Source of the DNA: Streptacidiphilus sp. P02-A3a
GTDB taxonomy: Bacteria > Actinomycetota > Actinomycetes > Streptomycetales > Streptomycetaceae
Length of the DNA stretch: 64,000 bases
Direction of reading: 5' to 3'
Assembly (NCBI RefSeq): GCF_014084105.1
Contig: NZ_CP048289.1
Span: 9,185,922 to 9,249,921, forward strand
Shown here piece after piece: positions 1 to 64,000 of the stretch (position 1 is its first letter; each line of letters starts with the position of its first letter). Both the position numbers and the translations under genes were made by a program. The notes under the pieces are model-generated. The model had not been told where the DNA came from and searched no databases. It worked only from the letters and a program-made list of their open reading frames with translations.

Positions 1-1119
1 GCCGAGGCCGGGTCCCATGGCCTCGGCGGCGTCATCGACCCGGACGTGCTGTGGTCCTGCACCACCTGCGGCGCCTGCGTCGAGCAGTGCCCGGTCGACA
101 TCGAGCACATCGACCACATCGTCGACATGCGCCGCTACCAGGTGATGATCGAGTCCTCGTTCCCGACCGAGGCCGGGACGATGCTGAAGAACCTGGAGAA
201 CAAGGGCAACCCGTGGGGCATGGCCACCAAGGCCCGCCTGGACTGGGTGAAGGAGCTGAAGAAGGAGACCGGCATCGAGGTCCCGGTCATCGGCGAGGAC
301 ATCGAACCGGCCGAGGTCGAGTACCTGTACTGGGTCGGCTGCGCGGGCGCCCTGGAGGACCGGGCGAAGAAGACCACCAAGGCCTTCGCCGAGCTGCTGC
401 ACACCGCCGGGGTGAAGTTCGCGATCCTCGGCAAGGAGGAGTCCTGCACCGGTGACTCCGCCCGCCGCCTGGGCAACGAGTTCCTGTTCCAGATGCTCGG
501 CGCGCAGAACGTGGAGACGCTGAACACGGTCCTGGAGGACGCACCCGTCAAGCGCATCGTCGCCACCTGCCCGCACTGCTTCAACACCATCGCCAACGAG
601 TACCCGCAGCTCGGCGGCCACTTCGAGGTCGTCCACCACACCCAGCTGCTGCAGCACCTGGTGGACGAGGGCAAGCTGGTCCCGGTGAACCCGGTCGAGG
701 GCCTGATCACCTACCACGACCCCTGCTACCTGGGCCGCCACAACAAGGTGTACACGCCGCCGCGCGAGATCATCGCCGCCGTCCCCGGGCTGCGCAACGA
801 GGAGATGCACCGTCACAAGGAGCGCGGCTTCTGCTGCGGCGCGGGCGGCGCCCGGATGTGGATGGAGGAGCGCATCGGCAAGCGGATCAACACCGAGCGG
901 GTGGACGAGGCGCTGTCGCTCAACCCCGACATCATCTCCACCGCCTGCCCGTTCTGCCTGGTGATGCTCTCCGACTCGGCCAACGGCAAGAAGAGCGAGG
1001 GCGCGGCGAAGGAGACCCTGCGGGTGGTGGACGTGGCCCAGCTGCTGCTGGACTCCGTCAAGGCCGTCCCGGAGGCCCCGGCCGCACCGGAACCCGAGCC
1101 GGAACCCGCCAACTCCTGA
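1..1119 (+). CDS. (Fe-S)-binding oxidoreductase, 5' end outside window
   Basis: The frame is open from base 1, so the start lies upstream; 372 residues are visible. Near residue 20 is a ferredoxin-type CxxCxxCxxxCP motif that binds a 4Fe-4S cluster. Two CCG (cysteine-rich, HdrB/GlpC-like) domains follow, with cysteine pairs in SCTGDSARRLGNE...CPHCF and CCGAGGARMW...CPFC. The family passes electrons between flavoproteins and quinones or disulfides. The C-terminus is a PEPEPEP tail of low complexity. The missing part would carry the membrane or first ferredoxin portion found in longer actinobacterial homologues. The substrate is not predictable from what is seen. A strong hairpin follows the stop. 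Confidence 0.9.
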   Translation, partial: AEAGSHGLGGVIDPDVLWSCTTCGACVEQCPVDIEHIDHIVDMRRYQVMIESSFPTEAGTMLKNLENKGNPWGMATKARLDWVKELKKETGIEVPVIGEDIEPAEVEYLYWVGCAGALEDRAKKTTKAFAELLHTAGVKFAILGKEESCTGDSARRLGNEFLFQMLGAQNVETLNTVLEDAPVKRIVATCPHCFNTIANEYPQLGGHFEVVHHTQLLQHLVDEGKLVPVNPVEGLITYHDPCYLGRHNKVYTPPREIIAAVPGLRNEEMHRHKERGFCCGAGGARMWMEERIGKRINTERVDEALSLNPDIISTACPFCLVMLSDSANGKKSEGAAKETLRVVDVAQLLLDSVKAVPEAPAAPEPEPEPANS

Positions 1120-1149
1120 CCCTCAACTCCTGACCCCGGGGCCGCCCCT

Positions 1150-1228
1150 GCGGGGCCGCCTCCCGCGCCTGTCCGGCACTGTCACCGGCAGTCACCGGCA
1201 CTGTCACCGGCGCGGGAGGCGGCCCCGC
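1150..1228 (+). terminator. Long-stem intrinsic terminator
   Basis: Perfect 20-bp inverted arms lie at 1150-1169 and 1209-1228, separated by a 39-nt loop that itself contains three copies of a CACCGG-centred repeat. There is no long T tract, as is usual for actinobacterial terminators. It sits 30 bp after the Fe-S protein stop and before the Yip1 gene. Confidence 0.8.
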
Positions 1229-1297
1229 GGGCTTTCGAGCTCCCGGCAACCTCGGCAACCGTGGTCGGCGGTCGGAGCGGCCGGGTACGGTCACATT

Positions 1298-2104
1298 GTG
1301 CGTGCCAGAGGAAATCCATTCAGTCGGAACCGTGCCACCGCCCGGGACCGGCCCCCGGCCCCCGTCGCCGCCCCCGCGGGCGGCCCCGCGGGCGGCCCTG
1401 CGGGCGGTCCCGCGGGCGGCCCCGCGGGCGGTTCCGGCGGTGTGCCCGTCGGCGGCCGGGACGACCGGCCGGGGCACACCCGTGCCTTCACCGTGCCCGA
1501 CGAGCCGGTGGAGCACATCACCACCTACCGGGCGGGCGAGCGGCACCCGGAGGTCCGCGCCACCCGGCTGCGCCGGCAGGACCTGCTGGTCGGCATCTAC
1601 CGCAACCCGACCCGTACCTTCGCGCAGATGCGCTCGCACCAGGTCTGGGGCCCGGCGCTGGCCGTCTCCGCGGTCTACGGGCTGCTGGCGACCTTCGACC
1701 TGGGCGGCCTCAGGGGCGAGGTGTTCGACGCGACCCCCGGCCTGGCGGTCTTCGCCCTGGTGTTCAGCACGCTGACCTTCGTCGTGGCCGGGATCCTGTT
1801 CGGGACGGTCACCTGGGCCCTGGCCCGACGGCTCGGCGGGGACGGCGCCTGGGCGCCGCTGGTGGGCCTGTCCATGATCATCGCCTGGGGCACCAGCCTG
1901 CCGCGCGCGCTGCTGACGCTGGTGCTGTCCCCCTCCGACGGCGTGGTGCAGTTCCTCGGCTGGACCACCTGGTTCCTCTGCGCCTGGCTGCTCACGGCCA
2001 TGGTGCGGCAGGTGCACGACCTGCCCTGGGGCAAGGCGGCGAGCGCCGCGGCGGTACAGCTGATCGCACTATTGCTGCTCTTCACCCTGCCCACCCTGAG
2101 CTGA
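1298..2104 (+). CDS. Yip1-family integral membrane protein
   Basis: This 268-residue protein starts at GTG 1298. Residues 1-60 are a polar, disordered head rich in Gly, Pro and Ala with a GGPA repeat. From about residue 105 there are roughly five hydrophobic segments, with the pattern RNPTRTFAQMRSHQVWGPAL before the first, typical of Yip1-domain (PF04893) proteins in actinobacteria. It should sit in the cytoplasmic membrane; no enzymatic residues are evident. It is separated from the upstream gene by a terminator, and the AlaX-like gene starts 100 bp after its stop, so the two may be co-transcribed. Function unknown. Confidence 0.75.
   Translation: MRARGNPFSRNRATARDRPPAPVAAPAGGPAGGPAGGPAGGPAGGSGGVPVGGRDDRPGHTRAFTVPDEPVEHITTYRAGERHPEVRATRLRRQDLLVGIYRNPTRTFAQMRSHQVWGPALAVSAVYGLLATFDLGGLRGEVFDATPGLAVFALVFSTLTFVVAGILFGTVTWALARRLGGDGAWAPLVGLSMIIAWGTSLPRALLTLVLSPSDGVVQFLGWTTWFLCAWLLTAMVRQVHDLPWGKAASAAAVQLIALLLLFTLPTLS
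1376..1435 (+). repeat. Five 12-bp tandem repeats encoding GGPA
   Basis: Five head-to-tail copies of a GCGGGCGGCCCC-like unit lie inside the 5' end of the Yip1 gene. Each encodes Gly-Gly-Pro-Ala, the last becoming Gly-Gly-Ser. The unit length keeps the frame whatever the copy number, so the N-terminal linker length may vary between strains. Confidence 0.85.
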
Positions 2105-2206
2105 GGGAAGATGGGACCGGTCAGTCAGTACTGATTCGGTCCGTCACTGCTGTCCCGGACCGTCACGTCCGCGCCACCCGTCGCACTCGTCACAGGAGAA
2201 TCACCC

Positions 2207-3076
2207 ATGTCCCTCCCCTCCGCGTCCACGCAGGTGACCTTCCCGGCGGGCACGGTCCACGGCAGTTCCACGGTGCTGGCGGTGGTGCCGCTGCCGGACG
2301 GCCGCCACGGGGTGGTCACCGAGGCCACGCCGTTCCACCCGCTCGACCACACCTGGCCGGACCAGCCCGCCGACAGCGGCAGCCTGGTCGTCGACGGCGT
2401 GGAGCTGCCGGTACTGGACTGCGTCACCGGCGGGGTCAGCCCCGAGGGCGAGCTGTCGCTGGGCGCCGACATCCCGGTGCGGCGCGGGGCTGAGGACTGG
2501 GCCTGGCTGGTCGTCCACGTGGTGGACGCGCCGGTGGCCGTCGGCGCCGCGGTCGAGCTGCGGGTGGACGCCGAGCGCCGGGCGGCGCTGTCCGCCGCGC
2601 ACACCGGCTGCCACCTGCTGGCGCTGGCCCTGAACGAGGCCCTGGCCCCGCGCTGGCGCAAGGACCCGGGCCGCGCGGACGCGCTCGGGCACCCGGACTT
2701 CGACAGCCTCGCCATGGACAGCTCCCGGATGGACGTCCGGGCCAGCACCGACAGCTACCGGATCGGCAAGTCGCTGCGGAAGAAGGGCTTCACCGCGGAC
2801 GACCTCGCGGCCGACCTGCCCGCGCTCACCGCCGCCGTCAACGACCGGCTGGCCGCCTGGGTCGCGGCCGACGCCCCGGTCCGGATCGAGGCCCCGGGCC
2901 CGGAGCTGACCGCCCGCCGCCGCTGGGCCTGCGACCTGCCGGAGGGCCCCGCCTCGATCTTCTGCGGCGGCACCCACCTGCACGGCCTGGGCGAACTGCT
3001 GTCGCTGAGCACCGAGCTGCGGCTGAGCGAGGACGGCAGCGAACTCACCGCCGTCACCACGCCCGAGCGCCGCTGA
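2207..3076 (+). CDS. AlaX-like alanyl-tRNA editing / metal-dependent hydrolase
   Basis: This 289-residue protein has the second additional domain (SAD) signature of threonyl/alanyl-tRNA synthetases. The zinc ligands appear as HTGCH (His132 and His136) and CGGTH (Cys253 and His257), so all four are present. The N-terminal half is a beta-barrel-like region as in AlaX proteins, and there is no aminoacylation domain. Free-standing AlaX proteins hydrolyse mischarged tRNA(Ala). The spacing between the two metal motifs and the weak match elsewhere leave room for a diverged substrate. The start ATG 2207 follows CAGGAGAATCACC, a good ribosome-binding site. It converges with dcd. Confidence 0.8.
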   Translation: MSLPSASTQVTFPAGTVHGSSTVLAVVPLPDGRHGVVTEATPFHPLDHTWPDQPADSGSLVVDGVELPVLDCVTGGVSPEGELSLGADIPVRRGAEDWAWLVVHVVDAPVAVGAAVELRVDAERRAALSAAHTGCHLLALALNEALAPRWRKDPGRADALGHPDFDSLAMDSSRMDVRASTDSYRIGKSLRKKGFTADDLAADLPALTAAVNDRLAAWVAADAPVRIEAPGPELTARRRWACDLPEGPASIFCGGTHLHGLGELLSLSTELRLSEDGSELTAVTTPERR

Positions 3077-3113
3077 CCCGCCCGGCTCAGATCCGGAGCT
3101 CAGATCCCCGGGC

Positions 3114-3689
3114 TCAGATCTTCGAGCGGTAGAAGTTGAGGTACGACCGCGAGGCCGTCGGCCCGCGCTGCCCGAAGTAGCGCGAGCCGTACTCGGCCGA
3201 GCCGTAGGGGTGCTCGGCCGGCGAGGTCAGCCGGAACATGCACAGCTGGCCGATCTTCATCCCCGGGTAGAGCTTGATCGGCAGCGTGGCGACGTTCGAC
3301 AGCTCCAGCGTCACATGGCCGCTGAAGCCGGGGTCGATGAAGCCCGCGGTGGAGTGCGTGAGCAGCCCCAGGCGTCCCAGCGAGCTCTTGCCCTCCAACC
3401 GGGAGGCGAGGTCGTCCGGCAGGGTCACCACCTCGTAGGTGGAGGCCAGCGCGAACTCGCCGGGGTGCAGGATGAACGGCTCGTCGCCCTCCGGCTCGAC
3501 CAGCCGGGTGAGGTCCGGCTGCTCGACCGAGGGGTCGATGTGCGGGTACTTGTGGTTCTCGAACACCCGGAAGTACCGGTCGAGCCGTACGTCGATGCTT
3601 GACGGCTGGATCATGGTCGGGTCGTACGGGTCGATGACCACGCGCCCGGATTCGATCTCGGCCCGGATGTCCTTGTCTGAGAGCAGCAC
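3114..3689 (-). CDS. dcd: dCTP deaminase
   Basis: This 191-residue protein is a near full-length match to actinobacterial dCTP deaminase. It has the KSSLGRLGL loop (101-109), the nucleotide-binding and catalytic [14 protein letters not shown] block (112-125) with the catalytic Glu at 129, and the C-terminal [13 protein letters not shown] lid. It deaminates dCTP to dUTP (in some actinobacteria dUMP directly) to feed thymidylate synthesis in the cytosol. It converges with the AlaX-like gene; the 37 bp between them hold three copies of GCTCAGATC. A small zinc-ribbon gene lies upstream in the same orientation. Confidence 0.95.
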
Positions 3690-3769
3690 GCCATGAGGTT
3701 ACGTGCCGGGACCGGCCCCCGCCCAATCAGCGGGGACCGACCACCCGCCGGCCCCGGCGCCGAACGGCC

Positions 3770-3988
3770 CTAAGCGAGGAACTCGGCGGCTTCGAGCCGC
3801 AGCGCCCGCTGGATCTGCTCGCCGCTGAGCGCGGCCAGGTCGGCAGGCACGGAGCTACGCAACCGCGCACACTGCGGGCAGCGGATGAGCCGCCCGGGGC
3901 CGATCCGCCCGGCCCCGAGGTTCTGCATCGGGAACGTGGCGGTGCTGAACAGGTGCCCCTCGGCACAACGGACGACAGTGCGCTCCAT
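3770..3988 (-). CDS. Small zinc-ribbon-like protein (72 aa)
   Basis: The start ATG at 3988 is preceded by GGAAAGGAAACA, a clear ribosome-binding site; a longer reading frame exists upstream but its sequence is not protein-like. The 72-residue product has RCAEGH near the start and RCPQCARLR in the middle, so two Cys/His half-sites could make a zinc knuckle. The C-terminus (LSGEQIQRALRLEAAEFLA) is an amphipathic helix. I recognise it only as a conserved-looking small streptomycete protein of unknown role. It lies 80 bp upstream of dcd on the same strand. Confidence 0.65.
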   Translation of the reverse strand: MERTVVRCAEGHLFSTATFPMQNLGAGRIGPGRLIRCPQCARLRSSVPADLAALSGEQIQRALRLEAAEFLA

Positions 3989-4298
3989 TGTTTCCTTTCC
4001 CCATCGGACGGCATACGGGCCCCAGCCGCCGCCCCGCCCGCCTGCCAGCCGGGTCAATCGGCTTGCGGCAGTGGACTCGTAGACGCGCGACCGGTTCCGT
4101 GCCACACAGCGCGGCGGCATCACATTAGGGGATCTTCCGGACACTGCACCCAAAGGCTCGCCGTCCCCCGACACCTGGAATCCGCCCGCCACAGTACGCC
4201 CCCACCCCCACCAGCAACACCCACCGGGTGCCTCCCTGCAAAGCCCCCCGAGCATGGGGTAGAGTAACCACCGTCGGCCGTACCTGACGGCAGATCAC

Positions 4299-4372
4299 GC
4301 GGGTGTAGTTTAATGGTAGAACATGAGCTTCCCAAGCTCAGAGCGCGAGTTCGATTCTCGTCACCCGCTCCA
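4299..4372 (+). tRNA. tRNA-Gly (anticodon CCC), CCA encoded
   Basis: All four stems fold. The acceptor is GCGGGTG with CACCCGC, the D-arm contains TAATGGTAGA, the anticodon stem is TGAGC/GCTCA around loop TTCCCAA (anticodon CCC), the T-arm is CGAGTTCGATTCTCG, and CCA ends at 4372. Its 3' half is the repeated sequence found again at about 14131 and 19290, so it looks like the integration target of the island to its right. Confidence 0.95.
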
Positions 4373-4426
4373 CATGAAAGCCCCAGGCCAGCGGCTGGGG
4401 CTTCTTTGCTGTCTAGACCATTCCGG
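4326..4426 (+). repeat. attL-like repeat: 3' half of tRNA-Gly plus terminator
   Basis: This stretch, from AGCTTCCC in the anticodon arm through the terminator to GTCTAGACCATTC, recurs nearly unchanged at 19290-19391. A degenerate copy of its first two-thirds occurs at 14131-14200. Such direct repeats of a tRNA 3' end are the hallmark of tyrosine-recombinase integration, which is known biology. That this pair was made by one integration event is inference. Confidence 0.8.
4378..4403 (+). terminator. tRNA-Gly terminator
   Basis: AAGCCCCAG and CTGGGGCTT pair around an 8-nt loop, followed by CTTTG. It lies 6 nt after the tRNA CCA. A diverged version with the same layout follows the right-hand repeat at 19342-19368. 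Confidence 0.85.
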
Positions 4427-4930
4427 CCCTGTCGTGCCAGAACGATGCTAACGGTCGGTCAGATTTAGCCATTTGGAGTCACTTTCCGTGCGGGAGTGAA
4501 ATATCCGCCGCCAAAGTCTTACATCATGAGACGCATTTTCTGTGACCTGCGTCACTTGCAGTGGTGCATGCCGTCGGGCCGCGGCTGCCATGCAGGTTTG
4601 GTGGATGTCCACAGGACAGCGTTCGCAGCACCGGTGCCAGATCCGTCGAGAGGCCAGCTGAAAGGCCGCGGCCATGCTCCGGCCTGTGCTGGCTCTGCCC
4701 GAACCCCTGACCCATGAGGCTGCGGCTGGTCAGCCCTTCGGGCCTCAGCTGGTGAGCAGACCTTTCCTCGCCGAGACCTCGTGCGGCATCATCAATGCAT
4801 GACGTCGCAGAAGGCAGATGCCGCGTAGGTCCCCGCACGTGCTTCGAACCAGCCTGCCCGACTCCCGAAGCCGCGATTCCACCAGCACCTTGTTCGTCAG
4901 CACCTGTCCCGGGCTGCCAGCTGTTCTGCT
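4427..4930. other. No confident gene; start of island
   Basis: About 500 bp after the tRNA terminator with no reading frame that looks protein-like on either strand. The first 150 bp are notably A/T-richer than the surroundings (ATTTAGCCATTTGGAG and on), in keeping with acquired DNA. Confidence 0.5.
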
Positions 4931-5203
4931 GTGCACACGTATCTCTTCGTGGACGGCCTCGACATGGTGGCTCGCAGCGACAGCAGGGTCGTCGGTCTGC
5001 ACCCGAGGCAACTCCTCCGCCCCGGCGGCCCCCTCTACCCGACGGACAATGCTCGCCGGGTGCGTGTCGCATCTCTTGACCCGACCGAACCGGACGCCGG
5101 CGGGCTCGATATCGGAGTGCGCTTCCGCCTCGGGCACTACATCGCGGAGATTGAGCGCGCGTACTCCAGTTGGTACTTCTCCGAGGGCATCAGCCGGCGG
5201 TGA
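4931..5203 (+). CDS. Hypothetical protein (90 aa)
   Basis: From GTG 4931 the frame gives a 90-residue protein with sensible composition: it begins MHTYLFVDGLDMVARSD and ends in an aromatic run, YSSWYF. There are no membrane segments or known motifs. Codon use is GC3-rich but less biased than in the core genes, as in other island genes. No good Shine-Dalgarno precedes the GTG, so the true start may differ. It lies 75 bp upstream of another unknown gene on the same strand; the two may form a small operon. I do not recognise a family. Confidence 0.45.
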   Translation: MHTYLFVDGLDMVARSDSRVVGLHPRQLLRPGGPLYPTDNARRVRVASLDPTEPDAGGLDIGVRFRLGHYIAEIERAYSSWYFSEGISRR

Positions 5204-5278
5204 GCGCCGGGGCCGACATCAGGGGTAGCTTCACGACGAATGCCAGAGGTGCGGTGCCGTCAGTGAAGGGGGATTGCG

Positions 5279-5734
5279 GTGGTTCGGCTGGGCAGGGGTG
5301 CAACCGGATTCCGAGGTGCCAAGGACGACCCGCTCCCGGAGGCCGACCTGCAGGCGTTCCGCGCTGCCTGGCACGCGGCCGCCCGGCTCGCAGACGGGCA
5401 AGCGGGAGAGCTCGTCCGGCAGGCGTACCCGCGAAGCTTCCACACCGCCACAGTCGCGGACCGGAACGGGACGCACGTCGTGCTGTGCCACGCCCACCTC
5501 CCGCTTGTCGCCTTTGCCGCCGACCAGTGGCGGGGGCACACAGTCGAGTTCCGCGACCCTCCGATCTGGTCGAACATCTTCACGGACGCGGGCTTCATGG
5601 TGATGTCCGAGCGCCTGCTCAACTCGCCGCTCAGCCAGGTGGACACCTCGGACCTGTGCTCTGCCGAATGGATACAGATCCGGTACTGGCGCGCCAACAG
5701 GCTGGGTGAGGTGCTCTTTAACTCCTGGGACTGA
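5279..5734 (+). CDS. Hypothetical protein (151 aa)
   Basis: The start GTG 5279 follows GGGGGATTGC, a usable ribosome-binding site. The 151-residue product is soluble and Trp-rich toward the C-terminus, with no signal peptide and no catalytic motif I can name. Its first 20 residues are basic and glycine-rich. It converges with the HAD-type gene, with only 12 bp between the stops. Cargo of the tRNA-Gly island; function unknown. Confidence 0.6.
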   Translation: MVRLGRGATGFRGAKDDPLPEADLQAFRAAWHAAARLADGQAGELVRQAYPRSFHTATVADRNGTHVVLCHAHLPLVAFAADQWRGHTVEFRDPPIWSNIFTDAGFMVMSERLLNSPLSQVDTSDLCSAEWIQIRYWRANRLGEVLFNSWD

Positions 5735-5746
5735 CCAGCCTCCCGA

Positions 5747-6298
5747 TCAGCCCTGTCCGCGATCAAGCTCGGCCGCCCATTCCTTGAGCACGGCGAAGTC
5801 CTCCGGCAGCAACCCGAGGCTCGGATCGATCCGCAACAGCAGGGACGGAGCGGGGTGGTGGGCGTCGACCCAATCGCGGTCCGCGCCAGTAATCTCATCG
5901 TCCAACCATGCAAACGGTCGGCCATCTGTCCAAGAGACGACCTCCGGGGTCTTCCAGAACACCCCGTCAGGCGACTTCGGCCGCGGCGAGGACCAGGCCA
6001 CGAAGGGGAGCTCGGGAAGTCCCAGGAGCGGCGCGAGGTGAGTGTCGGCCTCGTCCTCCCGCGTTGTCGCCCAGATCAACTCGAAGGGCAGCGCCATCAG
6101 CGCGGGGCCGTGCGCCGGGTTGAGCCACACCGGCAGCGGGACAGGTCGCCGTTCGGGATACCCCCACTCGGCATTCCGCGTTGCCTGCATCGCCACCCAG
6201 CCGGGAGTCAGCAGGCGGTGGGCCTCGTACCCGTCGGGTCGGTGGTCAGGCATCGCCCCGAATGGGTTCAGCGGACCGTCGACGTCAAGGAAGAGCAG
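5747..6298 (-). pseudogene. HAD-superfamily protein with doubtful 5' end
   Basis: The HAD motif I (LLLFLDVDGPLNPFGA) is encoded at about 6254-6298, motif II as LIWATTRED and the acidic motif as FAWLDDE, so all catalytic elements of this streptomycete HAD family are present. The first ATG in frame (6253) lies after motif I and would delete the nucleophile Asp. Upstream of motif I the frame stays open only to the stop at 6332-6334 and has no ATG, GTG or TTG; only CTG codons are available. Either an unusual start is used or the 5' end was lost. Phosphatase or phosphotransferase chemistry is expected of the family; the substrate is unknown. It converges with the gene ending at 5734. Confidence 0.6.
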
Positions 6299-6485
6299 TA
6301 GGGAAGAGCAGTGGGGGCTGCGCTGGGCTGGTCACGGCTGCACGGTAGCCGGTCTACGCGTCGTCGGACGTAGTTATTGAGCCGTCGGGATTGAAGCGGA
6401 GGAAAGGGGGGCGGGCTGGTGCACGCTGGGCGCTCGCCTGCTCCAGATGCCCTGACCTGCGCCTACATCAAAGTTGAGTCCGTGC

Positions 6486-6514
6486 TTGTCAATCTTCGTG
6501 CTCGGTGCTATAAA
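6486..6514 (+). promoter_or_regulatory. Housekeeping-type promoter of hsp20
   Basis: TTGTCA (6486-6491) and TATAAA (6509-6514) are 17 bp apart, 49 bp before the hsp20 start. The -35 box overlaps an imperfect inverted repeat, TTGA...TCAA (about 6474-6492), a possible repressor site. Streptomyces hsp18 is known to be controlled by the repressor RheA through inverted repeats near its promoter; whether RheA acts here is inference. Confidence 0.6.
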
Positions 6515-6562
6515 TCTGCCGTTGCCATGTGCATCCCTCTACCGGACAAGGAGTGATCCACG

Positions 6563-6991
6563 ATGCTCATGCGTACCGACCCCTTCCGCGAACTGGACCG
6601 GCTGACCCAGCAGGTGCTCGGCACCACCGCCCGCCCGGCCGCGATGCCGATGGACGCCTACCGCGACGGGGACACCTTCGTGGTCGAGCTCGACCTCCCG
6701 GGAGTGGACCCGGAGTCGATCGACCTGGGCGTGGAGCGCAACGTGCTGACCGTGCACGCCGAGCGTCGCCCCACCAGCGGCGAGGACGTCGAACAGCTCC
6801 TCTCCGAGCGCCCGCGCGGCGCGTTCAGCCGCCAGCTGTTCCTGGGCGAGACGCTGGACACCGACCGTATCGACGCCGCCTACGACACAGGCGTCCTGAC
6901 GCTGCGGATCCCCGTCGCCGAGCAGGCCAAGCCCCGCAAGATCGCCATCAGCGGCGGCACCTCCCCGCGCCAGATCAACCCCGGGCAGTAA
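6563..6991 (+). CDS. Hsp20/alpha-crystallin small heat-shock protein
   Basis: This 142-residue protein has the alpha-crystallin domain at about residues 30-130. It opens with [20 protein letters not shown] and has the conserved [11 protein letters not shown] strand. The C-terminal tail RKIAI carries the I-x-I contact motif used in oligomer assembly. It is an ATP-independent holdase in the cytosol. The start ATG 6563 follows AAGGAG at good spacing. A clear promoter lies upstream. The gene is intact, in contrast to many island neighbours; a DUF5133-like gene follows on the same strand, a pairing that I have the impression is common in streptomycetes. Confidence 0.92.
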
Positions 6992-7167
6992 CTCACCGGC
7001 TGGTGCACCGAGCAGCCCGACCGCAACCACCGGTCCCGGCGACCTCATTGGGGTGGGCGGCACCAAGCATCGGGCAGGTGCCGCCCCCCCTTGTCCCGCC
7101 CTTCCCTGAACCCCAGCGTCGTGGGAACCCGGCACAGGTTCTCACCTCCTCACTCCTGGAGCAGGCC

Positions 7168-7374
7168 ATGCCGTTGATCAACCTTCCGCTGCTCGAACGC
7201 CTCGTCGCCGAACTGGACGCGCTGCAGGATCAGCCCGACGCGGCCCGCCGACGCGAGGACCTGTACTACACGCTGTGCGTGTCCACCGGCGTACGCGAAG
7301 CAGACCAGGCCCTGGCCCGAGCCCGCCACCTCCTGGCCTCCCGCCAGGAGCACGCCTTGGTGCAGGCGGCCTGA
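7168..7374 (+). CDS. DUF5133-like small protein (68 aa)
   Basis: The start ATG 7168 follows CTGGAGCAGGCC. The 68-residue product is all-helical, with LLERLVAELDALQDQ, then the DLYYTLCVSTGVREADQAL core that marks DUF5133-type streptomycete proteins, here close to the minimal length. No catalytic residues are visible; function unknown. It lies 176 bp after hsp20 on the same strand. Confidence 0.65.
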   Translation: MPLINLPLLERLVAELDALQDQPDAARRREDLYYTLCVSTGVREADQALARARHLLASRQEHALVQAA

Positions 7375-7491
7375 TCGGCCCCCGGCCAGGGTCCCCGGGG
7401 CGACGAGCCGCAGGACGGGGGTGACCGCCACCGAGGGTTGTTCGACCGGATCAGGTTCGGCGGACCGAGCGTGCTCCGCTACTCCTGGGCT

Positions 7492-8439
7492 CTAGTGGTC
7501 CGTGGCGGTCAGGGCGTCGGTGGCGGCGGCTTGGCGCAGGGTTTCGAGGGTGGCGGCCTGCTGTTCGGCGCGGTGCTGCAGTTCGTGGAGCCGGTCGGTG
7601 TTCGGGGTCGATGCGGGCCACGGCCACGGCGCCGACGCAGGTCACGGCGAGGGCTTGGTAGATGTGCCCCATGACCGCTTCGGGCGTGTGGCCTGAGCTG
7701 GTGTGGAAGGCGCGGATCGCCGCCCGGGTGGCGACCTGTGCCAGGTGGCCGTGACCCAGTCCGTCGGAGAGCATCACCCACAGCGCCCGTCGCGAGCCCG
7801 ACCCGACAGTTGCTTCAGCCCCGGAGCGATTCTCGGAGCCGGGCAGTCCCGCAGCTCGGGTGCCCGCATCGCTACCGGGCGGGGGCGGACCTGCGGGTGC
7901 TGGTGTCACCGGTTCGTGCCAGCGAGAGGCCCAGCCGTCGCCGCATTCCTGGGCTCCGTTGATGGGCCGGTTCAGTCCTGCGGTCCCCGAGGGCGGCAGT
8001 CCGCCGCTGGCCGGGGCGGGGGTCGGAGGGCTCCGTGGCCGGAAGCGGGCCAGCATGACGGTGCCCTGGCCGGGGATGGAGTGCAGGTCGAAGGTGTCGG
8101 CGAGCCGGGCGATGGCGCCCAGGCCGATGCCGAGGGTACCGGTACTGGAACGTCCGTCGCGCATGGCCGCGGCACGTCCGAGATGCCCGGACCGCGGTCG
8201 ATGGCGAGGAACTCGATGCCGGCGTGCTGGCCGGTGCGCACGATCCGCAACGCGATCGTGCCGACGACGGCGTGCTTGACCAGGTTGGAGGCGGCCTCGG
8301 ACACCGCCAGCGCGACCTCACCAGCCCGGTGCGCGCTCCGCCCGATGCGCTCCGCCAACCGCGAGGCGGCCACGCGGGCGACGGTCAGGTCGTCGCGGAA
8401 CCAGACCACGTCCTCGCTGTCCAGCAGCACGGCGCTCAC
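7492..8439 (-). pseudogene. ATP-binding anti-sigma kinase / SpoIIE-type phosphatase, frameshifted
   Basis: Read from GTG 8439, the first about 85 codons encode an RsbT/RsbW-like GHKL ATPase (EVALAVSEAASNLVKH N-box; DRGPGISDV G1 box). At about 8171-8178 the frame breaks: the continuation MRDGRSSTGTLGIGLGAIAR is in another frame. It then runs into a PP2C/SpoIIE core, VMLSDGLGHGHLA, which breaks again at about 7612-7618 before a coiled-coil tail ending at 7492. The PP2C part is also too short, going straight from RIDPE to the tail. Intact relatives couple an anti-sigma kinase and phosphatase in stress signalling. This copy cannot make the full product. Confidence 0.75.
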
Positions 8440-8645
8440 CGCGCCCGCCCGACGCCACAGGCCAGGACCGCGGTCAGGCGCGTATCGCGGTCGTGCACAG
8501 ATGCCCCCGGTGGCATGGGAAGGGTGTGTGGACGCCTGCCACAGCAGCTCTGCCGGGCAGCGGCGCCGCCCCTGCCCGGAAGCAGACCGGAGATGCCCAA
8601 GTGAACCAAATTTTCTTCGACAGCAGCACAGAAAAATCTGTGCTG

Positions 8646-9013
8646 ACTGGAGTAGACATTGGCTTGTGTTGTGGTTATGGTTTCTCTCGTAGCCAAGAGG
8701 AACGCAGGGCCCGGCAGACATGAACTGCCAGCCAGGAGTACATGCAGGTGCAGTTGGCAGAGCGGTGCGGTGGCGGAGTTCCGGAGCCAGGGTTTGTGCA
8801 GGACGGCGACGGGACTGGCGACCGGACCGGGTGGCCCGCAGTGATCAGGGGCCGCCACCGATAGGACGCAGGTGCAGGACCAAGGACCGCAGCGAAGTTG
8901 AGTTGATGTGGTTCCTCGGTGAAGGCGTCGGCTGCGGACGCGCGCACCGGGAGGTTCGGCAGTGGGGTTCCAACCCAGCGTGAGCAGGTAGGGCGACGGG
9001 GCTGGCTGCCGGA
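8646..9013 (+). repeat. Inverted-repeat unit, copy A (leader of BldC-like gene)
   Basis: Starting at CTGGAGTAGACATTG and ending at GACGGGGCTGGCTGCCGG, this segment matches the reverse complement of 17766-18009 at both ends and in blocks (for example GTGGTTATGGTTTCTCTCGT and GTGAAGGCGTCGGCTGCGGA). It is about 120 bp longer in the middle. No reading frame is conserved across the whole unit in both copies, so it reads as a non-coding leader or structured RNA. A 12-nt motif around GCAGGTGCAG recurs at about 8744, 8870 and in the downstream leader at about 9045. Confidence 0.7.
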
Positions 9014-9280
9014 GGTGGTGCCGTGACGGGCCGCCAGCAGTTCGCAGGTGCAGGACGTAGTACGCAATGTCAGGTTCACCCAGAGGAAGAACGGAGGAGC
9101 CCCGCGCCATCGGGATCGCCCGGACGGAGTGTTGAGTCCGGGTACCGCAGGACATCGATAGTGAGGTGGTCTGAGGTCAAGCAACCGCGATCCCCGCACC
9201 CCCGACAGTGTTCAGGTCGGGACCGCGGATACACAGGACCGGCAGAGTAAAAGGCCGGTAGATGGTGTTGTAGTTCCTTC
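9014..9280. other. Non-coding stretch between leader repeat and hairpin
   Basis: No plausible gene on either strand. It contains another CGCAGGTGCAGGAC motif at about 9044-9057 and continues the long 5' region of the BldC-like gene. Confidence 0.5.
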
Positions 9281-9310
9281 GGGGCCCTGGTGCTAACGCA
9301 CCAGGGCCCC
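9281..9310 (+). terminator. Perfect 13-bp hairpin just upstream of BldC-like gene
   Basis: GGGGCCCTGGTGC (9281-9293) and its exact complement (9298-9310) flank a TAAC tetraloop. The stem ends 27 nt before the start codon. It could terminate a leader RNA (attenuator), stabilise the mRNA 5' end, or both. The second copy of the unit lacks it. Confidence 0.7.
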
Positions 9311-9337
9311 TCCACGCGTTCCAAAAGAGAGGCCCAC

Positions 9338-9676
9338 ATGACAGCAGACGCATCGTTCGACCGGCTCGATGACGACGACTACCCCGCCTACACCATGGGC
9401 CGGGCCGCCGAGATGCTCGGCACCACCCAGGGCTTCCTACGCGCCATCGGCGAAGCCCGCCTGATCACCCCGCTGCGCTCCACAGGCGGCCACCGCCGCT
9501 ACTCCCGCTACCAACTGCGCATCGCCGCCCGCGCCCGCGAACTGGTCGACCAGGGAACCCCCATCGAGGCCGCCTGCCGCATCGTCATCCTCGAAGACCA
9601 ACTCGAAGAAGCCCAGCGCATCAACGCCGAATACCGCCGCAACACCCAGCCGGCCGACCCCGGCGCCACGGCCTGA
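9338..9676 (+). CDS. BldC/MerR-type winged-helix DNA-binding protein, copy A
   Basis: This 112-residue protein has an acidic N-terminus (FDRLDDDDYPAYTM), then a MerR-like helix-turn-helix with GRAAEMLGTTQGFLRAIGEA and the wing GGHRRYSRYQL (about 20-60). An amphipathic helix with IVILEDQLEEAQRINAEYRR follows. It lacks a ligand-binding domain, as in BldC, which binds DNA cooperatively. The start ATG 9338 follows AGAGAGG. It has a non-coding leader of nearly 900 bp with a perfect hairpin. A frameshifted near-identical copy lies inverted at 17385-17719. Confidence 0.85.
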   Translation: MTADASFDRLDDDDYPAYTMGRAAEMLGTTQGFLRAIGEARLITPLRSTGGHRRYSRYQLRIAARARELVDQGTPIEAACRIVILEDQLEEAQRINAEYRRNTQPADPGATA

Positions 9677-10014
9677 GCAAGTTCGGGGCTCAGGCGAACA
9701 CGCGGACGGGGCAGTTCGCTGGCGTGGACTCCAGCCAAGCCCCGTCCTTCGAGACCCGGATCCGCCCCGGCGCCTCGTGACGCGGTGACGCGGCGGCACA
9801 GCCACGGTGTCAGGAGCCCGTGCTGTCCTGGGGGGCGGCGACGCGGACACCAGGATGCCGGCGGGATGCCGGCTGCGGGCAAGCGGCTGTGGTGCGTCTC
9901 CCGTGGGGACGTAGCGCCCGGGCCGGAACCAGCGGCTTCTGCGATATACGCGTGGATTGGGCGAGCCGGTCGCCCAGCGGGCGGAGGAACCCCGCCGCCA
10001 TCCCAGTGCGCGCC
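9677..10014. other. No confident gene
   Basis: About 340 bp of GC-rich DNA without a convincing frame. The minus strand shows protein-like scraps (GDRLAQSTRISQKPL near 9960) that may be the shattered 3' part of the pseudogene to the right. Confidence 0.4.
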
Positions 10015-10226
10015 GAAACCGGGAGGTGGACCCGCCGAGCATGATTCCCACCGCGAGTGTTCGGCGGCGCTCGATCTCGTCCACGCGGACACCGTGGACT
10101 TCGGCGCGCGAGAGGGCGAAGAGGGCACTCAGCCGAAGAAATGAGAGGGCCTCGCCTCCTGACAGTGCGAGTGCGACTCCTGTGCCGACGCCAGGCGCGG
10201 CCGCGACTCCTCCAACTGCAAGACCG
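10015..10226 (-). pseudogene. Fragment of an EcsC-like membrane protein
   Basis: On the minus strand a frame without start or end encodes GLAVGGVAAAPGVGTGVALA, then a hydrophobic stretch, then AEVHGVRVDEIERRRTLAVG and IMLGG. This layout (glycine-rich hydrophobic patch, then a HGVRxxDxERRR motif) resembles EcsC-like streptomycete proteins. It stops abruptly at about 10226, exactly where a plus-strand GHKL fragment begins, so a deletion junction lies there. The family call is from memory of the motif and tentative. Confidence 0.35.
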
Positions 10227-10536
10227 GTGAACTCCTCGACAACGCCCTGGACGCCGCCGAGGCCACCACCGCCGACCCCGAGATCAGCCTCACTGTCGAA
10301 CGCGCCGATGGCACGGTTCGGATGACGTTCACCGACAACGCCCCGGCACGAGCCCGGAGGTGGTCCAGCGGATGCTGGACTGCAGCAACAACGTCTCCGA
10401 CAAGGCCGCCTACCGCTCACCCGCCCGCAGCATGCAGGGCAACGCCTTCAAGGCCCTCCTCGTCATCCCCTACGCCTTGGCGTCGCCGAACCCCTGATCA
10501 TCGAAGCCCATGGCCTACGCCACGAGCAGGAGTCAC
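10202..10536 (+). pseudogene. Fragment of a topoisomerase VI B-like GHKL ATPase
   Basis: The frame gives GELLDNALDAAE (the GHKL N-box E-x-x-DNALDA) and VRMTFTDN (G1 box). A one-base loss near 10350 then shifts the frame, after which SPEVVQRMLDCSNNVSDKAA and MQGNAFKALLVIPYAL follow. A second shift near 10479 is needed to read VAEPLIIEAHG. The ATP-lid order fits topoisomerase VI subunit B-type proteins. Both ends are missing. This is dead remnant DNA in the island. Confidence 0.55.
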
Positions 10537-10551
10537 GTGCGGACGGACCGG

Positions 10552-11286
10552 TCAGTCCACCGCTGTGCACCGGGGTTGTCCGGCGTTCGGTTTCGGGGCC
10601 GGGGCGTCGATCGCGAAGAACCGGCTGTCGGTTCCGGCGACCGTCCGCAGCGGGGGCGCGGCCTTGCGCCCGTCGTCCCAGGTGCACGTGACGGCGTGGA
10701 CTCCGGGTGCGGTAAATCCGAAGACGAACCAGCTGGAGCCGGTCGGGGTGAATTTGCCCCAGCTGGTCTCGACCTTGCGGTTCCCGGCTCCGGTCAGCGC
10801 TCCGTCATACACGAACGAGTGCCGCTCGCCGACCTTCAGGCTGGCGAAGAACCATCCTGTGTGCACGAGTTGAGGCCCTCCTGGACCGCCGGCACGCTGT
10901 GGGTCCGGGTATTCGGCCTCCTCCATCGCTTTCCACACGCGGCCCGCTTCTTTGGTGTCGGCGGCGCGCTTCCACACGTCGACGCTGAGGGTCCAGTGCT
11001 TTCCGTCGAGCAGTCCGGTCGCGATGACCTCCGTGCTGGGCCGGGGCACCGCGTCCGGTTCTGCGGCGACGGACGTCGCGCCGGAGTCCTCGCCCGGGGA
11101 GACCGACGTCAGGATCCCGGCCGTGCACACGACGGCCAGCGCAATGACGACCGCCCCGGCCGCCCGACGCCTGCTCCTGCGTCGCCTGCCGCCCACAACG
11201 ATCGCCTCGACGGGCGCGTGCTTGATCCGGACGCCCAGCGCGGCGTCGGCGAGCAGCTCGGAGATGTCGGTGCCTGTATCCGTCAT
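10552..11286 (-). CDS. Membrane-anchored protein paired with SigE-type sigma factor
   Basis: This 244-residue protein starts at ATG 11286, overlapping the sigma gene stop (ATGA), so translation is coupled. Residues 1-35 are cytosolic (DISELLADAALGVRIKHAP), followed by a basic RRRRSRRR stretch and one membrane segment at about 40-60. A large extracytoplasmic domain follows with WKRAADTKEAGRVWKAMEE and a GWFFASLKVGERHSFVYDG core. The layout suits an anti-sigma or sensor partner of the sigma factor. It lacks a recognisable ZAS zinc motif, so direct sigma binding is inference. Confidence 0.7.
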   Translation of the reverse strand: MTDTGTDISELLADAALGVRIKHAPVEAIVVGGRRRRSRRRAAGAVVIALAVVCTAGILTSVSPGEDSGATSVAAEPDAVPRPSTEVIATGLLDGKHWTLSVDVWKRAADTKEAGRVWKAMEEAEYPDPQRAGGPGGPQLVHTGWFFASLKVGERHSFVYDGALTGAGNRKVETSWGKFTPTGSSWFVFGFTAPGVHAVTCTWDDGRKAAPPLRTVAGTDSRFFAIDAPAPKPNAGQPRCTAVD

Positions 11287-11861
11287 GACGTTCGCCCTTC
11301 GTGCATCATGTGAGTTGTGTCCGTGCTGGTGCGGGTCAGCCTGACGGCGGACCGGAGCCGGGTGATCCCTCTGGCCGCGTTGCTCTTCACGGTGCCCACC
11401 GAGCACCCCATCGCGGCGGCGGCCTGCGTTTCGCTCAGGTCCTCCCAGTACCGCAGCACGACGGCTTGTCTTTGCCGGACCGGCAGTTGGGCCAGCGCCG
11501 CGACCAGGTCGGATCGCTCGACGGCCTGTGCCATGTCGTCGCCGCGCTCTGGCAGATCGCGCCCGAGGCCGGGGTCATCACTTCGTGACAGGTACTCCTT
11601 GAGTCCTTTGCGGTACCTGCGCGCGTGTGTGTTGACCATGATGCGTCGCACATAGGCGTCCGGGTCCTGGGCCAGCGACACCTTGCGCCACGCCACAAAG
11701 GTCCGCTCCAGGCAGCTCTGTACGAGGTCTTCCGCTGCGTACTGCTCTCCTGTCAGGAGATACGCGGTCCGCATCAGCCGTGACCATCGGCCTACGACGA
11801 ACGCCTGGAAATCCTCGGAATCCCCACCGGCGCCTGCTACCGCTCCTGCCGTGTCTCTCAT
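11283..11861 (-). CDS. SigE-family ECF RNA polymerase sigma factor
   Basis: The 192-residue protein has sigma region 2 (DFQAFVVGRWSRLMRTAYLL; YAAEDLVQSCLERTFVAW) and region 4 (LPVRQRQAVVLRYWEDLSET and GCSVGTVKSNAARGI). The FVVGRWSRLMRTAYLLTG start is characteristic of the SigE/SigG group common in streptomycetes. The ribosome-binding site GAGGAGGTGAGCC before ATG 11861 is very strong. It is co-transcribed and overlapping with a membrane protein gene that is its likely regulator. It lies on the island, so it may be an acquired stress regulon. Confidence 0.9.
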   Translation of the reverse strand: MRDTAGAVAGAGGDSEDFQAFVVGRWSRLMRTAYLLTGEQYAAEDLVQSCLERTFVAWRKVSLAQDPDAYVRRIMVNTHARRYRKGLKEYLSRSDDPGLGRDLPERGDDMAQAVERSDLVAALAQLPVRQRQAVVLRYWEDLSETQAAAAMGCSVGTVKSNAARGITRLRSAVRLTRTSTDTTHMMHEGRTS

Positions 11862-12304
11862 GGCTCACCTCCTCACACCACAGAGTCCGCGGGCCCCGCA
11901 AACCGTTGCATGAGAAGGTGTGTCAAGTAGGCTGCTCTGAAAGGAAAATCCCAGGTCCGGTAGGCGCGCGGCAGCGTTTGGACTCCGCATGAAGCCCGCT
12001 CCGACGACTTGGCCCCAGTTTCGATCTGGCCCCGAGCGAAGGCTGGAACGGTCTTGATCGGGTGCTCGTCAGGATTCCAAGGATGGCGAACAGTCCCAGC
12101 AGTACTGGGTTGTCGACGAAGTCGCCGCGAGGCCCTTCGGCGCCGTGCACAGCAGGGCTCATGGGGTGGCCTCCCGGTGCAACCGGCAGACCTCACGGCC
12201 CTCGGGGTCACCCTGGAAGCTCCAGACCACAGGGCCAACCCTGTGCGGAACCTAGGCCGAGGAACTCGCGCCAGTGACCAAGCCCGATGATCACGAGGTG
12301 TTCC
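11862..12304. other. No confident gene; upstream region of sigma gene
   Basis: About 440 bp between the sigma gene and the transposase remnant. The minus strand has a short hydrophobic stretch (LLGLFAILGI near 12090) without a supported gene. It presumably holds the sigma promoter and the left flank of the IS remnant. Confidence 0.45.
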
Positions 12305-12586
12305 ATGCCTGCCGTTGTATCGTCTCCCATCCCCGCCGTACTGGTGAAGCTGGTTCCCCTGGACGCCGGTCGGGTCGCTGACCTGCACCCCGACTTCGGC
12401 TCGGTGCCCGACCTGCGCTCGCGGCGGGGCCGTTGGTACTCCCCGACAGAGATCCTGCTGGTGTGCGCCTGCGCGGTCGTCTCGGGCGCGAAGAGCATCG
12501 ACGAGCACGCCGAGTGGGGCGCGCGTGCCCCGGACACGCTCTTGGCGGTCATCGGACTCGTACTCTCGCTGGTGGATCACCCATGA
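12305..12586 (+). pseudogene. ISAs1-family transposase, N-terminal remnant
   Basis: From ATG 12305 the frame encodes about 87 residues of the DDE_Tnp_1-associated N-terminal domain: VPDLRSRRGRWYSPTEILL and VCACAVVSGAKSIDEHAEWG match ISAs1-family transposases. The frame then runs into unrelated sequence and stops at 12586; the catalytic DDE domain is missing. A relic of an insertion that was later deleted, abutting the membrane protein gene. Confidence 0.75.
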
Positions 12587-12617
12587 GGAGGCGGCGCTCG
12601 TGCGTGCGGGTCCGGGA

Positions 12618-13574
12618 CTATTCCCGGGTGACCACGTGGAGGGGTTCCGCGTCATCCGGTTCGGCGGCCTCCTCGGCTGCGCGCAGACGCAGCGTCACGA
12701 CCCTTGCGGCAACGGCGAGGAGGACGGCGAGGATGAGCACGCCCCGCAGTTGCGCCTCGTAGAGAATGCCGCCCTGGACGACGCGGAGCAGCGGATAGAG
12801 AGCGGCGGGCGCCAGGGCCAGCGCGGCGACGGCGGCTGGGCGGCGCAGGTGCTGTGTGGACAGCAGTGCGAGGCTGAGCGCCAGCACGGAGACCAGGATT
12901 TGCGAGACGCCCTGGGACAGGAGCAGCCCGGTCGCGCCTGCCAGGACGAAGGCGGCGGGTACGGCGGCGGCCCGCTTGGGCCCGTCCGCGGGGGTGAGCC
13001 CGAGCGGCGCGGCCAGGAGGAGCAGCGTGGAGACCACGGGACCGGCCAGGGGGAGGAAGGTGGCGGCCCACATCGGCCCGTCTCCGTGGGAGGTCGCGTA
13101 GTGCTCGGTCAGGGCTGCGCCCACTGCTGCGGTCGCGCAGGCGGCGACGGCCAGCAGGCGTGCGGTCTGCCGAAGTCCGAATGACAGCGCCAGCAGGGCC
13201 AGCAGCGGCAGGGCGGCCCCGGCGATGGTCGGCTCCAGCGCGAACTGCCGCTGCAACAGGTTCCAGGACAGCAGCGGGTGGAGCACTCGCAGGAGCGTCA
13301 CCACGCCGGCCAGGCGCACGGCGGCATCGACGGCGACGGCCAGCGGCGCGGCCCAGGCCAGGATCTGTCCCAGTGGCCGGTCCGGACCGATCCGCAGGCG
13401 CAGCCGCAGGCCGTGTGCGGCCAGGGCCCCGGCCTCCGACAGCATGGCCCACCGGCCGCCGCCCTGCGCGGCGTCGGTCGCTGTCGCGGCCAACTCGGCA
13501 CCGTGCAAGGACCGGTAGTGCGCGGGGTAGAGCCGCAGCGCGAGCCGCACCGCCCCTTTCAGCTTCGTGTTCAC
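12618..13574 (-). CDS. Integral membrane protein in PadR operon
   Basis: This 318-residue protein has GTG start 13574 overlapping the PadR stop (GTGA). The N-terminus MNTKLKGAVRLALRLYPAHY followed by a Gly/Ala-rich stretch is typical of streptomycete membrane proteins encoded after PadR regulators. Roughly eight hydrophobic segments fill residues 70-300, and the C-terminus is acidic (AAEEAAEPDDAEP). It is probably the regulated partner of the PadR gene; substrate unknown. Confidence 0.7.
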   Translation of the reverse strand: MNTKLKGAVRLALRLYPAHYRSLHGAELAATATDAAQGGGRWAMLSEAGALAAHGLRLRLRIGPDRPLGQILAWAAPLAVAVDAAVRLAGVVTLLRVLHPLLSWNLLQRQFALEPTIAGAALPLLALLALSFGLRQTARLLAVAACATAAVGAALTEHYATSHGDGPMWAATFLPLAGPVVSTLLLLAAPLGLTPADGPKRAAAVPAAFVLAGATGLLLSQGVSQILVSVLALSLALLSTQHLRRPAAVAALALAPAALYPLLRVVQGGILYEAQLRGVLILAVLLAVAARVVTLRLRAAEEAAEPDDAEPLHVVTRE

Positions 13575-13941
13575 GTGGTCGCCTCCGTCGCCCGGGCGGT
13601 GGCCCGGCTTCCCACGCCCATCCGGCGCTCCGCCTCCCGGGCCACCGCCTGTAGCCGTGCGGCCTCCGCCGCCAGTGCCTCGCGCCCCTGGCCGGTGAGG
13701 GCGTACACGCGGCGCGCGCGGCCGTCGACGACCTCCTCGCGTTCGACACGGACGACGCCCTCCTGCAACAGCCGGTCCAGTGCGCCGTAGAGGGTCCCCG
13801 CGCGGAGCCGGACCCTCCCCCGGAGATCTCGGCCACCTCCTGGATCAGCGCGTATCCGTGCCTCGGCTCGTCGGCGAGCGCGGTGAGCAGGAGAACCGTT
13901 GGCTCCTGCATCGCCCGCGCCGCACCTTTATTGCGACTCAT
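13571..13941 (-). pseudogene. PadR-family regulator with frameshift
   Basis: From ATG 13941 the frame gives MSRNKGAARAMQEPTVLLLT and HGYALIQEVAEISGG, the PadR winged-helix start. At a GGGGGAGGG run (about 13816-13824) the frame slips; the continuation (LRAGTLYGALDRLLQEGVV and GRARRVYALTGQGREALA) is in another frame and ends at 13571. One base is missing or two are extra. The rest of the domain is well conserved, so this could be a recent mutation or a sequencing error in a homopolymer. Homologues repress their own operon in response to stress or drugs. Confidence 0.75.
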
Positions 13942-13950
13942 GTGACCTAT

Positions 13951-13971
13951 ATATACTGCCCACCGGTATAT
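13951..13971. promoter_or_regulatory. Inverted repeat, probable PadR operator
   Basis: ATATAC (13951-13956) and GTATAT (13966-13971) are perfect inverted arms 9 bp apart, 10 bp upstream of the PadR start. PadR-family sites are often A/T-rich inverted repeats of this type overlapping their own promoter. The local A/T content is striking against the GC-rich surroundings. Confidence 0.55.
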
Positions 13972-14100
13972 GGGCACAAGGTGGCAGCCGCCCACGACCT
14001 GGCCCTGGGCGTGTGCTGGTGGGCTGCGCGCCAGCGGCCCAAACCGCACCTTTCCGCACTTACACGTGTCGGCGAGGGGGGTTGCCCATCTACAGGCCCC

Positions 14101-14200
14101 TGACCTGCGGAAATGTCGCCCAGACTTGATAGCTTCCCAAGCTTGCGACGCGATTCGATTCTCGTCACCCGCTCACAAAGCCGCAGGTCAGTGGCATGGT
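14101..14200 (+). repeat. Internal att-like site (degenerate tRNA-Gly 3' half)
   Basis: After a 30-bp flank shared with 19260-19289 (TGACCTGCGGAAATGTCGCC and on), AGCTTCCCAAGCTTGCGACGCGATTCGATTCTCGTCACCCGCT repeats the tRNA-Gly anticodon arm to acceptor end, in segments matching 4326-4369 with several changes. The bases that follow (ACAAAGCCGCAGGTCAGTGG) resemble the tRNA terminator. There is no 5' half, so this is not a tRNA gene. It divides the island into two units. Confidence 0.75.
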
Positions 14201-14471
14201 CAAGCTATGAGCTGCGAGCCGTGCGGCCACGGTGCACTGGCGCTGCACTGCTGTTGGCTCTGTCCCGTAGTACGGACTGACCCACAGCTACTCGGTCAAG
14301 GCCGTCCTGCCGCATTCCGCTTCGCTCGCCAACTGCGGTGACGCCAAATCACGTCCAGCACTGCTGGAGGTCACCACCCTAGGAGGCACCAGCGCTGCCA
14401 ACGCGGGCGACCGCTACACCTACCGCAGCCCGGCCGAAGGCTCGGGCTGCGGTGTCGGGTCGCGGGTCGCG
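14201..14471. other. No gene; small IPT/TIG-like scrap
   Basis: About 270 bp after the internal att-like site. A plus-strand frame at about 14370-14430 reads VTTLGGTSAANAGDRYTYRS, which resembles the end of an IPT/TIG domain, but there is no gene around it. Confidence 0.35.
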
Positions 14472-15122
14472 TCAGCCGCGGATCGCGGTGGATTCGCGGG
14501 TGAACTGGCGTTGGCCGATCAGCTTGTAGGCCAAGCGGGCTGGGGCGGGGACGACCTGAAGGAACCTCTGCCGTTCCGCGTGATCGGTTTCCTCGGTGAT
14601 GTGGCCGAGGATGACCAGCCGCCGCGTGAGCGGAATCGCGCTCATGCCGTGCTTGCCGAGCGCGTCCCATTCGCTCTGCGTCAGTGTGACGGCGACGATC
14701 GGGAGTATTTCCTGCTCCTCCTCGGCCAGGTGGTCGATCAGTGTCGGCATCATGGCGTCGATGAGGGCCGCCATCCGCTCCCCGGCGGCGGCGTCCGCGT
14801 TCGCTGTCCACACCGGCAGTTCCGCGCCGAGGGCCGTGACGGCGTGGTCGACCTGCGCGTGCTGCGCGTCCATCCGGTCCATCAGTTCCGGGTCGAGCGA
14901 AGTTCGCTCGCGCAGCAGAGGGAAGAGCAACTCGTCCTCGCCGGTGTGGTGCGTGTGCAGGAAGTGCAGCATCTCGCGGGCGTGCGCGCCGATGACCTTG
15001 GATCGCGCACGGTCGTTCGCCGCGGAGCGGAACAGTCGGGGGAGCTGACCGAACTCGCGCCGGATGACGCGGTGGATCAGGACCATCTCGTGGGTGTCGA
15101 TGCCGGGCCCCTGGGTGCTCAC
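14472..15122 (-). CDS. Hemerythrin HHE-domain protein
   Basis: This 216-residue protein uses GTG 15122, overlapping the stop of the QorB-like gene (GTGA). Metal-ligand residues are visible as THEMVLIHRVIRREF, the HTHHTGEDELLFPLL helix, AQHAQVDHAV and MPTLIDHLAEEEQEILP: the H-HxxxE-H-HxxxE order of a di-iron hemerythrin four-helix bundle. Such proteins bind oxygen, NO or iron, or act as redox sensors. The reading frame continues far upstream of the GTG, but that extension is not protein-like. It is in an operon with a quinone reductase and near a MarR gene, suggesting a redox-stress module. Confidence 0.85.
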   Translation of the reverse strand: MSTQGPGIDTHEMVLIHRVIRREFGQLPRLFRSAANDRARSKVIGAHAREMLHFLHTHHTGEDELLFPLLRERTSLDPELMDRMDAQHAQVDHAVTALGAELPVWTANADAAAGERMAALIDAMMPTLIDHLAEEEQEILPIVAVTLTQSEWDALGKHGMSAIPLTRRLVILGHITEETDHAERQRFLQVVPAPARLAYKLIGQRQFTRESTAIRG

Positions 15123-15991
15123 CGTGACTCCTCGATGGTCGCGGCTGCCTTCTGGACGGCTTCGTGGGCTGTGGTCGCCGGCCGGCCGATGAGCTTGACG
15201 AGGTCGTCGCTCTCGGTGAACAACTCTCCGCGGGCCAGGCCGGCATCGGCGTCGGCGACAGCGGCGGCCATCTCCGGGGGCAGCCCGGCAGCGGTCAGGG
15301 TGGCGGTGTAGTCGGCGACCGGCATGTCCTGGTAGGCGATGTGGGTACCGAGGACGTCGCTGATCGTGGCGGCGAGTTCGGTCAGGGTGAACGGCGTTCC
15401 GCCGAGCTCGTAGGTCGCTCCGAGGTGCTCGTCCTGGGTCAGCACCGCAGCGGCGGCGGCCGCGTAGTCGCGTCGGCTGGCCGCGCTGACGAGACCGTCG
15501 TGCGCACTGCCCAACAGTGCGTGGTACTGGGTGATCATCGGGAGCTGGTCGGTGTAGTTCTCCAGGTACCATCCGTTGCGCAGGATGGTGAACGCCGAAC
15601 CGCTGGCACGCAGGTAGTCCTCGGTGCGGCGGTGTTCGTCGGCGAGCGTCATCTTCGCGGTCGAGGCGTTGACGATGCTGGTGTACACGATGCGGGACAC
15701 ACCCGCTCGGCGCGCAGCGTCGATGGCGTTGCGGTGGTTGTCGAACCGCTGACCGACCGTCGTCGTCGAGACCAGCACCATCGCGTCGGCGCCCGCGAAC
15801 GCCTCGTCGAGCGTGCTCGGGTCGGCGAAGTCCGCGCGCCGCACCGTGACCCCGTCCTGTGCGAGGTCGGTGAGTTTGGCGACGTCGCGGCCGGTGGCCA
15901 CGATCTGCGCCGGCGGCGTTCCGGCGGCGAGGAGTTGATCGACGACGAGTCGGCCGAGGTGACCTGATGCTCCGGTGATGACCGTAGACAT
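15119..15991 (-). CDS. QorB-like NAD(P)H:quinone oxidoreductase (NmrA family)
   Basis: This 290-residue atypical short-chain dehydrogenase begins MSTVITGASGHLGRLVVDQL, with the GxxGxxG nucleotide loop at 7-13. The RNGWYLENY and SRRDYAAAAAAVL blocks are typical of the YtfG/QorB group, which reduces quinones with NADPH. The start ATG 15991 follows GAAGGGAAACATC. It is the first gene of a two-gene operon with the hemerythrin protein. A MarR-family regulator encoded upstream on the same strand and a perfect 20-bp inverted repeat 430 bp upstream are candidates for its control. Confidence 0.85.
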   Translation of the reverse strand: MSTVITGASGHLGRLVVDQLLAAGTPPAQIVATGRDVAKLTDLAQDGVTVRRADFADPSTLDEAFAGADAMVLVSTTTVGQRFDNHRNAIDAARRAGVSRIVYTSIVNASTAKMTLADEHRRTEDYLRASGSAFTILRNGWYLENYTDQLPMITQYHALLGSAHDGLVSAASRRDYAAAAAAVLTQDEHLGATYELGGTPFTLTELAATISDVLGTHIAYQDMPVADYTATLTAAGLPPEMAAAVADADAGLARGELFTESDDLVKLIGRPATTAHEAVQKAAATIEESR

Positions 15992-16416
15992 GATGTTTCC
16001 CTTCGTAAAGGTGCAGGGTGCAGGGTGCGCGAATTTCGGCGTGAGTGAAGACCGCCGGTGTCCGGCGGTGGGCGGCCAGTGGGATTCGCTGATAGGCCGG
16101 TGTGGTTGAGGGCGGTGGGGTATCTCGGCGGGATCGGCGCGGGTGCTGTCGTCGGGGTGGACGTCGGTCCAGCGCAGGACTCGGCCCGAGTCGCAGCGGG
16201 GCAGCGCGGGCTTCGGCCGAGGCCCGGTCAGGACACCGAGGAGCGCGGCGAGGATGTTCCCGGCATCGGCTAGGTGGTAGCGCGGGTCTGCGTGCGCTAC
16301 CCGCTGGTGCTGGGCTGGACCCCATCAGGTCTCCGCCGGTGGCGGCGGGCCGAGAGGCGACGAGTCCGACGTGCAGGGCCACCGTGCGTCATCGCAACCA
16401 CCCGTCCATCGCCGGA
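15992..16416. other. Intergenic, no gene seen
   Basis: About 425 bp between qorB and the 20-bp palindrome. It includes a short GTGCAGGGTGCAGGGTGCG direct repeat just upstream of qorB. No frame on either strand is convincingly protein-like. Confidence 0.5.
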
Positions 16417-16463
16417 ACATCGTCAGGATCATTGACCAATGTAGTCAATGATCCTGACGATGT
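16417..16463. promoter_or_regulatory. Perfect 20-bp inverted repeat near marR
   Basis: The 20-nt arm at 16417-16436 (ACATCGTCAGGATCATTGAC) is repeated exactly in reverse complement at 16444-16463, with a 7-bp spacer CAATGTA. It is 91 bp past the marR stop and 426 bp upstream of the qorB start. It could be a MarR-type operator (nested ATTGAC...GTCAAT) or a terminator for marR; no T tract follows on the minus strand. The right arm shares AATGAT and CTGAC with the region upstream of marR at 17189-17207. Confidence 0.65.
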
Positions 16464-16553
16464 CAAAAGAGGGCCGATGCCTGCTGGCACCCTCTGGCCC
16501 TGGCAGATCGCCGCGGACGGCAATCAGGGGCGGACGGTTCGGCGCGGCCTGCC

Positions 16554-16997
16554 CTACCGCGCGTAGGGGTCGGTGATCTCGCGGAGCTGTTCCAGGATCT
16601 GATGCAGCAGCGTGAAGTTGCGGGTGCCCAGGTAGGCCTTCCACTCCGCGTAGATCTCGTCGAGTGTCGCCGTGGCGACCTCGACCGCCCGCCCGCCGCG
16701 TTGCTCGATCACGATCAACCGGGCGCGGCCGTCCGCGGGGTCGGGGACCCGGCGGACATAGCCCAGGCGCTCCAGTTGATCGACCAGCACGCCGGCGCTC
16801 TGCTTGGACATTTGCGCCTGGTCAGCGAGGTCGGTGAGGCGCGAACCGTCCGGGGAGATGCGTTGGAACACCCGGCACTGGGCGAGGGTCCAGTCGTCGA
16901 ACCCGGCATCCTGGAGGGCCCGGAAAATCCGGTCCTCGGTGTACCGGTACGGGATGAACAGCGACACCCCTAGATCAACCCGCCGCTCGTCGTCCAT
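16554..16997 (-). CDS. MarR-family transcriptional regulator
   Basis: The product is 147 residues from ATG 16997 (after GAGGGCGGT); a GTG eight codons earlier (17021) is an alternative. The winged helix-turn-helix is visible as LTDLADQAQMSKQSAGVLVD, with the wing RVPDPADGRARLIVIE. It should dimerise and repress redox or drug genes. The nearest target on the same strand is the qorB-hemerythrin operon. It lies in the second island unit. Confidence 0.88.
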   Translation of the reverse strand: MDDERRVDLGVSLFIPYRYTEDRIFRALQDAGFDDWTLAQCRVFQRISPDGSRLTDLADQAQMSKQSAGVLVDQLERLGYVRRVPDPADGRARLIVIEQRGGRAVEVATATLDEIYAEWKAYLGTRNFTLLHQILEQLREITDPYAR

Positions 16998-17021
16998 ACC
17001 GCCCTCGGCTCCGTCGCCCAC

Positions 17022-17384
17022 CTGATCCCACGAGGTTCACACCCTACGTCAACGCTGCCGGGCCGGATCGCAGCCGACCCGACCGCGGTGGCCCGTGCGC
17101 GGCGCTGCGCAGCGTTCCATGCGCGCCATCTACTCCTCGGCGACTTCGAACCCATGCCGTTGCCGTCGGCACTGCCGTACGACCAAAGTAGTAATGATTG
17201 CTGACTAATGTCCGACTCCGTCGACGACAGCGAGCAGACCTCAGAACTCTCATGGAGGACTGGGCCACTCGTTGTCGACGACGCCAAGCAGCTTTCTCGA
17301 AGCAGCGTCCGGCATCGATGAACTGCCGGGGCCGGCACCAACTCGGCGATGTGCGCGGCAGGGCATCCGGTCAGGTCCGAGCTG
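17022..17384. other. Intergenic upstream of marR, no gene seen
   Basis: About 360 bp. It holds TAGT...ACTA inverted ends around AATGATTGCTG (17189-17207), a candidate MarR half-operator, in a small A/T-rich patch. No gene is supported. Confidence 0.45.
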
Positions 17385-17719
17385 TCAGGCCGTAGCTGTG
17401 GGGTCCGCTTGTTCGGCGGTGCGGCGGTATTCGGCGTTGATGCGCTGGGCTTCTTCGAGTTGGTCTTCGAGGATGACGATGCGGCAGGCGGCCTCGATGG
17501 GGGTTCCCTGGTCGACCAGTTCGCGGGCGCGGGCGGCGATGCGCAGCTGGTAGCGGGAGTAGCGGCGGTGGCCGCCTGTGGAGCGCAGCGGGGTGATCAG
17601 GCGGGCTTCGCCGATGGCGCGTAGGAAGCCCTGGGTGGTGCCGAGTATCTCGGCGGCGCGGCCCATGTGTAGGCGGGGTAGTCGTCGTCGAGACGGCCGA
17701 ACGTATCGTCTGCTGTCAT
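17385..17719 (-). pseudogene. BldC/MerR-type protein, copy B, frameshifted
   Basis: From ATG 17719 the frame reads MTADDTFGRLDDDYPAYT, as in copy A, but TACACATGGGC has lost one C relative to TACACCATGGGC, so it leaves frame just before the helix-turn-helix. An internal ATG (17666) still opens the rest, GRAAEILGTTQGFLRAIGEA to the end at 17385, giving 93 residues with the complete DNA-binding wing. The downstream part is almost identical to copy A. It may make a shortened, possibly functional DNA-binding protein from the internal start, or none. Confidence 0.75.
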
Positions 17720-17765
17720 CTGCTGGTCATGCGTACTGCATCAATGGCCTGTCGCAGCGCCACTT

Positions 17766-18009
17766 TCCGGCAGCCAGCCCCGTCGCCCTACCTGCGTGTG
17801 CTCTGGGTTGGAACCCCACTGCCGAACCTCCCGGTGCGCGCGTCCGCAGCCGACGCCTTCACCGAGGTACTGCTCACTTGCCTCACTGCTGGGTACCGCG
17901 TACTGCACTTGCGGGTCCTGCTGCCCGGTAGTTCGTCTCTGCCGGGCCCTGCTGTCTTCTTGGCTACGAGAGAAACCATAACCACGCCGCCGTTCAATGT
18001 CTACTCCAG
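17766..18009 (-). repeat. Inverted-repeat unit, copy B
   Basis: This is the reverse-complement match to 8646-9013, lacking about 120 bp in the middle. It lies directly upstream of copy B of the BldC-like gene, as copy A does for its gene, so unit plus gene were duplicated together and now face each other 8 kb apart. Confidence 0.7.
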
Positions 18010-18180
18010 CCACCATAGATTTTCGCGTTTTCGACAGCGAGGTAACCGACCTCGAACAGTGACGAGGGAAGCTCGGGGGCGGCCGGGTCCGTACTGGCGG
18101 TAGGTGGCGGGCATGACACGGTGGTGGGTGCTGTTTGGCGCCGGGCGGGTTGAAGGGGCATGGTGTGAGGATCGCGCGAG

Positions 18181-18858
18181 GTGGCGACCCTCGACTCGGT
18201 GGACGTGGGTGACCATGTGTGCTGGCTGGTCGCGCCCGGCGACGACTACCACGGCACCGCCCGGTCCTACCTTGCCGGTGGGGAACGCGTCGGCGACAAG
18301 ATGCTGGTCATCGGTACGCCCCGGACCCGGTGGCTTGAGCAGCAGCTGCCCCGGGGCCTGCTGGTGGACCCGATGGTCGAGCGCGCCGAGGGGGCGGCCG
18401 TGGGATGCGGAGACGCTGCTGGGCCTGGTGCGCCGCGAGGCCCGGACCGCAGGGCAGCAAGGGTTCTGGGCGCTGCGGGCCCCGGCGCGGATGGACCGCA
18501 TGTGGCCGGGCGGTGCCGGTGCCCGGGAGCCGGCCCGCCACGAGCTTTCGACGGCGTCGCGGCGTTCGGCACCGCGCTGCGCGAGCTGCCGCCCTCCGCG
18601 AGCACCCTGCGCCTCCACTGCCATCCAACGCTCCTGGTGCTGACAACCTCGGATCCCTCCAGCGTCGAAGCCCAGACCGAGTCCTTGGCCCGCCTGACCG
18701 CCCACGACACCCTGCCCGGGGCCGCCGACGACGCCCTCAGCACCGCGGCCCAGAACTCGGCAGAAGCCGCGGGGGAAGCCACAGCCGAGGTGGTCGACTC
18801 CCGGGAAGCCCTCGCCGCGCTCGCGCGGAAGCACGCAGCCCGCCGCGAAGCCCGCTGA
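18181..18858 (+). pseudogene. MEDS-domain regulator, frameshifted and deleted
   Basis: From GTG 18181 the product starts like a MEDS (DcmR sensory) domain: VDVGDHVCWLVAPGDDYHGT and GDKMLVIGTPRTRWLEQQL. At about 18399 the frame shifts (WDAETLLGLVRREARTAGQQ is in the next frame), and at about 18546 it returns. The rest (AFGTALRELPPSASTLRLHC) resembles the STAS-like tail of MEDS proteins, but the middle is missing. A mature read-through product of 225 residues would be scrambled in the centre. Broken gene of the second island unit. Confidence 0.65.
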
Positions 18859-18984
18859 CAAGCCCTTGACGCCGCACGCCGGGGTGCCGCCGACATTGCC
18901 CAGGATTGAACGCTGAGAGCAAGCCATGAAGCGAGAACAGACGCGCGGGGGTTGAGGGTGTTGTGACTCGAACTCGCGCCGTGC

Positions 18985-19179
18985 TTACCGGCTCTGCCGG
19001 TCGGAGGGGGCGGGGCCACTCGTGAACGGGATGCCCTCGGTCGCTGCCCAGCTGGCGAGGAGGTTGAGGGCGTCGTGGTCGGGCGTGCCGGGTGCCGCGC
19101 TGTAGGCGGTGAGGGTCCGGCCGGGTTGGGCGGGCAGCTCCATGGCGTCGAAGGCTGAGTGGGCGCACGGGTAGCGCAC
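18985..19179 (-). CDS. Possible small protein or remnant (64 aa)
   Basis: From GTG 19179 a 64-residue frame reads sensibly (ALNLLASWAATEGIPFTSGP) but has no clear ribosome-binding site and no known motif. It may be the 3' remnant of a longer island gene. Confidence 0.25.
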   Translation of the reverse strand: MRYPCAHSAFDAMELPAQPGRTLTAYSAAPGTPDHDALNLLASWAATEGIPFTSGPAPSDRQSR

Positions 19180-19258
19180 CGGTAGGAGCGGTATGCGGCG
19201 GACAACAGCAGTAGAACAATTTTGCTATAGAGGACGGTAGTTGGCGATCGGTAAGGCT

Positions 19259-19391
19259 CTGACCTGTGGAAACGTCGCTCAGACTTGAAAGCTTCCCGAG
19301 CTCAGAGCGCGAGTTCAATTCTCGTCACCCGCTCAAACGCAAACCCCCAGGCCAACGGCTTGGGGGTTGCTCGTTGTCTAGACCATTCTGG
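19259..19391 (+). repeat. attR-like repeat of tRNA-Gly 3' half
   Basis: A 30-bp left flank shared with 14101-14130 precedes AGCTTCCCGAGCTCAGAGCG and the T-arm to acceptor sequence of tRNA-Gly, then a terminator and GTCTAGACCATTC as after the real tRNA. With 4326-4426 it brackets the island. The T-loop carries TTCAATTC instead of TTCGATTC, and there is no 5' half, so it is not a tRNA. Confidence 0.8.
19342..19368 (+). terminator. Terminator copy at right end of island
   Basis: AACCCCCA pairs with TGGGGGTT around GGCCAACGGCT, matching the tRNA-Gly terminator in layout with compensating base changes in the stem. Confidence 0.7.
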
Positions 19392-19404
19392 TCGGCGGAG
19401 TCGT

Positions 19405-20445
19405 TCAGAGCAGGCCGCGACGGTTGGCCTGGACTCCGGCCTGGAAGCGGTTGCTGGCACCGAGGCCGCTCATCAGCGCGCTCACCCGTCGTTGCACGGT
19501 GCGCGCGGAGACCCCGAGCCGTCTGGCGATCCTCTCGTCGGTCATCCCGGCGGCCAGCAGGGTCAGCAACTCGACCTGGCTGTCCGTGGACTGGGGATCC
19601 GGAGCCGGTACCGGCACAGCCCTGGCCCACTGCGCCTCGAAGGTCTGCAGCAGCGCGTCCAGCAGTGGCGAGGGCCGGACCACCAGCGCCCCGGACACCT
19701 CCGTGCCCGGGGCCAGCGGCAGCAGGCCCCAGCGGAAGTCCACCAGCGCCAGTTTGAACGGAAGTCCGACCGCCGTCCCGGCCTGCTCCCCGGCCGCCAC
19801 CAGCGCCCGCACCTCCGCCAGCTTGGCCGGTTGCAGCAGGGTGGCCCGCTCGTACACCGAGCGCACCGGCACACCCCGTGCCAGTACCGCCAACTCCGGT
19901 CCGACGATGTCGAGCTGGACGAAGGGCGGCTTGTCCAGGATGGCCACCTGCTCGCGTGCGCCGTCCAGCAGCGCCAGCCACAGCTGCTCGATGTGCTCGC
20001 GACCGGTCACCACCTCGACCAGGTCGCCGAGTGAGGGGTCGCGCAGCCCGCGCGAGCGGTGGTAGTCGTCCAGCAGCCGGGTGATCCCTACCCGCAGCCC
20101 GGCCAGCTCCGCCTCCCGGTCGCGCAGCACGTGCTGGAGCGCGACGTCGGGCGCGGTCGCGCTCCAGCGGGCCGGAGCCGCCTGGGGCCGGTCACCGCCA
20201 CCCGCACGGGGGCGGTGACCGTCGTCGTCGGAACCTTCGCTGGCACCAGAGTTGGCCGGTCGGCGGGTCAACGCCCGGGAGCCCAGCCCAACCAGGGCCT
20301 GCAACACCACGGCCGACGGCAGTGCCAGGGCGGCGGCCAGCTCGGCCACGGTCGACGGGCCCAGTCGGCACAGCTCCACATAGACGGCCTCCTCGGCGTC
20401 GCTCAGCTCGTTCCGGCCGTCGTCGCGGCCTCCCGCTGTGAGCAC
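19405..20445 (-). CDS. LuxR-type regulator with TrmB-like N-terminus
   Basis: GTG 20445 (after GGAAGGCGGGATGGC) gives 346 residues. The N-terminus, LSDAEEAVYVELCRLGPSTV with AELAAALALPSAVVLQALVG, is a TrmB/MarR-like winged helix. A central sensor domain carries REQVAILDKPPFVQLDIVGP, and the C-terminus is a LuxR helix-turn-helix, GMTDERIARRLGVSARTVQRR. This layout is common in streptomycetes as one-component regulators of secreted enzymes and metabolites. It is divergent from the G1 peptidase gene, a possible target. It is the first intact core-type gene right of the island. Confidence 0.8.
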   Translation of the reverse strand: MLTAGGRDDGRNELSDAEEAVYVELCRLGPSTVAELAAALALPSAVVLQALVGLGSRALTRRPANSGASEGSDDDGHRPRAGGGDRPQAAPARWSATAPDVALQHVLRDREAELAGLRVGITRLLDDYHRSRGLRDPSLGDLVEVVTGREHIEQLWLALLDGAREQVAILDKPPFVQLDIVGPELAVLARGVPVRSVYERATLLQPAKLAEVRALVAAGEQAGTAVGLPFKLALVDFRWGLLPLAPGTEVSGALVVRPSPLLDALLQTFEAQWARAVPVPAPDPQSTDSQVELLTLLAAGMTDERIARRLGVSARTVQRRVSALMSGLGASNRFQAGVQANRRGLL

Positions 20446-20673
20446 GCCATCCCGCCTTCCCCGGCTGTTCGGAGGCTTTCCCGGAACTGTGCGCCCTTCG
20501 CGGCGGCAGATCAAGACGGCATTGACGGAAACACGTCATGTCGGGATTCCGCAGCGTACTTCCGCTACCGCACCGGCCCCACGCTGACCAGCATTCCCCT
20601 GGGGCCAATGCGCAGCACCCACGGCCGCTGTCCCCCTCCCCGCACCCCCACGCGTCCAGCCGAGGAGCACGGC

Positions 20674-21396
20674 ATGCCTTCTCCGATATCCCGAACCACC
20701 CTCCGCACCAAGGCCTTCACCGTCGGCGCCGTCGCCGCGCTGGCCGCCGCGCTGTTCCCGGCCGGCGCCGCCGCGGCGACCGCCGCGCCGTTCGGCTACG
20801 CCCCCGTCGGGCCCGCCTCGGTGTACGGCACCCAGTGGGCCAGCAGCAGCCCCTGGGGCGGGTACGTCGCCACCGGCAGCGGCTTCACCAGCATCACCGG
20901 CTCCTGGACCGAGCCCTCGGTCACCTGCACCAGCAGCAACAACCTGTTCGCTCCCTGGGTCGGCATCGACGGCTACGGCTCGCAGACCGTGGAGCAGACC
21001 GGCGCCCAGGTGTCCTGCGCCTCCGGCAGCCCGGTGTACAGCGCCTGGTACGAGATGTACCCGGCCAGCCCGGTCTACCTGAGCAAGCCGGTGGCCGCCG
21101 GGGACAGCTTCACCGGCTCGGTCACCGCGACCGGCGGCAGCAACTACCTGATCACCCTGACCGACAACACCCAGGGCTGGACCTACTCCACCACCAAGCG
21201 GTTGAACGCGGAGGACGTCAGCGCCGAGGCCATCATCGAGTCGCCGTCGCAGAGCTACCCCAAGTTCACCGCCACCAAGTTCACCGGGATCACCGTCAAC
21301 GGCAACGTGTTCAGCTCGTACAACCCGATCCCGCTGTCCAGCGGCGGCTACTCGCCGACCGCGCTGAACGGCGGCTCCTTCTCGCTCGTCCCCTGA
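20674..21396 (+). CDS. Secreted G1-family glutamic endopeptidase
   Basis: This 240-residue protein starts at ATG 20674 after CGAGGAG. Residues 1-36 are a signal peptide (basic start, Ala-rich core, AAAATAAP cleavage region). The mature part shows the G1 hallmarks: GGYVATGSGFTSITGSWTEP, APWVGIDGYGSQTVEQTG with catalytic Gln108, and AEAIIESP with catalytic Glu189. G1 (eqolisin) peptidases act at acidic pH outside the cell. Two cysteines are present (C84 and C115). A perfect terminator follows, so it is monocistronic. Confidence 0.88.
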   Translation: MPSPISRTTLRTKAFTVGAVAALAAALFPAGAAAATAAPFGYAPVGPASVYGTQWASSSPWGGYVATGSGFTSITGSWTEPSVTCTSSNNLFAPWVGIDGYGSQTVEQTGAQVSCASGSPVYSAWYEMYPASPVYLSKPVAAGDSFTGSVTATGGSNYLITLTDNTQGWTYSTTKRLNAEDVSAEAIIESPSQSYPKFTATKFTGITVNGNVFSSYNPIPLSSGGYSPTALNGGSFSLVP

Positions 21397-21426
21397 CCGG
21401 GCCCCGCACCCGGCACTGACCACCCG

Positions 21427-21470
21427 CGACGGCGCGCCCGGCTGGAAGTCTCCAGCCGGGCGCGCCGTCG
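21427..21470 (+). terminator. Perfect 20-bp stem terminator
   Basis: Arms at 21427-21446 and 21451-21470 are exact inverted repeats around AGTC. It lies 30 bp after the G1 peptidase stop. Confidence 0.9.
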
Positions 21471-21790
21471 GATCAGGTCGGGTCAGCCGGTGTCGTCGGG
21501 GTGCGTGCAGCGGCGGTGCCGAGGGGCACGGTGCCGTACGGCCGACGGCACCACATGGGCTTTGGCCCGGTGGAAGGTGCGGACCGAGTTGGTCTCCGGG
21601 TCGGCAGTGGGGGCGGGCAGTGCGCGCGGGCAGTGGGGTGGGCCGTCCGGCGGGTCGGTGCGTGGGCGGGCCCGGGCGCGCCTGTGTCCGCCCACGTGCG
21701 GTGTCCCGCGTAGGGTCCGTAGGGTTGTGCCACGCCTGCGACGGCCTCCGCCACGGCCGTCGTCGCCCCGCCGAGGACAGGAGCAGCACC

Positions 21791-22951
21791 GTGGACCGGA
21801 CTCCGGCTGGGCCCGAGCAGCAGGTGCTCTTCGGCTGGGACGAGACCGTGTCCGCCGGGCCGACGAGCGGCGGGTACCGGAACAGCCCCCAGGCGAGGCG
21901 GTTGCTGGACGTGCGGGAGGTGTACGCCGAACCCGCCGCTCTCGGCTCGCCGCGCGGTCAGCAGATCCTGGCCGAACTCCCCGAGGTCCGGCTGATCGAG
22001 GTGCCCAGCCACTGGCGCATCCCCTCGCTGCACGGCAACGAGGGGAACGTCGCCCGCTGGAACCGGGTCAAGACCGAGACCCTGGTCCTGGGCGTCCGGC
22101 AGACCCTCACGACCCGCCCCAACGGCAGGTCGGCCGACTGGATCGCCCCCGGCGCCTCCAACGGCTGCGCCATGGCCTGCGCCTACTGCTACGTGCCGCG
22201 CCGCAAGGGCTATGCGAACCCGATCACCCTGTTCACCAACATCGAAGCGATCGTCGCCCACGTCCGGCGGCACGTTCGGGAGCAGGGCCCCAAACGGGAG
22301 CCCAACCAGTGCGACCCGCGGTCCTGGGTGTACGACATCGGCGAGAACGGCGACTGCTCGGTCGACGCCCTGGTCTGCGACAACACGGCGGATCTCGTCG
22401 CCGCCTTCCGGCAGCTGCCCACCGCCAAGGCGTCGTTCGCCACCAAGTTCGTCAACCCCGACCTGCTCGCGCTGGATCCGCAGGGCCGCACCCGGGTGCG
22501 CTTCTCGCTCATGCCTCCGGATGACTCGCGCCTGCTGGACATCCGCACCAGTCCGGTCGCGGACCGCATCGGCGCCGCGGCCGACTTCCTCGACGCGGGC
22601 TACGAGGTCCACTTCAACCTCTCCCCGGTGGTGCTGCGTCCCGGCTGGCAGCGCGACTGGGCCGACCTGCTGGACCACCTCGACGACGTCCTCCCCGGCC
22701 GGGTGAAGGAGCAGGCCGCCGCCGAGATCATCATGCTGACCCACAACCGGCAACTCCACGAGGTCAACCTCGGCTGGCACCCCCGGGCCGAGGACGTCCT
22801 GTGGCAACCGACCGCCCAGGAGACCAAGCGCTCGGAGAACGGGGCCGTCAACGTCCGCTACGCGCGTGAGGTCAAACGCGACGCCCTCGCCCGGCTGGGA
22901 GAACTGATCTCGACCCACGCGCCCTGGCTGCGGATCCGGTACGCGTTCTGA
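21791..22951 (+). CDS. Spore photoproduct lyase family radical SAM protein
   Basis: GTG 21791 follows AGGAGCAGCACC; the frame extends further upstream but without protein character. The 386-residue product has the SplB-type pattern: a radical-SAM CxxxCxxC motif in NGCAMACAYCY, PRRKGYANPITLFTNIEAIV, YDIGENGDCSVDALV, then the TIM-barrel body to the C-terminal LIxxxxPWLRIRYAF. In Bacillus the enzyme repairs spore photoproduct thymine dimers with SAM. Streptomycete homologues are annotated as SPL-family, with the target DNA lesion unproven. It is flanked by a terminator and an incomplete lectin-like gene. Confidence 0.88.
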   Translation: MDRTPAGPEQQVLFGWDETVSAGPTSGGYRNSPQARRLLDVREVYAEPAALGSPRGQQILAELPEVRLIEVPSHWRIPSLHGNEGNVARWNRVKTETLVLGVRQTLTTRPNGRSADWIAPGASNGCAMACAYCYVPRRKGYANPITLFTNIEAIVAHVRRHVREQGPKREPNQCDPRSWVYDIGENGDCSVDALVCDNTADLVAAFRQLPTAKASFATKFVNPDLLALDPQGRTRVRFSLMPPDDSRLLDIRTSPVADRIGAAADFLDAGYEVHFNLSPVVLRPGWQRDWADLLDHLDDVLPGRVKEQAAAEIIMLTHNRQLHEVNLGWHPRAEDVLWQPTAQETKRSENGAVNVRYAREVKRDALARLGELISTHAPWLRIRYAF

Positions 22952-22970
22952 AGCCGCGGGTGTCAGGGCG

Positions 22971-23813
22971 GTGGCGCGGGGGCTCGCGGCGGTTCCCCCG
23001 GGCCGAGACAGGCGCGGGTCAGGTGGTCGTTCCACCGAGGACTGGTACTTCCAGCCGGTCGCCGGATCGACGACCACCTTCATGATCCGCCAGGAGGGCA
23101 CCGACAACTGCCTGGACCTGCTGCTCGGCGCCTGGTACGCGGACGCGTGGACCGACAGCTACGGCTGCGACGGCGGCACGGCCCAGCAGTGGACGCTGCC
23201 CGCGGCCGCCGACCAGTCCGCGTGGGGGCTGGCCGTCGACCACGCCGTCTCGCTCTGCGGGAGCGACGCCTCGACCTGCTCGTGGACCACGGGCACCCAG
23301 GCCCCGGCGGCGCCGCTGGCCAAGCAGTGCGTCTCCCCGGTCTGGGACAACGACACCTCCGCGCCGGTGACCTACGCCTTCCAACTCACCAACACCACAG
23401 GCTGGTCGGACACCATCGGCGGCACTCTGGGCGTGGAGATCGATCCCGGCCTCAGCGTCAAGGGCGACGTCGGCGGCTCCATCCCCATCCCCGCCTCGCT
23501 CCTCACCGGCACCATCACCGGCACGGGCACCCTCCAGGGCAAGGTCTCGCTCTCCGTCACCGGCTCGTTCACCAACAACGTCAGCCAGCTGCTGGGCAAC
23601 ACGGTGACCATGCCGATACCGGTCGGCCAGTACGGATGGGTCGCGCTCTCGGAACTCGCGACCCAGGTCACCGGCACCTGGACCTTCGACGCCGGGGGCT
23701 TCCCGTGGACCACTCCGGACACCGTCACCGTGCCGCTCACCACTGATGCCACCGGCGGGACCAGCGTCTACTCCGCCGAGACCAGCCCGACCTTCAGCTC
23801 CTGCACCTCCTGA
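22971..23813 (+). CDS. Ricin-type lectin-like protein, apparently N-terminally truncated
   Basis: This 280-residue frame from GTG 22971 starts 20 bp after the upstream stop, but its first about 20 residues are basic and low-complexity and there is no signal peptide. From about residue 25 there is a partial beta-trefoil repeat (DNCLDLLLGAWYADAWTDSY with a QQW motif). A beta-rich domain with GVEIDPGLSVKGDVGGSIPI and many Thr/Ser strands follows, of the kind seen in secreted pore-forming-like or adhesive proteins. Intact relatives should be exported. So the gene has probably lost its 5' end, or the true start is not visible. A long terminator follows. Confidence 0.55.
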   Translation: MARGLAAVPPGRDRRGSGGRSTEDWYFQPVAGSTTTFMIRQEGTDNCLDLLLGAWYADAWTDSYGCDGGTAQQWTLPAAADQSAWGLAVDHAVSLCGSDASTCSWTTGTQAPAAPLAKQCVSPVWDNDTSAPVTYAFQLTNTTGWSDTIGGTLGVEIDPGLSVKGDVGGSIPIPASLLTGTITGTGTLQGKVSLSVTGSFTNNVSQLLGNTVTMPIPVGQYGWVALSELATQVTGTWTFDAGGFPWTTPDTVTVPLTTDATGGTSVYSAETSPTFSSCTS

Positions 23814-23820
23814 CCCACCC

Positions 23821-23874
23821 CGCACCACGACGGTCACCCCGGGTCGCCCGACCCGGGGTGACCGTCGTGGTGCG
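23821..23874. terminator. Bidirectional 26-bp perfect-stem terminator
   Basis: Exact inverted arms at 23821-23846 and 23849-23874 with a 2-nt loop lie between two convergent genes. Confidence 0.92.
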
Positions 23875-23922
23875 GCGCCCGCCCGGTCGGCGTGACCCGG
23901 CCGGGGCACCGGGCGGCCCGTG

Positions 23923-24936
23923 CTACTCGGGCAGGTCGAGGATTCCGGAGTCGCGGAGCAGGTAGCCGAGTTGGGCCCGGCTGCCGCTGCCCATCTGCTC
24001 GGAGACCCGACGGACGTGCTCGACCACGCTGCGGCGACTCATCCCCAGCCTGCGGCCGATACGCTCGTCGGTCTCACCGGCGACGACGGCCAGCAGAATG
24101 GTGCGCTGCAGGTCGTCGATGACCAGGCTGCGGTGGCCCGGGGCGCCGGACTCGCCGACGGGGGTGGCCCGGGACCAGGAGCGTTCGAACACCACGGTCA
24201 GGTAGCGGACGAGAGCGGGGTGCCGGACCTCCAGGGCCGCGGTCGCGGTCTGCTCGGAGACCGGGATGTAGGCCACTTCCTGGTCGCAGATGATCATCCG
24301 GTCGAACACCTCGGCCAGGGTGCGGACCTCCGCCCCGGCGCCGGTGACCCGTTCGATGTACGCCATCGTGGGCTGGTGCGACCTAACCGTGTGCTGGTAC
24401 AGCGTGCGCTGCCTGACCTTCCGTTCGAGTATCGGCAGCACCCGCTCCAGCGCCTCGGTCAGCAGCTCGGGGGAGCGCCCGCCGCCGGGCTGGGCGGTGA
24501 TCAGGTCACGCCGGCAGCTGCTGACAGCCAGGTCGAGTGCCGCGCTGATGGCGTCGCTGCCGTGGATCAGCGTGAGTTCGGGTTTCTCGTTGCTCCTCGC
24601 CTCGGCGTAGAGCTCCTCATATCCGGAGAAGGACGAGCGTATCGATTCCGCGGTGCGGCGCAGTCCGTCGATCGCGGACTCCAGCGGACGCAGGGCCCGG
24701 TCGGCGGCGATCGCGGGTGGTACCGGATAGACGATCGACGGTGAGTCCTCGCTCTCCACCGCCAGGTGCAGGGCCATCAGGCAGGGAGGAACGTCCTCGC
24801 GGCTCATGCTGCCCTCGCGGAGCACGATCTGGTATCTCGATCTCGCCGCCTCGCACGCCACGGTGGCGCCGAGGATGCCACAGGTGTCCGCATTAGCACA
24901 GGTTCGCTCAGCCTTCACAAACGAGCAACGTACCAT
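23923..24936 (-). CDS. LuxR-type regulator with Cys-rich N-terminus
   Basis: 337 residues from ATG 24936. The N-terminus has RTCANADTCGILGATVACEA, then VPPCLMALHL, VYPVPPAIAA and a long helical middle. The C-terminus is a LuxR helix-turn-helix, GETDERIGRRLGMSRRSVVE and HVRRVSEQM. The order (degenerate winged helix, sensor domain, LuxR) parallels the regulator at 19405-20445. An internal ATG (24807) is possible but would remove the Cys-rich head. It is divergent from a small secreted peptide gene and the SARP gene, so it may control that cluster. Confidence 0.72.
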   Translation of the reverse strand: MVRCSFVKAERTCANADTCGILGATVACEAARSRYQIVLREGSMSREDVPPCLMALHLAVESEDSPSIVYPVPPAIAADRALRPLESAIDGLRRTAESIRSSFSGYEELYAEARSNEKPELTLIHGSDAISAALDLAVSSCRRDLITAQPGGGRSPELLTEALERVLPILERKVRQRTLYQHTVRSHQPTMAYIERVTGAGAEVRTLAEVFDRMIICDQEVAYIPVSEQTATAALEVRHPALVRYLTVVFERSWSRATPVGESGAPGHRSLVIDDLQRTILLAVVAGETDERIGRRLGMSRRSVVEHVRRVSEQMGSGSRAQLGYLLRDSGILDLPE

Positions 24937-25086
24937 CGCGCAACGGTGGACGGCCGTTCGGTGCCACTCCCTGACAGATTATGGGTCGCATGGGATCCGA
25001 CGGGGGTCCGGGCGGCTCAGGGGATGGCGCGAACTCGCCCTTCCCCGCGGCCCGTCCCATGTTTTGACAGCACAGGAGTATCGATC

Positions 25087-25278
25087 ATGCGAACGTTCGC
25101 CCACGTACTCATCCGGCGTTCAGCCACCGCCGCGATCGCGGTTCTGGCGGTGACAGCGGCCCTGACCCTGTCGGGTCCGCACCAGCACACCGTGCCGACC
25201 GGCTCGGCAACGGCCGTGGCCGACTCGGCCGCCTCCACCGGCGACTCCGCCGGTCCCGGGGACCCGGCCTGGGGCTGA
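25087..25278 (+). CDS. Small secreted peptide (63 aa)
   Basis: ATG 25087 follows ACAGGAG. The product has a basic start (MRTFAHVLIRRS), one hydrophobic helix (TAAIAVLAVTAALTLSG) and a 35-residue Ser/Ala/Thr-rich tail ending DSAGPGDPAWG. It looks like a signal peptide or single-pass anchor with a short exported peptide. Its place 59 bp before a SARP gene and divergent from a LuxR-type regulator suggests it belongs to the same regulatory unit. Peptide signal, leader or structural role cannot be told apart from sequence. Confidence 0.6.
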   Translation: MRTFAHVLIRRSATAAIAVLAVTAALTLSGPHQHTVPTGSATAVADSAASTGDSAGPGDPAWG

Positions 25279-25337
25279 TCGCCCCGGTCGCTCCCAGATC
25301 CGTCCGCACGGCAAGTGAACTACGGGGGTCCGTCGGC

Positions 25338-26693
25338 ATGATCGAAATCAACATACTCGGCGATCTGACGGTGATGACCGATGGTCGGGACGTGCCGATG
25401 AGAGCACCGATGGTGCGTCGGCTACTCGTCCAACTACTGGCCCGGGTCGGGCAGACGGTACCTGCGGGAACCCTGTGCGACCTGCTCTGGCCGGGATCCA
25501 AGCCGGTCAACGCCCGGAAGACGCTACAGGTCTACGTACGCAGGCTGCGCCAGGCCCTGGGCGAGGACCGGGTCCGGCACCTGGCCGGTGGGTACTCCGT
25601 CCGGGCCGATCCGGACGAGCTGGACGTACTGCGCTTCGAACGGCTCATCTCGGATGGCCGCGGCGCCCGCCAGAACGGGGAACTGGAGCGGGCGAGCGCG
25701 CTGTTCGACGCCGCGGTCGGCTGCTGGCGCGGAACCCCGTACGCGGAGATCGCCGACACCGGCCTGGTCGACCACGAGATCGACCGGCTGGAGGAACTGC
25801 GGTACAGCCTGCTGGAGGAACGGCTCGGAGTACGGGTGGACCTCGGCCGGTACGCCGAGGCGATCGCCGAGCTCACCTCCCTGGTCTCGGTGTACCCGTA
25901 CCGGGAGAGCCTGCGCGGCCTGCTGATGGTCTCGCTCTACCGGTCCGGCCGGCAGAGCGAGGCCCTCGGCGTGTACCAGGCCACGCTCCGGGTGCTGGAC
26001 CGTGAGCTGGGCGTGCAACCGGGACCGGGCCTGCGTTCGCTGCACGGCCGGATCCTGCGGGCGGAACTGCCCGCGGGGCCGGAGCTGGTCCCCGGCGACC
26101 GGCGCCCACGGCCGGAACTGCCCGGCCGACACTGGCCGGTCCCCCGGCAACTCCCCGCCGGGGTCGCCGGATTCATCGGCCGTGATTGCCAACTCGGGCA
26201 GTTGGAAGCCCTGTTGCCGAACGGCACGGTGATGCGCACCGCCCTGCTCCGAGGTGGTGCCGGAGCCGGAAAGTCCACCCTGGCCGTCCACTGGGCGCAC
26301 GCGGTGGCGGCGCGGTTCCCCGACGGCCAGCTCCACGCGGACCTGCGGGACTCCACGGGGGACCCGGTACCGCCGGACGTGGTCCTGGCGGGGTTCCTGA
26401 CCTCGCTCGGTATTCCGCGGGCACTGCTGCCGGTGAACCTGCCGGAGGCCGCGGCGCTCTTCCGCTCGCTGCTCGCGGACCAGCGCACGCTGGTGCTGCT
26501 GGACGCCGCCGCGTCCGAGGAGCAGGTCAGACCGCTGCTGCCGGGCGGCGGCGGATGCATGGTGCTGGTCACCAGTCGGCAGCGGCTCGACGGACTGGTC
26601 GCCGCCGACGGTGCCTGCCCGGTCGAGCTGGACCCGCTCGGGCTGCTCGGGGCCGGGGCCGCACCGGCCCTGGCGCGGGCCGCGGCGGGATAG
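25338..26693 (+). CDS. SARP-family regulator with shortened NB-ARC domain
   Basis: This 451-residue protein has an OmpR-like DNA-binding domain at residues 1-95 (INILGDLTVMTDGRDVPMRA; RKTLQVYVRRLRQALGEDRV), a BTAD domain at about 100-250, and an ATPase part with Walker A GGAGAGKST and LVLLDAA as Walker B. It ends soon after the sensor segment TSRQRL, so the NB-ARC is truncated and TPRs are absent, between small SARPs and full AfsR. SARPs activate antibiotic and other pathway promoters through 11-bp-spaced heptamer repeats; such repeats occur at 27952-27994. A terminator separates it from the convergent aldo-keto reductase gene. Confidence 0.9.
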   Translation: MIEINILGDLTVMTDGRDVPMRAPMVRRLLVQLLARVGQTVPAGTLCDLLWPGSKPVNARKTLQVYVRRLRQALGEDRVRHLAGGYSVRADPDELDVLRFERLISDGRGARQNGELERASALFDAAVGCWRGTPYAEIADTGLVDHEIDRLEELRYSLLEERLGVRVDLGRYAEAIAELTSLVSVYPYRESLRGLLMVSLYRSGRQSEALGVYQATLRVLDRELGVQPGPGLRSLHGRILRAELPAGPELVPGDRRPRPELPGRHWPVPRQLPAGVAGFIGRDCQLGQLEALLPNGTVMRTALLRGGAGAGKSTLAVHWAHAVAARFPDGQLHADLRDSTGDPVPPDVVLAGFLTSLGIPRALLPVNLPEAAALFRSLLADQRTLVLLDAAASEEQVRPLLPGGGGCMVLVTSRQRLDGLVAADGACPVELDPLGLLGAGAAPALARAAAG

Positions 26694-26728
26694 GCGGGGC
26701 GGTACCGGCGAACCCCTCGGTACCGCGG

Positions 26729-26772
26729 CGGCGGGTGGCCGGGCTCGGGCAACCGGGCCCGGCCACCCGCCG
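26729..26772. terminator. Bidirectional terminator
   Basis: 16-bp inverted arms at 26729-26744 and 26757-26772 lie between the convergent SARP and aldo-keto reductase genes. A second small hairpin (GCGGTACCG/CGGTACCGC) lies just before it. Confidence 0.8.
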
Positions 26773-26781
26773 GGCCCGGGG

Positions 26782-27909
26782 TCAGGGCGAGCAGATGCTG
26801 ACCGGCCCGCCGTGCAGCGGCGGCCACGCCGGACCACCGACGGGCACCGGCGCGGCAGCGGGCGCGGGCGCGGGAGCGGCGGCGGCGGGCGCGGCGCTCC
26901 ACTCCGGCGCGACCGCCATCATCCGGGCGGTCTTGGCCGGATCACGGTCGACCATCCCGCCGAGTACCTCGTCCACCCGCTTGAGCACGTCGTCGTCGAG
27001 TCGCAGGCCCGAGGCCGCGGCGTTCTCGGTGACCTGTTCCGGACGGGAGGCGCCGATCACCGTGCCGGAGACGCTGGGTCGGTTCAGGACCCAGGCGACG
27101 GCCAGCTGGGCCATGGACACGCCCGCGTCCGCGGCCACCTGGCGGAGTTCCTCGACCCGGCCCAGCAGCGCCTCCCCGAGCACCCTGCTGATGAACCGCG
27201 GCCCACGACCGGCGGTGACGGCCCGCGACCGCGCCGGGGCGGGCTGCCCGGGACGGTACTTGCCGGTGAGCACGCCCTGGGCGACCGGCTGGAAGGCGAG
27301 TTGGCCGATGCCCTCGCGCAGGCACAGCGGCACCACCTCGGGTTCGATCACCCGCCACAGCATGTTGTACTGCGGCTGGTTGGAGACGATGCGGCTGCGC
27401 AGTCCGAGCTCCTCGGCCAGCCGCAGGGCGGACTCGATCTGCGGCGCCGTCCACTCGGAGACCCCCAGGTAGAGCACCTTGCCCTGGCGGACCAGGTCGT
27501 CGAAGGCGATCAGCGTCTCCGCCAACGGAGTTCGACCGTCGAAGCGGTGCGCCTGGTAGAGGTCCACGTAGTCGGTCCGCAGCCTGCGCAGCGACGCGTG
27601 GCAGGACTCCATCACGTGCTTGCGGGACAGGCCCGAGTCGTTGGGCCCGGTACCGGTCGGCAGGCAGACCTTGGTGGCGATCTCCAGGGCGGAGCGCCGC
27701 ACGCCGCTCAGGGCCTGCCCCAGCACCTCCTCGGCCGCGCCCTGCGCGTAGACGTCAGCGGTGTCGAAGGTGGTGACGCCCGCGTCGAGCGCGGCCCGGA
27801 TGCAGCTGTCCGCTGCCTCCCGGCTGACGGTCTCCCCGTGGGTGAGCCAGTTCCCGTAAGTGATCTCACTGATCATCAGGCCGCTCTGGCCGAGGTTCCT
27901 ATGCTCCAT
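26782..27909 (-). CDS. Aldo-keto reductase with Ala/Pro-rich tail
   Basis: ATG 27909 (MEHRNLGQSGLMISEITYGN) gives 375 residues. The frame is open 21 codons further upstream, but that extension would run into the operator repeats. The AKR TIM barrel shows FDTADVYAQGAAEEVLGQAL (catalytic Asp and Tyr), then TKVCLPTG and DYVDLYQAHR, with SNQPQYNMLWR late, as in voltage-gated-K-channel-beta-like AKRs (AKR6/YghZ group). The last about 40 residues (PAAAAPAPAPAAAPVPVGG and a CSP end) are a low-complexity extension not part of the fold. It is divergent from the 15-codon peptide gene and shares its SARP-type promoter region, so it may act on the same product. Confidence 0.85.
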   Translation of the reverse strand: MEHRNLGQSGLMISEITYGNWLTHGETVSREAADSCIRAALDAGVTTFDTADVYAQGAAEEVLGQALSGVRRSALEIATKVCLPTGTGPNDSGLSRKHVMESCHASLRRLRTDYVDLYQAHRFDGRTPLAETLIAFDDLVRQGKVLYLGVSEWTAPQIESALRLAEELGLRSRIVSNQPQYNMLWRVIEPEVVPLCLREGIGQLAFQPVAQGVLTGKYRPGQPAPARSRAVTAGRGPRFISRVLGEALLGRVEELRQVAADAGVSMAQLAVAWVLNRPSVSGTVIGASRPEQVTENAAASGLRLDDDVLKRVDEVLGGMVDRDPAKTARMMAVAPEWSAAPAAAAPAPAPAAAPVPVGGPAWPPLHGGPVSICSP

Positions 27910-27951
27910 ACCGCAGCACTCTAGTAGCCCTCCCGCTCTGTTCGGGGGGCC

Positions 27952-27994
27952 GGGAAACCACGGGGAAACCACCGGGAAACCGGCCTCGGGAAAC
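27952..27994. promoter_or_regulatory. GGGAAAC heptamer repeats, SARP-type operator
   Basis: The heptamer GGGAAAC occurs at 27952, 27963, 27974 and 27988. The first three start exactly 11 bp apart; the last is 14 bp further. Direct heptamer repeats at 11-bp pitch are the known binding geometry of SARP proteins, which sit on one DNA face next to the -10 region. They lie between the aldo-keto reductase (start 27909, minus) and the peptide gene (start 28051, plus). The SARP encoded at 25338-26693 is the obvious candidate; that link is inference. Confidence 0.75.
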
Positions 27995-28050
27995 TGGATA
28001 CCAGGTCGCCGACAAGGTGGCCGAAAGTTCGAACCGGAGGGGAGGCTGAC

Positions 28051-28098
28051 ATGGCGGAGAACAAGGACTTCGATGTCCTCATGAGCGAGGACTACTGA
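28051..28098 (+). CDS. 15-aa micro-peptide MAENKDFDVLMSEDY (precursor- or leader-like)
   Basis: ATG 28051 is preceded, 5 nt away, by GGAGGGGAGG, one of the strongest ribosome-binding sites in the window. The product is MAENKDFDVLMSEDY, acidic with a Tyr end. Its stop is followed by a bulged hairpin (28100-28131) and a strong terminator (28137-28175), so a short transcript dedicated to this peptide is likely. It lies right of SARP-type repeats and left of genes for a helical-repeat protein and an exporter. It could be a ribosomal peptide precursor or a regulatory leader peptide. I recognise no family. Too short to prove coding by composition. Confidence 0.55.
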   Translation: MAENKDFDVLMSEDY

Positions 28099-28136
28099 GC
28101 CGAGAGCTCAGTACGCCGAGCCTGAGCTCGGCCCTA

Positions 28137-28175
28137 AGGGCGGGGAGGAACTCGGAGACGACTCCTCCCCGCCCT
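28137..28175 (+). terminator. Terminator after micro-peptide gene
   Basis: AGGGCGGGGAGGA (28137-28149) pairs exactly with 28163-28175 around a 13-nt loop, followed by CTTAT. A second, bulged hairpin (28100-28111 with 28122-28131) lies directly upstream, so the two could form an attenuator pair limiting read-through into the next gene. Confidence 0.85.
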
Positions 28176-28221
28176 CTTATGTGGTGGTGCAGCGAAAGGC
28201 TCGACTGAGGGGCGAAGGAAC

Positions 28222-29463
28222 GTGTCCGACCGACTTCCGTATTCTCGTAGGAACACTGCTTGGGCGGATCTGGAATTCGCGCCCGCCACCGTGCTCGACG
28301 TCGAGTCGCTGCAACGCAATTGGCGGGCCTGGTTCGAACTGGCCGCTGCCGGCTCGGGACCGCTGTGCGCGGCCAGCACCCCACTGCTGCTGGACCTGCT
28401 GCGTGACGAGTCCACCCAGCAGCCGCTGCCCTACTGCTCGTTGGTGATCGCGGCGGACGCCCGGTCGCGGCTCGCCCGGCAGGCGCGGCAGGACGCGTAC
28501 CTCGGCGCCACCCCGCGCCAGGTCGCGGACGCCACCGGCCTGGAGGGCTGGGCGTTCCTGGCCGCGCAGCTCGACGCCTGGGCCGACCAGGGGCCCGCCC
28601 GGCAGGCGGTCCTGGTCCGGCTGCTCACCCAACTGGGCTTCTACGGGGTCGCCGTCGGGCTGGCGGGAGCCGCCGCGTCGTACGGCGACACCGCCGGTGA
28701 GTACCTGGCCTACGAGAGCGCCCGGGCACTGCGCCAGCACCGCCGCTCCTCCGCCGCGGTGCTGACCGACTTCGCCCGGCTCGCGGAGCAGGCGAGCAAT
28801 GTGTCGGTCCGGGTGCACGCCTGTACCCAGCTGATCTCCGTCCTGCTGCGCGACCGGACCGGCGAGCACCGGGACCGCGACTGGGCGGCCTACGGAACAG
28901 CGCTGCTCCCGGAGTTGGAGCAGGCCGAGCCGTGGCTCAGGGCACTCACCAGCAGCCGGTTCTGGCGGGCCGCCGCCTTCCAGCGGATCGGGGCCAGGGA
29001 CACCGAGGGCGCCCGCACCGCCATCGAGTCCGCCTACGAGGCGGACGACGAACTCGGCCACGCGGCCACCACCGCGCAGCAGCGGCACGCCGCACAGGAG
29101 AACCGCAGGCTGCTGCTGGACGTGACGGTGAAGGCGGGCGGTCGGCTGTTCCCGGCCGAACGCACCAGGGCCGCGGCCGAGGAGCTGCTGCGGCTCGACG
29201 GAAACGAACCCTCGGCCCGCTTCCACGTGGCGGCACTGGCCGAGCAGGAGGGCGATCCGCGGCGCGCCGCCGCGGAGTTCGAACGCGGCGCGCAGGCCGG
29301 GACGCTTCGCGGCGCGGCGGCCGCGTACCGCGCCTTCCTCTGCCATGAGCGCCTGGGCGACCGCGAGGCGGCGGCGCGGGCCGCGCGACTGCTGCTGGAA
29401 CTGGACCCGGCGGCCCACCAGCCGACCACGCAGGACGGTCCGTCCGCCGGCGCGCTGGTCTGA
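28222..29463 (+). CDS. Helical-repeat (TPR-like) protein of unknown function
   Basis: GTG 28222 follows GAAGGAAC. This 413-residue protein is almost wholly alpha-helical, with Ala/Leu/Arg-rich helices such as AYLGATPRQVADATGLEGWA and AAEELLRLDGNEPSARFHVA. The C-terminal third has regular TPR-like spacing (FHVAALAEQEGDPRRAAAEF; AYRAFLCHERLGDREAAARA). No catalytic motif, signal peptide or membrane segment is visible. It is placed between the micro-peptide gene and an MFS exporter gene 38 bp downstream, so it may bind the peptide or a biosynthetic partner. Function unknown. Confidence 0.7.
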   Translation: MSDRLPYSRRNTAWADLEFAPATVLDVESLQRNWRAWFELAAAGSGPLCAASTPLLLDLLRDESTQQPLPYCSLVIAADARSRLARQARQDAYLGATPRQVADATGLEGWAFLAAQLDAWADQGPARQAVLVRLLTQLGFYGVAVGLAGAAASYGDTAGEYLAYESARALRQHRRSSAAVLTDFARLAEQASNVSVRVHACTQLISVLLRDRTGEHRDRDWAAYGTALLPELEQAEPWLRALTSSRFWRAAAFQRIGARDTEGARTAIESAYEADDELGHAATTAQQRHAAQENRRLLLDVTVKAGGRLFPAERTRAAAEELLRLDGNEPSARFHVAALAEQEGDPRRAAAEFERGAQAGTLRGAAAAYRAFLCHERLGDREAAARAARLLLELDPAAHQPTTQDGPSAGALV

Positions 29464-29501
29464 CTCGGGGGCACGGGAATGACGAACGAGGCGGACAACT
29501 G

Positions 29502-30854
29502 ATGGTGAATCAGGCGGAGACCGGGGCCGCTCAGGCGCCCCGAGTGCCACCGGTGCCGGGGCGGGCCGGACTGCTGCGCCGAGCCGGTGCGGCCTTCACC
29601 GGCGGTCTCGACCGCAACTTCTGGCTCATGTGGACCGGCTGGACCATCTCCAGCGCCGGCAACGGGCTGACCGACACCGCCCTCCCGCTGCTGGCGGCCG
29701 ACCTGACCACGAACCCGTCCGCGGTGTCCCTGGTCAGCTTCGCCGACCGGCTGCCCTGGCTGGTGCTGGCCCTGACCGGCGGCGCGCTCTCGGACCGGTG
29801 GGACCGGCGCAAGTCGCTGTGGATCTCCGACGCGGTGCGCTTCGTGATGCTGGTCGGGCTGTTCACCGCGGTGCTGCTCGACTGGGACTCCATCGCGCTG
29901 CTCATGGTGGTGGCGTTCGCGGTCACCGCGATCGAGACCCTCTACGACAGCTCCCGGGCGTCCATCCTGCCGATGCTGGTCACCCAGGACCGGGAGCGCC
30001 TGGAACTGGCGAACCGGCGCCTGATGAGCGCGAACACCGCCGCCCTGAAGTTCGCCGGACCCGCGGCCGGTGGTCTGCTGTACGCCGCGGCCCGTGCCCT
30101 GCCGTCGCTGGTCGACGCGGTGTCCTTCGGACTCAGCGCGATCACGTCCTTCCTGATGCGCGGCGACTTCACCGGGGACGCGGCGGGGTCGGCCCGCAAG
30201 CAGCGTCCGCCCATGCGGCGGGAGATCGCGGAGGGCGTGCGCTGGCTGGCCCGGCACCGGGTACTGCGGGTGTTCACCCTGGTCGCCGGGTTGAAGAACA
30301 TGTGCACCGCGGGCCAGTTGGCGCTGCTGGTGCTCTACACCCGGCAGATCATGCACATCGGCGACGTCGGCTACGGCCTGCTGCTCTCCTCCGTCGCCGT
30401 GGGCAGCGTGCTGGCGGGCTTCACCTGCCGGCTGTTCACCGAGCGGCTGGGCCCGGCGCGATCCAGCCTCGGCGGCTCGGTCTTCGGCGCCGCGGGCTTC
30501 GCCATCCTGGGCTTCACCCACAACACCGCCCTGGTGGCGCTAGGCCTGGCCGTCACCGGCTACACCTCGATGACCTGGAACGTCACCACCGTGTCGCTGC
30601 GCCAGGCGATGGTGCCGAGGCATCTGGCCGGCCGCACCAGCGGTGTGAACCGGCTGGTGACCTTCGGCCTGATGCCGATCGGCGTGCTGATCTCCGGCCA
30701 GATCGCCACCCACTTCGGCCTGAACCTGGTCTACAGCGGCGAGGGCGTCTTCGGCGTCAGCGTGGCCGTCATCGGGCTGCTGAGCCTCTCGAACTCCGCG
30801 GTGGAGGAAGCCCTGCGGGAAGCCCAGGCCCTCCAGGAGACGCAGCCCGCGTAG
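29502..30854 (+). CDS. MFS exporter, EntS-like
   Basis: 450 residues with twelve predicted membrane segments. The inter-helix motif GGALSDRWDRRKSLWISDAV (motif A) and DSSRASILPMLV-like cytosolic loops match the EntS/MFS_3 drug and siderophore exporters. The N-terminal 40 residues are cytosolic and Pro-rich. It follows the helical-repeat gene by 38 bp in the same operon direction. It probably exports the product of this small cluster or gives self-resistance. Confidence 0.88.
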   Translation: MVNQAETGAAQAPRVPPVPGRAGLLRRAGAAFTGGLDRNFWLMWTGWTISSAGNGLTDTALPLLAADLTTNPSAVSLVSFADRLPWLVLALTGGALSDRWDRRKSLWISDAVRFVMLVGLFTAVLLDWDSIALLMVVAFAVTAIETLYDSSRASILPMLVTQDRERLELANRRLMSANTAALKFAGPAAGGLLYAAARALPSLVDAVSFGLSAITSFLMRGDFTGDAAGSARKQRPPMRREIAEGVRWLARHRVLRVFTLVAGLKNMCTAGQLALLVLYTRQIMHIGDVGYGLLLSSVAVGSVLAGFTCRLFTERLGPARSSLGGSVFGAAGFAILGFTHNTALVALGLAVTGYTSMTWNVTTVSLRQAMVPRHLAGRTSGVNRLVTFGLMPIGVLISGQIATHFGLNLVYSGEGVFGVSVAVIGLLSLSNSAVEEALREAQALQETQPA

Positions 30855-30959
30855 GCCCGGGCCCCGGGTGGCAGCACAGATCCCCCACCTTCGACACCTC
30901 CGACACCTTCGAAACGACCTCACGATCCCGTCGCGGATCCGACGACCAGGAGTAGGGCC

Positions 30960-31664
30960 ATGGCGCTTGAGACGTCCACCGACCATGTCATCAAGGAGAG
31001 CCTGGAACGGGTGTGGCAGGCCTGGACCGACCCCAAGGAGGTGCGGGCCTGGCTCAACCTGCACGACGCGCTGATCCCGCTGACCGTGGGTGAGCCGCTG
31101 CTCTGGTCGTTCAACCGCCGCGGACGGGTGGAGCTGGCCTTCCGCGGGACGCTGCGGGAGATCACCCCGCAGGCGCTGTGCGTCTACGACTGGGAGGTGC
31201 CCGGCAACGACACCCCGACGTCGGTCACGGTGCGCTTCGAGAAGGTCGACGAGAAGCAGACCCGGGTGTCCGTGCGGCACACCGGGTTCAGCGAGTCGCT
31301 GCGGTCCCGGCTGGAGTTCGACGGCTACGACCACCACTGGTGGCACTACCTGGAGCGGCTCGCCGGCTACCTGGAGTACCGCCCGTTCCAGTTCCACAGC
31401 ACCCTGACGCCGCCGAAGACCGGCATCATCCCCCTGGGAGTCACCCCGGAGACCGGGATGGTGGTCCAGGACGTCGTGGTCAACTCCGCCGCGGAGGCCG
31501 TCGGCATGCGGGCCGGGGACGAGATCCGTTCGATCGACGGCATCGCGCTCACTGAGATGGAGGACTTCCACCGATGGCTGGACGAGGCGGTGCCCGGACA
31601 GCAGGCCCGGTTCGAACTGAAGGACCGCACCTTGACCCTGGTGCTGCGGCCGTTCACGGCGTGA
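30960..31664 (+). CDS. SRPBCC (AHSA1-like) - PDZ fusion protein
   Basis: ATG 30960 follows CCAGGAGTAGGGCC. Residues 1-145 form an AHSA1/SRPBCC helix-grip fold (ETSTDHVIKESLERVWQAWT; RFEKVDEKQTRVSVRHTGFS; HHWWHYLERLAGYL). Residues 150-234 form a PDZ domain (IIPLGVTPETGMVVQDVVVN; AEAVGMRAGDEIRSIDGIAL). SRPBCC pockets bind hydrophobic ligands; PDZ domains bind peptide C-termini. The pairing is unusual in a cytosolic protein without protease or signal peptide. It overlaps the flavin reductase start (GTGA). In this cluster a role in handling a small molecule or peptide tail is possible. Confidence 0.8.
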   Translation: MALETSTDHVIKESLERVWQAWTDPKEVRAWLNLHDALIPLTVGEPLLWSFNRRGRVELAFRGTLREITPQALCVYDWEVPGNDTPTSVTVRFEKVDEKQTRVSVRHTGFSESLRSRLEFDGYDHHWWHYLERLAGYLEYRPFQFHSTLTPPKTGIIPLGVTPETGMVVQDVVVNSAAEAVGMRAGDEIRSIDGIALTEMEDFHRWLDEAVPGQQARFELKDRTLTLVLRPFTA

Positions 31665-32161
31665 CCCCGACGGCTCCGGAGTTCCGGACGGCACTCGCCC
31701 GGTTCCCCTCCGGGGTCACCGCCGTCACCACGCTGGACCGCGAGGGCAGGCCGTACGGCTTCACCGCGAGCTCCTTCTGCTCGGTCTCGCTGGACCCGCC
31801 CCTGGTGCTGGTGTGCCTGGCGCGCACGGCCGAGTCCTATCCGGTCTTCGCCGGGTGCGACCGGTTCGGCGTGAGCGTGCTGCGCCCCCGGCACCGGGAG
31901 CTGGCCCGGCTGCTCGCCACCAGGGGAGCGGACAAGTTCGGCGGCGGCTGGGCCGTCCCGACGGCCTCGGGCATACCCGTCGTCCCGGACGCCCTGTGCG
32001 TCCTGGACTGCACGGTCCACGACCGGTACACCGCGGGCGACCACATCATCCTGATCGGCGAGGTCCGGACCGCGCGCGTCGGCCCGGGCGAGCCGCTGGT
32101 CAGCTACGGCCACGCCCTCCACCGGCTGCACGCGGGCCCGGTGTCCGATCCCGACGGCTGA
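31661..32161 (+). CDS. Flavin reductase family protein
   Basis: 166 residues from GTG 31661 overlapping the previous stop. It has the HpaC/flavin reductase pattern: FRTALARFPSGVTAVTTLD, GFTASSFCSVSLDPPLVLVC, FGVSVLRPRHRELA, and a YGHALHRL end for the conserved C-terminal His. Such enzymes reduce FMN or FAD with NAD(P)H to supply partner monooxygenases. No monooxygenase is visible nearby, so the partner is elsewhere or missing. Its 3' end overlaps the convergent receiver gene by 62 bp. Confidence 0.85.
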   Translation: MTPTAPEFRTALARFPSGVTAVTTLDREGRPYGFTASSFCSVSLDPPLVLVCLARTAESYPVFAGCDRFGVSVLRPRHRELARLLATRGADKFGGGWAVPTASGIPVVPDALCVLDCTVHDRYTAGDHIILIGEVRTARVGPGEPLVSYGHALHRLHAGPVSDPDG

Positions 32162-32612
32162 GCCCGGGTTCCGCGGCGGCTCTGACGGCGGTCAGGATGG
32201 CGTCGATGTCGCCGCTCTTGTCGACGAGGGCGAAGGCCCCGGCGGCCAGGGCCGCCTCGCGCAGGCCGCCTCGGGCGCTCATGGCCACGACCGCGCAGCC
32301 GTGCCCGCGGCTCAGGGCGCGCACCAGGTCAAGACCGGTGCGGGGGTCCGGGAGCAGCAGGTCCACCAGGGCGACCGAGGGGCCGACGTGTGCGGCCATC
32401 ACCAGCGCCCGCGCGGCATCGGCGGCCTCGGCCACGATCGTCAGGTCGCTCTCCAGGACGATCGTCTGGTGGATGGCGGCCCGTACCCGGACGTCGCGGT
32501 CCACCAGCAGCAGCCGGACCGGCTGACCGTCGCTCTCGGGGAGCGGCGAGCTGCCCGCGGCGGGGGGACCGTCGCCGCCGGGCGTTTCCAGGGGGGATCC
32601 GGGACGTGCCAT
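32100..32612 (-). CDS. Single-domain response-regulator receiver protein
   Basis: ATG 32612 gives 170 residues: a 40-residue disordered Pro/Gly head, then a CheY-like receiver (VRLLLVDRDVRVRAAIHQTI; ALVDLLLPDP with the phosphor-acceptor Asp; AVVAMSARGG; ALVDKSGDIDAI with the conserved Lys). There is no output domain, and the C-terminus is a basic Gly-rich tail. It lies just downstream of a complete NarL-type response regulator and kinase on the same strand, so it may compete for phosphate or act as a phosphate sink. Confidence 0.75.
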   Translation of the reverse strand: MARPGSPLETPGGDGPPAAGSSPLPESDGQPVRLLLVDRDVRVRAAIHQTIVLESDLTIVAEAADAARALVMAAHVGPSVALVDLLLPDPRTGLDLVRALSRGHGCAVVAMSARGGLREAALAAGAFALVDKSGDIDAILTAVRAAAEPGLSRRDRTPGPRAAGGGRGRS

Positions 32613-32722
32613 ACCGTCATCGTGGCACCCGGTCGCGGTACCCGGCATCGGCCGTTTGACGGCATTCCCGGGCATCGGGACCGGTCGGCCGCTCCTGGGC
32701 GCCCGGGCGGGCCGGGCCGGGC

Positions 32723-33409
32723 TCACCTCGGGCCCTGCGCCAGTCCCTCCTGTACCGCCCACATGGCGGCCTGGGTACGGGAGGCCAGGCCCAGTCTGGC
32801 GAGGATGTCCGAGACATGGGTGCGGGCGGTGCGCTCGCTCACCACCAGGGTCTCGGCGATCTGGCGGTTCGACGCCCCTTCGGCGATCAGCAGGAGCACC
32901 TCGCGCTGCCTGCGGGTCAGGCTTTCCCCGGTCCGCTGGGGAGCCCGGGTCGAGTCGGCGAGTATCCGGGCCACGGCGGGATCCAGGTGCATCCGCCCGG
33001 CGACGGCGGCGCGGACGGCGGCGGCGACCTCGTCGGCGTCGGCGTCCTTGAGCAGGTAGCCCGCCGCCCCGGCCTCCAGGGCACCACGGACCTTGCTCTC
33101 CTCCACGAAGCTGGTCACCGCCACCACCTCGACGGCCGGCCACCGGGCCTTGATCCGGCGGGTGGCGGTGATGCCGTCCATCCCCGGCATCATCAGGTCC
33201 ATGAGCACCACGTCCGGCAGGGCGTCGGCGGGTTCGAGGACGGCTATCCGGTCCAGCGCCTCCTGGCCGTCCGCGGCCTCGCCGACCACCTCGATGTCGT
33301 CGACCATGGCCAGGTAGGCGGCGACACCGCTGCGCACGACCCGGTGGTCGTCGACCAGGAAGACGCGGAAGGGCTGGTCGGCCCGACCGGCCTGGGTGTC
33401 CGTGGGCAT
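32723..33409 (-). CDS. NarL/FixJ-type response regulator
   Basis: 228 residues: a receiver (FRVFLVDDHRVVRSGVAAYL; VVLMDLMMPGMDGITATRRI with Asp; AVTSFVEES; YLLKDADADEV) and a LuxR helix-turn-helix (LTRRQREVLLLIAEGASNRQ; AETLVVSERTARTHVSDILA). ATG 33409 overlaps the kinase stop by one base (TGATG), so the pair is translationally coupled. The acidic VDDH phospho-site residues are intact. Its target genes are unknown. Confidence 0.92.
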   Translation of the reverse strand: MPTDTQAGRADQPFRVFLVDDHRVVRSGVAAYLAMVDDIEVVGEAADGQEALDRIAVLEPADALPDVVLMDLMMPGMDGITATRRIKARWPAVEVVAVTSFVEESKVRGALEAGAAGYLLKDADADEVAAAVRAAVAGRMHLDPAVARILADSTRAPQRTGESLTRRQREVLLLIAEGASNRQIAETLVVSERTARTHVSDILARLGLASRTQAAMWAVQEGLAQGPR

Positions 33410-35070
33410 CAGGTGCCTTCCTTGGGGTGACCCCGTCGGCGGTGCGGCAGCGTCACGGTGACGACGGTGCCGGTGCGCCCCGCGTCGGCGCCGGTGACGC
33501 CGGTGACGTGGGTGACGCCGGTGACGCCGTCGGCGCCGGGGTGCCGGGTGCTGGTGACGGTGAACTGGGCGCCGATGGCCTGGGCGCGCTCCGCCATGCT
33601 GGAGAGGCCCATGGAACCCGAGTGCTCGGCGGCGGGGTCGAAACCGGCACCGTCGTCGCTCACCACGGTCCGCAGCGCGCCCGCCTCAACGGTGACGTGG
33701 ACGGTCGCGTGCCGGGCACCGGCGTGCTTGACGACGTTGTTGAGCGCTTCGGACGCGATCCGGTAGAGATGCTCCTCGACCCCGCTCCCGAGGTCCAGCC
33801 GCCGTTCGGGGCCGTCCACCGCGATCGCCACCTGCTCCCGGGCGGTCAGCGCCGCGCCCTGCTTGCGCAGGGCGGAGACCAGGCCCTCCTCGGCCAGGGC
33901 CCCCGGACGCAGTTCGAAGATGAGGGCCCGCATCTCCGCCAGGGTGCCCCGGGTCAGCTCGGCGAGCTGGGCCACGGACCGGCCCAGCGGCCCGCTGTCG
34001 TCCAGGTCTGCCTTGGACATCGCCAGTTGCGCGGCCCGGGCGTGCATGGTCATGGAGAACAGCGCCTGGCTGATCGAGTCGTGCAGCTCACGGGCGAGCC
34101 GGGTGCGTTCCATCGACGCCGCCAGCCGGGCGTTGGTCACCGCCACGGCGCACTGGTCGGCGAGGACGTTGTAGAAGGCGCACTCCTCCGCGTTGGGGTC
34201 GGCCGCCCCCGGCGGCCGGTGCGCCCCGAACACCCCGAACACCTCGCCCTCCCAGGACAGCGGCGCGTAGTAGGAGCCCTGCCAGTCCAGGCTCTCCATG
34301 GTGGCGGCGAAGGCCCTGGTGGCCGGGGCGGCGCCCATCGCCGCGCGGGCGTCGGGCAGGAACACCGGCTTGCCGGTGAGCACGTGGGACCCGCCGGGCA
34401 TCTCGTCCAGGGTGACCGAACTGGCGGTCCACGCGCTCATGCTGCGGGCGCGGTCCGGGAACCCGTAGCCGCCCGCCACGGCCAGCTTGTGGTCGTCGCC
34501 GATCACCACGATGCCGCAGGCGACGGCGGCGGTGCTGTCGACGGCGTGCCGGGCGATGCCCCGCAGGATCTCCTCCACCGTCCCCGCCGCGACGAGTTGG
34601 GCCGTGGTCTGCGCCAGGGCCACCGCGGTGCGCTCCCGGGCGGGTCCGCCGCCGAGGTCGCGCAGGATCGCCACCCAGTGCCGGGCGCCGCCGATGTCGG
34701 TGGCGACGACGGAACACGTGACCTCCCGGCCGACGGTGTCCGGGCCGCCCACGAGGCAGCGGAACGGCGCGGGCGCGTCCTCCGGGCCCCAGGGGAAGCG
34801 ACCCGGAGGCGTCGCCCCGCCGCCGAACCCCAGGGCGCCGAGGAGTTCGCCGCCGCGCAGCCGATCCAGCGGTCGGCCCAGCATCCGGCAGGCCGCGGGG
34901 TTGGCGTGGACGAACCGGCCGTCGGCGTCGACGACCGTGATCCCGTCCTCGACGCCGTCCAGCACCGCCGCCAGCGTGGGCAGGCCCAACGCGGCCACGT
35001 CCCCGCTCACCAGCACAGGCTGCCCGTCCACCGCGCCACGCCCCATCTCTGTCCCCGTCCCACCTGACAC
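33409..35070 (-). CDS. Cytosolic PAS-GAF sensor histidine kinase
   Basis: This 553-residue protein has no membrane segments. A PAS domain occupies about 25-130 (DGVEDGITVVDADGRFVHAN), a GAF domain about 165-315, and the HisKA_3 dimerisation helix with RTRLARELHDSISQALFSMT (phospho-His) about 325-390. A HATPase_c domain ends the protein (ALNNVVKHAGARHATVHVTV; SDDGAGFD). It signals to the overlapping NarL-type regulator. The region before the C-terminus contains a GVTGVTHVTGVTG repeat inserted between the last HATPase strands. Confidence 0.9.
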   Translation of the reverse strand: MSGGTGTEMGRGAVDGQPVLVSGDVAALGLPTLAAVLDGVEDGITVVDADGRFVHANPAACRMLGRPLDRLRGGELLGALGFGGGATPPGRFPWGPEDAPAPFRCLVGGPDTVGREVTCSVVATDIGGARHWVAILRDLGGGPARERTAVALAQTTAQLVAAGTVEEILRGIARHAVDSTAAVACGIVVIGDDHKLAVAGGYGFPDRARSMSAWTASSVTLDEMPGGSHVLTGKPVFLPDARAAMGAAPATRAFAATMESLDWQGSYYAPLSWEGEVFGVFGAHRPPGAADPNAEECAFYNVLADQCAVAVTNARLAASMERTRLARELHDSISQALFSMTMHARAAQLAMSKADLDDSGPLGRSVAQLAELTRGTLAEMRALIFELRPGALAEEGLVSALRKQGAALTAREQVAIAVDGPERRLDLGSGVEEHLYRIASEALNNVVKHAGARHATVHVTVEAGALRTVVSDDGAGFDPAAEHSGSMGLSSMAERAQAIGAQFTVTSTRHPGADGVTGVTHVTGVTGADAGRTGTVVTVTLPHRRRGHPKEGT

Positions 35071-35303
35071 TACTGCCAGCGCGGTCAGCCGAGGCCGTGC
35101 GGGCCGACGGCGGGGGCGGACGGCCGCTCCGGGCGCCCTACGTCATTCCGCACAGAGCCACCGCGTCACATGACAGAGCCGGTGTCCGGTCAATGAGCCG
35201 ATGTTGCCGAGGGCTCCGGACGGGAGGCTTGACCCATACCCGAACGGGGCGGACAAGCAGCCCGCAGGACGGTCGGAAACCCCTTCCCACACTTGGAGTT
35301 GGC

Positions 35304-35861
35304 ATGCTGTCCGAACTCACCCAGGCCATGATCGTCAACGGTGCCGTCCTCGGCGCGGTCCTTGAGGCCGACCTCGGCGGCCACCGCAAGGTCGGCCGGA
35401 TCCGGATCCTGCGGCCGGTACTCCTCGCGGCCGGTGTCGTACCGCTCTTCATGGACGCCCCCGCCACCCACGGTTCCGGCCTGGCCCTGGAGATCGGCGC
35501 GGCGCTCGCGGGACTCCTGTGCGGGATCCTCGCCATCGTGCAGATGACGGTCTACCGGAGCCCGAGCACCGGCAAGCCCGTCACCCGGGCCGGAGCGCCG
35601 TACGCGCTGCTGTGGACCGCCGTCATCGGCGCCCGCGCCGCCTTCTCCTACGGCTCCGTGCACTGGTTCCCCACCCAGCTCACCCACTGGGCGGTGCGGG
35701 AGCACCTCAACGCCGCCGCCATCACCGACAGCCTCATCTTCATGGCCGTGGCCATGCTGCTGACCCGCACCGTCGCCCTCGGCGTCCGCGCTTCCAGGCT
35801 CTCCGCCAACGGCCCCACCGTGTCGCCGACCGGGCCCCGGATGACGGCGGTCCACTCCTGA
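35304..35861 (+). CDS. Integral membrane protein (185 aa)
   Basis: ATG 35304 follows TTGGAG. There are about five hydrophobic segments, starting MLSELTQAMIVNGAVLGAVL, with a conserved-looking VTRAGAPYALLWTAVIGARA block and HWFPTQLTHWAVREHLNAAA. It resembles small DUF1453/CcdC-like actinobacterial membrane proteins, but the match is by eye only. It is paired with a similar-sized membrane protein 65 bp downstream. Function unknown. Confidence 0.65.
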   Translation: MLSELTQAMIVNGAVLGAVLEADLGGHRKVGRIRILRPVLLAAGVVPLFMDAPATHGSGLALEIGAALAGLLCGILAIVQMTVYRSPSTGKPVTRAGAPYALLWTAVIGARAAFSYGSVHWFPTQLTHWAVREHLNAAAITDSLIFMAVAMLLTRTVALGVRASRLSANGPTVSPTGPRMTAVHS

Positions 35862-35925
35862 GCGCCTTCGAAGACGCAGGCCCCACCCCCACCCCCACCG
35901 CAGCCCGTCAGCCAGGAGGAACACC

Positions 35926-36462
35926 GTGTTCGACGTCGTACTGATCATCGCCGCCGTGGGCTACGTCATGGCGCGCCGCGTCCGCGGCGAACCGGCCCAG
36001 GCCAAACGGATGCTGCTGCTCCCCGCCGTCCTGGTCGCGCTGGGCTGCTCGGACGTGTCCGGGGCCGCCCACAACCCGGCCGCGCTGGCGTTCCTGATCA
36101 CCACCGCGACCATCAGCGTCGTCTTCGGCGCGCTGCGCGGCCTGAGCACCAGGCTCGCCGAACACGAGGGCATCGCCTACGTGCACTACACAGCCACCAC
36201 GATCGGCCTGTGGGTGCTGAGCCTGGCGGTCAAGTTCGGGCTGAACGCCGTGTTCCAGGCCGCCGACCCGCACGCGGCAGCGGCGGCGGGCAACAGCCTG
36301 CTGCTGACCCTGGGCGCCGGAATGCTCCTCGAAGGCGGGGTCACCCTGAACCGGGCGATGAGCACCAGCAGCCGGGTCATCTGGTCCAAGGGCAAGGACG
36401 GCCAACCGCACACCCACTCCGCCTACCTGGACGGTCTGCAGCACCGCCGGAACGACCTGTGA
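35926..36462 (+). CDS. Integral membrane protein (178 aa), partner of upstream gene
   Basis: ATG 35926 follows CCAGGAGGAACACC. It has five to six hydrophobic segments, with [20 protein letters not shown] near the start and [19 protein letters not shown] near the end. The C-terminal tail is polar ([20 protein letters not shown]). Size, topology and tandem position with the preceding gene suggest a two-subunit membrane complex of unknown role. Confidence 0.65.
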
Positions 36463-36543
36463 CGAGGACCGCCGGCTCGTCGGGGTCCCGGAGGGCTGCT
36501 TCGGCGGGGCAACGGCCGGTGGTCTCGCCGCAAGGGGGTAGCC

Positions 36544-36744
36544 ATGGGGCAGGCATGGATGGTTCTGATCGTCGGCAGCGCCCTGCTGGCCATGGGGTTC
36601 CGGACCATGAACGGCCGACAGGCCGGGGCCTACCGGCGACCGCGGGTCGCCGCCTGGTCCGGCGTGACCGGGGGCGCGGGTCTCGCCGGGTCCGCGCTGT
36701 TCCGCTGCAGCGGCCCGAGCCGTACCCCGCGCGGGCCCCGGTAG
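36544..36744 (+). CDS. Small membrane protein (66 aa)
   Basis: ATG 36544 follows AAGGGGGTAGCC. It has two short hydrophobic segments ([14 protein letters not shown] and [11 protein letters not shown]) flanking a basic loop. Composition and ribosome-binding site support it, but there is no known family. Confidence 0.45.
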
Positions 36745-36807
36745 CCGGAGCCGGACGGTGGGGGTCCGGCTGGTCAGTGGCGGACCGGACACGGGCGGCG
36801 CTGGCCG

Positions 36808-37151
36808 GGCGACCCGTCCGCCGCTTCCCCCCTTCGATGAGGAATCCGCCCTGGCCGGAGATCACCGCGTTCCTGCGGTCCAAGTGGGAGCGGGAACTCG
36901 ACTACGCCCTGCGCAAGGAGCTGTGGGCCTTCCGGGGCAGCCGGATCGCGGTGCGGTTCCAGTACGAGTGGCACGACCGCACCGGACAGTGGCACCGCAG
37001 CTACGGCAATGAACTGTGGGACTTCGACCAGGACGGGCTGATGCGGCGTCGTGAGGCCGGCATCAACGACACCGACATCGCCGCGGCCGACCGACGGATC
37101 TTCGGCCCCCGGCTCGCGTCCGAGCACGGCCTACCGCTTCCGCTGCGCTGA
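36808..37151 (+). pseudogene. NTF2-like (DUF1348) protein with internal deletion
   Basis: The typical N-terminus [15 protein letters not shown] is encoded at about 36811-36855 in one frame. From about 36850 the C-terminal two-thirds ([45 protein letters not shown]) continues in another frame. About 40 codons that normally lie between are absent. A fortuitous ATG (36837) could still give a 104-residue product. Intact homologues are soluble cone-fold proteins of unknown enzymatic role. Confidence 0.65.
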
Positions 37152-37205
37152 GTGGCGGGCCCGGCCGGTTGTCAGTGGGTGGGTGCAGGATCGGGGTAGC
37201 CGGCA

Positions 37206-37985
37206 TCAGGGGTCGGTGATGCCGAGGTGGTGGGACAGTCCGTGGCGGCCGGTCGGGGTCAGCCGCAGGGCGCGGGTGTCGCGCGCGCGGGTGATCCAGC
37301 CCGCGGTGAGGAAGGCGTCGACGAGGTCCGCGCCGAGGCGGCCGGCCAGGTGGTGTCGTTGTTCGGTCCAGTCCAGGCAGAAACGGAGGAGCGGGCGCCG
37401 TTGGTCGTCGGCGAGGCGGCTCTCGGGCACGCCGAGGCCGGTGAGCACCGGGACCGCGGCCGGGCCGAGGCGGTAGGGGTGGTCCGGGTCGGTCGTCGGC
37501 TGCCGCCCGGCGGGCTGCGCCGGGGCGACCGCGGCGGCGGCTGCGGGGTCCGCCGCGGGGACGAGCGCGCCCTGGGTCAGCAGCGCCTCGGTGATGACGA
37601 CCCCGAGACGGCCCGCCGCGTGGTCGTAGCAGAGGCGTGCCCGGCGCAGCGCCTGGTTGCGGGTGCTGGCGCGGAGCGTCGCGGGGGCCGGTTGGGCGGG
37701 GGCGAGGTCGGCCAGGATCTCCAGGATCTCCGCGACGCGGCGCCCGGCGAGTGCGTAGTGGCGGTTCCGCCCTGACTGCTGGACGGTGATCAGTCCGGCC
37801 GCGCTCAGCCGGTTCAGTTGGGCGCTGGCGGCCTGCGGCGTGACGCCCGCCTGCTCGGCCAGCGTCCGCGCGGGCAGGCTGCGGCCTCCGGCGAGCGCCA
37901 TCAGGATGCGGGCACGGGTGCCGTTGGCGAACAGGCTCGCCACGCGGGCGATGTCCGGTTCGCCGATGCGCGCCGATGGGGTCAT
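37206..37985 (-). CDS. ArsR-family regulator with extended C-terminal domain
   Basis: ATG 37985 gives 259 residues. The frame is open upstream to 38051, but that part overlaps the divergent promoter. The winged helix-turn-helix occupies about 15-95 (IARVASLFANGTRARILMAL; LAEQAGVTPQAASAQLNRLS; ITVQQSGRNRHYALAGRRVA). The C-terminal half holds a CYDHAAGRLGV motif with one Cys and two His nearby. It is divergent from a DHA2-type exporter gene with a 64-bp gap, so it is the likely repressor of that pump. Regulators of this layout often pair with MFS pumps. Confidence 0.85.
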   Translation of the reverse strand: MTPSARIGEPDIARVASLFANGTRARILMALAGGRSLPARTLAEQAGVTPQAASAQLNRLSAAGLITVQQSGRNRHYALAGRRVAEILEILADLAPAQPAPATLRASTRNQALRRARLCYDHAAGRLGVVITEALLTQGALVPAADPAAAAAVAPAQPAGRQPTTDPDHPYRLGPAAVPVLTGLGVPESRLADDQRRPLLRFCLDWTEQRHHLAGRLGADLVDAFLTAGWITRARDTRALRLTPTGRHGLSHHLGITDP

Positions 37986-38049
37986 CCGGCCATTGTCCGG
38001 CACGGACACTTCCACCGGCGTGGAAGCGTTTCGCTGCCACCTTCGGGGC

Positions 38050-39510
38050 ATGGACGAGAAGCTTCTGACCCGGCCGCTGCCCGCTGTGCCGGATGCCCTG
38101 GCCCGACGCCGGGTGCTGCTGGCGACCGGGGTCAGCTACGTGGTCGTGCTGTTGGACGCGTCGATCGTCAACGTCGCGCTGAACAGCATCTCCACCCGTC
38201 TGGCGGTCGGTGTGGACGGCCTGCAGTGGGTGGTCAACGCCTACACGCTGGCGTTCGCGAGCCTGCTGCTGACCGGCGGCACGCTCGCGGACCGGTGGGG
38301 CGCGCGCCGCGCCTACCTGGCCGGGCTGCTGCTGTTCACCGTCGCCTCCGCGGGCTGCGGCGTGGCGTCCGGGCTGCCGGTGCTGGCCGCCGGACGCGCG
38401 GTGCAGGGCGCCGGCGCGGCACTGCTGGTACCGGCCGCGCTGGCGCTGATCAACCATGCCCACCCGGAGCCGGACCGACGGGCCCGGGCGGTCGGGATCT
38501 GGATGTCGCTCGGCGGCGTGGCCATGGCCGCCGGGCCGCCGATCGGCGGCGCGCTGATCACCGCGCTCGGCTGGCGCAGCATCTTCTTCGTCAACCTGCC
38601 GATCGGACTGGTCGGGGTGTGGCTGGCGTGGCCGATCGCGGAGCAGCGGATCCGGTCGGTGGCCGGACGCCTCGACCTGGTCGGCCAGGTGACCGCCGTG
38701 CTCGCGCTGGGCCTGCCGATCGCCGTGCTCATCCAGGGTCGGGACTGGGGTGCGCCGCTGGTGGGCGCGGCTCTGGCCGCCGCCGCCGCGGCCGCGGTGG
38801 TGTTCCTGGTCGTCGAGGCGCGCGGCGCGCACCCGATGCTGCCGCTGTCGCTGTTCCGCAGCCGGGTGTTCGCGGGTTCGACGGTGGCGTCGGCGACCTC
38901 GGCGCTGGTCTTCTACGGCCTGCTGTTCGTCTGCGGCCTGTACTTCCAGCAGGTCCGGGGGTACTCGCCGCTGCGGGCCGGGCTGGCGCTGCTGCCGTTG
39001 ACCGCGAGCGTGGCCTTCGGCGGTTTCGGCTCCGCTCGGGTGGCGCGGCGGTTCGGCGCCCGGTGGTCCATGTGCGCGGCGTTCGGGCTGTACGCCCTCG
39101 GGGCGCTCGGCCTGCTCGGCGCCACGCGTACCTCGCCCTATTGGGCGGCGCTCGCGCCGATGCTGGTGATCGGCCTGGCCGGGGGGTTCATCTCCCCGGC
39201 GGCCACCGCCCCGGCCCTGGGAACCGTCGAGCGGGGCCGCGCGGGCGTGGCGGCGGCCGCGCTGAACACCGCCCGGCAGTCCGGTTCGGCTGTCGGCGTC
39301 GCCGCCTTCGGCTCACTGGTCGGCGGCCTCCACCCGTTCGAGACCGGCCTGCGGGTGGTCCTCGGCCTGATCGCCCTGGCCTCGGTCGCGGCGGCGGCGG
39401 TCTGGGCCCGCACCCTCGGCGGCCCGCGCCCTCGGTTCGGGCGGGCGGTCCAGGGTCAGCCGGACCCTAGCTCTGGCGGTACCCGGCGAGGAAGCGGCCG
39501 ATGCGGCTGA
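38050..39510 (+). CDS. DHA2-family MFS drug exporter
   Basis: 486 residues with about fourteen membrane segments. It has LLDASIVNVALNSIS (motif D1), GGTLADRWGARRAYLAGLLL (motif A), and the antiporter motif C region GVAMAAGPPIGGALI. It is divergent from the ArsR-type gene. The last about 44 bp overlap the 3' end of the convergent aminotransferase gene. It probably exports drugs or metabolites driven by protons. Confidence 0.9.
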   Translation: MDEKLLTRPLPAVPDALARRRVLLATGVSYVVVLLDASIVNVALNSISTRLAVGVDGLQWVVNAYTLAFASLLLTGGTLADRWGARRAYLAGLLLFTVASAGCGVASGLPVLAAGRAVQGAGAALLVPAALALINHAHPEPDRRARAVGIWMSLGGVAMAAGPPIGGALITALGWRSIFFVNLPIGLVGVWLAWPIAEQRIRSVAGRLDLVGQVTAVLALGLPIAVLIQGRDWGAPLVGAALAAAAAAAVVFLVVEARGAHPMLPLSLFRSRVFAGSTVASATSALVFYGLLFVCGLYFQQVRGYSPLRAGLALLPLTASVAFGGFGSARVARRFGARWSMCAAFGLYALGALGLLGATRTSPYWAALAPMLVIGLAGGFISPAATAPALGTVERGRAGVAAAALNTARQSGSAVGVAAFGSLVGGLHPFETGLRVVLGLIALASVAAAAVWARTLGGPRPRFGRAVQGQPDPSSGGTRRGSGRCG

Positions 39511-40681
39511 TGGCGGCATCCAGGACATCGGCGTGGGGCAGGGTCAGGATGCGGAAGTGGTCCGGGGTCGGCCAGTTGAAGCCGGTGCCCTGGACCACCT
39601 GGATCTTCTCGCGCAGCAGCAGGTCCAGGACCAGCTTCTCGTCGTCGTGGATCCGGTGCACCTTGGGGTCCAGCCGGGGGAAGGCGTAGAGCGCGCCCTT
39701 CGGTTTGACGCAGGAGACGCCGGGGATCTCGTTCAGCTTCTCCCAGCAGCGGTCGCGCTGCTCGCGCAGCCGTCCGCCGGGGAGGACCAGTTCGCCGATG
39801 CTCTGGTGCCCGCCGAGCGCGGCCTGGATGGCGTACTGGGCCGGGGCGTTGGGGCACAGCCGCATCGAGGCGAGGGTGCCCAGGCCTTCGAGGTAGTCCT
39901 TGGCGTACTGCTTGGGGCCGGAGACGACGAGCCAGCCGGAGCGGAACCCCGCGACCCGGTAGGCCTTGGACAGGCCGCTGAAGGTCAGGCAGACCAGGTC
40001 GGGGGCGAGTACGGCGGCGTGGTGGTGGACGGCGTCGTCGTACAGGATCTTGTCGTAGATCTCGTCGGCGAGCACCATCAGCTGGTGGCGGCGGGCGAGT
40101 TCCAGGATGCCGTCCAGGATCTCCTTCGGATAGACCGCGCCGGTGGGGTTGTTGGGGTTGATGATGACCACGGCCTTGGTCCGGTCGGTGATCTTCGCGG
40201 CCATGTCGGCGAGGTCCGGGTACCAGTCGGCCGACTCGTCGCAGAGGTAGTGCACGGCCTTGCCCCCGGCCAGCGTGGTGGCCGCCGTCCACAGCGGGAA
40301 GTCCGGTGCCGGGATCAGGACTTCGTCGCCGTCGTCGAGCAGCGCCTGGACCGCCATGGAGATCAGCTCGGACACCCCGTTGCCCAGGAAGACGTCGTCG
40401 ACGCCGACCTCGGGCAGCCCGCGCTCCTGGTAGTGCTGGGCGACCGCGCGCCGAGCGGAGAGGATGCCGCGCGAGTCGGTGTAGCCGTGGGCCTGGGGGA
40501 GGGTGCGGATCATGTCCTGCAGGATCTCGCCGGGCGCCTCGAAGCCGAACAGCGCCGGGTTGCCGGTGTTCAGCCGCAGCACGCTGTGGCCTGCCTCCTC
40601 CAGCGCGTTGGCGTGCTCGATCACCGGCCCCCGGATCTCGTAGCAGACACCGGCGAGCTTGCTCGACTGCTTGAACTCCAT
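39467..40681 (-). CDS. alaA: Alanine-type aminotransferase (AlaA-like)
   Basis: This 404-residue PLP-dependent class I aminotransferase is full length: MEFKQSSKLAGVCYEIRGPV at the start, the substrate loop LNTGNPALFGFEAP, VIINPNNPTGAVYPKEIL, DEIYDKILYDD, and the PLP Schiff-base Lys in SGLSKAYRVAGFRSGW. The N-terminus and SGLSK motif match E. coli AlaA, a glutamate-pyruvate aminotransferase making alanine. It is divergent from an HxlR-type regulator, with a perfect palindrome between them. Confidence 0.9.
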   Translation of the reverse strand: MEFKQSSKLAGVCYEIRGPVIEHANALEEAGHSVLRLNTGNPALFGFEAPGEILQDMIRTLPQAHGYTDSRGILSARRAVAQHYQERGLPEVGVDDVFLGNGVSELISMAVQALLDDGDEVLIPAPDFPLWTAATTLAGGKAVHYLCDESADWYPDLADMAAKITDRTKAVVIINPNNPTGAVYPKEILDGILELARRHQLMVLADEIYDKILYDDAVHHHAAVLAPDLVCLTFSGLSKAYRVAGFRSGWLVVSGPKQYAKDYLEGLGTLASMRLCPNAPAQYAIQAALGGHQSIGELVLPGGRLREQRDRCWEKLNEIPGVSCVKPKGALYAFPRLDPKVHRIHDDEKLVLDLLLREKIQVVQGTGFNWPTPDHFRILTLPHADVLDAAISRIGRFLAGYRQS

Positions 40682-40718
40682 GGGGCGGCCTCCCAGCCGT
40701 GGGCGATGCTTTGTTCTA

Positions 40719-40734
40719 CCAAGTAGCTACTTGG
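40719..40734. promoter_or_regulatory. Perfect 16-bp palindrome between alaA-like and hxlR-like genes
   Basis: CCAAGTAGCTACTTGG is an exact palindrome 38 bp from the aminotransferase start and 31 bp from the HxlR start. Its right half overlaps TTGGAA (40731-40736), which with TACACT (40753-40758) at 16-bp spacing makes a good promoter for the HxlR gene. It is a strong candidate for the HxlR-protein binding site. Confidence 0.75.
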
Positions 40735-40764
40735 AAAGTCCAACTCTTTGTCTACACTGAGCGC

Positions 40765-41397
40765 ATGCCGCACCGAAGTTATGACCAGTACTGCGCCATC
40801 GCCCGGGCCCTGGACCTCGTCGGCGAGCGGTGGGCGCTGCTGATCGTCAGGGAACTCCTGGCGGGTCCGCGCCGCTACACCGACCTGCACGCCGACCTGC
40901 CCGGGGTCAGCACCGACGTCCTGGCCTCCCGGCTCAAGGACCTTGAGCGCGAGGGCCTGGCCGTCCGCCGGCGGCTGAACCGCGCCGGGGCGACCTACGT
41001 GTACGCGCTCACGCCCCGGGGCCTGGGGCTGCTGCCGGTCCTGTCCGCGCTGGCGGACTGGGGCACCCCCGCGCTGGAGCAGCGCCGACCCACCGACGCG
41101 GTGCGGGCGCACTGGCTGGCCGTGCCGCTGCTGGCCCGGCTCGCGCCACTGGCCGGAGCGCACACCGGGACCGTCGACGTCCAGCTCGACGAGGGCGCCT
41201 TCCACCTGCGCTTCGACGACTCCGGGCCGGGCTACGGGGACGGCCCGGCCGAGCGGGCCGAGGCCAGGCTCACCCTCGACGCCGCCGTCTGCCTGGAACT
41301 GACCCGGGGCGAACTGCCGCTCGGGCAGGGGATCAAGGAGGGGACCATCGGGCTCCACGGCAGCGGCCCGCTGGCCGACGCCCTGCGCGCGTCCTGA
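40765..41397 (+). CDS. HxlR-family regulator with SCP2-like domain
   Basis: ATG 40765 gives 210 residues. The HxlR winged helix is clear: YDQYCAIARALDLVGERWAL, LLAGPRRYTDLHADLPGVST, LERRDLEREGL-type wing. It carries a single Cys (C11) that could sense oxidants. The C-terminal half (VDVQLDEGAFHLRFDD; AEARLTLDAAVCLELTRGEL) is SCP2-like. It is divergent from alaA over a shared palindrome; regulation of alaA is inferred. Confidence 0.85.
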   Translation: MPHRSYDQYCAIARALDLVGERWALLIVRELLAGPRRYTDLHADLPGVSTDVLASRLKDLEREGLAVRRRLNRAGATYVYALTPRGLGLLPVLSALADWGTPALEQRRPTDAVRAHWLAVPLLARLAPLAGAHTGTVDVQLDEGAFHLRFDDSGPGYGDGPAERAEARLTLDAAVCLELTRGELPLGQGIKEGTIGLHGSGPLADALRAS

Positions 41398-41427
41398 ACG
41401 ACCGGGCCCGGCTCCGGGGGCAGTCGG

Positions 41428-41817
41428 CTAGCGACTGCCCGGGGCTGGGCTCGCGTCGTGCGCCTCGCGGGCCGTGGTGATCTCGTCGATATGGGTGTAC
41501 GCCCAGCCGCGCAGGGTCTGGACGGCCTCGCCGAGGCTGCGGCCGAGGGGGGTCAGCGAGTACTCCACGGTGACCGGGACGGTGGCGAACGCCTGCCGCG
41601 CCACCAGGCCGTCCCGCTCCAGCGTCCGCAGCGTCTGGGTGAGCATCTTCTGGCTGATGCCCTCGATCTTCCGGCGCAGCACCGAGAACCGCTGGGTGTC
41701 CTGGGCCAGGGCCAACAGCACCAGCGCGGTCCAGCGTTCGCCGATCCGGTCGAAGACCTCGCGGGACGGGCAGGCCAGCCGGAACACGTCGTATTCCACA
41801 GGGGTGTTGGTATCCAT
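41428..41817 (-). CDS. HxlR-family regulator (129 aa)
   Basis: ATG 41817. A typical short HxlR protein: VFRLACPSREVFDRIGERWT with the near-N-terminal Cys often used in redox sensing, LRRKIEGISQKMLTQTLRTL recognition helix and the YSLTPLGRSLGEAVQTLRGW end. It is divergent from a quinone-oxidoreductase-like gene with 117 bp between, a gene pair common in actinobacteria, so it likely represses that gene until an electrophile or oxidant modifies it. The frame stays open far upstream of the ATG, but that sequence is antisense to a real gene. Confidence 0.9.
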   Translation of the reverse strand: MDTNTPVEYDVFRLACPSREVFDRIGERWTALVLLALAQDTQRFSVLRRKIEGISQKMLTQTLRTLERDGLVARQAFATVPVTVEYSLTPLGRSLGEAVQTLRGWAYTHIDEITTAREAHDASPAPGSR

Positions 41818-41862
41818 GGGTAACCTATACCACTTCACAGTGCCTTCTTCTGCTGGGTTACC
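41818..41862. promoter_or_regulatory. Inverted GGTAACC/GGTTACC pair upstream of HxlR and oxidoreductase
   Basis: GGTAACC at 41819-41825 and its reverse complement GGTTACC at 41856-41862 lie 30 bp apart in the divergent control region. They could be two half-sites for the HxlR repressor. Weakly supported on its own. Confidence 0.4.
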
Positions 41863-41934
41863 AGCACTGACTAGCCTCAACTTCCGTGAGCAGGGCCCGG
41901 ATCGGGGCCCGGCCGAGGGCGTGGGGAGCAGACG

Positions 41935-42909
41935 ATGAAGGCACTGGTGGCAACCGGCGAACCGGGGCAGCTGATCACCTTCGCGGAGGTGGCGGAGCCG
42001 AACGCGGCCGACGGGGTGGCCGTGGTCGAGGTGGAGGCGTTCTCGGTGAACCGGGGCGACTACTTCCAGCTGTCCGGCGTCTACGGGACCACGCCCCCGG
42101 CCGGGTTCCGTCCAGGGCAGGACATCGCCGGGCGGGTCGTGCGTGGCGCGACCGACGGCAGCGGACCGGCGGTGGGCAGCCGCGTGGTCGGCCACGCCAC
42201 CGCCGGATGGGCCGAGCGGGTCGCCGTGCCGGTCCACGCGCTGGCCGAACTCCCGGACCGGGTCGGCCCGGTGGAGGCCGCCGCGCTGCCGCTGGCCGGG
42301 CTCACCGCGCTGCGGCTGATCCGGACGGCGGGCGCCCTGGCCGGACGCCGGGTGCTGCTGACCGGCGCCTCCGGGGGCGTGGGCCACTACCTGGTGGAGC
42401 TCGCCGCGGCGGCCGGGGCCGAGGTCACCGCCGTCAGCTCCACCGCTGAACGCGGCGCGCGGCTGCGGGAGTTGGGTGCGGTCGCGGTGGTCAGGGATCC
42501 GGCTGACGCGGTCGGGCGGTTCGACCTGGTGCTGGAGTCGGTCGGCGGCGACTCGTTCACGGGCAGCCTGGCCCGGCTGGCCCCGCGCGGCACCCTGCTC
42601 TGGTTCGGCCAGGCCGGTCGGGCCCCGGTGACCATGGACTTCTTCGAGGTCCTGACGCGGGGTGCGGCCGGGGCGACCATCCGGCACTTCTCCCACGCCC
42701 ACTCCGACCTGCCCGACAGCCAGGACCTGGCCACCCTGGTCCGGCTGGTGGCCACCGGCCGGCTCCACCCGGAGATCGGCCGCACCGCCGACTGGGCCGA
42801 CACCGCGGCGACCCTGACCGACCTGAGCGCCCGGCGCATCCGCGGCAACGCGCTGCTGACCATCGGTGCGACCGGCGCGAGCGCTCCGGCTGGCAGCATG
42901 GACGCATGA
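41935..42909 (+). CDS. NADPH:quinone oxidoreductase-like zinc-independent MDR protein
   Basis: 324 residues of the medium-chain dehydrogenase/reductase fold. The GroES-like part has VNRGDYFQLSGVYGTTPPAG and PGQDIAGRVV; the Rossmann part has VLLTGASGGVGHYLVELAAA. Zinc-ligand Cys residues are absent, as in quinone reductases. ATG 41935 is preceded by GGGGAGCAGACG. It is divergent from an HxlR repressor gene. Probably an NADPH-dependent reductase of quinones or enones. Confidence 0.85.
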   Translation: MKALVATGEPGQLITFAEVAEPNAADGVAVVEVEAFSVNRGDYFQLSGVYGTTPPAGFRPGQDIAGRVVRGATDGSGPAVGSRVVGHATAGWAERVAVPVHALAELPDRVGPVEAAALPLAGLTALRLIRTAGALAGRRVLLTGASGGVGHYLVELAAAAGAEVTAVSSTAERGARLRELGAVAVVRDPADAVGRFDLVLESVGGDSFTGSLARLAPRGTLLWFGQAGRAPVTMDFFEVLTRGAAGATIRHFSHAHSDLPDSQDLATLVRLVATGRLHPEIGRTADWADTAATLTDLSARRIRGNALLTIGATGASAPAGSMDA

Positions 42910-43082
42910 GCAGCGGCACGAACCCCCTGACGGCGGGCCGGTCGCCCACGCGCCGCTGACCCGGCCGCCCGAATCCCCGGCGGAACCGGTTGGCGCAGCG
43001 GTCTCGCCCGCGCGGGCCGGAGCGCCGGATACTCCAAGGTGGCGGTCGGTACCGCCATCCACCACGGCGAGGAGGCCGTCCG

Positions 43083-43748
43083 ATGACCACGTCCCCCACC
43101 ACCAACGATCCGGCCGACGGCGGCGTGGTCCGCAACCAGGTGCCGTACTACTCGCAGTGGGAGACACCGGAGCTGGTCGGCGACATCATCGGCGGTCGGA
43201 TCGACGCCGCCGACGACCCGGCCTGGCACCGGTCCGGGGCCGAGACGGCGGAGGAGTACGGCTACTGGTCCTGGCGCGCCTGCGGCATGGCCTGCCTGCG
43301 GATGGCGCTGCGGCACTGGCAGGGCTCGGCGCCGCCGATGATGGACCTGGCCCGGGATCTGCTCGCCGCCGGAGCCTATGTGAAGCGCCCGGACGGCGGC
43401 CTGGACGGGCTGATCTACGCGCCGTTCGCGGTGCGCGTCCAGCAGCGCTTCGGGCTGCTCGCACAGGCCAGGCCGGAGCTGCCGGTCGCCGACGTCCGGG
43501 CGGAGCTGCGGGCCGGACGGCTGGTGATGCTGTCGGTGCACCCCGCGATCCGCACCCACCTGGTCGACCCGCCGCGCCGGGGCGGCCACCTGGTACTGGC
43601 GGTCGGCGCCGACCCGGGGGCGGTCACCTTCCACAACCCGTCCGGGCTGTACCGGGAGTCGCAGGAGTACGCGCGGGTGCCCTGGGACCGGCTTGAGCCC
43701 TTCTACGCCGGGCGCGGCGTGGTCCTCGGCCGCACCGCCGAGGCCTGA
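43083..43748 (+). CDS. C39-type papain-like cysteine peptidase (cytosolic)
   Basis: ATG 43083 gives 221 residues without signal peptide. The pattern is that of C39-like peptidases: WSWRACGMACLRMALRHW with the catalytic Cys preceded by a Gln/Trp-rich stretch, RRGGHLVLAVGADP with the catalytic His, and TFHNPSGLYR with the Asn. C39 domains elsewhere cleave double-glycine leader peptides, but free-standing members have varied roles. No transporter or leader-peptide gene is adjacent. Followed by a run of direct CCTGACCCGCCTGG repeats. Confidence 0.75.
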   Translation: MTTSPTTNDPADGGVVRNQVPYYSQWETPELVGDIIGGRIDAADDPAWHRSGAETAEEYGYWSWRACGMACLRMALRHWQGSAPPMMDLARDLLAAGAYVKRPDGGLDGLIYAPFAVRVQQRFGLLAQARPELPVADVRAELRAGRLVMLSVHPAIRTHLVDPPRRGGHLVLAVGADPGAVTFHNPSGLYRESQEYARVPWDRLEPFYAGRGVVLGRTAEA

Positions 43749-43856
43749 CCCGCCTGGCCTGACCCACCTGACCTGACCCGCCTGGCCTGACCCCCTGGGC
43801 CCGATCACCGGCCTGCCCCCGGCCTGCCCCCGCCGGGACGGCGTGGCAGTGGCCGG

Positions 43857-45239
43857 TCAGCTGTGGCCGGTGGCCAGGGCCCTGGCCACCGCGCGCAGGC
43901 CGGAGGCGCGGCTGGACTTGACCAGCACCACGTCGCCCGGCCGCAGCAGGCCGCCGTCCAGTTCGGCCGCCGCCGTGGCCGGGTCCGGCAGCCGGTGCAC
44001 GGCGCAGCCGTGCTCGGCGGCGGCGGTGGTGATCAGCTCGGCCTCCTCGCCGCCGACGCCGACCACCAGCCCCAGCCCGAGTTCGCCCGCGAGGCGGCCG
44101 ACCGCCCGGTGTGCCTCCGGCGCGGTGTCGCCGAGCTCGGCCATCGCGCCGAGCACGGCCACCGTGCGGCGTCCGCCGCCCATGGCGGCCAGGGCCTGGA
44201 GGCCGGCCCGCATGGATTCGGGGTTGGCGTTGTAGGCGTCGTCGATCACGGTCACGCCGTCCGCGCGGTCGAACAGTTGCATGCGTCCGCCGGTGACCGT
44301 GTCGGCCCGGCCGAGGGCGTCCGCGACCAGGTCGGTCGGCAGGCCGAGCCGGTGGGCGACGGCGGCGACCGCCAGTGCGTTGGAGACCTGGTGCGCGCCC
44401 AGCAGCCGGAGCGCCACCGGGGCCTTGCCGGTGGGGGTGATCAGCGTGAAGCGGGGGCGGCCGAGGGCGTCCAGGGAGACGTCCTCGGCCCGGATCCGCG
44501 CTCGCGCGGAGAGCCCGAACAGGGTGACCGAGCCCTGGGTGCGCTCGGCCATCGCGGCGACCCGGTGGTCGTCGGCGTTGAGCACCGCGATCCCGTCCGG
44601 CCCCAGTGCCTCCACCAGCTCGCCCTTGGCCTGCGCGATGACCTCGGGCGTGCCGAACTCGCCGAGGTGCGCCGTACCCACGTTGAGCACCACCGCGACG
44701 TCCAGCGGGACCAGCCGGGTCAGCCGACTGAGGTCGCCGAGTCCGCGGGCGCCCATCTCCAGCACCAGGTAGCGGGTCTCCGGGGTGGCCGCGAGCACGG
44801 TGAGCGGGACGCCGAGTTCGTTGTTCTGGTTGTCGGCGGTCGCGGTGGTCGGGCCGTCCTGGGCCAGCACCTGGCCGAGCAGGTCCTTGGTGGAGGTCTT
44901 GCCGCTGGAGCCGGTCAGCCCGATCCGGGTGGCGGCGGGCAGTCGGCGCGCGGTACTGGCGGCCAGCGCGTCCAGCGCCCGGCGCACGTCGGGGACCAGC
45001 ACCGCCGGGGCCGGGACCGGGCGCTCGGCCAGCACCAGCGCGGCGCCGTCGGCGACCGCGGCGGCGGCGTAGTCGTGGCCGTCCACCCGTTCGCCCGCGA
45101 TCGCGACGAAGACACTGCCGCTGGTCACCGCCCGGGAGTCGATCACCACCGGGCCGGTGACCAGCGCGTCCGGGTCGGGGAGCTGGTGCGGGCTGCCGCC
45201 CACGACGGCGGCGATCTCGCGCGGACTCAGCGGCAACAC
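43857..45239 (-). CDS. murF: UDP-MurNAc-tripeptide--D-Ala-D-Ala ligase (stand-alone)
   Basis: 460 residues with the Mur ligase order: an N-terminal UDP-binding domain (VVIDSRAVTSGSVFVAIAGE), ATP-binding GLTGSSGKTSTKDL (P-loop at 110-116), the NNELGVPLTVL and LEMGARGLGDL motifs, DDAYNANPESMRAGL, and a C-terminal Rossmann-like domain with VLGAMAELGD. It joins D-Ala-D-Ala to the cell-wall precursor in the cytosol. It is not next to murE, mraY or murD, so this copy lies outside a dcw cluster: either a relocated or second murF. A parS palindrome lies 190 bp upstream. Confidence 0.92.
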   Translation of the reverse strand: MLPLSPREIAAVVGGSPHQLPDPDALVTGPVVIDSRAVTSGSVFVAIAGERVDGHDYAAAAVADGAALVLAERPVPAPAVLVPDVRRALDALAASTARRLPAATRIGLTGSSGKTSTKDLLGQVLAQDGPTTATADNQNNELGVPLTVLAATPETRYLVLEMGARGLGDLSRLTRLVPLDVAVVLNVGTAHLGEFGTPEVIAQAKGELVEALGPDGIAVLNADDHRVAAMAERTQGSVTLFGLSARARIRAEDVSLDALGRPRFTLITPTGKAPVALRLLGAHQVSNALAVAAVAHRLGLPTDLVADALGRADTVTGGRMQLFDRADGVTVIDDAYNANPESMRAGLQALAAMGGGRRTVAVLGAMAELGDTAPEAHRAVGRLAGELGLGLVVGVGGEEAELITTAAAEHGCAVHRLPDPATAAAELDGGLLRPGDVVLVKSSRASGLRAVARALATGHS

Positions 45240-45412
45240 GGGCGGCTCCGTTCGTCGTTCCTGGTCTCCGAACCTACCCCGGCGGCCCGGCCCGCCCCGG
45301 TCGCCGCGCGGACCGGCTCACGGAACGGCCCGCCCTGCCCGGAGTCCCTACCCGGAGTGCCTGCCAGGAGTCCGAGCGGGCTGCCCGGTTCCGGGACAGC
45401 GCCGGACGTGCG

Positions 45413-45460
45413 CGGTCCCCGGTGCGCACGTTTCACGTGAAACGTGCGCACCGGGGACCG
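45413..45460. promoter_or_regulatory. parS: 48-bp perfect palindrome with parS core
   Basis: The 24-nt arms 45413-45436 and 45437-45460 are exact reverse complements. At the centre (45430-45443) is GTTTCACGTGAAAC, the consensus ParB-binding parS sequence of streptomycetes. Chromosomal parS sites cluster around the origin. The long extension of the palindrome beyond the 14-bp core could also act as a bidirectional terminator between murF upstream DNA and the STAS gene. Confidence 0.85.
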
Positions 45461-45502
45461 GCGGTGGTGGTCTCGGCAGGCGGGCCGGGTCGATCGGCCG
45501 GG

Positions 45503-45916
45503 TCAGCCCACGTGGGGGCGTGGCGGCGCCGGGATGAGCGGGAATCCGGGGAGCAACCCGGCCAGCCGCAGGGTGCGCAGGATCCGCGGGTCGGTGCAGA
45601 CCAGCGACAGTTCGCCACCCCGGCGCAGCGCCCGGTCCCGGGCCCGGGCCAGTGGGCCGAGGCCGCCCGCGTCGATGAAGCTGACCCGGCGCAGGTCGAC
45701 CAGGATCCGGGGGCGGTTGCTGGCGGTGACCTGGTCCAGGTGGGTGCTGACCAGTCCGGCTCCGGCGAGGTCGATCTCACCGGACAGTTCGACGATGGTC
45801 AGGCCCTGGACGGTCAGCGTGCAGACGCAGGTGTAGTCGGGCGTGGGCGCCGCAGTGGTCGCCGGGACGGCCAGGGGATGCGGGCGGGGGTGTGCGTCGG
45901 GGCACTTCTCGTACAC
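45503..45916 (-). CDS. STAS-domain anti-sigma-factor antagonist
   Basis: GTG 45916 gives 137 residues; a 30-residue Pro/His/Ala head (VYEKCPDAHPRPHPLAVPAT) precedes the STAS fold (LTVQGLTIVELSGEIDLAGA; PRILVDLRRVSFIDAGGLGP; ILRTLRLAGL). The phosphorylatable Ser of classical antagonists is replaced: the loop reads FIDAGGLG where a Ser-Ser/Thr is usual, so phosphorylation control may be lost. No anti-sigma factor gene is adjacent. Confidence 0.8.
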   Translation of the reverse strand: MYEKCPDAHPRPHPLAVPATTAAPTPDYTCVCTLTVQGLTIVELSGEIDLAGAGLVSTHLDQVTASNRPRILVDLRRVSFIDAGGLGPLARARDRALRRGGELSLVCTDPRILRTLRLAGLLPGFPLIPAPPRPHVG

Positions 45917-46338
45917 AGGTTGGTCACCACCCTTGGAGCGGGGTGCACCCCCCGGACGCGAAGGCGGGTGCGGCTGCGGCGCGACCTCGCCGCGGGGGCG
46001 GCAGTGCGGGCGCCACCGGTGGCCACCAGGGTCCGGGGTGGTGTGCTCGCAGCGAAGTCGGCGGGGGCGTGCGGCGGGGCCGAAGGCCGTGGATCGGCAA
46101 CCGACCTGGCGCACCTGCCCTTCAGTGTTGGGGCCGCCGTCCGGATGGAGGGTGGGCTGCCTTCTTTTTACCCCCAAAACCCTTGCTGGACCAGCTTCTT
46201 GGTAAGTTTTCCCGAACCAGTGAAGGCAGTTGGGCCGAATTGCGTTGACGTTCCGCCGAATTCCGGCGTATCGCCGCGGGCCGTGCACCGCCGTGGCGCG
46301 GGTGCTGGCGCATCCACGCCACGGCAGTTGACGCTGTG

Positions 46339-47076
46339 TCAGTGACGACCGGCGGCGCTGCGACGACGCAGCGCGAACACCACGCCGCCACCCGCGATCA
46401 CCAGGACACCGGCGATCCCGGCGATCAGCCCGGAGCCGTTGCCGCCACCGGTGTCGGCCAGCGCGGGCCCGGTCGGCGAGGCGGACGCGCTGACGACCGG
46501 GGCGGCCGTGGCGGAGGCCGAGCCGGAGGGCGCGGGCGGCGCACTGGCGGTGCCGCCGCTCGACACGCTGGCGGAGGCAGTGGGGGAGGCGCTGGACGAC
46601 GCGGAGTGGCCGGGGGTGGGCTTGGACGTCACCGGCGCGGACGTCACCGGCGCGGACGTGGTCGGCGCGGCGCAGGCCGCCCCGCTCGTCGCGATCGTGA
46701 TGGTGCTGGTGTCGCTGTTGTCGCTGAGGTCCGCACCGGGGACGGTCACCTTGACCGTCCAGGAGCCGCCGGTCTCCCACGGCACGTCGGTGAAGACGGC
46801 CTGGCCCGGGGTCCGCGCGTTGCCGGTGACGGTCTCGCTGCCGCCGATCCGGTCGCCGCCGTAGGACAGCTGGAGGTCGGCGGTGTGGCCGGTGCTGTCG
46901 TCGTCGGTGACCGTGACGGTCGCGGTGCCATTGCTGGAGTCGCAGCCGGCGGCGCCGCTGAAGTCTCTGATGTTGCAGGCGAAAGCGCTCCCGGCGAGGC
47001 CCAGGCTGAGCGCGGTGGCCGCAGCGGCGACACCGAGCGTACGCACCGCTACGGTGGTGCGGCGGGATATGGACAC
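46339..47076 (-). CDS. LAxTG-anchored cell-surface protein
   Basis: GTG 47076 follows GGGGAGAAC. This 245-residue protein has a signal peptide (SISRRTTVAVRTLGVAAAAT, cleavage near AFA), a compact beta domain with two Cys near the N-terminus, then a 70-residue Ser/Thr/Pro/Ala stalk. The C-terminus has the sorting signal LADTGGGNGSG, a membrane helix and RRR. LAxTG signals are used by class E sortases in streptomycetes, so it is probably cell-wall linked. Function unknown. The upstream 320 bp hold no gene. Confidence 0.85.
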   Translation of the reverse strand: MSISRRTTVAVRTLGVAAAATALSLGLAGSAFACNIRDFSGAAGCDSSNGTATVTVTDDDSTGHTADLQLSYGGDRIGGSETVTGNARTPGQAVFTDVPWETGGSWTVKVTVPGADLSDNSDTSTITIATSGAACAAPTTSAPVTSAPVTSKPTPGHSASSSASPTASASVSSGGTASAPPAPSGSASATAAPVVSASASPTGPALADTGGGNGSGLIAGIAGVLVIAGGGVVFALRRRSAAGRH

Positions 47077-47391
47077 GTTCTCCCCATCGATTGGATCAAG
47101 ACCAGAGGGTGGAGGTCGCGGGGGTGCGTCCAGTGGCGCACACGCAGCGGGCGGCAGGCCGGTAGCACCGACAACCGGAGGCTCTTCCTCCCCACGAGCA
47201 CGCCTCACATCGTCAGTTCAGCCGTCATGATTGTCAATTGGTGCCGAACCGGGCAATATCCCGCAATTCCCAAGCCCCACAAGCCGGTTGCGGGCCTCCG
47301 GGCGGGGCGTTCCCGCTGGTGGAACCCCCGCCAAAGCCGAAGTGGCCATGTCAGAAATCCATACCCAAGGATCACCGCGCGGCCGGTGCCG
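47077..47391. other. Intergenic, no gene seen
   Basis: About 315 bp upstream of the LAxTG gene, including A/T-richer DNA at 47215-47275 (for example GTCATGATTGTCAATTGG) that may hold its promoter. No convincing frame. Confidence 0.5.
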
Positions 47392-47982
47392 CTACTGTCG
47401 TGGCCGCAGTCGGGCGCTGAGCGTCTCCGCGCCGTGGAGGTCGCCGGGTATGCCGACACCCAGGCTCTCGGCCAGGCCGAGGAACAGCCCGCGCAGTCCC
47501 AGCGGACCGGTCTCGTCGCGGTCGGGGTCGGCGCCCAGTGCGAGCAGCTCGGCGTCGAACCGGTGCGGGTCACTGCCGGTGCGGTCCCTGGGCGCAAGGC
47601 CGAGGATGGTGTTGAACGCGGTCACGAGCCGGCCGTCCTCGGCGTAGCCGAACTCGACCATGGGCTTCTCGTTGGCGTTCAGCACCAGCGCCGCCGTTCC
47701 GATCGAGGCGTTCCGGACCAGGTCGCCGTCCTCCACGCACAGCCACCCGGCGTGCTCCCAGACCCAGGCCCACTGGCCGCACCGCCCGGCGGAGACGACG
47801 TTGGCGTCGTCGTCGAAGACGATGTCACCGAAGTCGGCATAGAAGGCCTCCCGGTCGCGCCCGGCGATGGTCGCCGGGTCCGCGCCCATCCGCTCCAGCA
47901 GCTGCCCGGCCGTGAGGCCACGCGCGAAGGTGAGGCTCAGCAGCGGTAGATCGCCGTCGTACATCCAGCCCAATCCGGTCAT
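47392..47982 (-). CDS. DUF6461-type hypothetical protein (196 aa)
   Basis: ATG 47982 (MTGLGWMYDGDLPLLSLTFA) gives 196 residues; the open frame upstream belongs to antisense of alkB. It has the pattern of DUF6461 proteins: RGLTAGQLLERMGADPATIA, GQWAWVWEHAGWLCVEDGDL, LNANEKPMVEFGYAEDGRLV. These are soluble proteins frequent in streptomycetes, sometimes linked with immunity-like clusters, function unknown. Divergent from alkB with 108 bp between, in which a LexA box lies. Confidence 0.75.
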   Translation of the reverse strand: MTGLGWMYDGDLPLLSLTFARGLTAGQLLERMGADPATIAGRDREAFYADFGDIVFDDDANVVSAGRCGQWAWVWEHAGWLCVEDGDLVRNASIGTAALVLNANEKPMVEFGYAEDGRLVTAFNTILGLAPRDRTGSDPHRFDAELLALGADPDRDETGPLGLRGLFLGLAESLGVGIPGDLHGAETLSARLRPRQ

Positions 47983-48054
47983 CGCGTCCCCCTTGGTGTC
48001 GTCCTGTCCCGCTGCCGAGCAGGCTAGCCGTCGGCTACGACACTCGACCCGCGT

Positions 48055-48070
48055 TCGAAAACATGTTCGA
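48055..48070. promoter_or_regulatory. LexA (SOS) box upstream of alkB
   Basis: TCGAAA-ACAT-GTTCGA matches the actinobacterial LexA consensus TCGAAC-N4-GTTCGA with one change. It lies 20 bp upstream of the alkB start, where LexA would block transcription until DNA damage. Confidence 0.75.
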
Positions 48071-48090
48071 ACAGGGCGTACGCTGGAACG

Positions 48091-48720
48091 ATGACGGTAG
48101 CTCTCCAGGGATCCCTGTTCTCGGCGGCCGACACGCTCGCGCTCGGCAGCCTCACCCGGTCGCGCCGTACCGAGCTGGGGTTCGGCGCGTGGATCGACGT
48201 CCTGCCCGGGTGGCTGTCCGGCGCCGACTCGCTGTTCGAGTTCCTGGCCGAGTCGGTGGCCTGGCACGCCGAGCGGCGGCAGATGTACGAGCAGGTGGTC
48301 AGCGTCCCCCGGCTGCTCGCCCGGTTCGGCGAGGACGACCGGCTGCCGCACCCGGTGCTGGCGCGGGCTCGGGAGGCCCTCAGCGCGCACTACGCGGCCG
48401 AGCTCGGCGAGCCCTTCCGCACCGCGGGCCTGTGCTACTACCGGGACGGGCGCGACAGTGTCGCCTGGCACGGCGACCGCTTCGGCCGGGGCAGCAGCCA
48501 GGACACCATGGTCGCCATCCTGTCCGTCGGCGAGCCGCGCTCGCTGCTGCTGCGCCCGCGCGGCGGCGGCGCGGACTCGCTGCGGCGGACGCTGGGGCAC
48601 GGCGACCTGCTGGTGATGGGCGGCTCCTGCCAGCGCACCTGGGACCACGCGGTGCCGAAGACCCCGAAGCCGGTCGGCCCCCGGATCAGCGTCCAGTTCC
48701 GCCCACGCAACGTCGCCTGA
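48091..48720 (+). CDS. alkB: AlkB-type alpha-ketoglutarate-dependent DNA dioxygenase
   Basis: 209 residues with the Fe(II)/2OG core: YYRDGRDSVAWHGDR (HxD iron ligands), DHAVPK (second His) and RISVQFRPR (2OG Arg). MVAILSVGEPRSLLLRPRGG matches the AlkB2-like group. It removes 1-methyl-A and 3-methyl-C by oxidative demethylation in the cytosol. The LexA box 20 bp upstream indicates SOS induction (inference from the site). A bidirectional terminator follows. Confidence 0.9.
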   Translation: MTVALQGSLFSAADTLALGSLTRSRRTELGFGAWIDVLPGWLSGADSLFEFLAESVAWHAERRQMYEQVVSVPRLLARFGEDDRLPHPVLARAREALSAHYAAELGEPFRTAGLCYYRDGRDSVAWHGDRFGRGSSQDTMVAILSVGEPRSLLLRPRGGGADSLRRTLGHGDLLVMGGSCQRTWDHAVPKTPKPVGPRISVQFRPRNVA

Positions 48721-48725
48721 ACGCG

Positions 48726-48769
48726 GCGTCGCCCGACCGCTCTCCCCCCGGGGAGCGGCCGAGCGACGC
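48726..48769. terminator. Bidirectional terminator
   Basis: An inner stem CCGCTC/GAGCGG (48737-48758) and an outer stem GCGTCGC/GCGACGC (48726-48732, 48763-48769) nest between the convergent alkB and oxidoreductase genes. Confidence 0.6.
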
Positions 48770-48787
48770 GCGTATCGAGCGGTCGGG

Positions 48788-49732
48788 TCAGGGCAGCAGG
48801 ACGATCTTGCCCCGGCCGTGCCCCTGCTCGCTCAGGTCCTGCGCGGCCGCCGCCTCGGCCAGCGGCAGGGCGGCGCGGATCGGCAGCTTCAGCGTCCCCG
48901 CCTGGAACAGCCGCAGGCCGGCGGCCAGGCCCTGGGCGACCCTGACTCCCTCGCCGCCGCCGCTGAAGCGCACCCCAAGCACCCCGGCCTCGGCCGGGTC
49001 GGCCACGGTGACCACCCGCTCGGTGCCGCCGACCAGCTCCACCGACGCCGCCAGCACTCCGGCGCCCGAGGTGTCCAGCACCGCGTCGACACCCTGCGGC
49101 GCGGCCGCGCGCACCCGGTCGAACACGCCGTCGCCGTAGCTGACCGGGATCGCGCCCAGCTCGCGCAGGTACTCGTGGTTGGCCTCACTCGCGGTGCCGA
49201 TCACCCGGATCCCGTCGGCGACCGCGAGCTGCACCACCACGCCGCCCACCGCCCCGGCCGCGCCGTGCACCAGCAGCGTCTCCCCGGCGGTGACCTTGAG
49301 CAGTTCCAGCGTCCGGTACGCCGTCTCCGCGGCGACCGGCAGCGCGGCGGCCAGCTCCCAGCTCAGCTCGGCGGGCTTGGCCGCGAGATCGGCGGCCTCG
49401 GCCAGCGAGTACTGGGCGTATCCCGCGGCGACCGGTCCGAAGACCTCGTCGCCGACCTTCCAGGCGGTCACCTCGGGACCGGTGGCCACCACCGTGCCGC
49501 TCCCCTCCACGCCGAGCACGTGCGGGAGCGGCAGCGCGAACACCTGCTGCAACAGGCCGCGGCGGATCTTCCAGTCGAGCGGGTTGACCCCGACCGCGTG
49601 GATCCGGAGCAGCACCTGCCCCGCGCCCGGCGCGGGTACCGGGCTGTCGCTGAGGGTCAGTTGCTCCGCTCCGCCGAAGGCGGCGAACGCGACGGACTGA
49701 GCGTGGGTGGGAACAGCGGTGGACTCGGACAT
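48788..49732 (-). CDS. NADP-dependent quinone oxidoreductase-like MDR protein
   Basis: 314 residues: FGGAEQLTLSDSPVPAPGAG, VNPLDWKIRRGLLQQVFALP, LGVEGSGTVVATGPEV, and the nucleotide loop LLVHGAAGAVGGVVVQLAVA. Zinc ligands are lacking, as in QOR-type enzymes. It likely reduces quinones or other enones with NADPH. It starts 219 bp from a divergent XRE/MmyB-type regulator that probably controls it, a common streptomycete pair. Four 14-bp tandem repeats lie directly upstream. Confidence 0.87.
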   Translation of the reverse strand: MSESTAVPTHAQSVAFAAFGGAEQLTLSDSPVPAPGAGQVLLRIHAVGVNPLDWKIRRGLLQQVFALPLPHVLGVEGSGTVVATGPEVTAWKVGDEVFGPVAAGYAQYSLAEAADLAAKPAELSWELAAALPVAAETAYRTLELLKVTAGETLLVHGAAGAVGGVVVQLAVADGIRVIGTASEANHEYLRELGAIPVSYGDGVFDRVRAAAPQGVDAVLDTSGAGVLAASVELVGGTERVVTVADPAEAGVLGVRFSGGGEGVRVAQGLAAGLRLFQAGTLKLPIRAALPLAEAAAAQDLSEQGHGRGKIVLLP

Positions 49733-49746
49733 GGCAGACCTCTTCC

Positions 49747-49802
49747 GTGAATCGTCAGTCGTGAATCGTCAGTCGTGAATCGTCAGTCGTGAATCGTCAG
49801 CA
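49747..49802. repeat. Four 14-bp tandem repeats (GTGAATCGTCAGTC)
   Basis: Four head-to-tail copies of GTGAATCGTCAGTC (the last two bases of the fourth differ) lie 15 bp upstream of the oxidoreductase start, in its untranslated leader. Copy number could tune the ribosome-binding-site distance or promoter, or serve as regulator sites. Confidence 0.9.
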
Positions 49803-49950
49803 GGGAAAGACAGTTGGGCAGGTCGGGCGGTGTGTTCGCCGGTGTTCCGCGGCGACACCCAGAGAGTTTCACGCCGGGCCGGTCGGAACGAGTGGGCAGC
49901 TTTCCCTAGGATCGGAAATCCCAGGCTCTCCGTCGGTGTTCAGCACTGCG

Positions 49951-50805
49951 ATGAACACCATGAATCGCACCGAACTGGCGGACTTCCTGCGCCGCTCCCG
50001 GGAGCGGGTGCGCCCGGCCGACGTCGGCCTGCCGGAGGGGCCGCGCCGCCGCACTCCCGGGCTGCGCCGGGAGGAAGTGGCGCAGGTGTCCGGCATGTCC
50101 GCGGACTACTACATGCGGCTGGAGCAGGCCCGCAGCCCGCAGCCGTCCATCCAGATGCTCTCCGCGCTGGCCCGCGCGCTGCGGCTGAGCGAGGACGGCC
50201 GCGACCACCTCTACCTGCTGGCCGGGCACCGCCCGCCGCCCGGTCCGGCGGCCGGGGAGGAGATCGGGCCGACGCTGCGCTACCTGCTGGCGCAGATGCC
50301 GGACACCCCCATGCAGATCACCAGCGACCTCGGCGACCTGCTGGCGCAGAACCCGGCGGCCGAGGCGCTGTTCGGCTGCGCCTGCACGGTGGAGGGCGAG
50401 TACCGCAACATCGCCTGGGCCTGGTTCACCAGGACCCGCACCCGGCAGGCGTTCCATCCGGAGGACTGGGCGCAGGCCAGCCGCTGCCACGTGGCCGACC
50501 TGCGCGCCGCCGTGGCCCGGCGCGGCGACGCCGTCTCGGCCGCGCTGGTGCGGCGGCTGCTGGCGCACAGCCCCGAGTTCGCCGGGCTGTGGGCGGAGCA
50601 CGAGGTGCGGGTGCGCCGCAGCACGGTGCTCCGGCTGCGGCACCCCCGGGTCGGTGAGGTCGAGCTGGCGGCGGAGACGCTGCTGACCCCGGCGGAGGAC
50701 CAGCGGGTGCAGATCTTCACACCGGTGCCGGGCAGCGGCAGCGGTGAGGCGCTGGCGGCACTGCGCGCGATCGGTGAGGCGCACGTCGGTCTCGACACCA
50801 TGTGA
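49951..50805 (+). CDS. XRE-family regulator with MmyB-like ligand domain
   Basis: 284 residues from ATG 49951 (MNTMNRTELADFLRRSRERV). The helix-turn-helix at about 15-70 has GLPEGPRRRTPGLRREEVAQ and GMSADYYMRLEQARSPQPS, and the MmyB-like domain follows with LGDLLAQNPAAEALFG. This layout is common in streptomycetes next to short-chain or MDR oxidoreductases. Divergent from the MDR gene at 48788, its likely target. Confidence 0.88.
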   Translation: MNTMNRTELADFLRRSRERVRPADVGLPEGPRRRTPGLRREEVAQVSGMSADYYMRLEQARSPQPSIQMLSALARALRLSEDGRDHLYLLAGHRPPPGPAAGEEIGPTLRYLLAQMPDTPMQITSDLGDLLAQNPAAEALFGCACTVEGEYRNIAWAWFTRTRTRQAFHPEDWAQASRCHVADLRAAVARRGDAVSAALVRRLLAHSPEFAGLWAEHEVRVRRSTVLRLRHPRVGEVELAAETLLTPAEDQRVQIFTPVPGSGSGEALAALRAIGEAHVGLDTM

Positions 50806-50833
50806 CCGCTTGCACAAGCGCTCTGATGGTCAG

Positions 50834-52180
50834 TCAGGTCTTCAGTCCGGCCACGGTCCGGGCGCGTTCGTCGAGTTCGCGGGCGGCCCGGGTCTGCCGG
50901 TGCGGTCGGATCCGGATCCGCATGGTCTGGAAGTGGTCGTCGCCGCGGGCCGAGGAGACGTAGGCGTAGTCGTCCAGGAACACATGCCAGGTGGCACAGG
51001 CGGCTTCGACGTGCCCGAGCTCCAACTGCCGTTGTGCGAGCAGGCCGTTGGCGTGCACCCTGCCCTGCCGCTCCTGGTCGGGCCGGACCCGGTTGGACTG
51101 CCGCAGGGCCTTGATCGAGCCGGGCAGGTCGCCGAGTTCGTACAGCACGTGGGCGGTGTGGAACTGGTACGCCGACTCGTCGTAGCCGCCGACCGCGTCG
51201 CGCCGCGAGTCGGCCCTGGACAACGCGGCCTCGGTCTCGCGCAGTCGGCTGAACGCCTGGCCGCGGTCCTTGACCATGGCCGCGCCGTGGGCCTGCTGTC
51301 CGGCGAGGAACGCCTGCAACCGTGGGCCCGCCGCCGGGGCCGCCTCGGCGGCGGAGTCAGCGAGTTGCAACGCCTTGCTGCCGTAGCCCAGGTTGGCCGC
51401 CTGCAACGCCATTCCACGCAGGGTCCGGCAGTAGGTGACGTAGTCCTGGGCGGCGGCGGCCAGCTTCAGCGCCTGGACGTAGTACTGCTGGCCCAGGCCG
51501 TGGGCCTTCTCGTACATGGCCATCCAGCCGGTCAGGTAGACCAGGTCGGAGGCGGCGGCCAGCATGTCCGCCTTGACCGGCCCGCTGGCGGAGGCCTTCA
51601 GGTACGGGCCGACGGTGTTGACCAGGAAGGCGGCGGCCATCGGCCGGGCGTGGGCGCCGCCGAGCTCGTCCAGGATCGCCGCGATCCGCTCGGTCATGGT
51701 CCGCACCGTGGCCACCTCGGGCGCTCCTATGTGGGTGGTGCGTCCGGCGTGCGAGGCCTCCAGCCGCCCGTGCAACTCGCCGTACTCGGGGGCCATCAGC
51801 GCCGCCGAGTACATCCCGGCCGCGAGCACGCTCCGGCGGGAGGGGTCCATGTCGGCCCGGCCCAGGTCCATCGTGCCGGAGACCGGGTCCGCGTCCGGGT
51901 CCGGCTCCGCCGCGCCGGTGCTCCGGCCGAAGCCCGCCTCCTGCGAGGTGACCGGCCTACCGAGCCGCCGGGACAGGACCTCCAGCACCACCGGCCGCAC
52001 CCGGAGCCGTGGCACGGTCCCGCCGAGCCAATGCGATACCGCCGATTCGTCGTAGTTCAGTTCCAGTCCGGACTCACTTCCGGCCCGGTTCACCGCACGG
52101 GCCAACTGCCCGTTCCCCCAACGTGCTTCCGTCATCAGCGCAGCCAGACCGCGATTGGGCGTACGGGTGCGTGCTGCCAT
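50834..52180 (-). CDS. Transcriptional regulator with helical-repeat body
   Basis: 448 residues. The N-terminus (RTPNRGLAALMTEARWGNGQ; AVSHWLGGTVPRLRVRPVVL) is a degenerate XRE-like DNA-binding region. The rest is helical with TPR-like repeats (LVYLTGWMAMYEKAHGLGQQ; ALQLADSAAEAAPAAGPRLQ). This is a familiar streptomycete regulator type whose ligand is unknown. It converges with the XRE/MmyB gene (28 bp gap) and is divergent from a Cys-rich small protein gene. Confidence 0.78.
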   Translation of the reverse strand: MAARTRTPNRGLAALMTEARWGNGQLARAVNRAGSESGLELNYDESAVSHWLGGTVPRLRVRPVVLEVLSRRLGRPVTSQEAGFGRSTGAAEPDPDADPVSGTMDLGRADMDPSRRSVLAAGMYSAALMAPEYGELHGRLEASHAGRTTHIGAPEVATVRTMTERIAAILDELGGAHARPMAAAFLVNTVGPYLKASASGPVKADMLAAASDLVYLTGWMAMYEKAHGLGQQYYVQALKLAAAAQDYVTYCRTLRGMALQAANLGYGSKALQLADSAAEAAPAAGPRLQAFLAGQQAHGAAMVKDRGQAFSRLRETEAALSRADSRRDAVGGYDESAYQFHTAHVLYELGDLPGSIKALRQSNRVRPDQERQGRVHANGLLAQRQLELGHVEAACATWHVFLDDYAYVSSARGDDHFQTMRIRIRPHRQTRAARELDERARTVAGLKT

Positions 52181-52440
52181 GGCGACCCCCGAACTTTCAA
52201 GGCTTTCAAAGTTGTTCGCAGTTTCCCCCGTTCTCCTGTCCGGCGTAACCCCGTTGAATGGGTGTCAGTTTCCGGGGGCGGTAACCGAGTTGCCGGTCAC
52301 CCGGGGTACATCGTGCCGGACACCCGCCCCCACCAGGAGCAACTCGTGCATTCACCGGTCACCGGACTCGTCCTGATTCTCTGCCGCCACCCGCGGAAAC
52401 CGCGGCCCCACAGCCACTCGGACCGCTGCCGGCGGTCCAC

Positions 52441-52623
52441 GTGATCACCTTCCGCGTCTACGTCGTCAACCGGGACACCGGCGAACGCCGGGAGCTCGGT
52501 GCCGACGCCTACGAACCGAGCGCCACGTCGTTACCGCTCACCGGAGCCTTCGAACTGCCACCCTGCCGCTGCCCGGTCTGCCGCGAGGGCGGGCGGTCGG
52601 TGCCCGCCCGCGACGCCTGCTGA
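52441..52623 (+). CDS. Small Cys-rich protein (60 aa)
   Basis: GTG 52441 gives MITFRVYVVNRDTGERRELG and a CRCPVC motif near the end, which could bind a metal. No signal peptide. It lies 260 bp from the helical-repeat regulator in divergent orientation, with A/T-richer promoter DNA between. Unknown family; moderately convincing from composition. Confidence 0.5.
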   Translation: MITFRVYVVNRDTGERRELGADAYEPSATSLPLTGAFELPPCRCPVCREGGRSVPARDAC

Positions 52624-53100
52624 CGCCGCCCCCGGCCGCCCGGGTCGCTGGAGCGGACGGCCGGGGCGGGCGTCACCGCTGGACCACCGCCCCGGGCGCG
52701 GCGGCCGGTCATCCCCCCGGATGACCGACAGCCCGCGCACCGCGACGACCCCGGCCGCTGGACCCACCCCCGCGAGCTCCAGTTGCCGGACCGGACCGGC
52801 CCACCGCGCCGAGTCGAAATACGACGGGTGCACCCCATTCGTCTGGTCCCAGCAGCGAGCCTGGACTGGACCAGGGACACGGTCAAGATCCGGCGTCCCG
52901 GCGCCGTCGGGAGCCCAGCGGAAGACAAGCGGAGCCGGGGCGCGCCCCCTTGGCGGCCCGGCCCGAGGCCGATCCGACGGGTGCACGACAAGCGTGGAGA
53001 CAAGCGGGAGACAAGCAGCCGCGCACCCTCCGCGATCCGCTCAGGCCCTGGCTGTTAACTTGACACCCTTCACACAGCCGGTCGGCGGGAGGCGGGGTTC
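52624..53100. other. Intergenic, no gene seen
   Basis: About 480 bp before the AfsR-type regulator. It contains A/T-poor DNA without a supported gene; the promoter for 53101 should lie in the final 100 bp (TTAACTTGACACCCTTCACAC near 53056-53076). Confidence 0.5.
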
Positions 53101-56010
53101 ATGCGGTTCGGCGTGCTCGGGCCGCTGCTGGTGGACGACGGCGCCACCGAGCGCCAGATCACCGCGCGCCGCCAGCGGGCCCTGCTGGCGACCCTGCTGC
53201 TGCGGGCCAACCGCTCGGTCACCTGGGACGAACTCGCCCACAGCGTCTGGGACGGCTGCCCGCCCGCCGGGGCCCGGACCACGCTCCAGGGCTACGTCCT
53301 GCGGCTGCGCCGACTGCTCGGCGAGGCGGGCGCCCGGCTGCTCACCCAGGGCTCCGGCTACCGGCTGGTGGTCGCGCCGGACGAGTTCGACGTCCAGCTG
53401 TTCACCCGGCTGCGGACCGAGGCCGAGCAGGCCGCCGCCGACCGCGAGTGGAGCCACTGCCAGGAACTGCTGCTGCGGGCCCTGGGCCTGTGGCGGGGCA
53501 CCCCGCTACAGGATGTCCCCGGCCTCGCCGACCAGGCCGAGCTGGTCCGGCAGCTCGGCGAGGCCCGGTTGCAGGCCCTGGAACTGCGACTGGAGGCCGA
53601 GCTGGAGCTGGGTCGGCACACGCACGTGCTGATCGAGCTCGGCACCCTGGCCCAGGAGCACCCGCTGCGCGAGCGCTTCACCGGGCAGCTGATGCTCGCG
53701 CTCTACCGCAGCGAGCGGCAGGCCGAAGCGCTGGAGGTCTACCAGCGCACCCGGCGCACCCTGGTCCGCGAGCTCGCGGTCGCCCCCGGCCGCGCACTAC
53801 AGCAGCTGCACCAGCGCATACTCTTGCGCGATCCGGAACTTGACGCACCGTCAATCAAGGAGGCCGCCGCCGACAGCGCCCCCGCGGCCACCCCTCCCGC
53901 CGCCTTCGCGCCCGCACAGCTCCCGCCGCTCACCGACGACTTCACCGGACGCGCGGAAGCCGCCGGGCAGTTGCTGATCCACCTCGGCGCCCCGGCGCCC
54001 GACGGCGCCGCACCCCGGTCGGCGGCGGTCGTCGGCCCCGCCGGGATCGGCAAGACCGCGCTCGCCCTCCACGTCGCCCACCAGCTGCGCCCCGGATTCC
54101 CGGACGGCCAGCTGTACGCCGCGATGGCGGGCGCCGGTCCCGACCCGGTCCCGGCGCACGACGTCCAGGGCCGCTTCCTGCGCGCCCTCGGCACCCCGCC
54201 GGACGCCGTACCCGCGCAACCGGACGAGCGCACCGCGCTGTACCGCTCGGTGCTGGCCCCGCGCCGGGTGCTGGTCATGCTGGACGACGTCCGCGACGCG
54301 GCCCAGGTCCGCGACCTGCTGCCGGGCAGCGGAAGCTCGGCGGTCCTGCTCACCGCCCGCCAGGACCTGCCCGCGCTGGCCAACACCCGCTCCTTCGGCC
54401 TGGAGACGCTCAGCCTGGACGAGAGCCGGTCGCTGTTCGAACGGATCGTCGGGGCCGGCCGGGTCGAGCCGGAGCCGGAGGCGGTCACCGCCGTGCTCGG
54501 CAGCTGCTGCGGACTGCCGCTGGCGATCCGGATCGCCGGAGCCCGGCTGGCGACCCGGCCGCGGTGGAGCATCCAGCAGCTCGCCGACCGGCTCGCGGAC
54601 ACCCGCCGCACGCTGACCGAGCTCACCGCCGGTGAGCTCTCGGTCCGCGCCGGGCTCGCCCTCGGCTACGCCGGGCTCGGCCCGGAGCACACCGCCCAGG
54701 GTCCCGGCCTGCCCCGCTGCTTCCGGCTGCTCGGCCTCGGCGGCCTGCCGCAGTTCGGCCCCTCCGCCGCCGCCGCGCTGTTCGGCACCTCGGTCGAGCG
54801 GGCCGAGGAGGTGCTGGAGGCGCTGGTCGACCACCGGCTGCTGGAACTGCCGCACGGCGGCCAGTACCGCTTCCACGACCTCACCCGGCTCTACGCCGAG
54901 GAGATGGCCGCCGCCGAGGAGTCCCCGGCGGCCCGGGCCGCGGCCTTCGGCCGACTGCTGGCCTGGTTCCTGGCCGGCGCCGAGGCAGCGGCCGAACTGC
55001 TGCGCCCGGCCGGACGCCCGGCGCTGTTCGGCCCGGAACGGCTGAGCCTCGGCGCCGGACCCGCCGCCGGGACCGAAGCGGGGACCGCAGCGGGGACCGA
55101 GGCGGGGACCGAGGCCGCCGTGGCCGTCGGCCCGGACGCGCCCCGGTTCCGCGGCCAGGAGCAGGCGCTGGACTGGTTCGAGACGGAACTGCCCACCCTG
55201 GTCGCGCTCAGCGCCCGGGCCCAGCGGCCCGGCACCGAGGAGTTCTGCTGGCGGCTCGCGGAGGCCATGCGCCAGTACTTCATCGTGCGGCGGCACTGGT
55301 CCGACTGGATCAGCGCCTACGAGACCGGCCTGGCCGCCGCCGAGAGCGCGGGCGAACCGCTCGGCGCGGCCCGGATGCGGGACGGCCTCGGCACCGCCTA
55401 CCTGGACCTGCGCCGCTTCGACGACGCGGCCCGGGTCACCCGGGCGGCCATCGAGGCCTACCGGGCCATGGGCCGCAAGGACCTCCAGGCGCTGGCACTG
55501 AGCAACCTCACCGGCGTACTCGCCGCCCAGGGCAGCCACCGCGAGGGCATGGACGCCGCCCGGGAGGCGCTGCGGATCCAGCTGGAGGCGCAGGACCACA
55601 GCGCCGCCGCGGTCACCCTCGGCAACCTGGGCATGCTCCAGGTCGCCGACGGACAGCCGGCGGAGGCCGTCGACAGCTACCTGGACGGCCTGGAGCTCAG
55701 CCGCAAGGCGGGCCACCGGTACGCCGAGGCGGCGATCCTCAGCAACCTCGGCGAGGCCGCGCTCGCCCTGGGCGCCTACCCGGACGCCATCGCCTACTGC
55801 GAGGAGGCCCTGGTGCTGTGCACCGCCATCGGTACCGACCACGGCCGCGCGGTGACCCTGGCCTGCCTGGGCCAGGCACTGGACCGCAGCGGCCGGAACC
55901 GGCAGGCCAGGGCCGCGCTGGCCGAGGCGCTGGAGATCTTCGAGCGGCTGGGCGCGCCCGACGCCGAGGCGGTCCGGACCGCCCTGGCCGCGCTCGCCCC
56001 GGCCCGCTAG
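53101..56010 (+). CDS. AfsR-type SARP regulator (SARP-NB-ARC-TPR)
   Basis: 969 residues: an OmpR-like DNA-binding domain (1-95; MRFGVLGPLLVDDGATERQI; RTTLQGYVLRLRRLLGEAGA), BTAD (about 100-250), NB-ARC with Walker A GPAGIGKTALALH (about 310) and Walker B VLVMLDDVRD, then a winged-helix part and TPR repeats (about 700-960; AALSNLTGVLAAQGSHREGM-like units). An AGTEAGT repeat lies at about residue 650. AfsR integrates signals for secondary metabolism; this is full length. A sigma factor gene follows after 66 bp. Confidence 0.93.
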   Translation: MRFGVLGPLLVDDGATERQITARRQRALLATLLLRANRSVTWDELAHSVWDGCPPAGARTTLQGYVLRLRRLLGEAGARLLTQGSGYRLVVAPDEFDVQLFTRLRTEAEQAAADREWSHCQELLLRALGLWRGTPLQDVPGLADQAELVRQLGEARLQALELRLEAELELGRHTHVLIELGTLAQEHPLRERFTGQLMLALYRSERQAEALEVYQRTRRTLVRELAVAPGRALQQLHQRILLRDPELDAPSIKEAAADSAPAATPPAAFAPAQLPPLTDDFTGRAEAAGQLLIHLGAPAPDGAAPRSAAVVGPAGIGKTALALHVAHQLRPGFPDGQLYAAMAGAGPDPVPAHDVQGRFLRALGTPPDAVPAQPDERTALYRSVLAPRRVLVMLDDVRDAAQVRDLLPGSGSSAVLLTARQDLPALANTRSFGLETLSLDESRSLFERIVGAGRVEPEPEAVTAVLGSCCGLPLAIRIAGARLATRPRWSIQQLADRLADTRRTLTELTAGELSVRAGLALGYAGLGPEHTAQGPGLPRCFRLLGLGGLPQFGPSAAAALFGTSVERAEEVLEALVDHRLLELPHGGQYRFHDLTRLYAEEMAAAEESPAARAAAFGRLLAWFLAGAEAAAELLRPAGRPALFGPERLSLGAGPAAGTEAGTAAGTEAGTEAAVAVGPDAPRFRGQEQALDWFETELPTLVALSARAQRPGTEEFCWRLAEAMRQYFIVRRHWSDWISAYETGLAAAESAGEPLGAARMRDGLGTAYLDLRRFDDAARVTRAAIEAYRAMGRKDLQALALSNLTGVLAAQGSHREGMDAAREALRIQLEAQDHSAAAVTLGNLGMLQVADGQPAEAVDSYLDGLELSRKAGHRYAEAAILSNLGEAALALGAYPDAIAYCEEALVLCTAIGTDHGRAVTLACLGQALDRSGRNRQARAALAEALEIFERLGAPDAEAVRTALAALAPAR

Positions 56011-56076
56011 CACCACCCGCCCCAGCCGGTCGAAAGAAGCTGGGAACCACCCGCCGGTCGCGGACATGGAGGGGAT

Positions 56077-56676
56077 ATGGACGACCATGCGGACGCCACC
56101 GACCGGGAGCTGTGGGCACGCGGCTGCGCCGGTGACACGCTCGCGTTCGGTGTGCTCTTCGACCGCCACTCCGACGTGGTCCACAACCACCTGCGGCGAC
56201 GGCTGGAGAACCCGGCCGACGCCGAGGACCTGACCTCGGCGGTGTTCCTGCACGCCTGGCGGCGCAGACACGAGGTCGTGGTCGACCGCGAGTCCGTGCT
56301 GCCCTGGCTGCTGGCCGTGGCCAACAACGTCGGCGCCAACCAGCGGCGTTCGCTGAACCGCTACCGGGCGGCGCTGGACCGGCTCGCCCCCGACCCGCAC
56401 GTCGCCGACCACGCCGAGGCGGTGGCCGCCCGGATCGACGACGCGGCGGACCTGGCCCGGCTGCGCGCCGCGGTCCGCGGCCTGTCCGCCCACGAACGCG
56501 ACGTGGTCGAACTCTGCGTCTGGTCCGGCCTGGACCAGCACGCCGCCGCGGTGACCCTCGGGGTCGCCGTGGGGACGGTCAAGTCCCGCCTGTCCCGGGC
56601 CCGGCGACGGCTGGGCCTGGCCCTGGCCGTGCCGGAGCCGACCGTCCGCCACCAACGCCAAGGGGCTCTTCGATGA
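56077..56676 (+). CDS. ECF RNA polymerase sigma factor
   Basis: 199 residues: region 2 (DRELWARGCAGDTLAFGVLF; PADAEDLTSAVFLHAWRRRH) and region 4 (VRGLSAHERDVVELCVWSGL; VTLGVAVGTVKSRLSRARRR). ATG 56077 follows ATGGAGGGGAT. The stop overlaps the start of the next gene (ATGA), which is the likely anti-sigma or sensor. Confidence 0.9.
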   Translation: MDDHADATDRELWARGCAGDTLAFGVLFDRHSDVVHNHLRRRLENPADAEDLTSAVFLHAWRRRHEVVVDRESVLPWLLAVANNVGANQRRSLNRYRAALDRLAPDPHVADHAEAVAARIDDAADLARLRAAVRGLSAHERDVVELCVWSGLDQHAAAVTLGVAVGTVKSRLSRARRRLGLALAVPEPTVRHQRQGALR

Positions 56677-57647
56677 ACGGACTTCCCCCGGCTCCGGCCG
56701 ACCGGCCGCTGCCCGACCGGGATCGCCGCCGCCACGAGCTCCTCGCCCTGATCCGCCGGGAGCAGGAACGCGACCCTGGGTACGCCGCGCTGGCCGCGGT
56801 ACCGGGCTCCGGCGGCTCGGGGAACCCGCTGGACGTCCTCGACGCCGACGGTACCCTCGGCGACACCATCCGGATCGCCGCCCCGCTGTCCGGCCGCCGC
56901 TCCAGCGGGTGCAGTTGGAGCTCGGTGGCCGCCGTGGCCGCGTCGGTGGTGCTGATCGGCGCGTTCGCCACGCTCGGCCTGCGCGACGGCACCGGCGGCG
57001 GCGTCCCCGCCGCGCGGCAGCCCGCGACCGCCACCGTGCCGGTGCTGAACGGGATCCGCCCGGCGACCGCGCAGAGCCAGCTGACCGGCTGCCTCCAGGC
57101 CGCCGTCGACGGCCGACTGACCAGCGGCAACTACTTCAGCACGCCCAGGCCGACCGACCCGGTCGGCAGCTACCGGGTGGTGATCGCCGAGCCGCACCTG
57201 TACCGGGCGATGGAGAACGGCCTGTCCACCTGGATCATCGGCAAGGGCCCCTCCGGCCAACTGGCCGGCTGCTCGGTGCCGCAGGACGCGTCCAACCCCA
57301 ACGGCCGCGAGGCGCTGCTCGGCAGCAGGCCCAGCGGCGCGCTCAACAACCAGCTGACGGTGGAGTACAGCACCGGCGGGGTCAGCTCCCCGGCCCTGGA
57401 CGGCACCCGCGCCTCGGTCTACGCCAACACCCTGGTCGGCCGCTACGGCGACGAGATCACCCGGATCACCGTGCGGTACCCGGGCGGCCGGGAGCACAAC
57501 GCCCAGATGGCCGAGGGCGTCTGGTTCGACCAGAGCCAGCTCGCCAGCGCGGGCATGGACGGCACCGGCGCGGTGGTGCACGGCTACGGCGCCAACGGCG
57601 CGCTGCTGTTCAGCTGGACCGAGTCGGCGCCGTCCAGCGGACGCTGA
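56673..57647 (+). CDS. Membrane protein partner of ECF sigma factor
   Basis: 324 residues, start coupled to the sigma gene. About 90 cytosolic residues (RRRHELLALIRREQERDPGY) come before one membrane helix (VAAVAASVVLIGAFATLGL). A large extracytoplasmic domain follows with PVLNGIRPATAQSQLTGCLQ and SYRVVIAEPHLYRAMENGLS. Topology and overlap suit an anti-sigma or sensor role; no known zinc anti-sigma motif is seen. Same layout as the island pair at 10552-11861. Confidence 0.72.
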   Translation: MNGLPPAPADRPLPDRDRRRHELLALIRREQERDPGYAALAAVPGSGGSGNPLDVLDADGTLGDTIRIAAPLSGRRSSGCSWSSVAAVAASVVLIGAFATLGLRDGTGGGVPAARQPATATVPVLNGIRPATAQSQLTGCLQAAVDGRLTSGNYFSTPRPTDPVGSYRVVIAEPHLYRAMENGLSTWIIGKGPSGQLAGCSVPQDASNPNGREALLGSRPSGALNNQLTVEYSTGGVSSPALDGTRASVYANTLVGRYGDEITRITVRYPGGREHNAQMAEGVWFDQSQLASAGMDGTGAVVHGYGANGALLFSWTESAPSSGR

Positions 57648-57673
57648 CCGCGCGCCGCAGCCGACCGCCCGGC

Positions 57674-58219
57674 TCAGCCGACCGGAACGCCGAGGCCCGG
57701 CAGCACCCGCGCGGTGGGCAGGCCCGCGAGCAGCCGTCCGGGCAGCCACAGCTTGGACCCCCGGATGCCGGAGCCGACCACCACCCGGGGGTGCTCGGCC
57801 ACCGCCGGGTCCACCAGCACCGGCCAGTCGGCGGGCAGCCCGATCGGGGTGATCCCGCCGTACTCCATGCCGGTCGCCGCGAGCACCGCGTCCACCGGCG
57901 CGAACGACGCCCGGCGGGCCTCCAGGTGCCGCCGGACCAGGCCGTTGACGTCGGCCCGGGTGGTCGCGGTGACCAGGCAGGCCGCGTAGCTGGTGACGCC
58001 GCCTCGCTTGGCCGCGATGACCACGCAGTTGGCGGAGGCCTCCAGCGCGACGCCGTAGCGTCGGCAGAACTCGGCGGTGTCGGCCAGGGCCGGATCGATG
58101 GCGGCGATCTCCACCTCGGCGGCGGACCCGGCGCTCCAGCCGCCGAGGGCGGTGGCCACCGGTCCGGCCAGCAGCTCCGGCCGGGACAGCGCGGGGTAGG
58201 ACTCAAGGGTCAGTTCCAT
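57674..58219 (-). CDS. YbaK/EbsC-type aminoacyl-tRNA deacylase
   Basis: ATG 58219 gives 181 residues; the upstream open frame is arginine-rich and not protein-like. It has the YbaK fold with ADTAEFCRRYGVALEASANC, VVIAAKRGG with the conserved Lys, and GGITPIGLPADWPVLVD with the GGxxPxG loop. Such proteins remove mischarged amino acids from tRNA. The residue choice (Pro/Ala/Cys) is not predictable here. Confidence 0.85.
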   Translation of the reverse strand: MELTLESYPALSRPELLAGPVATALGGWSAGSAAEVEIAAIDPALADTAEFCRRYGVALEASANCVVIAAKRGGVTSYAACLVTATTRADVNGLVRRHLEARRASFAPVDAVLAATGMEYGGITPIGLPADWPVLVDPAVAEHPRVVVGSGIRGSKLWLPGRLLAGLPTARVLPGLGVPVG

Positions 58220-58287
58220 GGCCCCATCCAAGCGCACCCGGCCACCACCGCGCCCGGACCACCACCGCGCCCGGTGTCGCCCCGGCG

Positions 58288-58965
58288 TCACACCGACCGG
58301 TCGGCGCCGACGCTGATCAGTCCGGTCTCGTAGGCGACCACCACGGCCTGGGCCCGGTCGCGGATGCCGAGCTTGCCGAGGATCCGGGCCACGTGGGTCT
58401 TCACGGTGGCCTCCGACAGGTGCAGCCGCCGGGCCAGTTCGGCGTTGCTCAGCCCCTGGCCGAGCAGCCGCAGCACCTCCAGCTCGCGCGCGGTCAGCGC
58501 GGCCAGGTCGCGGTGCAGCGAGTCCGCGCCGGGGTCGCCGTGGGCGAAGCGCTCGACCAGGCGGCGGGTGATCGCCGGGGCCAGCAGCGCGTCGCCGGAG
58601 CGCACCATCCGCACGGCGGAGACCAGGTGCTCCGGGGTGACGTCCTTCAGCAGGAAGCCGCTGGCCCCGGCCGACAGCGCGGCGTAGACGTAGTGGTCCA
58701 GGTCGAAGGTGGTCAGGATGATCACCCGCAGCTCGCCCGGGTCGCCCGCGAGGATCCGGCGGGTGGCCTCCAGGCCGTCCAGCTCCGGCATCCGTATGTC
58801 CATCAGCACCACGTCCGGCCGGGTCCGCCGGACCGCGTCGACCGCCTCGGCGCCGGTGGCGGCCTCGGCCACCACCTCGATCCCGGCGGCGGTGAGGATC
58901 ATCCGGAAGCCGGTGCGGACCAGCACCTGGTCGTCGGCGACCACCACCCGCAGCGGCTCGGTCAC
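58288..58965 (-). CDS. NarL/LuxR-type response regulator
   Basis: 225 residues from GTG 58965, overlapping the kinase stop (GTGA). Receiver: LRVVVADDQVLVRTGFRMIL, VVLMDIRMPELDGLEATRRI (phospho-Asp), GFLLKDVTPEHL. Output: LTARELEVLRLLGQGLSNAE with RRLHLSEATVKTHVARILGK. It forms a pair with the sensor kinase and probably controls the divergent ABC transporter. Confidence 0.93.
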   Translation of the reverse strand: MTEPLRVVVADDQVLVRTGFRMILTAAGIEVVAEAATGAEAVDAVRRTRPDVVLMDIRMPELDGLEATRRILAGDPGELRVIILTTFDLDHYVYAALSAGASGFLLKDVTPEHLVSAVRMVRSGDALLAPAITRRLVERFAHGDPGADSLHRDLAALTARELEVLRLLGQGLSNAELARRLHLSEATVKTHVARILGKLGIRDRAQAVVVAYETGLISVGADRSV

Positions 58966-60221
58966 GAAGTCTCCAGTGGAATCAGTGCCCTGACCCGGTA
59001 TCCGCCGGTCGGGCGAGGCCCGGAATGCAGGGTCCCACCATAGACGGCGATCCGCTCCCGCAGGCCGATCAGTCCGCGCCCGCCGCCGGAGGCGGCCGAA
59101 GGTCCGGGCCGGCCACCGGTGTCGACCACCTCCACCCGCAGCCGGTCCGCGCGGTACTCCACGGTCACCGTCGCCTCGGCGCCCACCGCGTGCTTCACCA
59201 TGTTGGTCAACGCCTCCTGCACCACCCGGTATCCGGCGAGTTCGACGCCGGACGGCACCGGTCGCGGCGTGCCGACCACGGTCAGCCGCACCGGCACCCC
59301 CGACCGCCGGACCCGCTCGACCAGCGCCGCCAACCGGTCCAGGCCCGGCTGCGGGGCCAGCTCCACGGCGGTGGCGGGCTCCGCCTCGGCGCCCTCCGCC
59401 TCCTCGGCGTCCATCGTGAGCAGCCCCATGACCTGGCGCAGCTCCACCAACGCGGCCCGGCCGCCCGCCTCGACCGCCAGCAGCGCCTCGGCGGCCTGGT
59501 CCGGGGCGACCGCCATGACCGTGCGGGCGGCCCCGGCCTGGATCACCATCACGCTCACGTTGTGGGTCACCACGTCGTGCAACTCCCGCGCGATCCGGGC
59601 CCGTTCCTGCGCGACCGCGCGGCGCATCGCGGCCACCTGCCGCTGCTCCAGCGCGGACAGCCGGGCCCGGTCCTGGTCCGCGCGGTGCTTCCAGGTGCGG
59701 ATCCCGTCGGCGGCCACCACGATCGGCACCAGCAGCAGGAAAGGCACGTAGGCGCTCGGCACCGAGTAGGAGCCGGAGTCGCCGAACACGCTGAACAGCA
59801 GCGCGGTCAGCAGCAGCGTCGCCAACCGGGGGATCCGGTACGGGCTGTAGGCGGCGGCGCTGTAGGCCGCGATCACCCCCGCGTACAGCGCGCCCCGGGG
59901 CAGGTCGTGCATCCCGAGCAGGGTCACCGCCATCACCACCCACAGCACCGCCAGCGGATAGCGGCGGCGCAGGACCAGCGGGACGGCCGTGAGCAGCGCG
60001 GTCAGCGGGGGGCTCAGCCATCCCTCCGGGCCGCGGTGGCCCAGCGGTTGGCCGCCGCTGTCGCCGAGGGCGCTCTGCGCCGCGCGCATCGCGACCACGC
60101 CCAGCACCAGCGCCAGCAGCACGTCGAAGACCTGGTTGCGCCGGTTCGGCCGGGGGAGCTCCCCGGCCGGGCGCAGCGCCCGCGCGGTCAGCTCCCGCAG
60201 CCGGGCCGTGGTCGGAATCAT
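58962..60221 (-). CDS. Membrane sensor histidine kinase (HisKA_3)
   Basis: ATG 60221 (GTG 60227 also possible) gives 419 residues. Roughly four to six membrane segments fill residues 30-160 (VFDVLLALVLGVVAMRAA onward). The kinase part has the phospho-His helix RARIARELHDVVTHNVSVMV and ATPase boxes (EALTNMVKHAVGAEATVTVE; GGGRGLIGLRERI). DesK/LiaS-like architecture: such kinases sense membrane or antibiotic stress and often control adjacent ABC transporters. Confidence 0.92.
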   Translation of the reverse strand: MIPTTARLRELTARALRPAGELPRPNRRNQVFDVLLALVLGVVAMRAAQSALGDSGGQPLGHRGPEGWLSPPLTALLTAVPLVLRRRYPLAVLWVVMAVTLLGMHDLPRGALYAGVIAAYSAAAYSPYRIPRLATLLLTALLFSVFGDSGSYSVPSAYVPFLLLVPIVVAADGIRTWKHRADQDRARLSALEQRQVAAMRRAVAQERARIARELHDVVTHNVSVMVIQAGAARTVMAVAPDQAAEALLAVEAGGRAALVELRQVMGLLTMDAEEAEGAEAEPATAVELAPQPGLDRLAALVERVRRSGVPVRLTVVGTPRPVPSGVELAGYRVVQEALTNMVKHAVGAEATVTVEYRADRLRVEVVDTGGRPGPSAASGGGRGLIGLRERIAVYGGTLHSGPRPTGGYRVRALIPLETS

Positions 60222-60430
60222 GATCACTTCTTCATTCTGGCCGAGCCCCGGGCGGCTGTCCTCGGTACCGGAGATGAGGGCCGGTCCCCCGCCGGACTAC
60301 ATCGCGGGGATGACGCCGCAGCCCGTAGCCCGGACGGGGTACCGGATATGCCCCGGCCGGGCGACGACCCGCCGGTGGCCCCGAACCTAGGTTCAGTGGC
60401 GCCAGGACAGAGCTGCCGAGGGAGACCGCA

Positions 60431-61123
60431 ATGACCGCGCCGGTGATCGAACTGTGCGATGTGAGCCGCAGGTACGACCAGGGCCCACCGGCCCTGCACG
60501 AGGTGTCGCTGAGCGTCGCGCCGGGCGAGGCGGTGGCCGTCCTGGGCCCCTCCGGCAGCGGTAAGTCCACGCTGCTCAACCTGATCGCCGGTCTCGACCG
60601 GCCCAGCTCCGGCACCGTCACCGTGGCCGGGGTGCGGGTCGACGCGTTGGGCGAGGCCGGTTCCGCCCGCTACCGGCGGGCCCATGTGGGCATGGTCTTC
60701 CAGTTCTTCAACCTGCTGGACGACCTGACCGTCGCCGACAACGTGGTGCTGCCCGCGCAGCTGTCCGGCATGGGCCGGGCCGAGGCCCGGCGGCGGGCGG
60801 CGGAACTGCTGGAGGTGCTCGGCGTCGCCGGGTTCGCCGACACCCACCCCGGCCGACTGTCCGGCGGGCAGCGGCAACGGGTGGCGGTGGCGCGGGCGTT
60901 GATGAACCGACCGGCGCTGCTGCTGGCCGACGAGCCGACCGGCGCGCTGGACACCGCCGCCGGGGAGAACGTCCGCGACCTGCTGAACCAGCTGCACGCC
61001 GACGGGCAGACGATCGTCCTGGTCACCCACGACCTGGGCCTGGCGCGGTCCTGCGCCACCCGCACCGTCCAGCTCGTCGACGGCCGGGTCGCCGCCGACG
61101 TCCGGATGGAGGCGGCCCGATGA
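60431..61123 (+). CDS. ABC transporter ATP-binding protein (MacB/LolD-type)
   Basis: 230 residues: Walker A GPSGSGKST, signature LSGGQRQRVAVARAL, Walker B LLLADEPTGALD and the H-loop THD. GMVFQFFNLLDDLTVADNV fits the MacB/LolD group. ATG 60431 follows GAGGGAGACCGCA. Its stop overlaps the permease start (ATGA). Divergent from the two-component system. Confidence 0.94.
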   Translation: MTAPVIELCDVSRRYDQGPPALHEVSLSVAPGEAVAVLGPSGSGKSTLLNLIAGLDRPSSGTVTVAGVRVDALGEAGSARYRRAHVGMVFQFFNLLDDLTVADNVVLPAQLSGMGRAEARRRAAELLEVLGVAGFADTHPGRLSGGQRQRVAVARALMNRPALLLADEPTGALDTAAGENVRDLLNQLHADGQTIVLVTHDLGLARSCATRTVQLVDGRVAADVRMEAAR

Positions 61124-63546
61124 GCGCGCTGGGGAGGGTGGTCCGCTCGGGGGTCGGCCGCCGCCGGGTGCAGACCCTGGTGACCGGGCTGGCGACGATG
61201 ATGGCGGTGACCGCGTCGGTGCTCGGCGGCTCGCTGCTGGTGGCTTCCAACGCGCCCTTCGACAGCGCCTTCGCGGCGCAGCACGGCGCGCAGCTGGTGG
61301 CCGGGTTCGACGCCGGGCGGGCCACCGCGGCGCAGGTGTCGGCCACCGCCCACGCGGCGGGGGTGACCGCCGCGTCCGGCCCGTTCCTGACCGTGCTGAT
61401 CGATCCGAGCGGCCCCTCGGCCGCCGGGACCGGCGCCGCCGCGGACCTGGGGCCGATGACCGTGGTCGGCCGGGCGACCCCCGGCGGCGCGGTCGACGAC
61501 GTCGGCCTGACCGCCGGTCGGTGGGTGAACAGGCCCGGCCAGATCGTGCTCTCGGCCGACCAGGCGGACAACCTCGGCCCCGGCGGCCCGGTCGGCAGCA
61601 CCCTCCACCTCAGCGGACTGCCCGGCGACCCGGCGCTGACCGTGGTCGGCGTCGCCCGCTCGGTCAGCGCCAGCGCCGACGGCTGGGTCACCCCGGCCGA
61701 GGCCGCCGCGCTCACCCCGTCGAGCGCGTCCCGCGCGGCGGGCGGCTACCAGATGCTGTACCGCTTCGCCGCCGCGGCCGACACCGGGCAGGTCGCCGCC
61801 GACCGCGCGGCGGTGGCGGCGGCGGTCCCGGCCGGGGCGCTGACCGGGGTGCGGTCCTGGCTCAACACCAAGCAGGGCAGCGACCGCAACACCGCGCTGT
61901 TCATCCCCTTCCTGATCGCCTTCGGGATCCTGGGCGTGGCCATGTCCGTGCTGATCGTCGGCAACGTGGTGGCCGGTGCGGTCGGCACCGCGACCCGCCG
62001 GATCGGCATCCTCAAGGCCCTCGGCTTCACCCCGGGCCAGGTGGTGCGCGCCCACATGGGCCAGGCGCTGGTACCGGCGGCGGTCGGCACCGCGCTCGGG
62101 GCGGTCATCGGCGACGCCCTGACCGTGCCGGTCCTGTCCGCGACCAACCAGCTCTACGGCACCGCGAGTCCGGGCGTCGACTGGTGGGTGGACCTGGCCG
62201 CGGTCGGCGGGGCGCTGGGCCTGACGGCGGTGACCGCGTGGGCGGCCGCGCTGCGCGCCGGTCGGCTGCGCACCGTCGAGGCGCTGGCGGTGGGACGCAC
62301 CCCGCGCCCCGGCCGGGGCCGGTGGGCGACCCGGCTGGCCGCGCGGCTGCCGCTGCCTCGTCCGGTCAGTCTGGGCGCGGCCCATCCGTTCGCCCGCCCG
62401 GCCAGGTCGGCCGCGCTGGTGGCCGCGATCGTGTTCGGCACCGCCTCGGTCACCTTCGCCATCGGCATCAGCGGCTCGCTGAGCCGGATCCAGGCCGCGA
62501 AGGACCACGACCACTCCGACGTCCAGCTCCTCCCCCAGTACCTGCCGCCCGCCTCGTCCGGTGCCGCCGGGGCGCCCGGGACCGATCCCGGCAGCGCGCC
62601 GCGGGCCACGGCACCGGTCGCGGCCGACCCGGGCGCCGTCACCGCGGCCCTCGACTCCCTGGCCGGTACCGCGAGTTACTACGGCACGGCGGACACCCAG
62701 GTCGGCGTGGCCGGGGTGACCGGCGCCAGTGCGGTCTTCGCCTTCACCGGGGACGCCTCCCGGGCGGGCTGGGTGATGGTCTCCGGCGGCTGGTTCCACG
62801 GCCCCGGTCAGGCCGTCGTGCCGACCACCTTCCTGACCGCCACCGGCACCCGCCTGGGCGACACGGTCACCCTGGAGGACCACGGCCGGGCGGTCCCGGT
62901 CCGGATCGTCGGCGTGGTGCTCGACCCGCACACCCAGACCATGGAGGTGCTGACCGACCTGTCGACGCTCAGCGCCGCCGAGCCGGACCTGCGCCCGATG
63001 ACGTACTCGGTCCTGGTGAAGCACGGGACGAACCTGACCGACTACGTCCACCGGCTCGACACCGTGGTCGGGCCGCTCGGCCTCACCGCCGGGACCGGCG
63101 GTTCCGGCGGGCGGAGCGGCACGGTGCTGGCGCTCGACGCGCTGACCGCCGCGCTCACCCTGATGCTGGTGGCCACCGCGGCCATGGGGGTGCTCAACTC
63201 GGTGGTCCTGGACACCCGGGAGCGCGTCCACGACCTGGGCGTGCACAAGGCGCTGGGGATGACACCGGGGCAGACGGTCGGCATGGTGCTCTCCTCGGTC
63301 GCGGTGATCGGCCTGCTCGGCGGCGCCGTCGGGGTACCGGTCGGCGCGGCGCTGCAGGCGCTGGTGGTGCCCGCCATGGGGCGCGGCGCCGGACTGGTGC
63401 TGCCCGCCTCGGTGGTCGACGTCTACCGCCTGCCGGAACTGCTCCTGCTCGGCCTCGGCGGCCTGCTGATCGCCGCCCTGGGGGCGCTGCTCCCGGCCGG
63501 CTGGGCCGCCGGTACCCGCACCGCCACCGCCCTGCGCACCGAGTAG
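61120..63546 (+). CDS. ABC transporter FtsX-like permease
   Basis: 808 residues with two FtsX-type domains: an N-terminal membrane helix, a large periplasmic-type domain, three helices (FIPFLIAFGILGVAMSVLIV), a second copy, then three helices near the C-terminus (LTLMLVATAAMGVLNSVVLD; KALGMTPGQTVGMVLSSVAV). Paired with the ATP-binding protein it forms a MacB-like pump or mechanotransmission complex, often for antimicrobial peptides. Target unknown. Confidence 0.92.
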   Translation: MSALGRVVRSGVGRRRVQTLVTGLATMMAVTASVLGGSLLVASNAPFDSAFAAQHGAQLVAGFDAGRATAAQVSATAHAAGVTAASGPFLTVLIDPSGPSAAGTGAAADLGPMTVVGRATPGGAVDDVGLTAGRWVNRPGQIVLSADQADNLGPGGPVGSTLHLSGLPGDPALTVVGVARSVSASADGWVTPAEAAALTPSSASRAAGGYQMLYRFAAAADTGQVAADRAAVAAAVPAGALTGVRSWLNTKQGSDRNTALFIPFLIAFGILGVAMSVLIVGNVVAGAVGTATRRIGILKALGFTPGQVVRAHMGQALVPAAVGTALGAVIGDALTVPVLSATNQLYGTASPGVDWWVDLAAVGGALGLTAVTAWAAALRAGRLRTVEALAVGRTPRPGRGRWATRLAARLPLPRPVSLGAAHPFARPARSAALVAAIVFGTASVTFAIGISGSLSRIQAAKDHDHSDVQLLPQYLPPASSGAAGAPGTDPGSAPRATAPVAADPGAVTAALDSLAGTASYYGTADTQVGVAGVTGASAVFAFTGDASRAGWVMVSGGWFHGPGQAVVPTTFLTATGTRLGDTVTLEDHGRAVPVRIVGVVLDPHTQTMEVLTDLSTLSAAEPDLRPMTYSVLVKHGTNLTDYVHRLDTVVGPLGLTAGTGGSGGRSGTVLALDALTAALTLMLVATAAMGVLNSVVLDTRERVHDLGVHKALGMTPGQTVGMVLSSVAVIGLLGGAVGVPVGAALQALVVPAMGRGAGLVLPASVVDVYRLPELLLLGLGGLLIAALGALLPAGWAAGTRTATALRTE

Positions 63547-63604
63547 TCCCCGGCCGCCGCCGATCCGGCCGCCGCCGATCAGGTCGACGTCGCGCCGCCG
63601 GTGG

Positions 63605-64000
63605 TCACCGCCGACGGAGCCGTTGGCCGAGCCGGTGGGCGAAGCCGCGGCCGATCATCCGCAGCTGGCCGCGGATCCGCATGTCGCTGTGGATGATGAA
63701 GTCGTCGTGCACGAACACGCCCTTGCGGCTGCCGATCTCCCGCGCGGCGTCCCGGACCTCGACCAGCTGGGCCGTGGTCATCGCGAGCGCGTGCTCGTTC
63801 GGCTGGTAGGTGGCGCCCAGCGGGTAGTCGCGGCCGGGTTCGGTGGTCATCTCGATGTGGCAGCCCAGCACATGGGTCACCGGCCGCGCGGAGCTGAAGT
63901 CGACGAGCCGGTCCAGGGTGTCGGTGAAGGCGTCGAAGTCGAAGGCGTAGAGCCGCCCGGGGATGACCGTGTCGCCGGTGAGCAGGATTCCGGTCCACGG
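63605..64000 (-). CDS. MBL-fold metallo-hydrolase, 5' end outside window
   Basis: 131 C-terminal residues are visible. GILLTGDTVIPGRLYAFDFD matches the MBL motif with the metal-binding Asp, and PVTHVLGCHIEMT holds the late conserved His. The early HxHxDH metal motif lies beyond the window edge. The reading frame is open to the last base. Substrate unknown. Confidence 0.8.
   Translation of the reverse strand, partial: PWTGILLTGDTVIPGRLYAFDFDAFTDTLDRLVDFSSARPVTHVLGCHIEMTTEPGRDYPLGATYQPNEHALAMTTAQLVEVRDAAREIGSRKGVFVHDDFIIHSDMRIRGQLRMIGRGFAHRLGQRLRRR

What the first reader, a model, noticed from the sequence alone, without database searches (positions are those of the whole stretch)
27952..28175. 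SARP-type heptamer array driving a 15-codon peptide gene with its own terminator
Seen: GGGAAAC at 27952, 27963, 27974 (exact 11-bp steps) and 27988; then GGAGGGGAGG 5 nt before ATG 28051; then MAENKDFDVLMSEDY and a perfect 13-bp terminator at 28137-28175. Known: SARPs bind direct heptamers at 11-bp pitch, and a SARP gene lies 1.3 kb away. Inferred: a short, strongly translated transcript under SARP control, as for a precursor peptide or a regulatory leader. I know no family with this peptide. With the aldo-keto reductase, helical-repeat protein, exporter, SRPBCC-PDZ protein and flavin reductase it could be an undescribed peptide pathway.
Basis: partly seen in the sequence, partly recalled or inferred. 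Interest (0 to 1): 0.82.

Follow-up and report, generated by a model that had tools for sequence, protein, structure and literature searches.

The report
Tiny precursor peptide beside TPR protein
A 15-amino-acid peptide gene in what looks like a Streptomyces-type bacterium is probably the smallest member of an apparently undescribed group of peptides, each encoded in the same cluster as one kind of repeat protein, in gene clusters that probably turn them into small natural products.

Summary
In detail: three exact GGGAAAC heptamers at 11-bp pitch plus a fourth, a strong ribosome-binding site, a 15-codon ORF and a 13-bp GC-rich hairpin. The spaced triple occurs once in the genome. The hairpin lacks a U-run.

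The helical protein downstream has no Pfam or NCBIfam match; its model is a confident TPR superhelix. Of 36 relatives' loci read, 33 have a short peptide gene in the same cluster. The closest eight encode peptides ending EFDVL[GA][NT]KSY, then YcaO, the TPR protein, JmjC (6 of 8), and the same MFS and AHSA1-PDZ proteins. MAENKDFDVLMSEDY shares FDVL, four residues, terminal Tyr. A motif fitted to the peptides hits 15 of 586 mini-ORFs, all TPR-linked.

Best reading: a SARP-controlled RiPP-like cluster with a minimal precursor that the TPR protein holds. The window lacks YcaO and JmjC; its chemistry is unknown. Precursor peptide about 0.75; SARP control likely but untested. I found no paper describing it in the searches named.

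The parts
25338..26693 (+). SARP-type regulator, 451 aa (Trans_reg_C + BTAD)
   Evidence: Pfam BTAD E 4.3e-43, Trans_reg_C 1.2e-6
26782..27909 (-). aldo-keto reductase, divergent from the peptide; start taken at ATG 27909
   Evidence: Pfam Aldo_ket_red E 5e-75; an AKR (38% identity) also lies in the TPR-protein locus L124
27952..27994 (+). heptamer array GGGAAAC x3 at 11-bp pitch plus a fourth copy after 14 bp; proposed SARP operator
   Evidence: same layout as published SARP operators
28036..28045 (+). ribosome-binding site GGAGGGGAGG, 5 nt before ATG
28051..28098 (+). 15-codon peptide gene MAENKDFDVLMSEDY, proposed RiPP precursor
   Evidence: relatives
28095..28175 (+). three successive hairpins; the last (28137-28175) has a 13-bp GC-rich stem without U-run
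28222..29463 (+). TPR superhelix protein, 413 aa, shared by the related clusters
   Evidence: no Pfam/NCBIfam match; model pLDDT 90, pTM 0.90; TPR by fold and profile; nearest relatives 32-35% identical
29502..30854 (+). MFS_3 exporter
   Evidence: 36-39% identity to the MFS in L035-L038
30960..31664 (+). AHSA1/SRPBCC-PDZ fusion protein
   Evidence: 29% identity over almost full length to the fusion in L035-L038
31661..32161 (+). flavin reductase, start overlapping the stop of the previous gene
   Evidence: Pfam Flavin_Reduct E 1.7e-37 (scanned from a longer start at 31574); FR genes also in TPR-protein loci L082, L083, L084, L118

Best explanation
The 15-codon gene encodes a minimal precursor peptide of a RiPP-like pathway. 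Shown by sequence: the ORF, its RBS, the heptamer array, the gene order peptide - TPR protein - MFS - AHSA1/PDZ - flavin reductase, and the corresponding order in relatives. Inferred: the SARP protein binds the GGGAAAC triple and switches on the leftward AKR gene and the rightward peptide operon; the GC-rich hairpin after the ORF leaves more copies of the peptide message than of the enzyme message; the TPR protein binds the peptide through the [DE][FY]-x-V-L stretch and presents the C-terminal part (about MSEDY) to the redox enzymes (AKR, flavin reductase) and the AHSA1-fold protein; the MFS protein exports the product. In relatives related TPR proteins and peptides are coupled to YcaO, JmjC, class V PLP enzyme, nitroreductase-like, halogenase-like or B12 radical SAM enzymes, so the TPR protein looks like the constant peptide-handling part and the enzymes like the variable part.
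For: Weak matches (best E 3.3e-9 for one genome) led to 10 loci with long homologues whose C-terminal half aligns with the window protein (31.7 bits, E 2.5e-12 for a one-sequence search, profile columns 432-800); each of these 10, and an 11th, has a 29-33 aa peptide gene with RBS upstream. Shorter homologues 32-35% identical share MFS and AHSA1-PDZ genes in the same order and have 25-26 aa peptides ending EFDVL[GA][NT]KSY. L082 (YcaO, TPR, S9-type, FR) has QDYPVLLCTDY against KDFDVLMSEDY. L118 has EEFGLTVSGVAYY, L127 an 18-aa peptide. A pattern written from the peptides matches 15 of 586 ATG+RBS mini-ORFs in 37 loci (720 kb), all TPR-linked (partly circular, see full report). In the window, 1 of 484 mini-ORFs reaches 4 or more of 10 C-terminal identities; the shuffled peptide reaches 5 or more in 216 of 200,000. 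Peptides of 7 relatives vary at 10 third-codon columns against 4 and 5 at positions 1 and 2. SARP genes recur near TPR-protein loci; 11-bp arrays at 1% of shuffles or less stand before the peptide in 4 of 8 tested loci with a SARP gene and 0 of 10 without (SARP status).
Against: The window has no YcaO or JmjC gene at the locus and no well-known RiPP-modifying enzyme. The peptide is ten residues shorter than its nearest relatives and lacks their WDLGQVDEE part. Peptide similarity alone is modest: by ungapped BLOSUM score 29 of 3,000 shuffles do as well and one unrelated mini-ORF of 484 scores higher. No close relative of the whole window cluster was found, so selection on this ORF cannot be measured. 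The whole-region hairpin test passes (5 or fewer of 100 shuffles) in 14 of 25 loci and fails in all eight YcaO-type loci. In alignment A5 the TPR protein is 19-35% identical to its relatives.
Confidence: 0.75

Rival explanations
1. Decayed or reduced cluster: an ancestor with YcaO, JmjC and a 25-aa precursor lost its modifying enzymes and the leader, and the 15-codon ORF is a remnant or works only with an enzyme encoded elsewhere in the genome.
For: YcaO, JmjC and S9 genes of the nearest relatives are missing; the one YcaO found in the genome lies 4 Mb away and gave no tblastn match to the YcaO of L037.
Against: RBS, heptamer triple, 14 of 15 G/C-ending codons and open TPR, MFS and AHSA1-PDZ genes argue against decay; other TPR-protein clusters show no YcaO match either.
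Confidence: 0.1
2. Regulatory upstream ORF: translation of the 15 codons controls folding of the three hairpins and so expression of the TPR operon.
For: The ORF end touches the first hairpin (28095-28111) and two more hairpins follow.
Against: No run of regulatory codons; what is shared with relatives is the C-terminal amino-acid motif; in several relatives the peptide gene is followed by a YcaO or other gene, not by the TPR gene.
Confidence: 0.08
3. Signal peptide and receptor: the TPR protein is an RRNPP-like (Rap/NprR-type) sensor for the short peptide.
For: TPR fold; Rap and NprR chains are among the VIA rows at Z 13.8-14.4.
Against: No secretion signal in the 15 residues (by eye), no HTH domain found by Pfam, relatives carry peptide-modifying enzymes, and many unrelated TPR proteins score as high or higher.
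Confidence: 0.05
4. Chance ORF: a fortuitous short frame behind an RBS-like run in the leader of the TPR gene.
For: 15 codons only; no close homologue to test selection.
Against: Motif, position, RBS and codon composition together.
Confidence: 0.02

Closest known systems
Standalone-YcaO RiPPs (e.g. streptamidine)
   Same: Short precursor gene, small tailoring cluster and transporter in actinobacteria; the nearest relatives of the window have a YcaO gene next to the TPR gene.
   Different: The window has no YcaO. Streptamidine-family precursors have 31-89 residues and an ALV motif, with iron and ABC transporter genes (PMC8442711, passages); the words TPR, helical and MFS do not occur in that main text.
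TPR proteins of other RiPP or pearlin pathways (AmmC2 of ammosamide; TPR arginase BipC/PbsE of biphenomycin-type peptides; HaaT)
   Same: A TPR protein in a ribosomal-peptide cluster; AmmC2 is suggested to serve protein-protein contacts in a multi-enzyme complex (PMC12424672, passages); BipC and PbsE per PMC12707348 and PMC12257519, passages.
   Different: No arginase domain was found in the window protein and no match to the HaaT model. AmmC2 and BipC were not compared by sequence.
SARP operators such as that of PimR
   Same: Three heptameric direct repeats with 4-bp spacers (PMC5930380; PMC3367932; passages).
   Different: Heptamer GGGAAAC instead of CGGCAAG; binding not tested; a fourth copy at 14 bp.
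RRNPP receptors (Rap, NprR)
   Same: TPR superhelix that binds short peptides (fold rows; peptide sensing recalled).
   Different: No secretion signal, cluster with modifying enzymes in relatives.

Membership tests
RiPP biosynthetic cluster | short precursor gene beside maturation and export genes | tested here: met
   (gene content only; translation not shown)
RiPP biosynthetic cluster | precursor family recognisable in related clusters | tested here: met
   similarity modest for the window peptide taken alone
RiPP biosynthetic cluster | recognised peptide-modifying enzyme in the cluster | tested here: inconclusive
   relatives: YcaO, JmjC_2, class V PLP, ThiF-type, B12 rSAM; window: only AKR, AHSA1-PDZ, flavin reductase
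RiPP biosynthetic cluster | modified peptide product | not testable with these tools
   needs expression and mass spectrometry
YcaO-type RiPP | YcaO gene at the locus | tested here: not met
   one YcaO match in the genome, at 5.26 Mb; present in the nearest relatives
SARP-regulated operon | heptameric direct repeats at 11-bp pitch in the promoter region | tested here: met
SARP-regulated operon | SARP gene nearby | tested here: met
SARP-regulated operon | SARP binds the repeats and activates | not testable with these tools
   gel shift or reporter needed
Intrinsic terminator at 28137-28175 | GC-rich stem | tested here: met
   13-bp stem
Intrinsic terminator at 28137-28175 | U-run after the stem | tested here: not met
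   CTTATG follows; not listed by the scan, whose loop limit is 8 nt
TPR superfamily | helical-hairpin superhelix | tested here: met
HaaT or FxSxx TPR proteins | match to the NCBIfam model | tested here: not met
   the window TPR protein has no NCBIfam match at 1e-3
AmmC2-type TPR proteins | sequence relationship | not tested
   sequence not at hand
RRNPP systems | receptor fold | tested here: inconclusive
   Rap/NprR among many TPR rows
RRNPP systems | peptide exported through an N-terminal signal | tested here: not met
   no hydrophobic stretch in the 15 residues (sequence, by eye; the requirement is recalled)

The most novel reading that the evidence does not exclude
A TPR superhelix serves as a general peptide-recognition module, in place of the usual RiPP recognition element, for a whole superfamily of actinobacterial ribosomal-peptide pathways whose enzymes differ (YcaO, class V PLP, B12 radical SAM with a ThiF-type protein, halogenase-like, nitroreductase-like, AKR/flavin reductase). 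The window holds its most reduced form: a 15-residue precursor with only about five residues after the recognition motif, whose C-terminal Tyr may be the part turned into a small metabolite.
Probability: 0.4. Interest if true: 0.78.

Novelty: new variant of a known kind. Interest (0 to 1): 0.62.

Why it matters
If right, one protein family (this TPR protein) becomes a hook for finding ribosomal-peptide pathways that precursor-based or known-enzyme-based genome mining can miss, since many of the peptides seen here have only 15-35 residues. It also offers a simple test system (15 residues, one partner protein) for how a TPR protein could hold a peptide for tailoring, and a clean candidate SARP operator to work with.

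Tried and rejected
Rejected: that the helical protein is an orphan without relatives (one search found none by single-sequence scan of genome contigs; profile and alignment searches did). Plasmids: no match. Rejected: longer N-terminus for the peptide, no ATG, GTG or TTG in frame. Rejected: a YcaO or JmjC partner at the locus. Fold rows alone do not name a function: TPR proteins of many kinds score alike. The whole-region hairpin test is not passed in 11 of 25 loci: L021, L035-L038, L074-L077, L082, L085. 11-bp arrays: 4 of 17 leaders (window, L078, L084, L085) with 3 or fewer of 300 shuffles; an eighth locus with a SARP gene, L127, has 3 of 200 (1.5%) and is counted as not passing. L084's array is a plain tandem repeat that may partly overlap the upstream gene, L083-L085 are related to each other, and L118 and L120-L122 and L124 were not tested, so the contrast 4 of 8 against 0 of 10 is weak.

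Loci read: 37, that is 36 relatives and the window (list). A peptide was found in 33 of 36 relatives; in many it is directly upstream of the TPR gene, in others (for example L078-L081, L121, L123, L124) it starts the run of genes and other genes lie between. Missing: L087 (weak partial match), L119 (TPR gene region poorly called), L120 (a 55-codon ORF before a radical-SAM-like gene instead, not counted). Not fetched with flanks: one weak genome (G230); 5 weak genomes; the 7 weakest of the 24; and of the 144 of 391 genomes, whose match list was cut, all but 7 and the own genome, since the listed rest mostly match only the C-terminal TPR repeats. Genes were called in relatives with a simple script of mine; gene names there rest on BLAST to a few reference proteins, on Pfam or NCBIfam for the proteins named, and otherwise on likeness of the N-terminus by eye.

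The host's name was not shown; 'Streptomycetaceae' for the window's family is my inference from genome size, GC and the position near a chromosome end, not a result.

Papers: ten searches. Words of the peptides were in no held paper; combinations of cluster terms gave 1 unrelated paper, 1 paper, none, 75 and 9 papers (15 and 8 listed), and SARP heptamers 3. PMC8442711, PMC12424672, PMC12707348, PMC12257519, PMC5930380 and PMC3367932 were seen as passages only; PMC6511847 by word search without a hit. The statement that the family is not in print rests on these searches alone.

Full report
Observation. GGGAAAC at 27952, 27963, 27974 is, with its overlapping neighbour frame, the only exact heptamer triple at 11-bp pitch in the window, occurs once in the 9.33-Mb genome as a spaced triple and is reached by 0 of 300 shuffles of its leader. 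The 15-codon ORF has 14 codons ending in G or C, an RBS 5 nt upstream, and no other ATG, GTG or TTG in frame back to the previous stop. The hairpin behind it is real (z -6.0 for the 91-nt stretch) but has no U-run, so its role as terminator is open.

Neighbours. SARP (BTAD), divergent aldo-keto reductase, MFS_3 exporter, AHSA1-PDZ fusion and flavin reductase were confirmed with Pfam. The 413-aa helical protein has no Pfam or NCBIfam match. In the genome the YcaO model matches once, at 5.26 Mb, and JmjC_2 twice, at 0.15 and 7.5 Mb; none of these lies in the window (9.19-9.25 Mb).

Relatives in the window's family. Of 394 genomes of the family, 12 (own included) matched the helical protein; the other eleven were weak, 24-29% identical. 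Ten of the eleven loci were taken with flanks. They encode proteins of 840-887 aa (in L017 read as two frames) whose C-terminal half is homologous to the window protein (31.7 bits, E 2.5e-12 and hhalign E 1.6e-8, both for a search of one sequence). Around it the gene calls show MFS - class V PLP enzyme - peptide - TPR protein - M17 peptidase (families tested for L014 only; in L019 the PLP gene was called only in part). All ten have a 31-33 aa peptide gene with RBS upstream of the TPR gene, type MAYETWESLEDEVEISTGAADCWTCLIDDGGV, and an 11th locus (L034), in another family, has one of 29 aa.

Closer relatives. A profile search of 394 genomes of the class gave 8 with a match; one of them (G701) held a short homologue. 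That locus (L033) has peptide MEISWDLGQVDEEAQEFDVLGNKSY - YcaO - TPR (33%) - JmjC_2 - MFS (39%) - AHSA1-PDZ (29%) - S9-type hydrolase - DUF6176. A scan of genome contigs with the two-sequence alignment gave four named loci, in Sphaerisporangium album, Streptosporangium sp. KLBMP 9127, S. pseudovulgare (the same as L033) and S. sandarakinum, all with this peptide type. A search of 341 genomes of that family gave 24 with a match; sixteen loci were taken, three of them already held. Four new ones carry the same kind of cluster (L074-L077), ending EFDVL[GA][NT]KSY; so eight distinct loci of this type, six with JmjC (L036 and L077 without). Further types are L078 and L079 (SEYDVMLLQCECY, SAYDVMLIQGRIY; nitroreductase-like genes in L078), L080 and L081 (EEFGVLLAAEYNYQAQ, EEFGTLMSAEYNYMAQ; a halogenase-like flavoprotein in L080), L082 (QDYPVLLCTDYMA, with YcaO, S9-type hydrolase, methyltransferase, FAD-binding oxidase and flavin reductase), and L083-L085 (ThiF-type leader-binding protein and B12 radical SAM enzyme, tested in L083). 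In the order, 144 of 391 genomes matched a broader profile, of those listed mostly only in the generic TPR repeats; seven loci with longer matches were taken. These gave L118 (EEFGLTVSGVAYYAPAV, with flavin reductase and M3 peptidase) and L121-L124 (53-56 aa...KKPAFF...; in L124 arginase-family, M3 peptidase and AKR genes), while L119 and L120 gave no clear peptide. A last search of 392 genomes at E 1e-12 gave 2 with a match; L127 has an 18-aa peptide MIREESRDLTAMLYKACA before the TPR gene and a SARP gene.

Is the window peptide one of these? Aligned from the stop codon, it shares 5 of 10 residues with the YcaO-type peptides (FDVL and Tyr), a score reached by 216 of 200,000 shuffles; of 484 mini-ORFs in the window no other reaches 4. 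By ungapped BLOSUM score the best partner is L082 (ENKDFDVLMSEDY / DDQDYPVLLCTDY, 33); 29 of 3,000 shuffles reach this and one other mini-ORF of 484 scores 34, so this measure alone is weak. A pattern matches 15 of 586 ATG+RBS mini-ORFs in 37 loci, all 15 being TPR-linked peptides; the window's is one of them. The pattern was written after seeing the peptides, and apart from two unused letters each of its classes occurs in relatives' peptides, so the 14 relatives' hits are circular; the zero among the other 571 and the window hit are the informative part. The pattern misses the peptides of L014-L023, L034, L079, L083-L085, L121-L124 and L127. In seven YcaO-type relatives third codon positions vary in 10 columns, first and second in 4 and 5, which fits translated peptides.

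TPR protein. The AlphaFold2 model from 25 sequences has mean pLDDT 90 and pTM 0.90 and twenty helices. The 50 Foldseek and 50 VIA rows shown are mostly TPR proteins, among them LGN with bound partners and APPBP2 with a degron, and Rap/NprR further down; the profile matches designed consensus TPRs and OGT in its last third. Peptide binding is inference from fold and gene order.

Regulation. SARP operators of three heptamers with 4-bp spacers are documented for PimR (PMC5930380, PMC3367932; passages). The window array has that layout with a different heptamer. Among 17 peptide leaders tested, 4 (window, L078, L084, L085) have an 11-bp array at 3 or fewer of 300 shuffles; L127 was tested apart (3 of 200). 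With that one, 4 of 8 loci where I found a SARP gene pass and none of the 10 where I did not. Dependence among L083-L085 and the simple repeat in L084 weaken this.

Stem-loop behind the peptide. 14 of 25 regions between peptide and next gene fold better than at least 95 of 100 shuffles; the eight YcaO-type loci, L021, L082 and L085 do not.

Conclusion. The peptide is most likely a minimal precursor in a RiPP-like cluster of an apparently undescribed superfamily marked by the TPR protein. Membership in YcaO RiPPs fails for the window itself. The chemistry, the SARP binding and the export are inferred. TPR proteins already reported in ribosomal-peptide clusters (AmmC2, BipC/PbsE) show that the general idea of a TPR partner is not new; the family, the peptides and this size of precursor beside it appear to be, as far as the searches named reach.

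Noticed in passing
L014-L023 and L034: Undescribed-looking cluster MFS - class V PLP enzyme - 29-33 aa peptide (...TGAADCW[TV]CL...) - two-part TPR protein - M17 peptidase in 11 genomes; L021 has two tandem peptides.
   Followed up: partly
L121-L124: Peptides of 53-56 aa with a KKPAFF motif in clusters with a TPR-type protein; L124 has arginase-family and M3 peptidase genes. No family name found.
   Followed up: partly
L083 8709-16851, L084, L085: Peptide - ThiF-type leader-binding protein - TPR - B12-binding radical SAM enzyme - MFS, with flavin reductase (L083, L084) and a SARP gene; peptides end ...GLPDAAAIL[ST]YE[YE].
   Followed up: partly
L077 5744-8560 and 14492-17308: The YcaO-TPR cluster is flanked by what looks like two copies of the same two genes (450-aa and 448-aa products): either a recent insertion between direct repeats or an assembly effect.
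   Followed up: no
window 19405-21396: LuxR/TrmB-type regulator next to a peptidase A4 family gene; regulators 32-37% identical to it also lie near TPR-protein clusters in L017, L081 and L120.
   Followed up: no
window about 49746: Short direct repeats of 14-bp period (CGTGAATCGTCA...).
   Followed up: no
window 32723-35070: Two-component system (LuxR-type response regulator and PAS-GAF histidine kinase) after the flavin reductase, on the other strand.
   Followed up: no
window 21791-22951: Spore photoproduct lyase-like radical SAM protein near the cluster.
   Followed up: no
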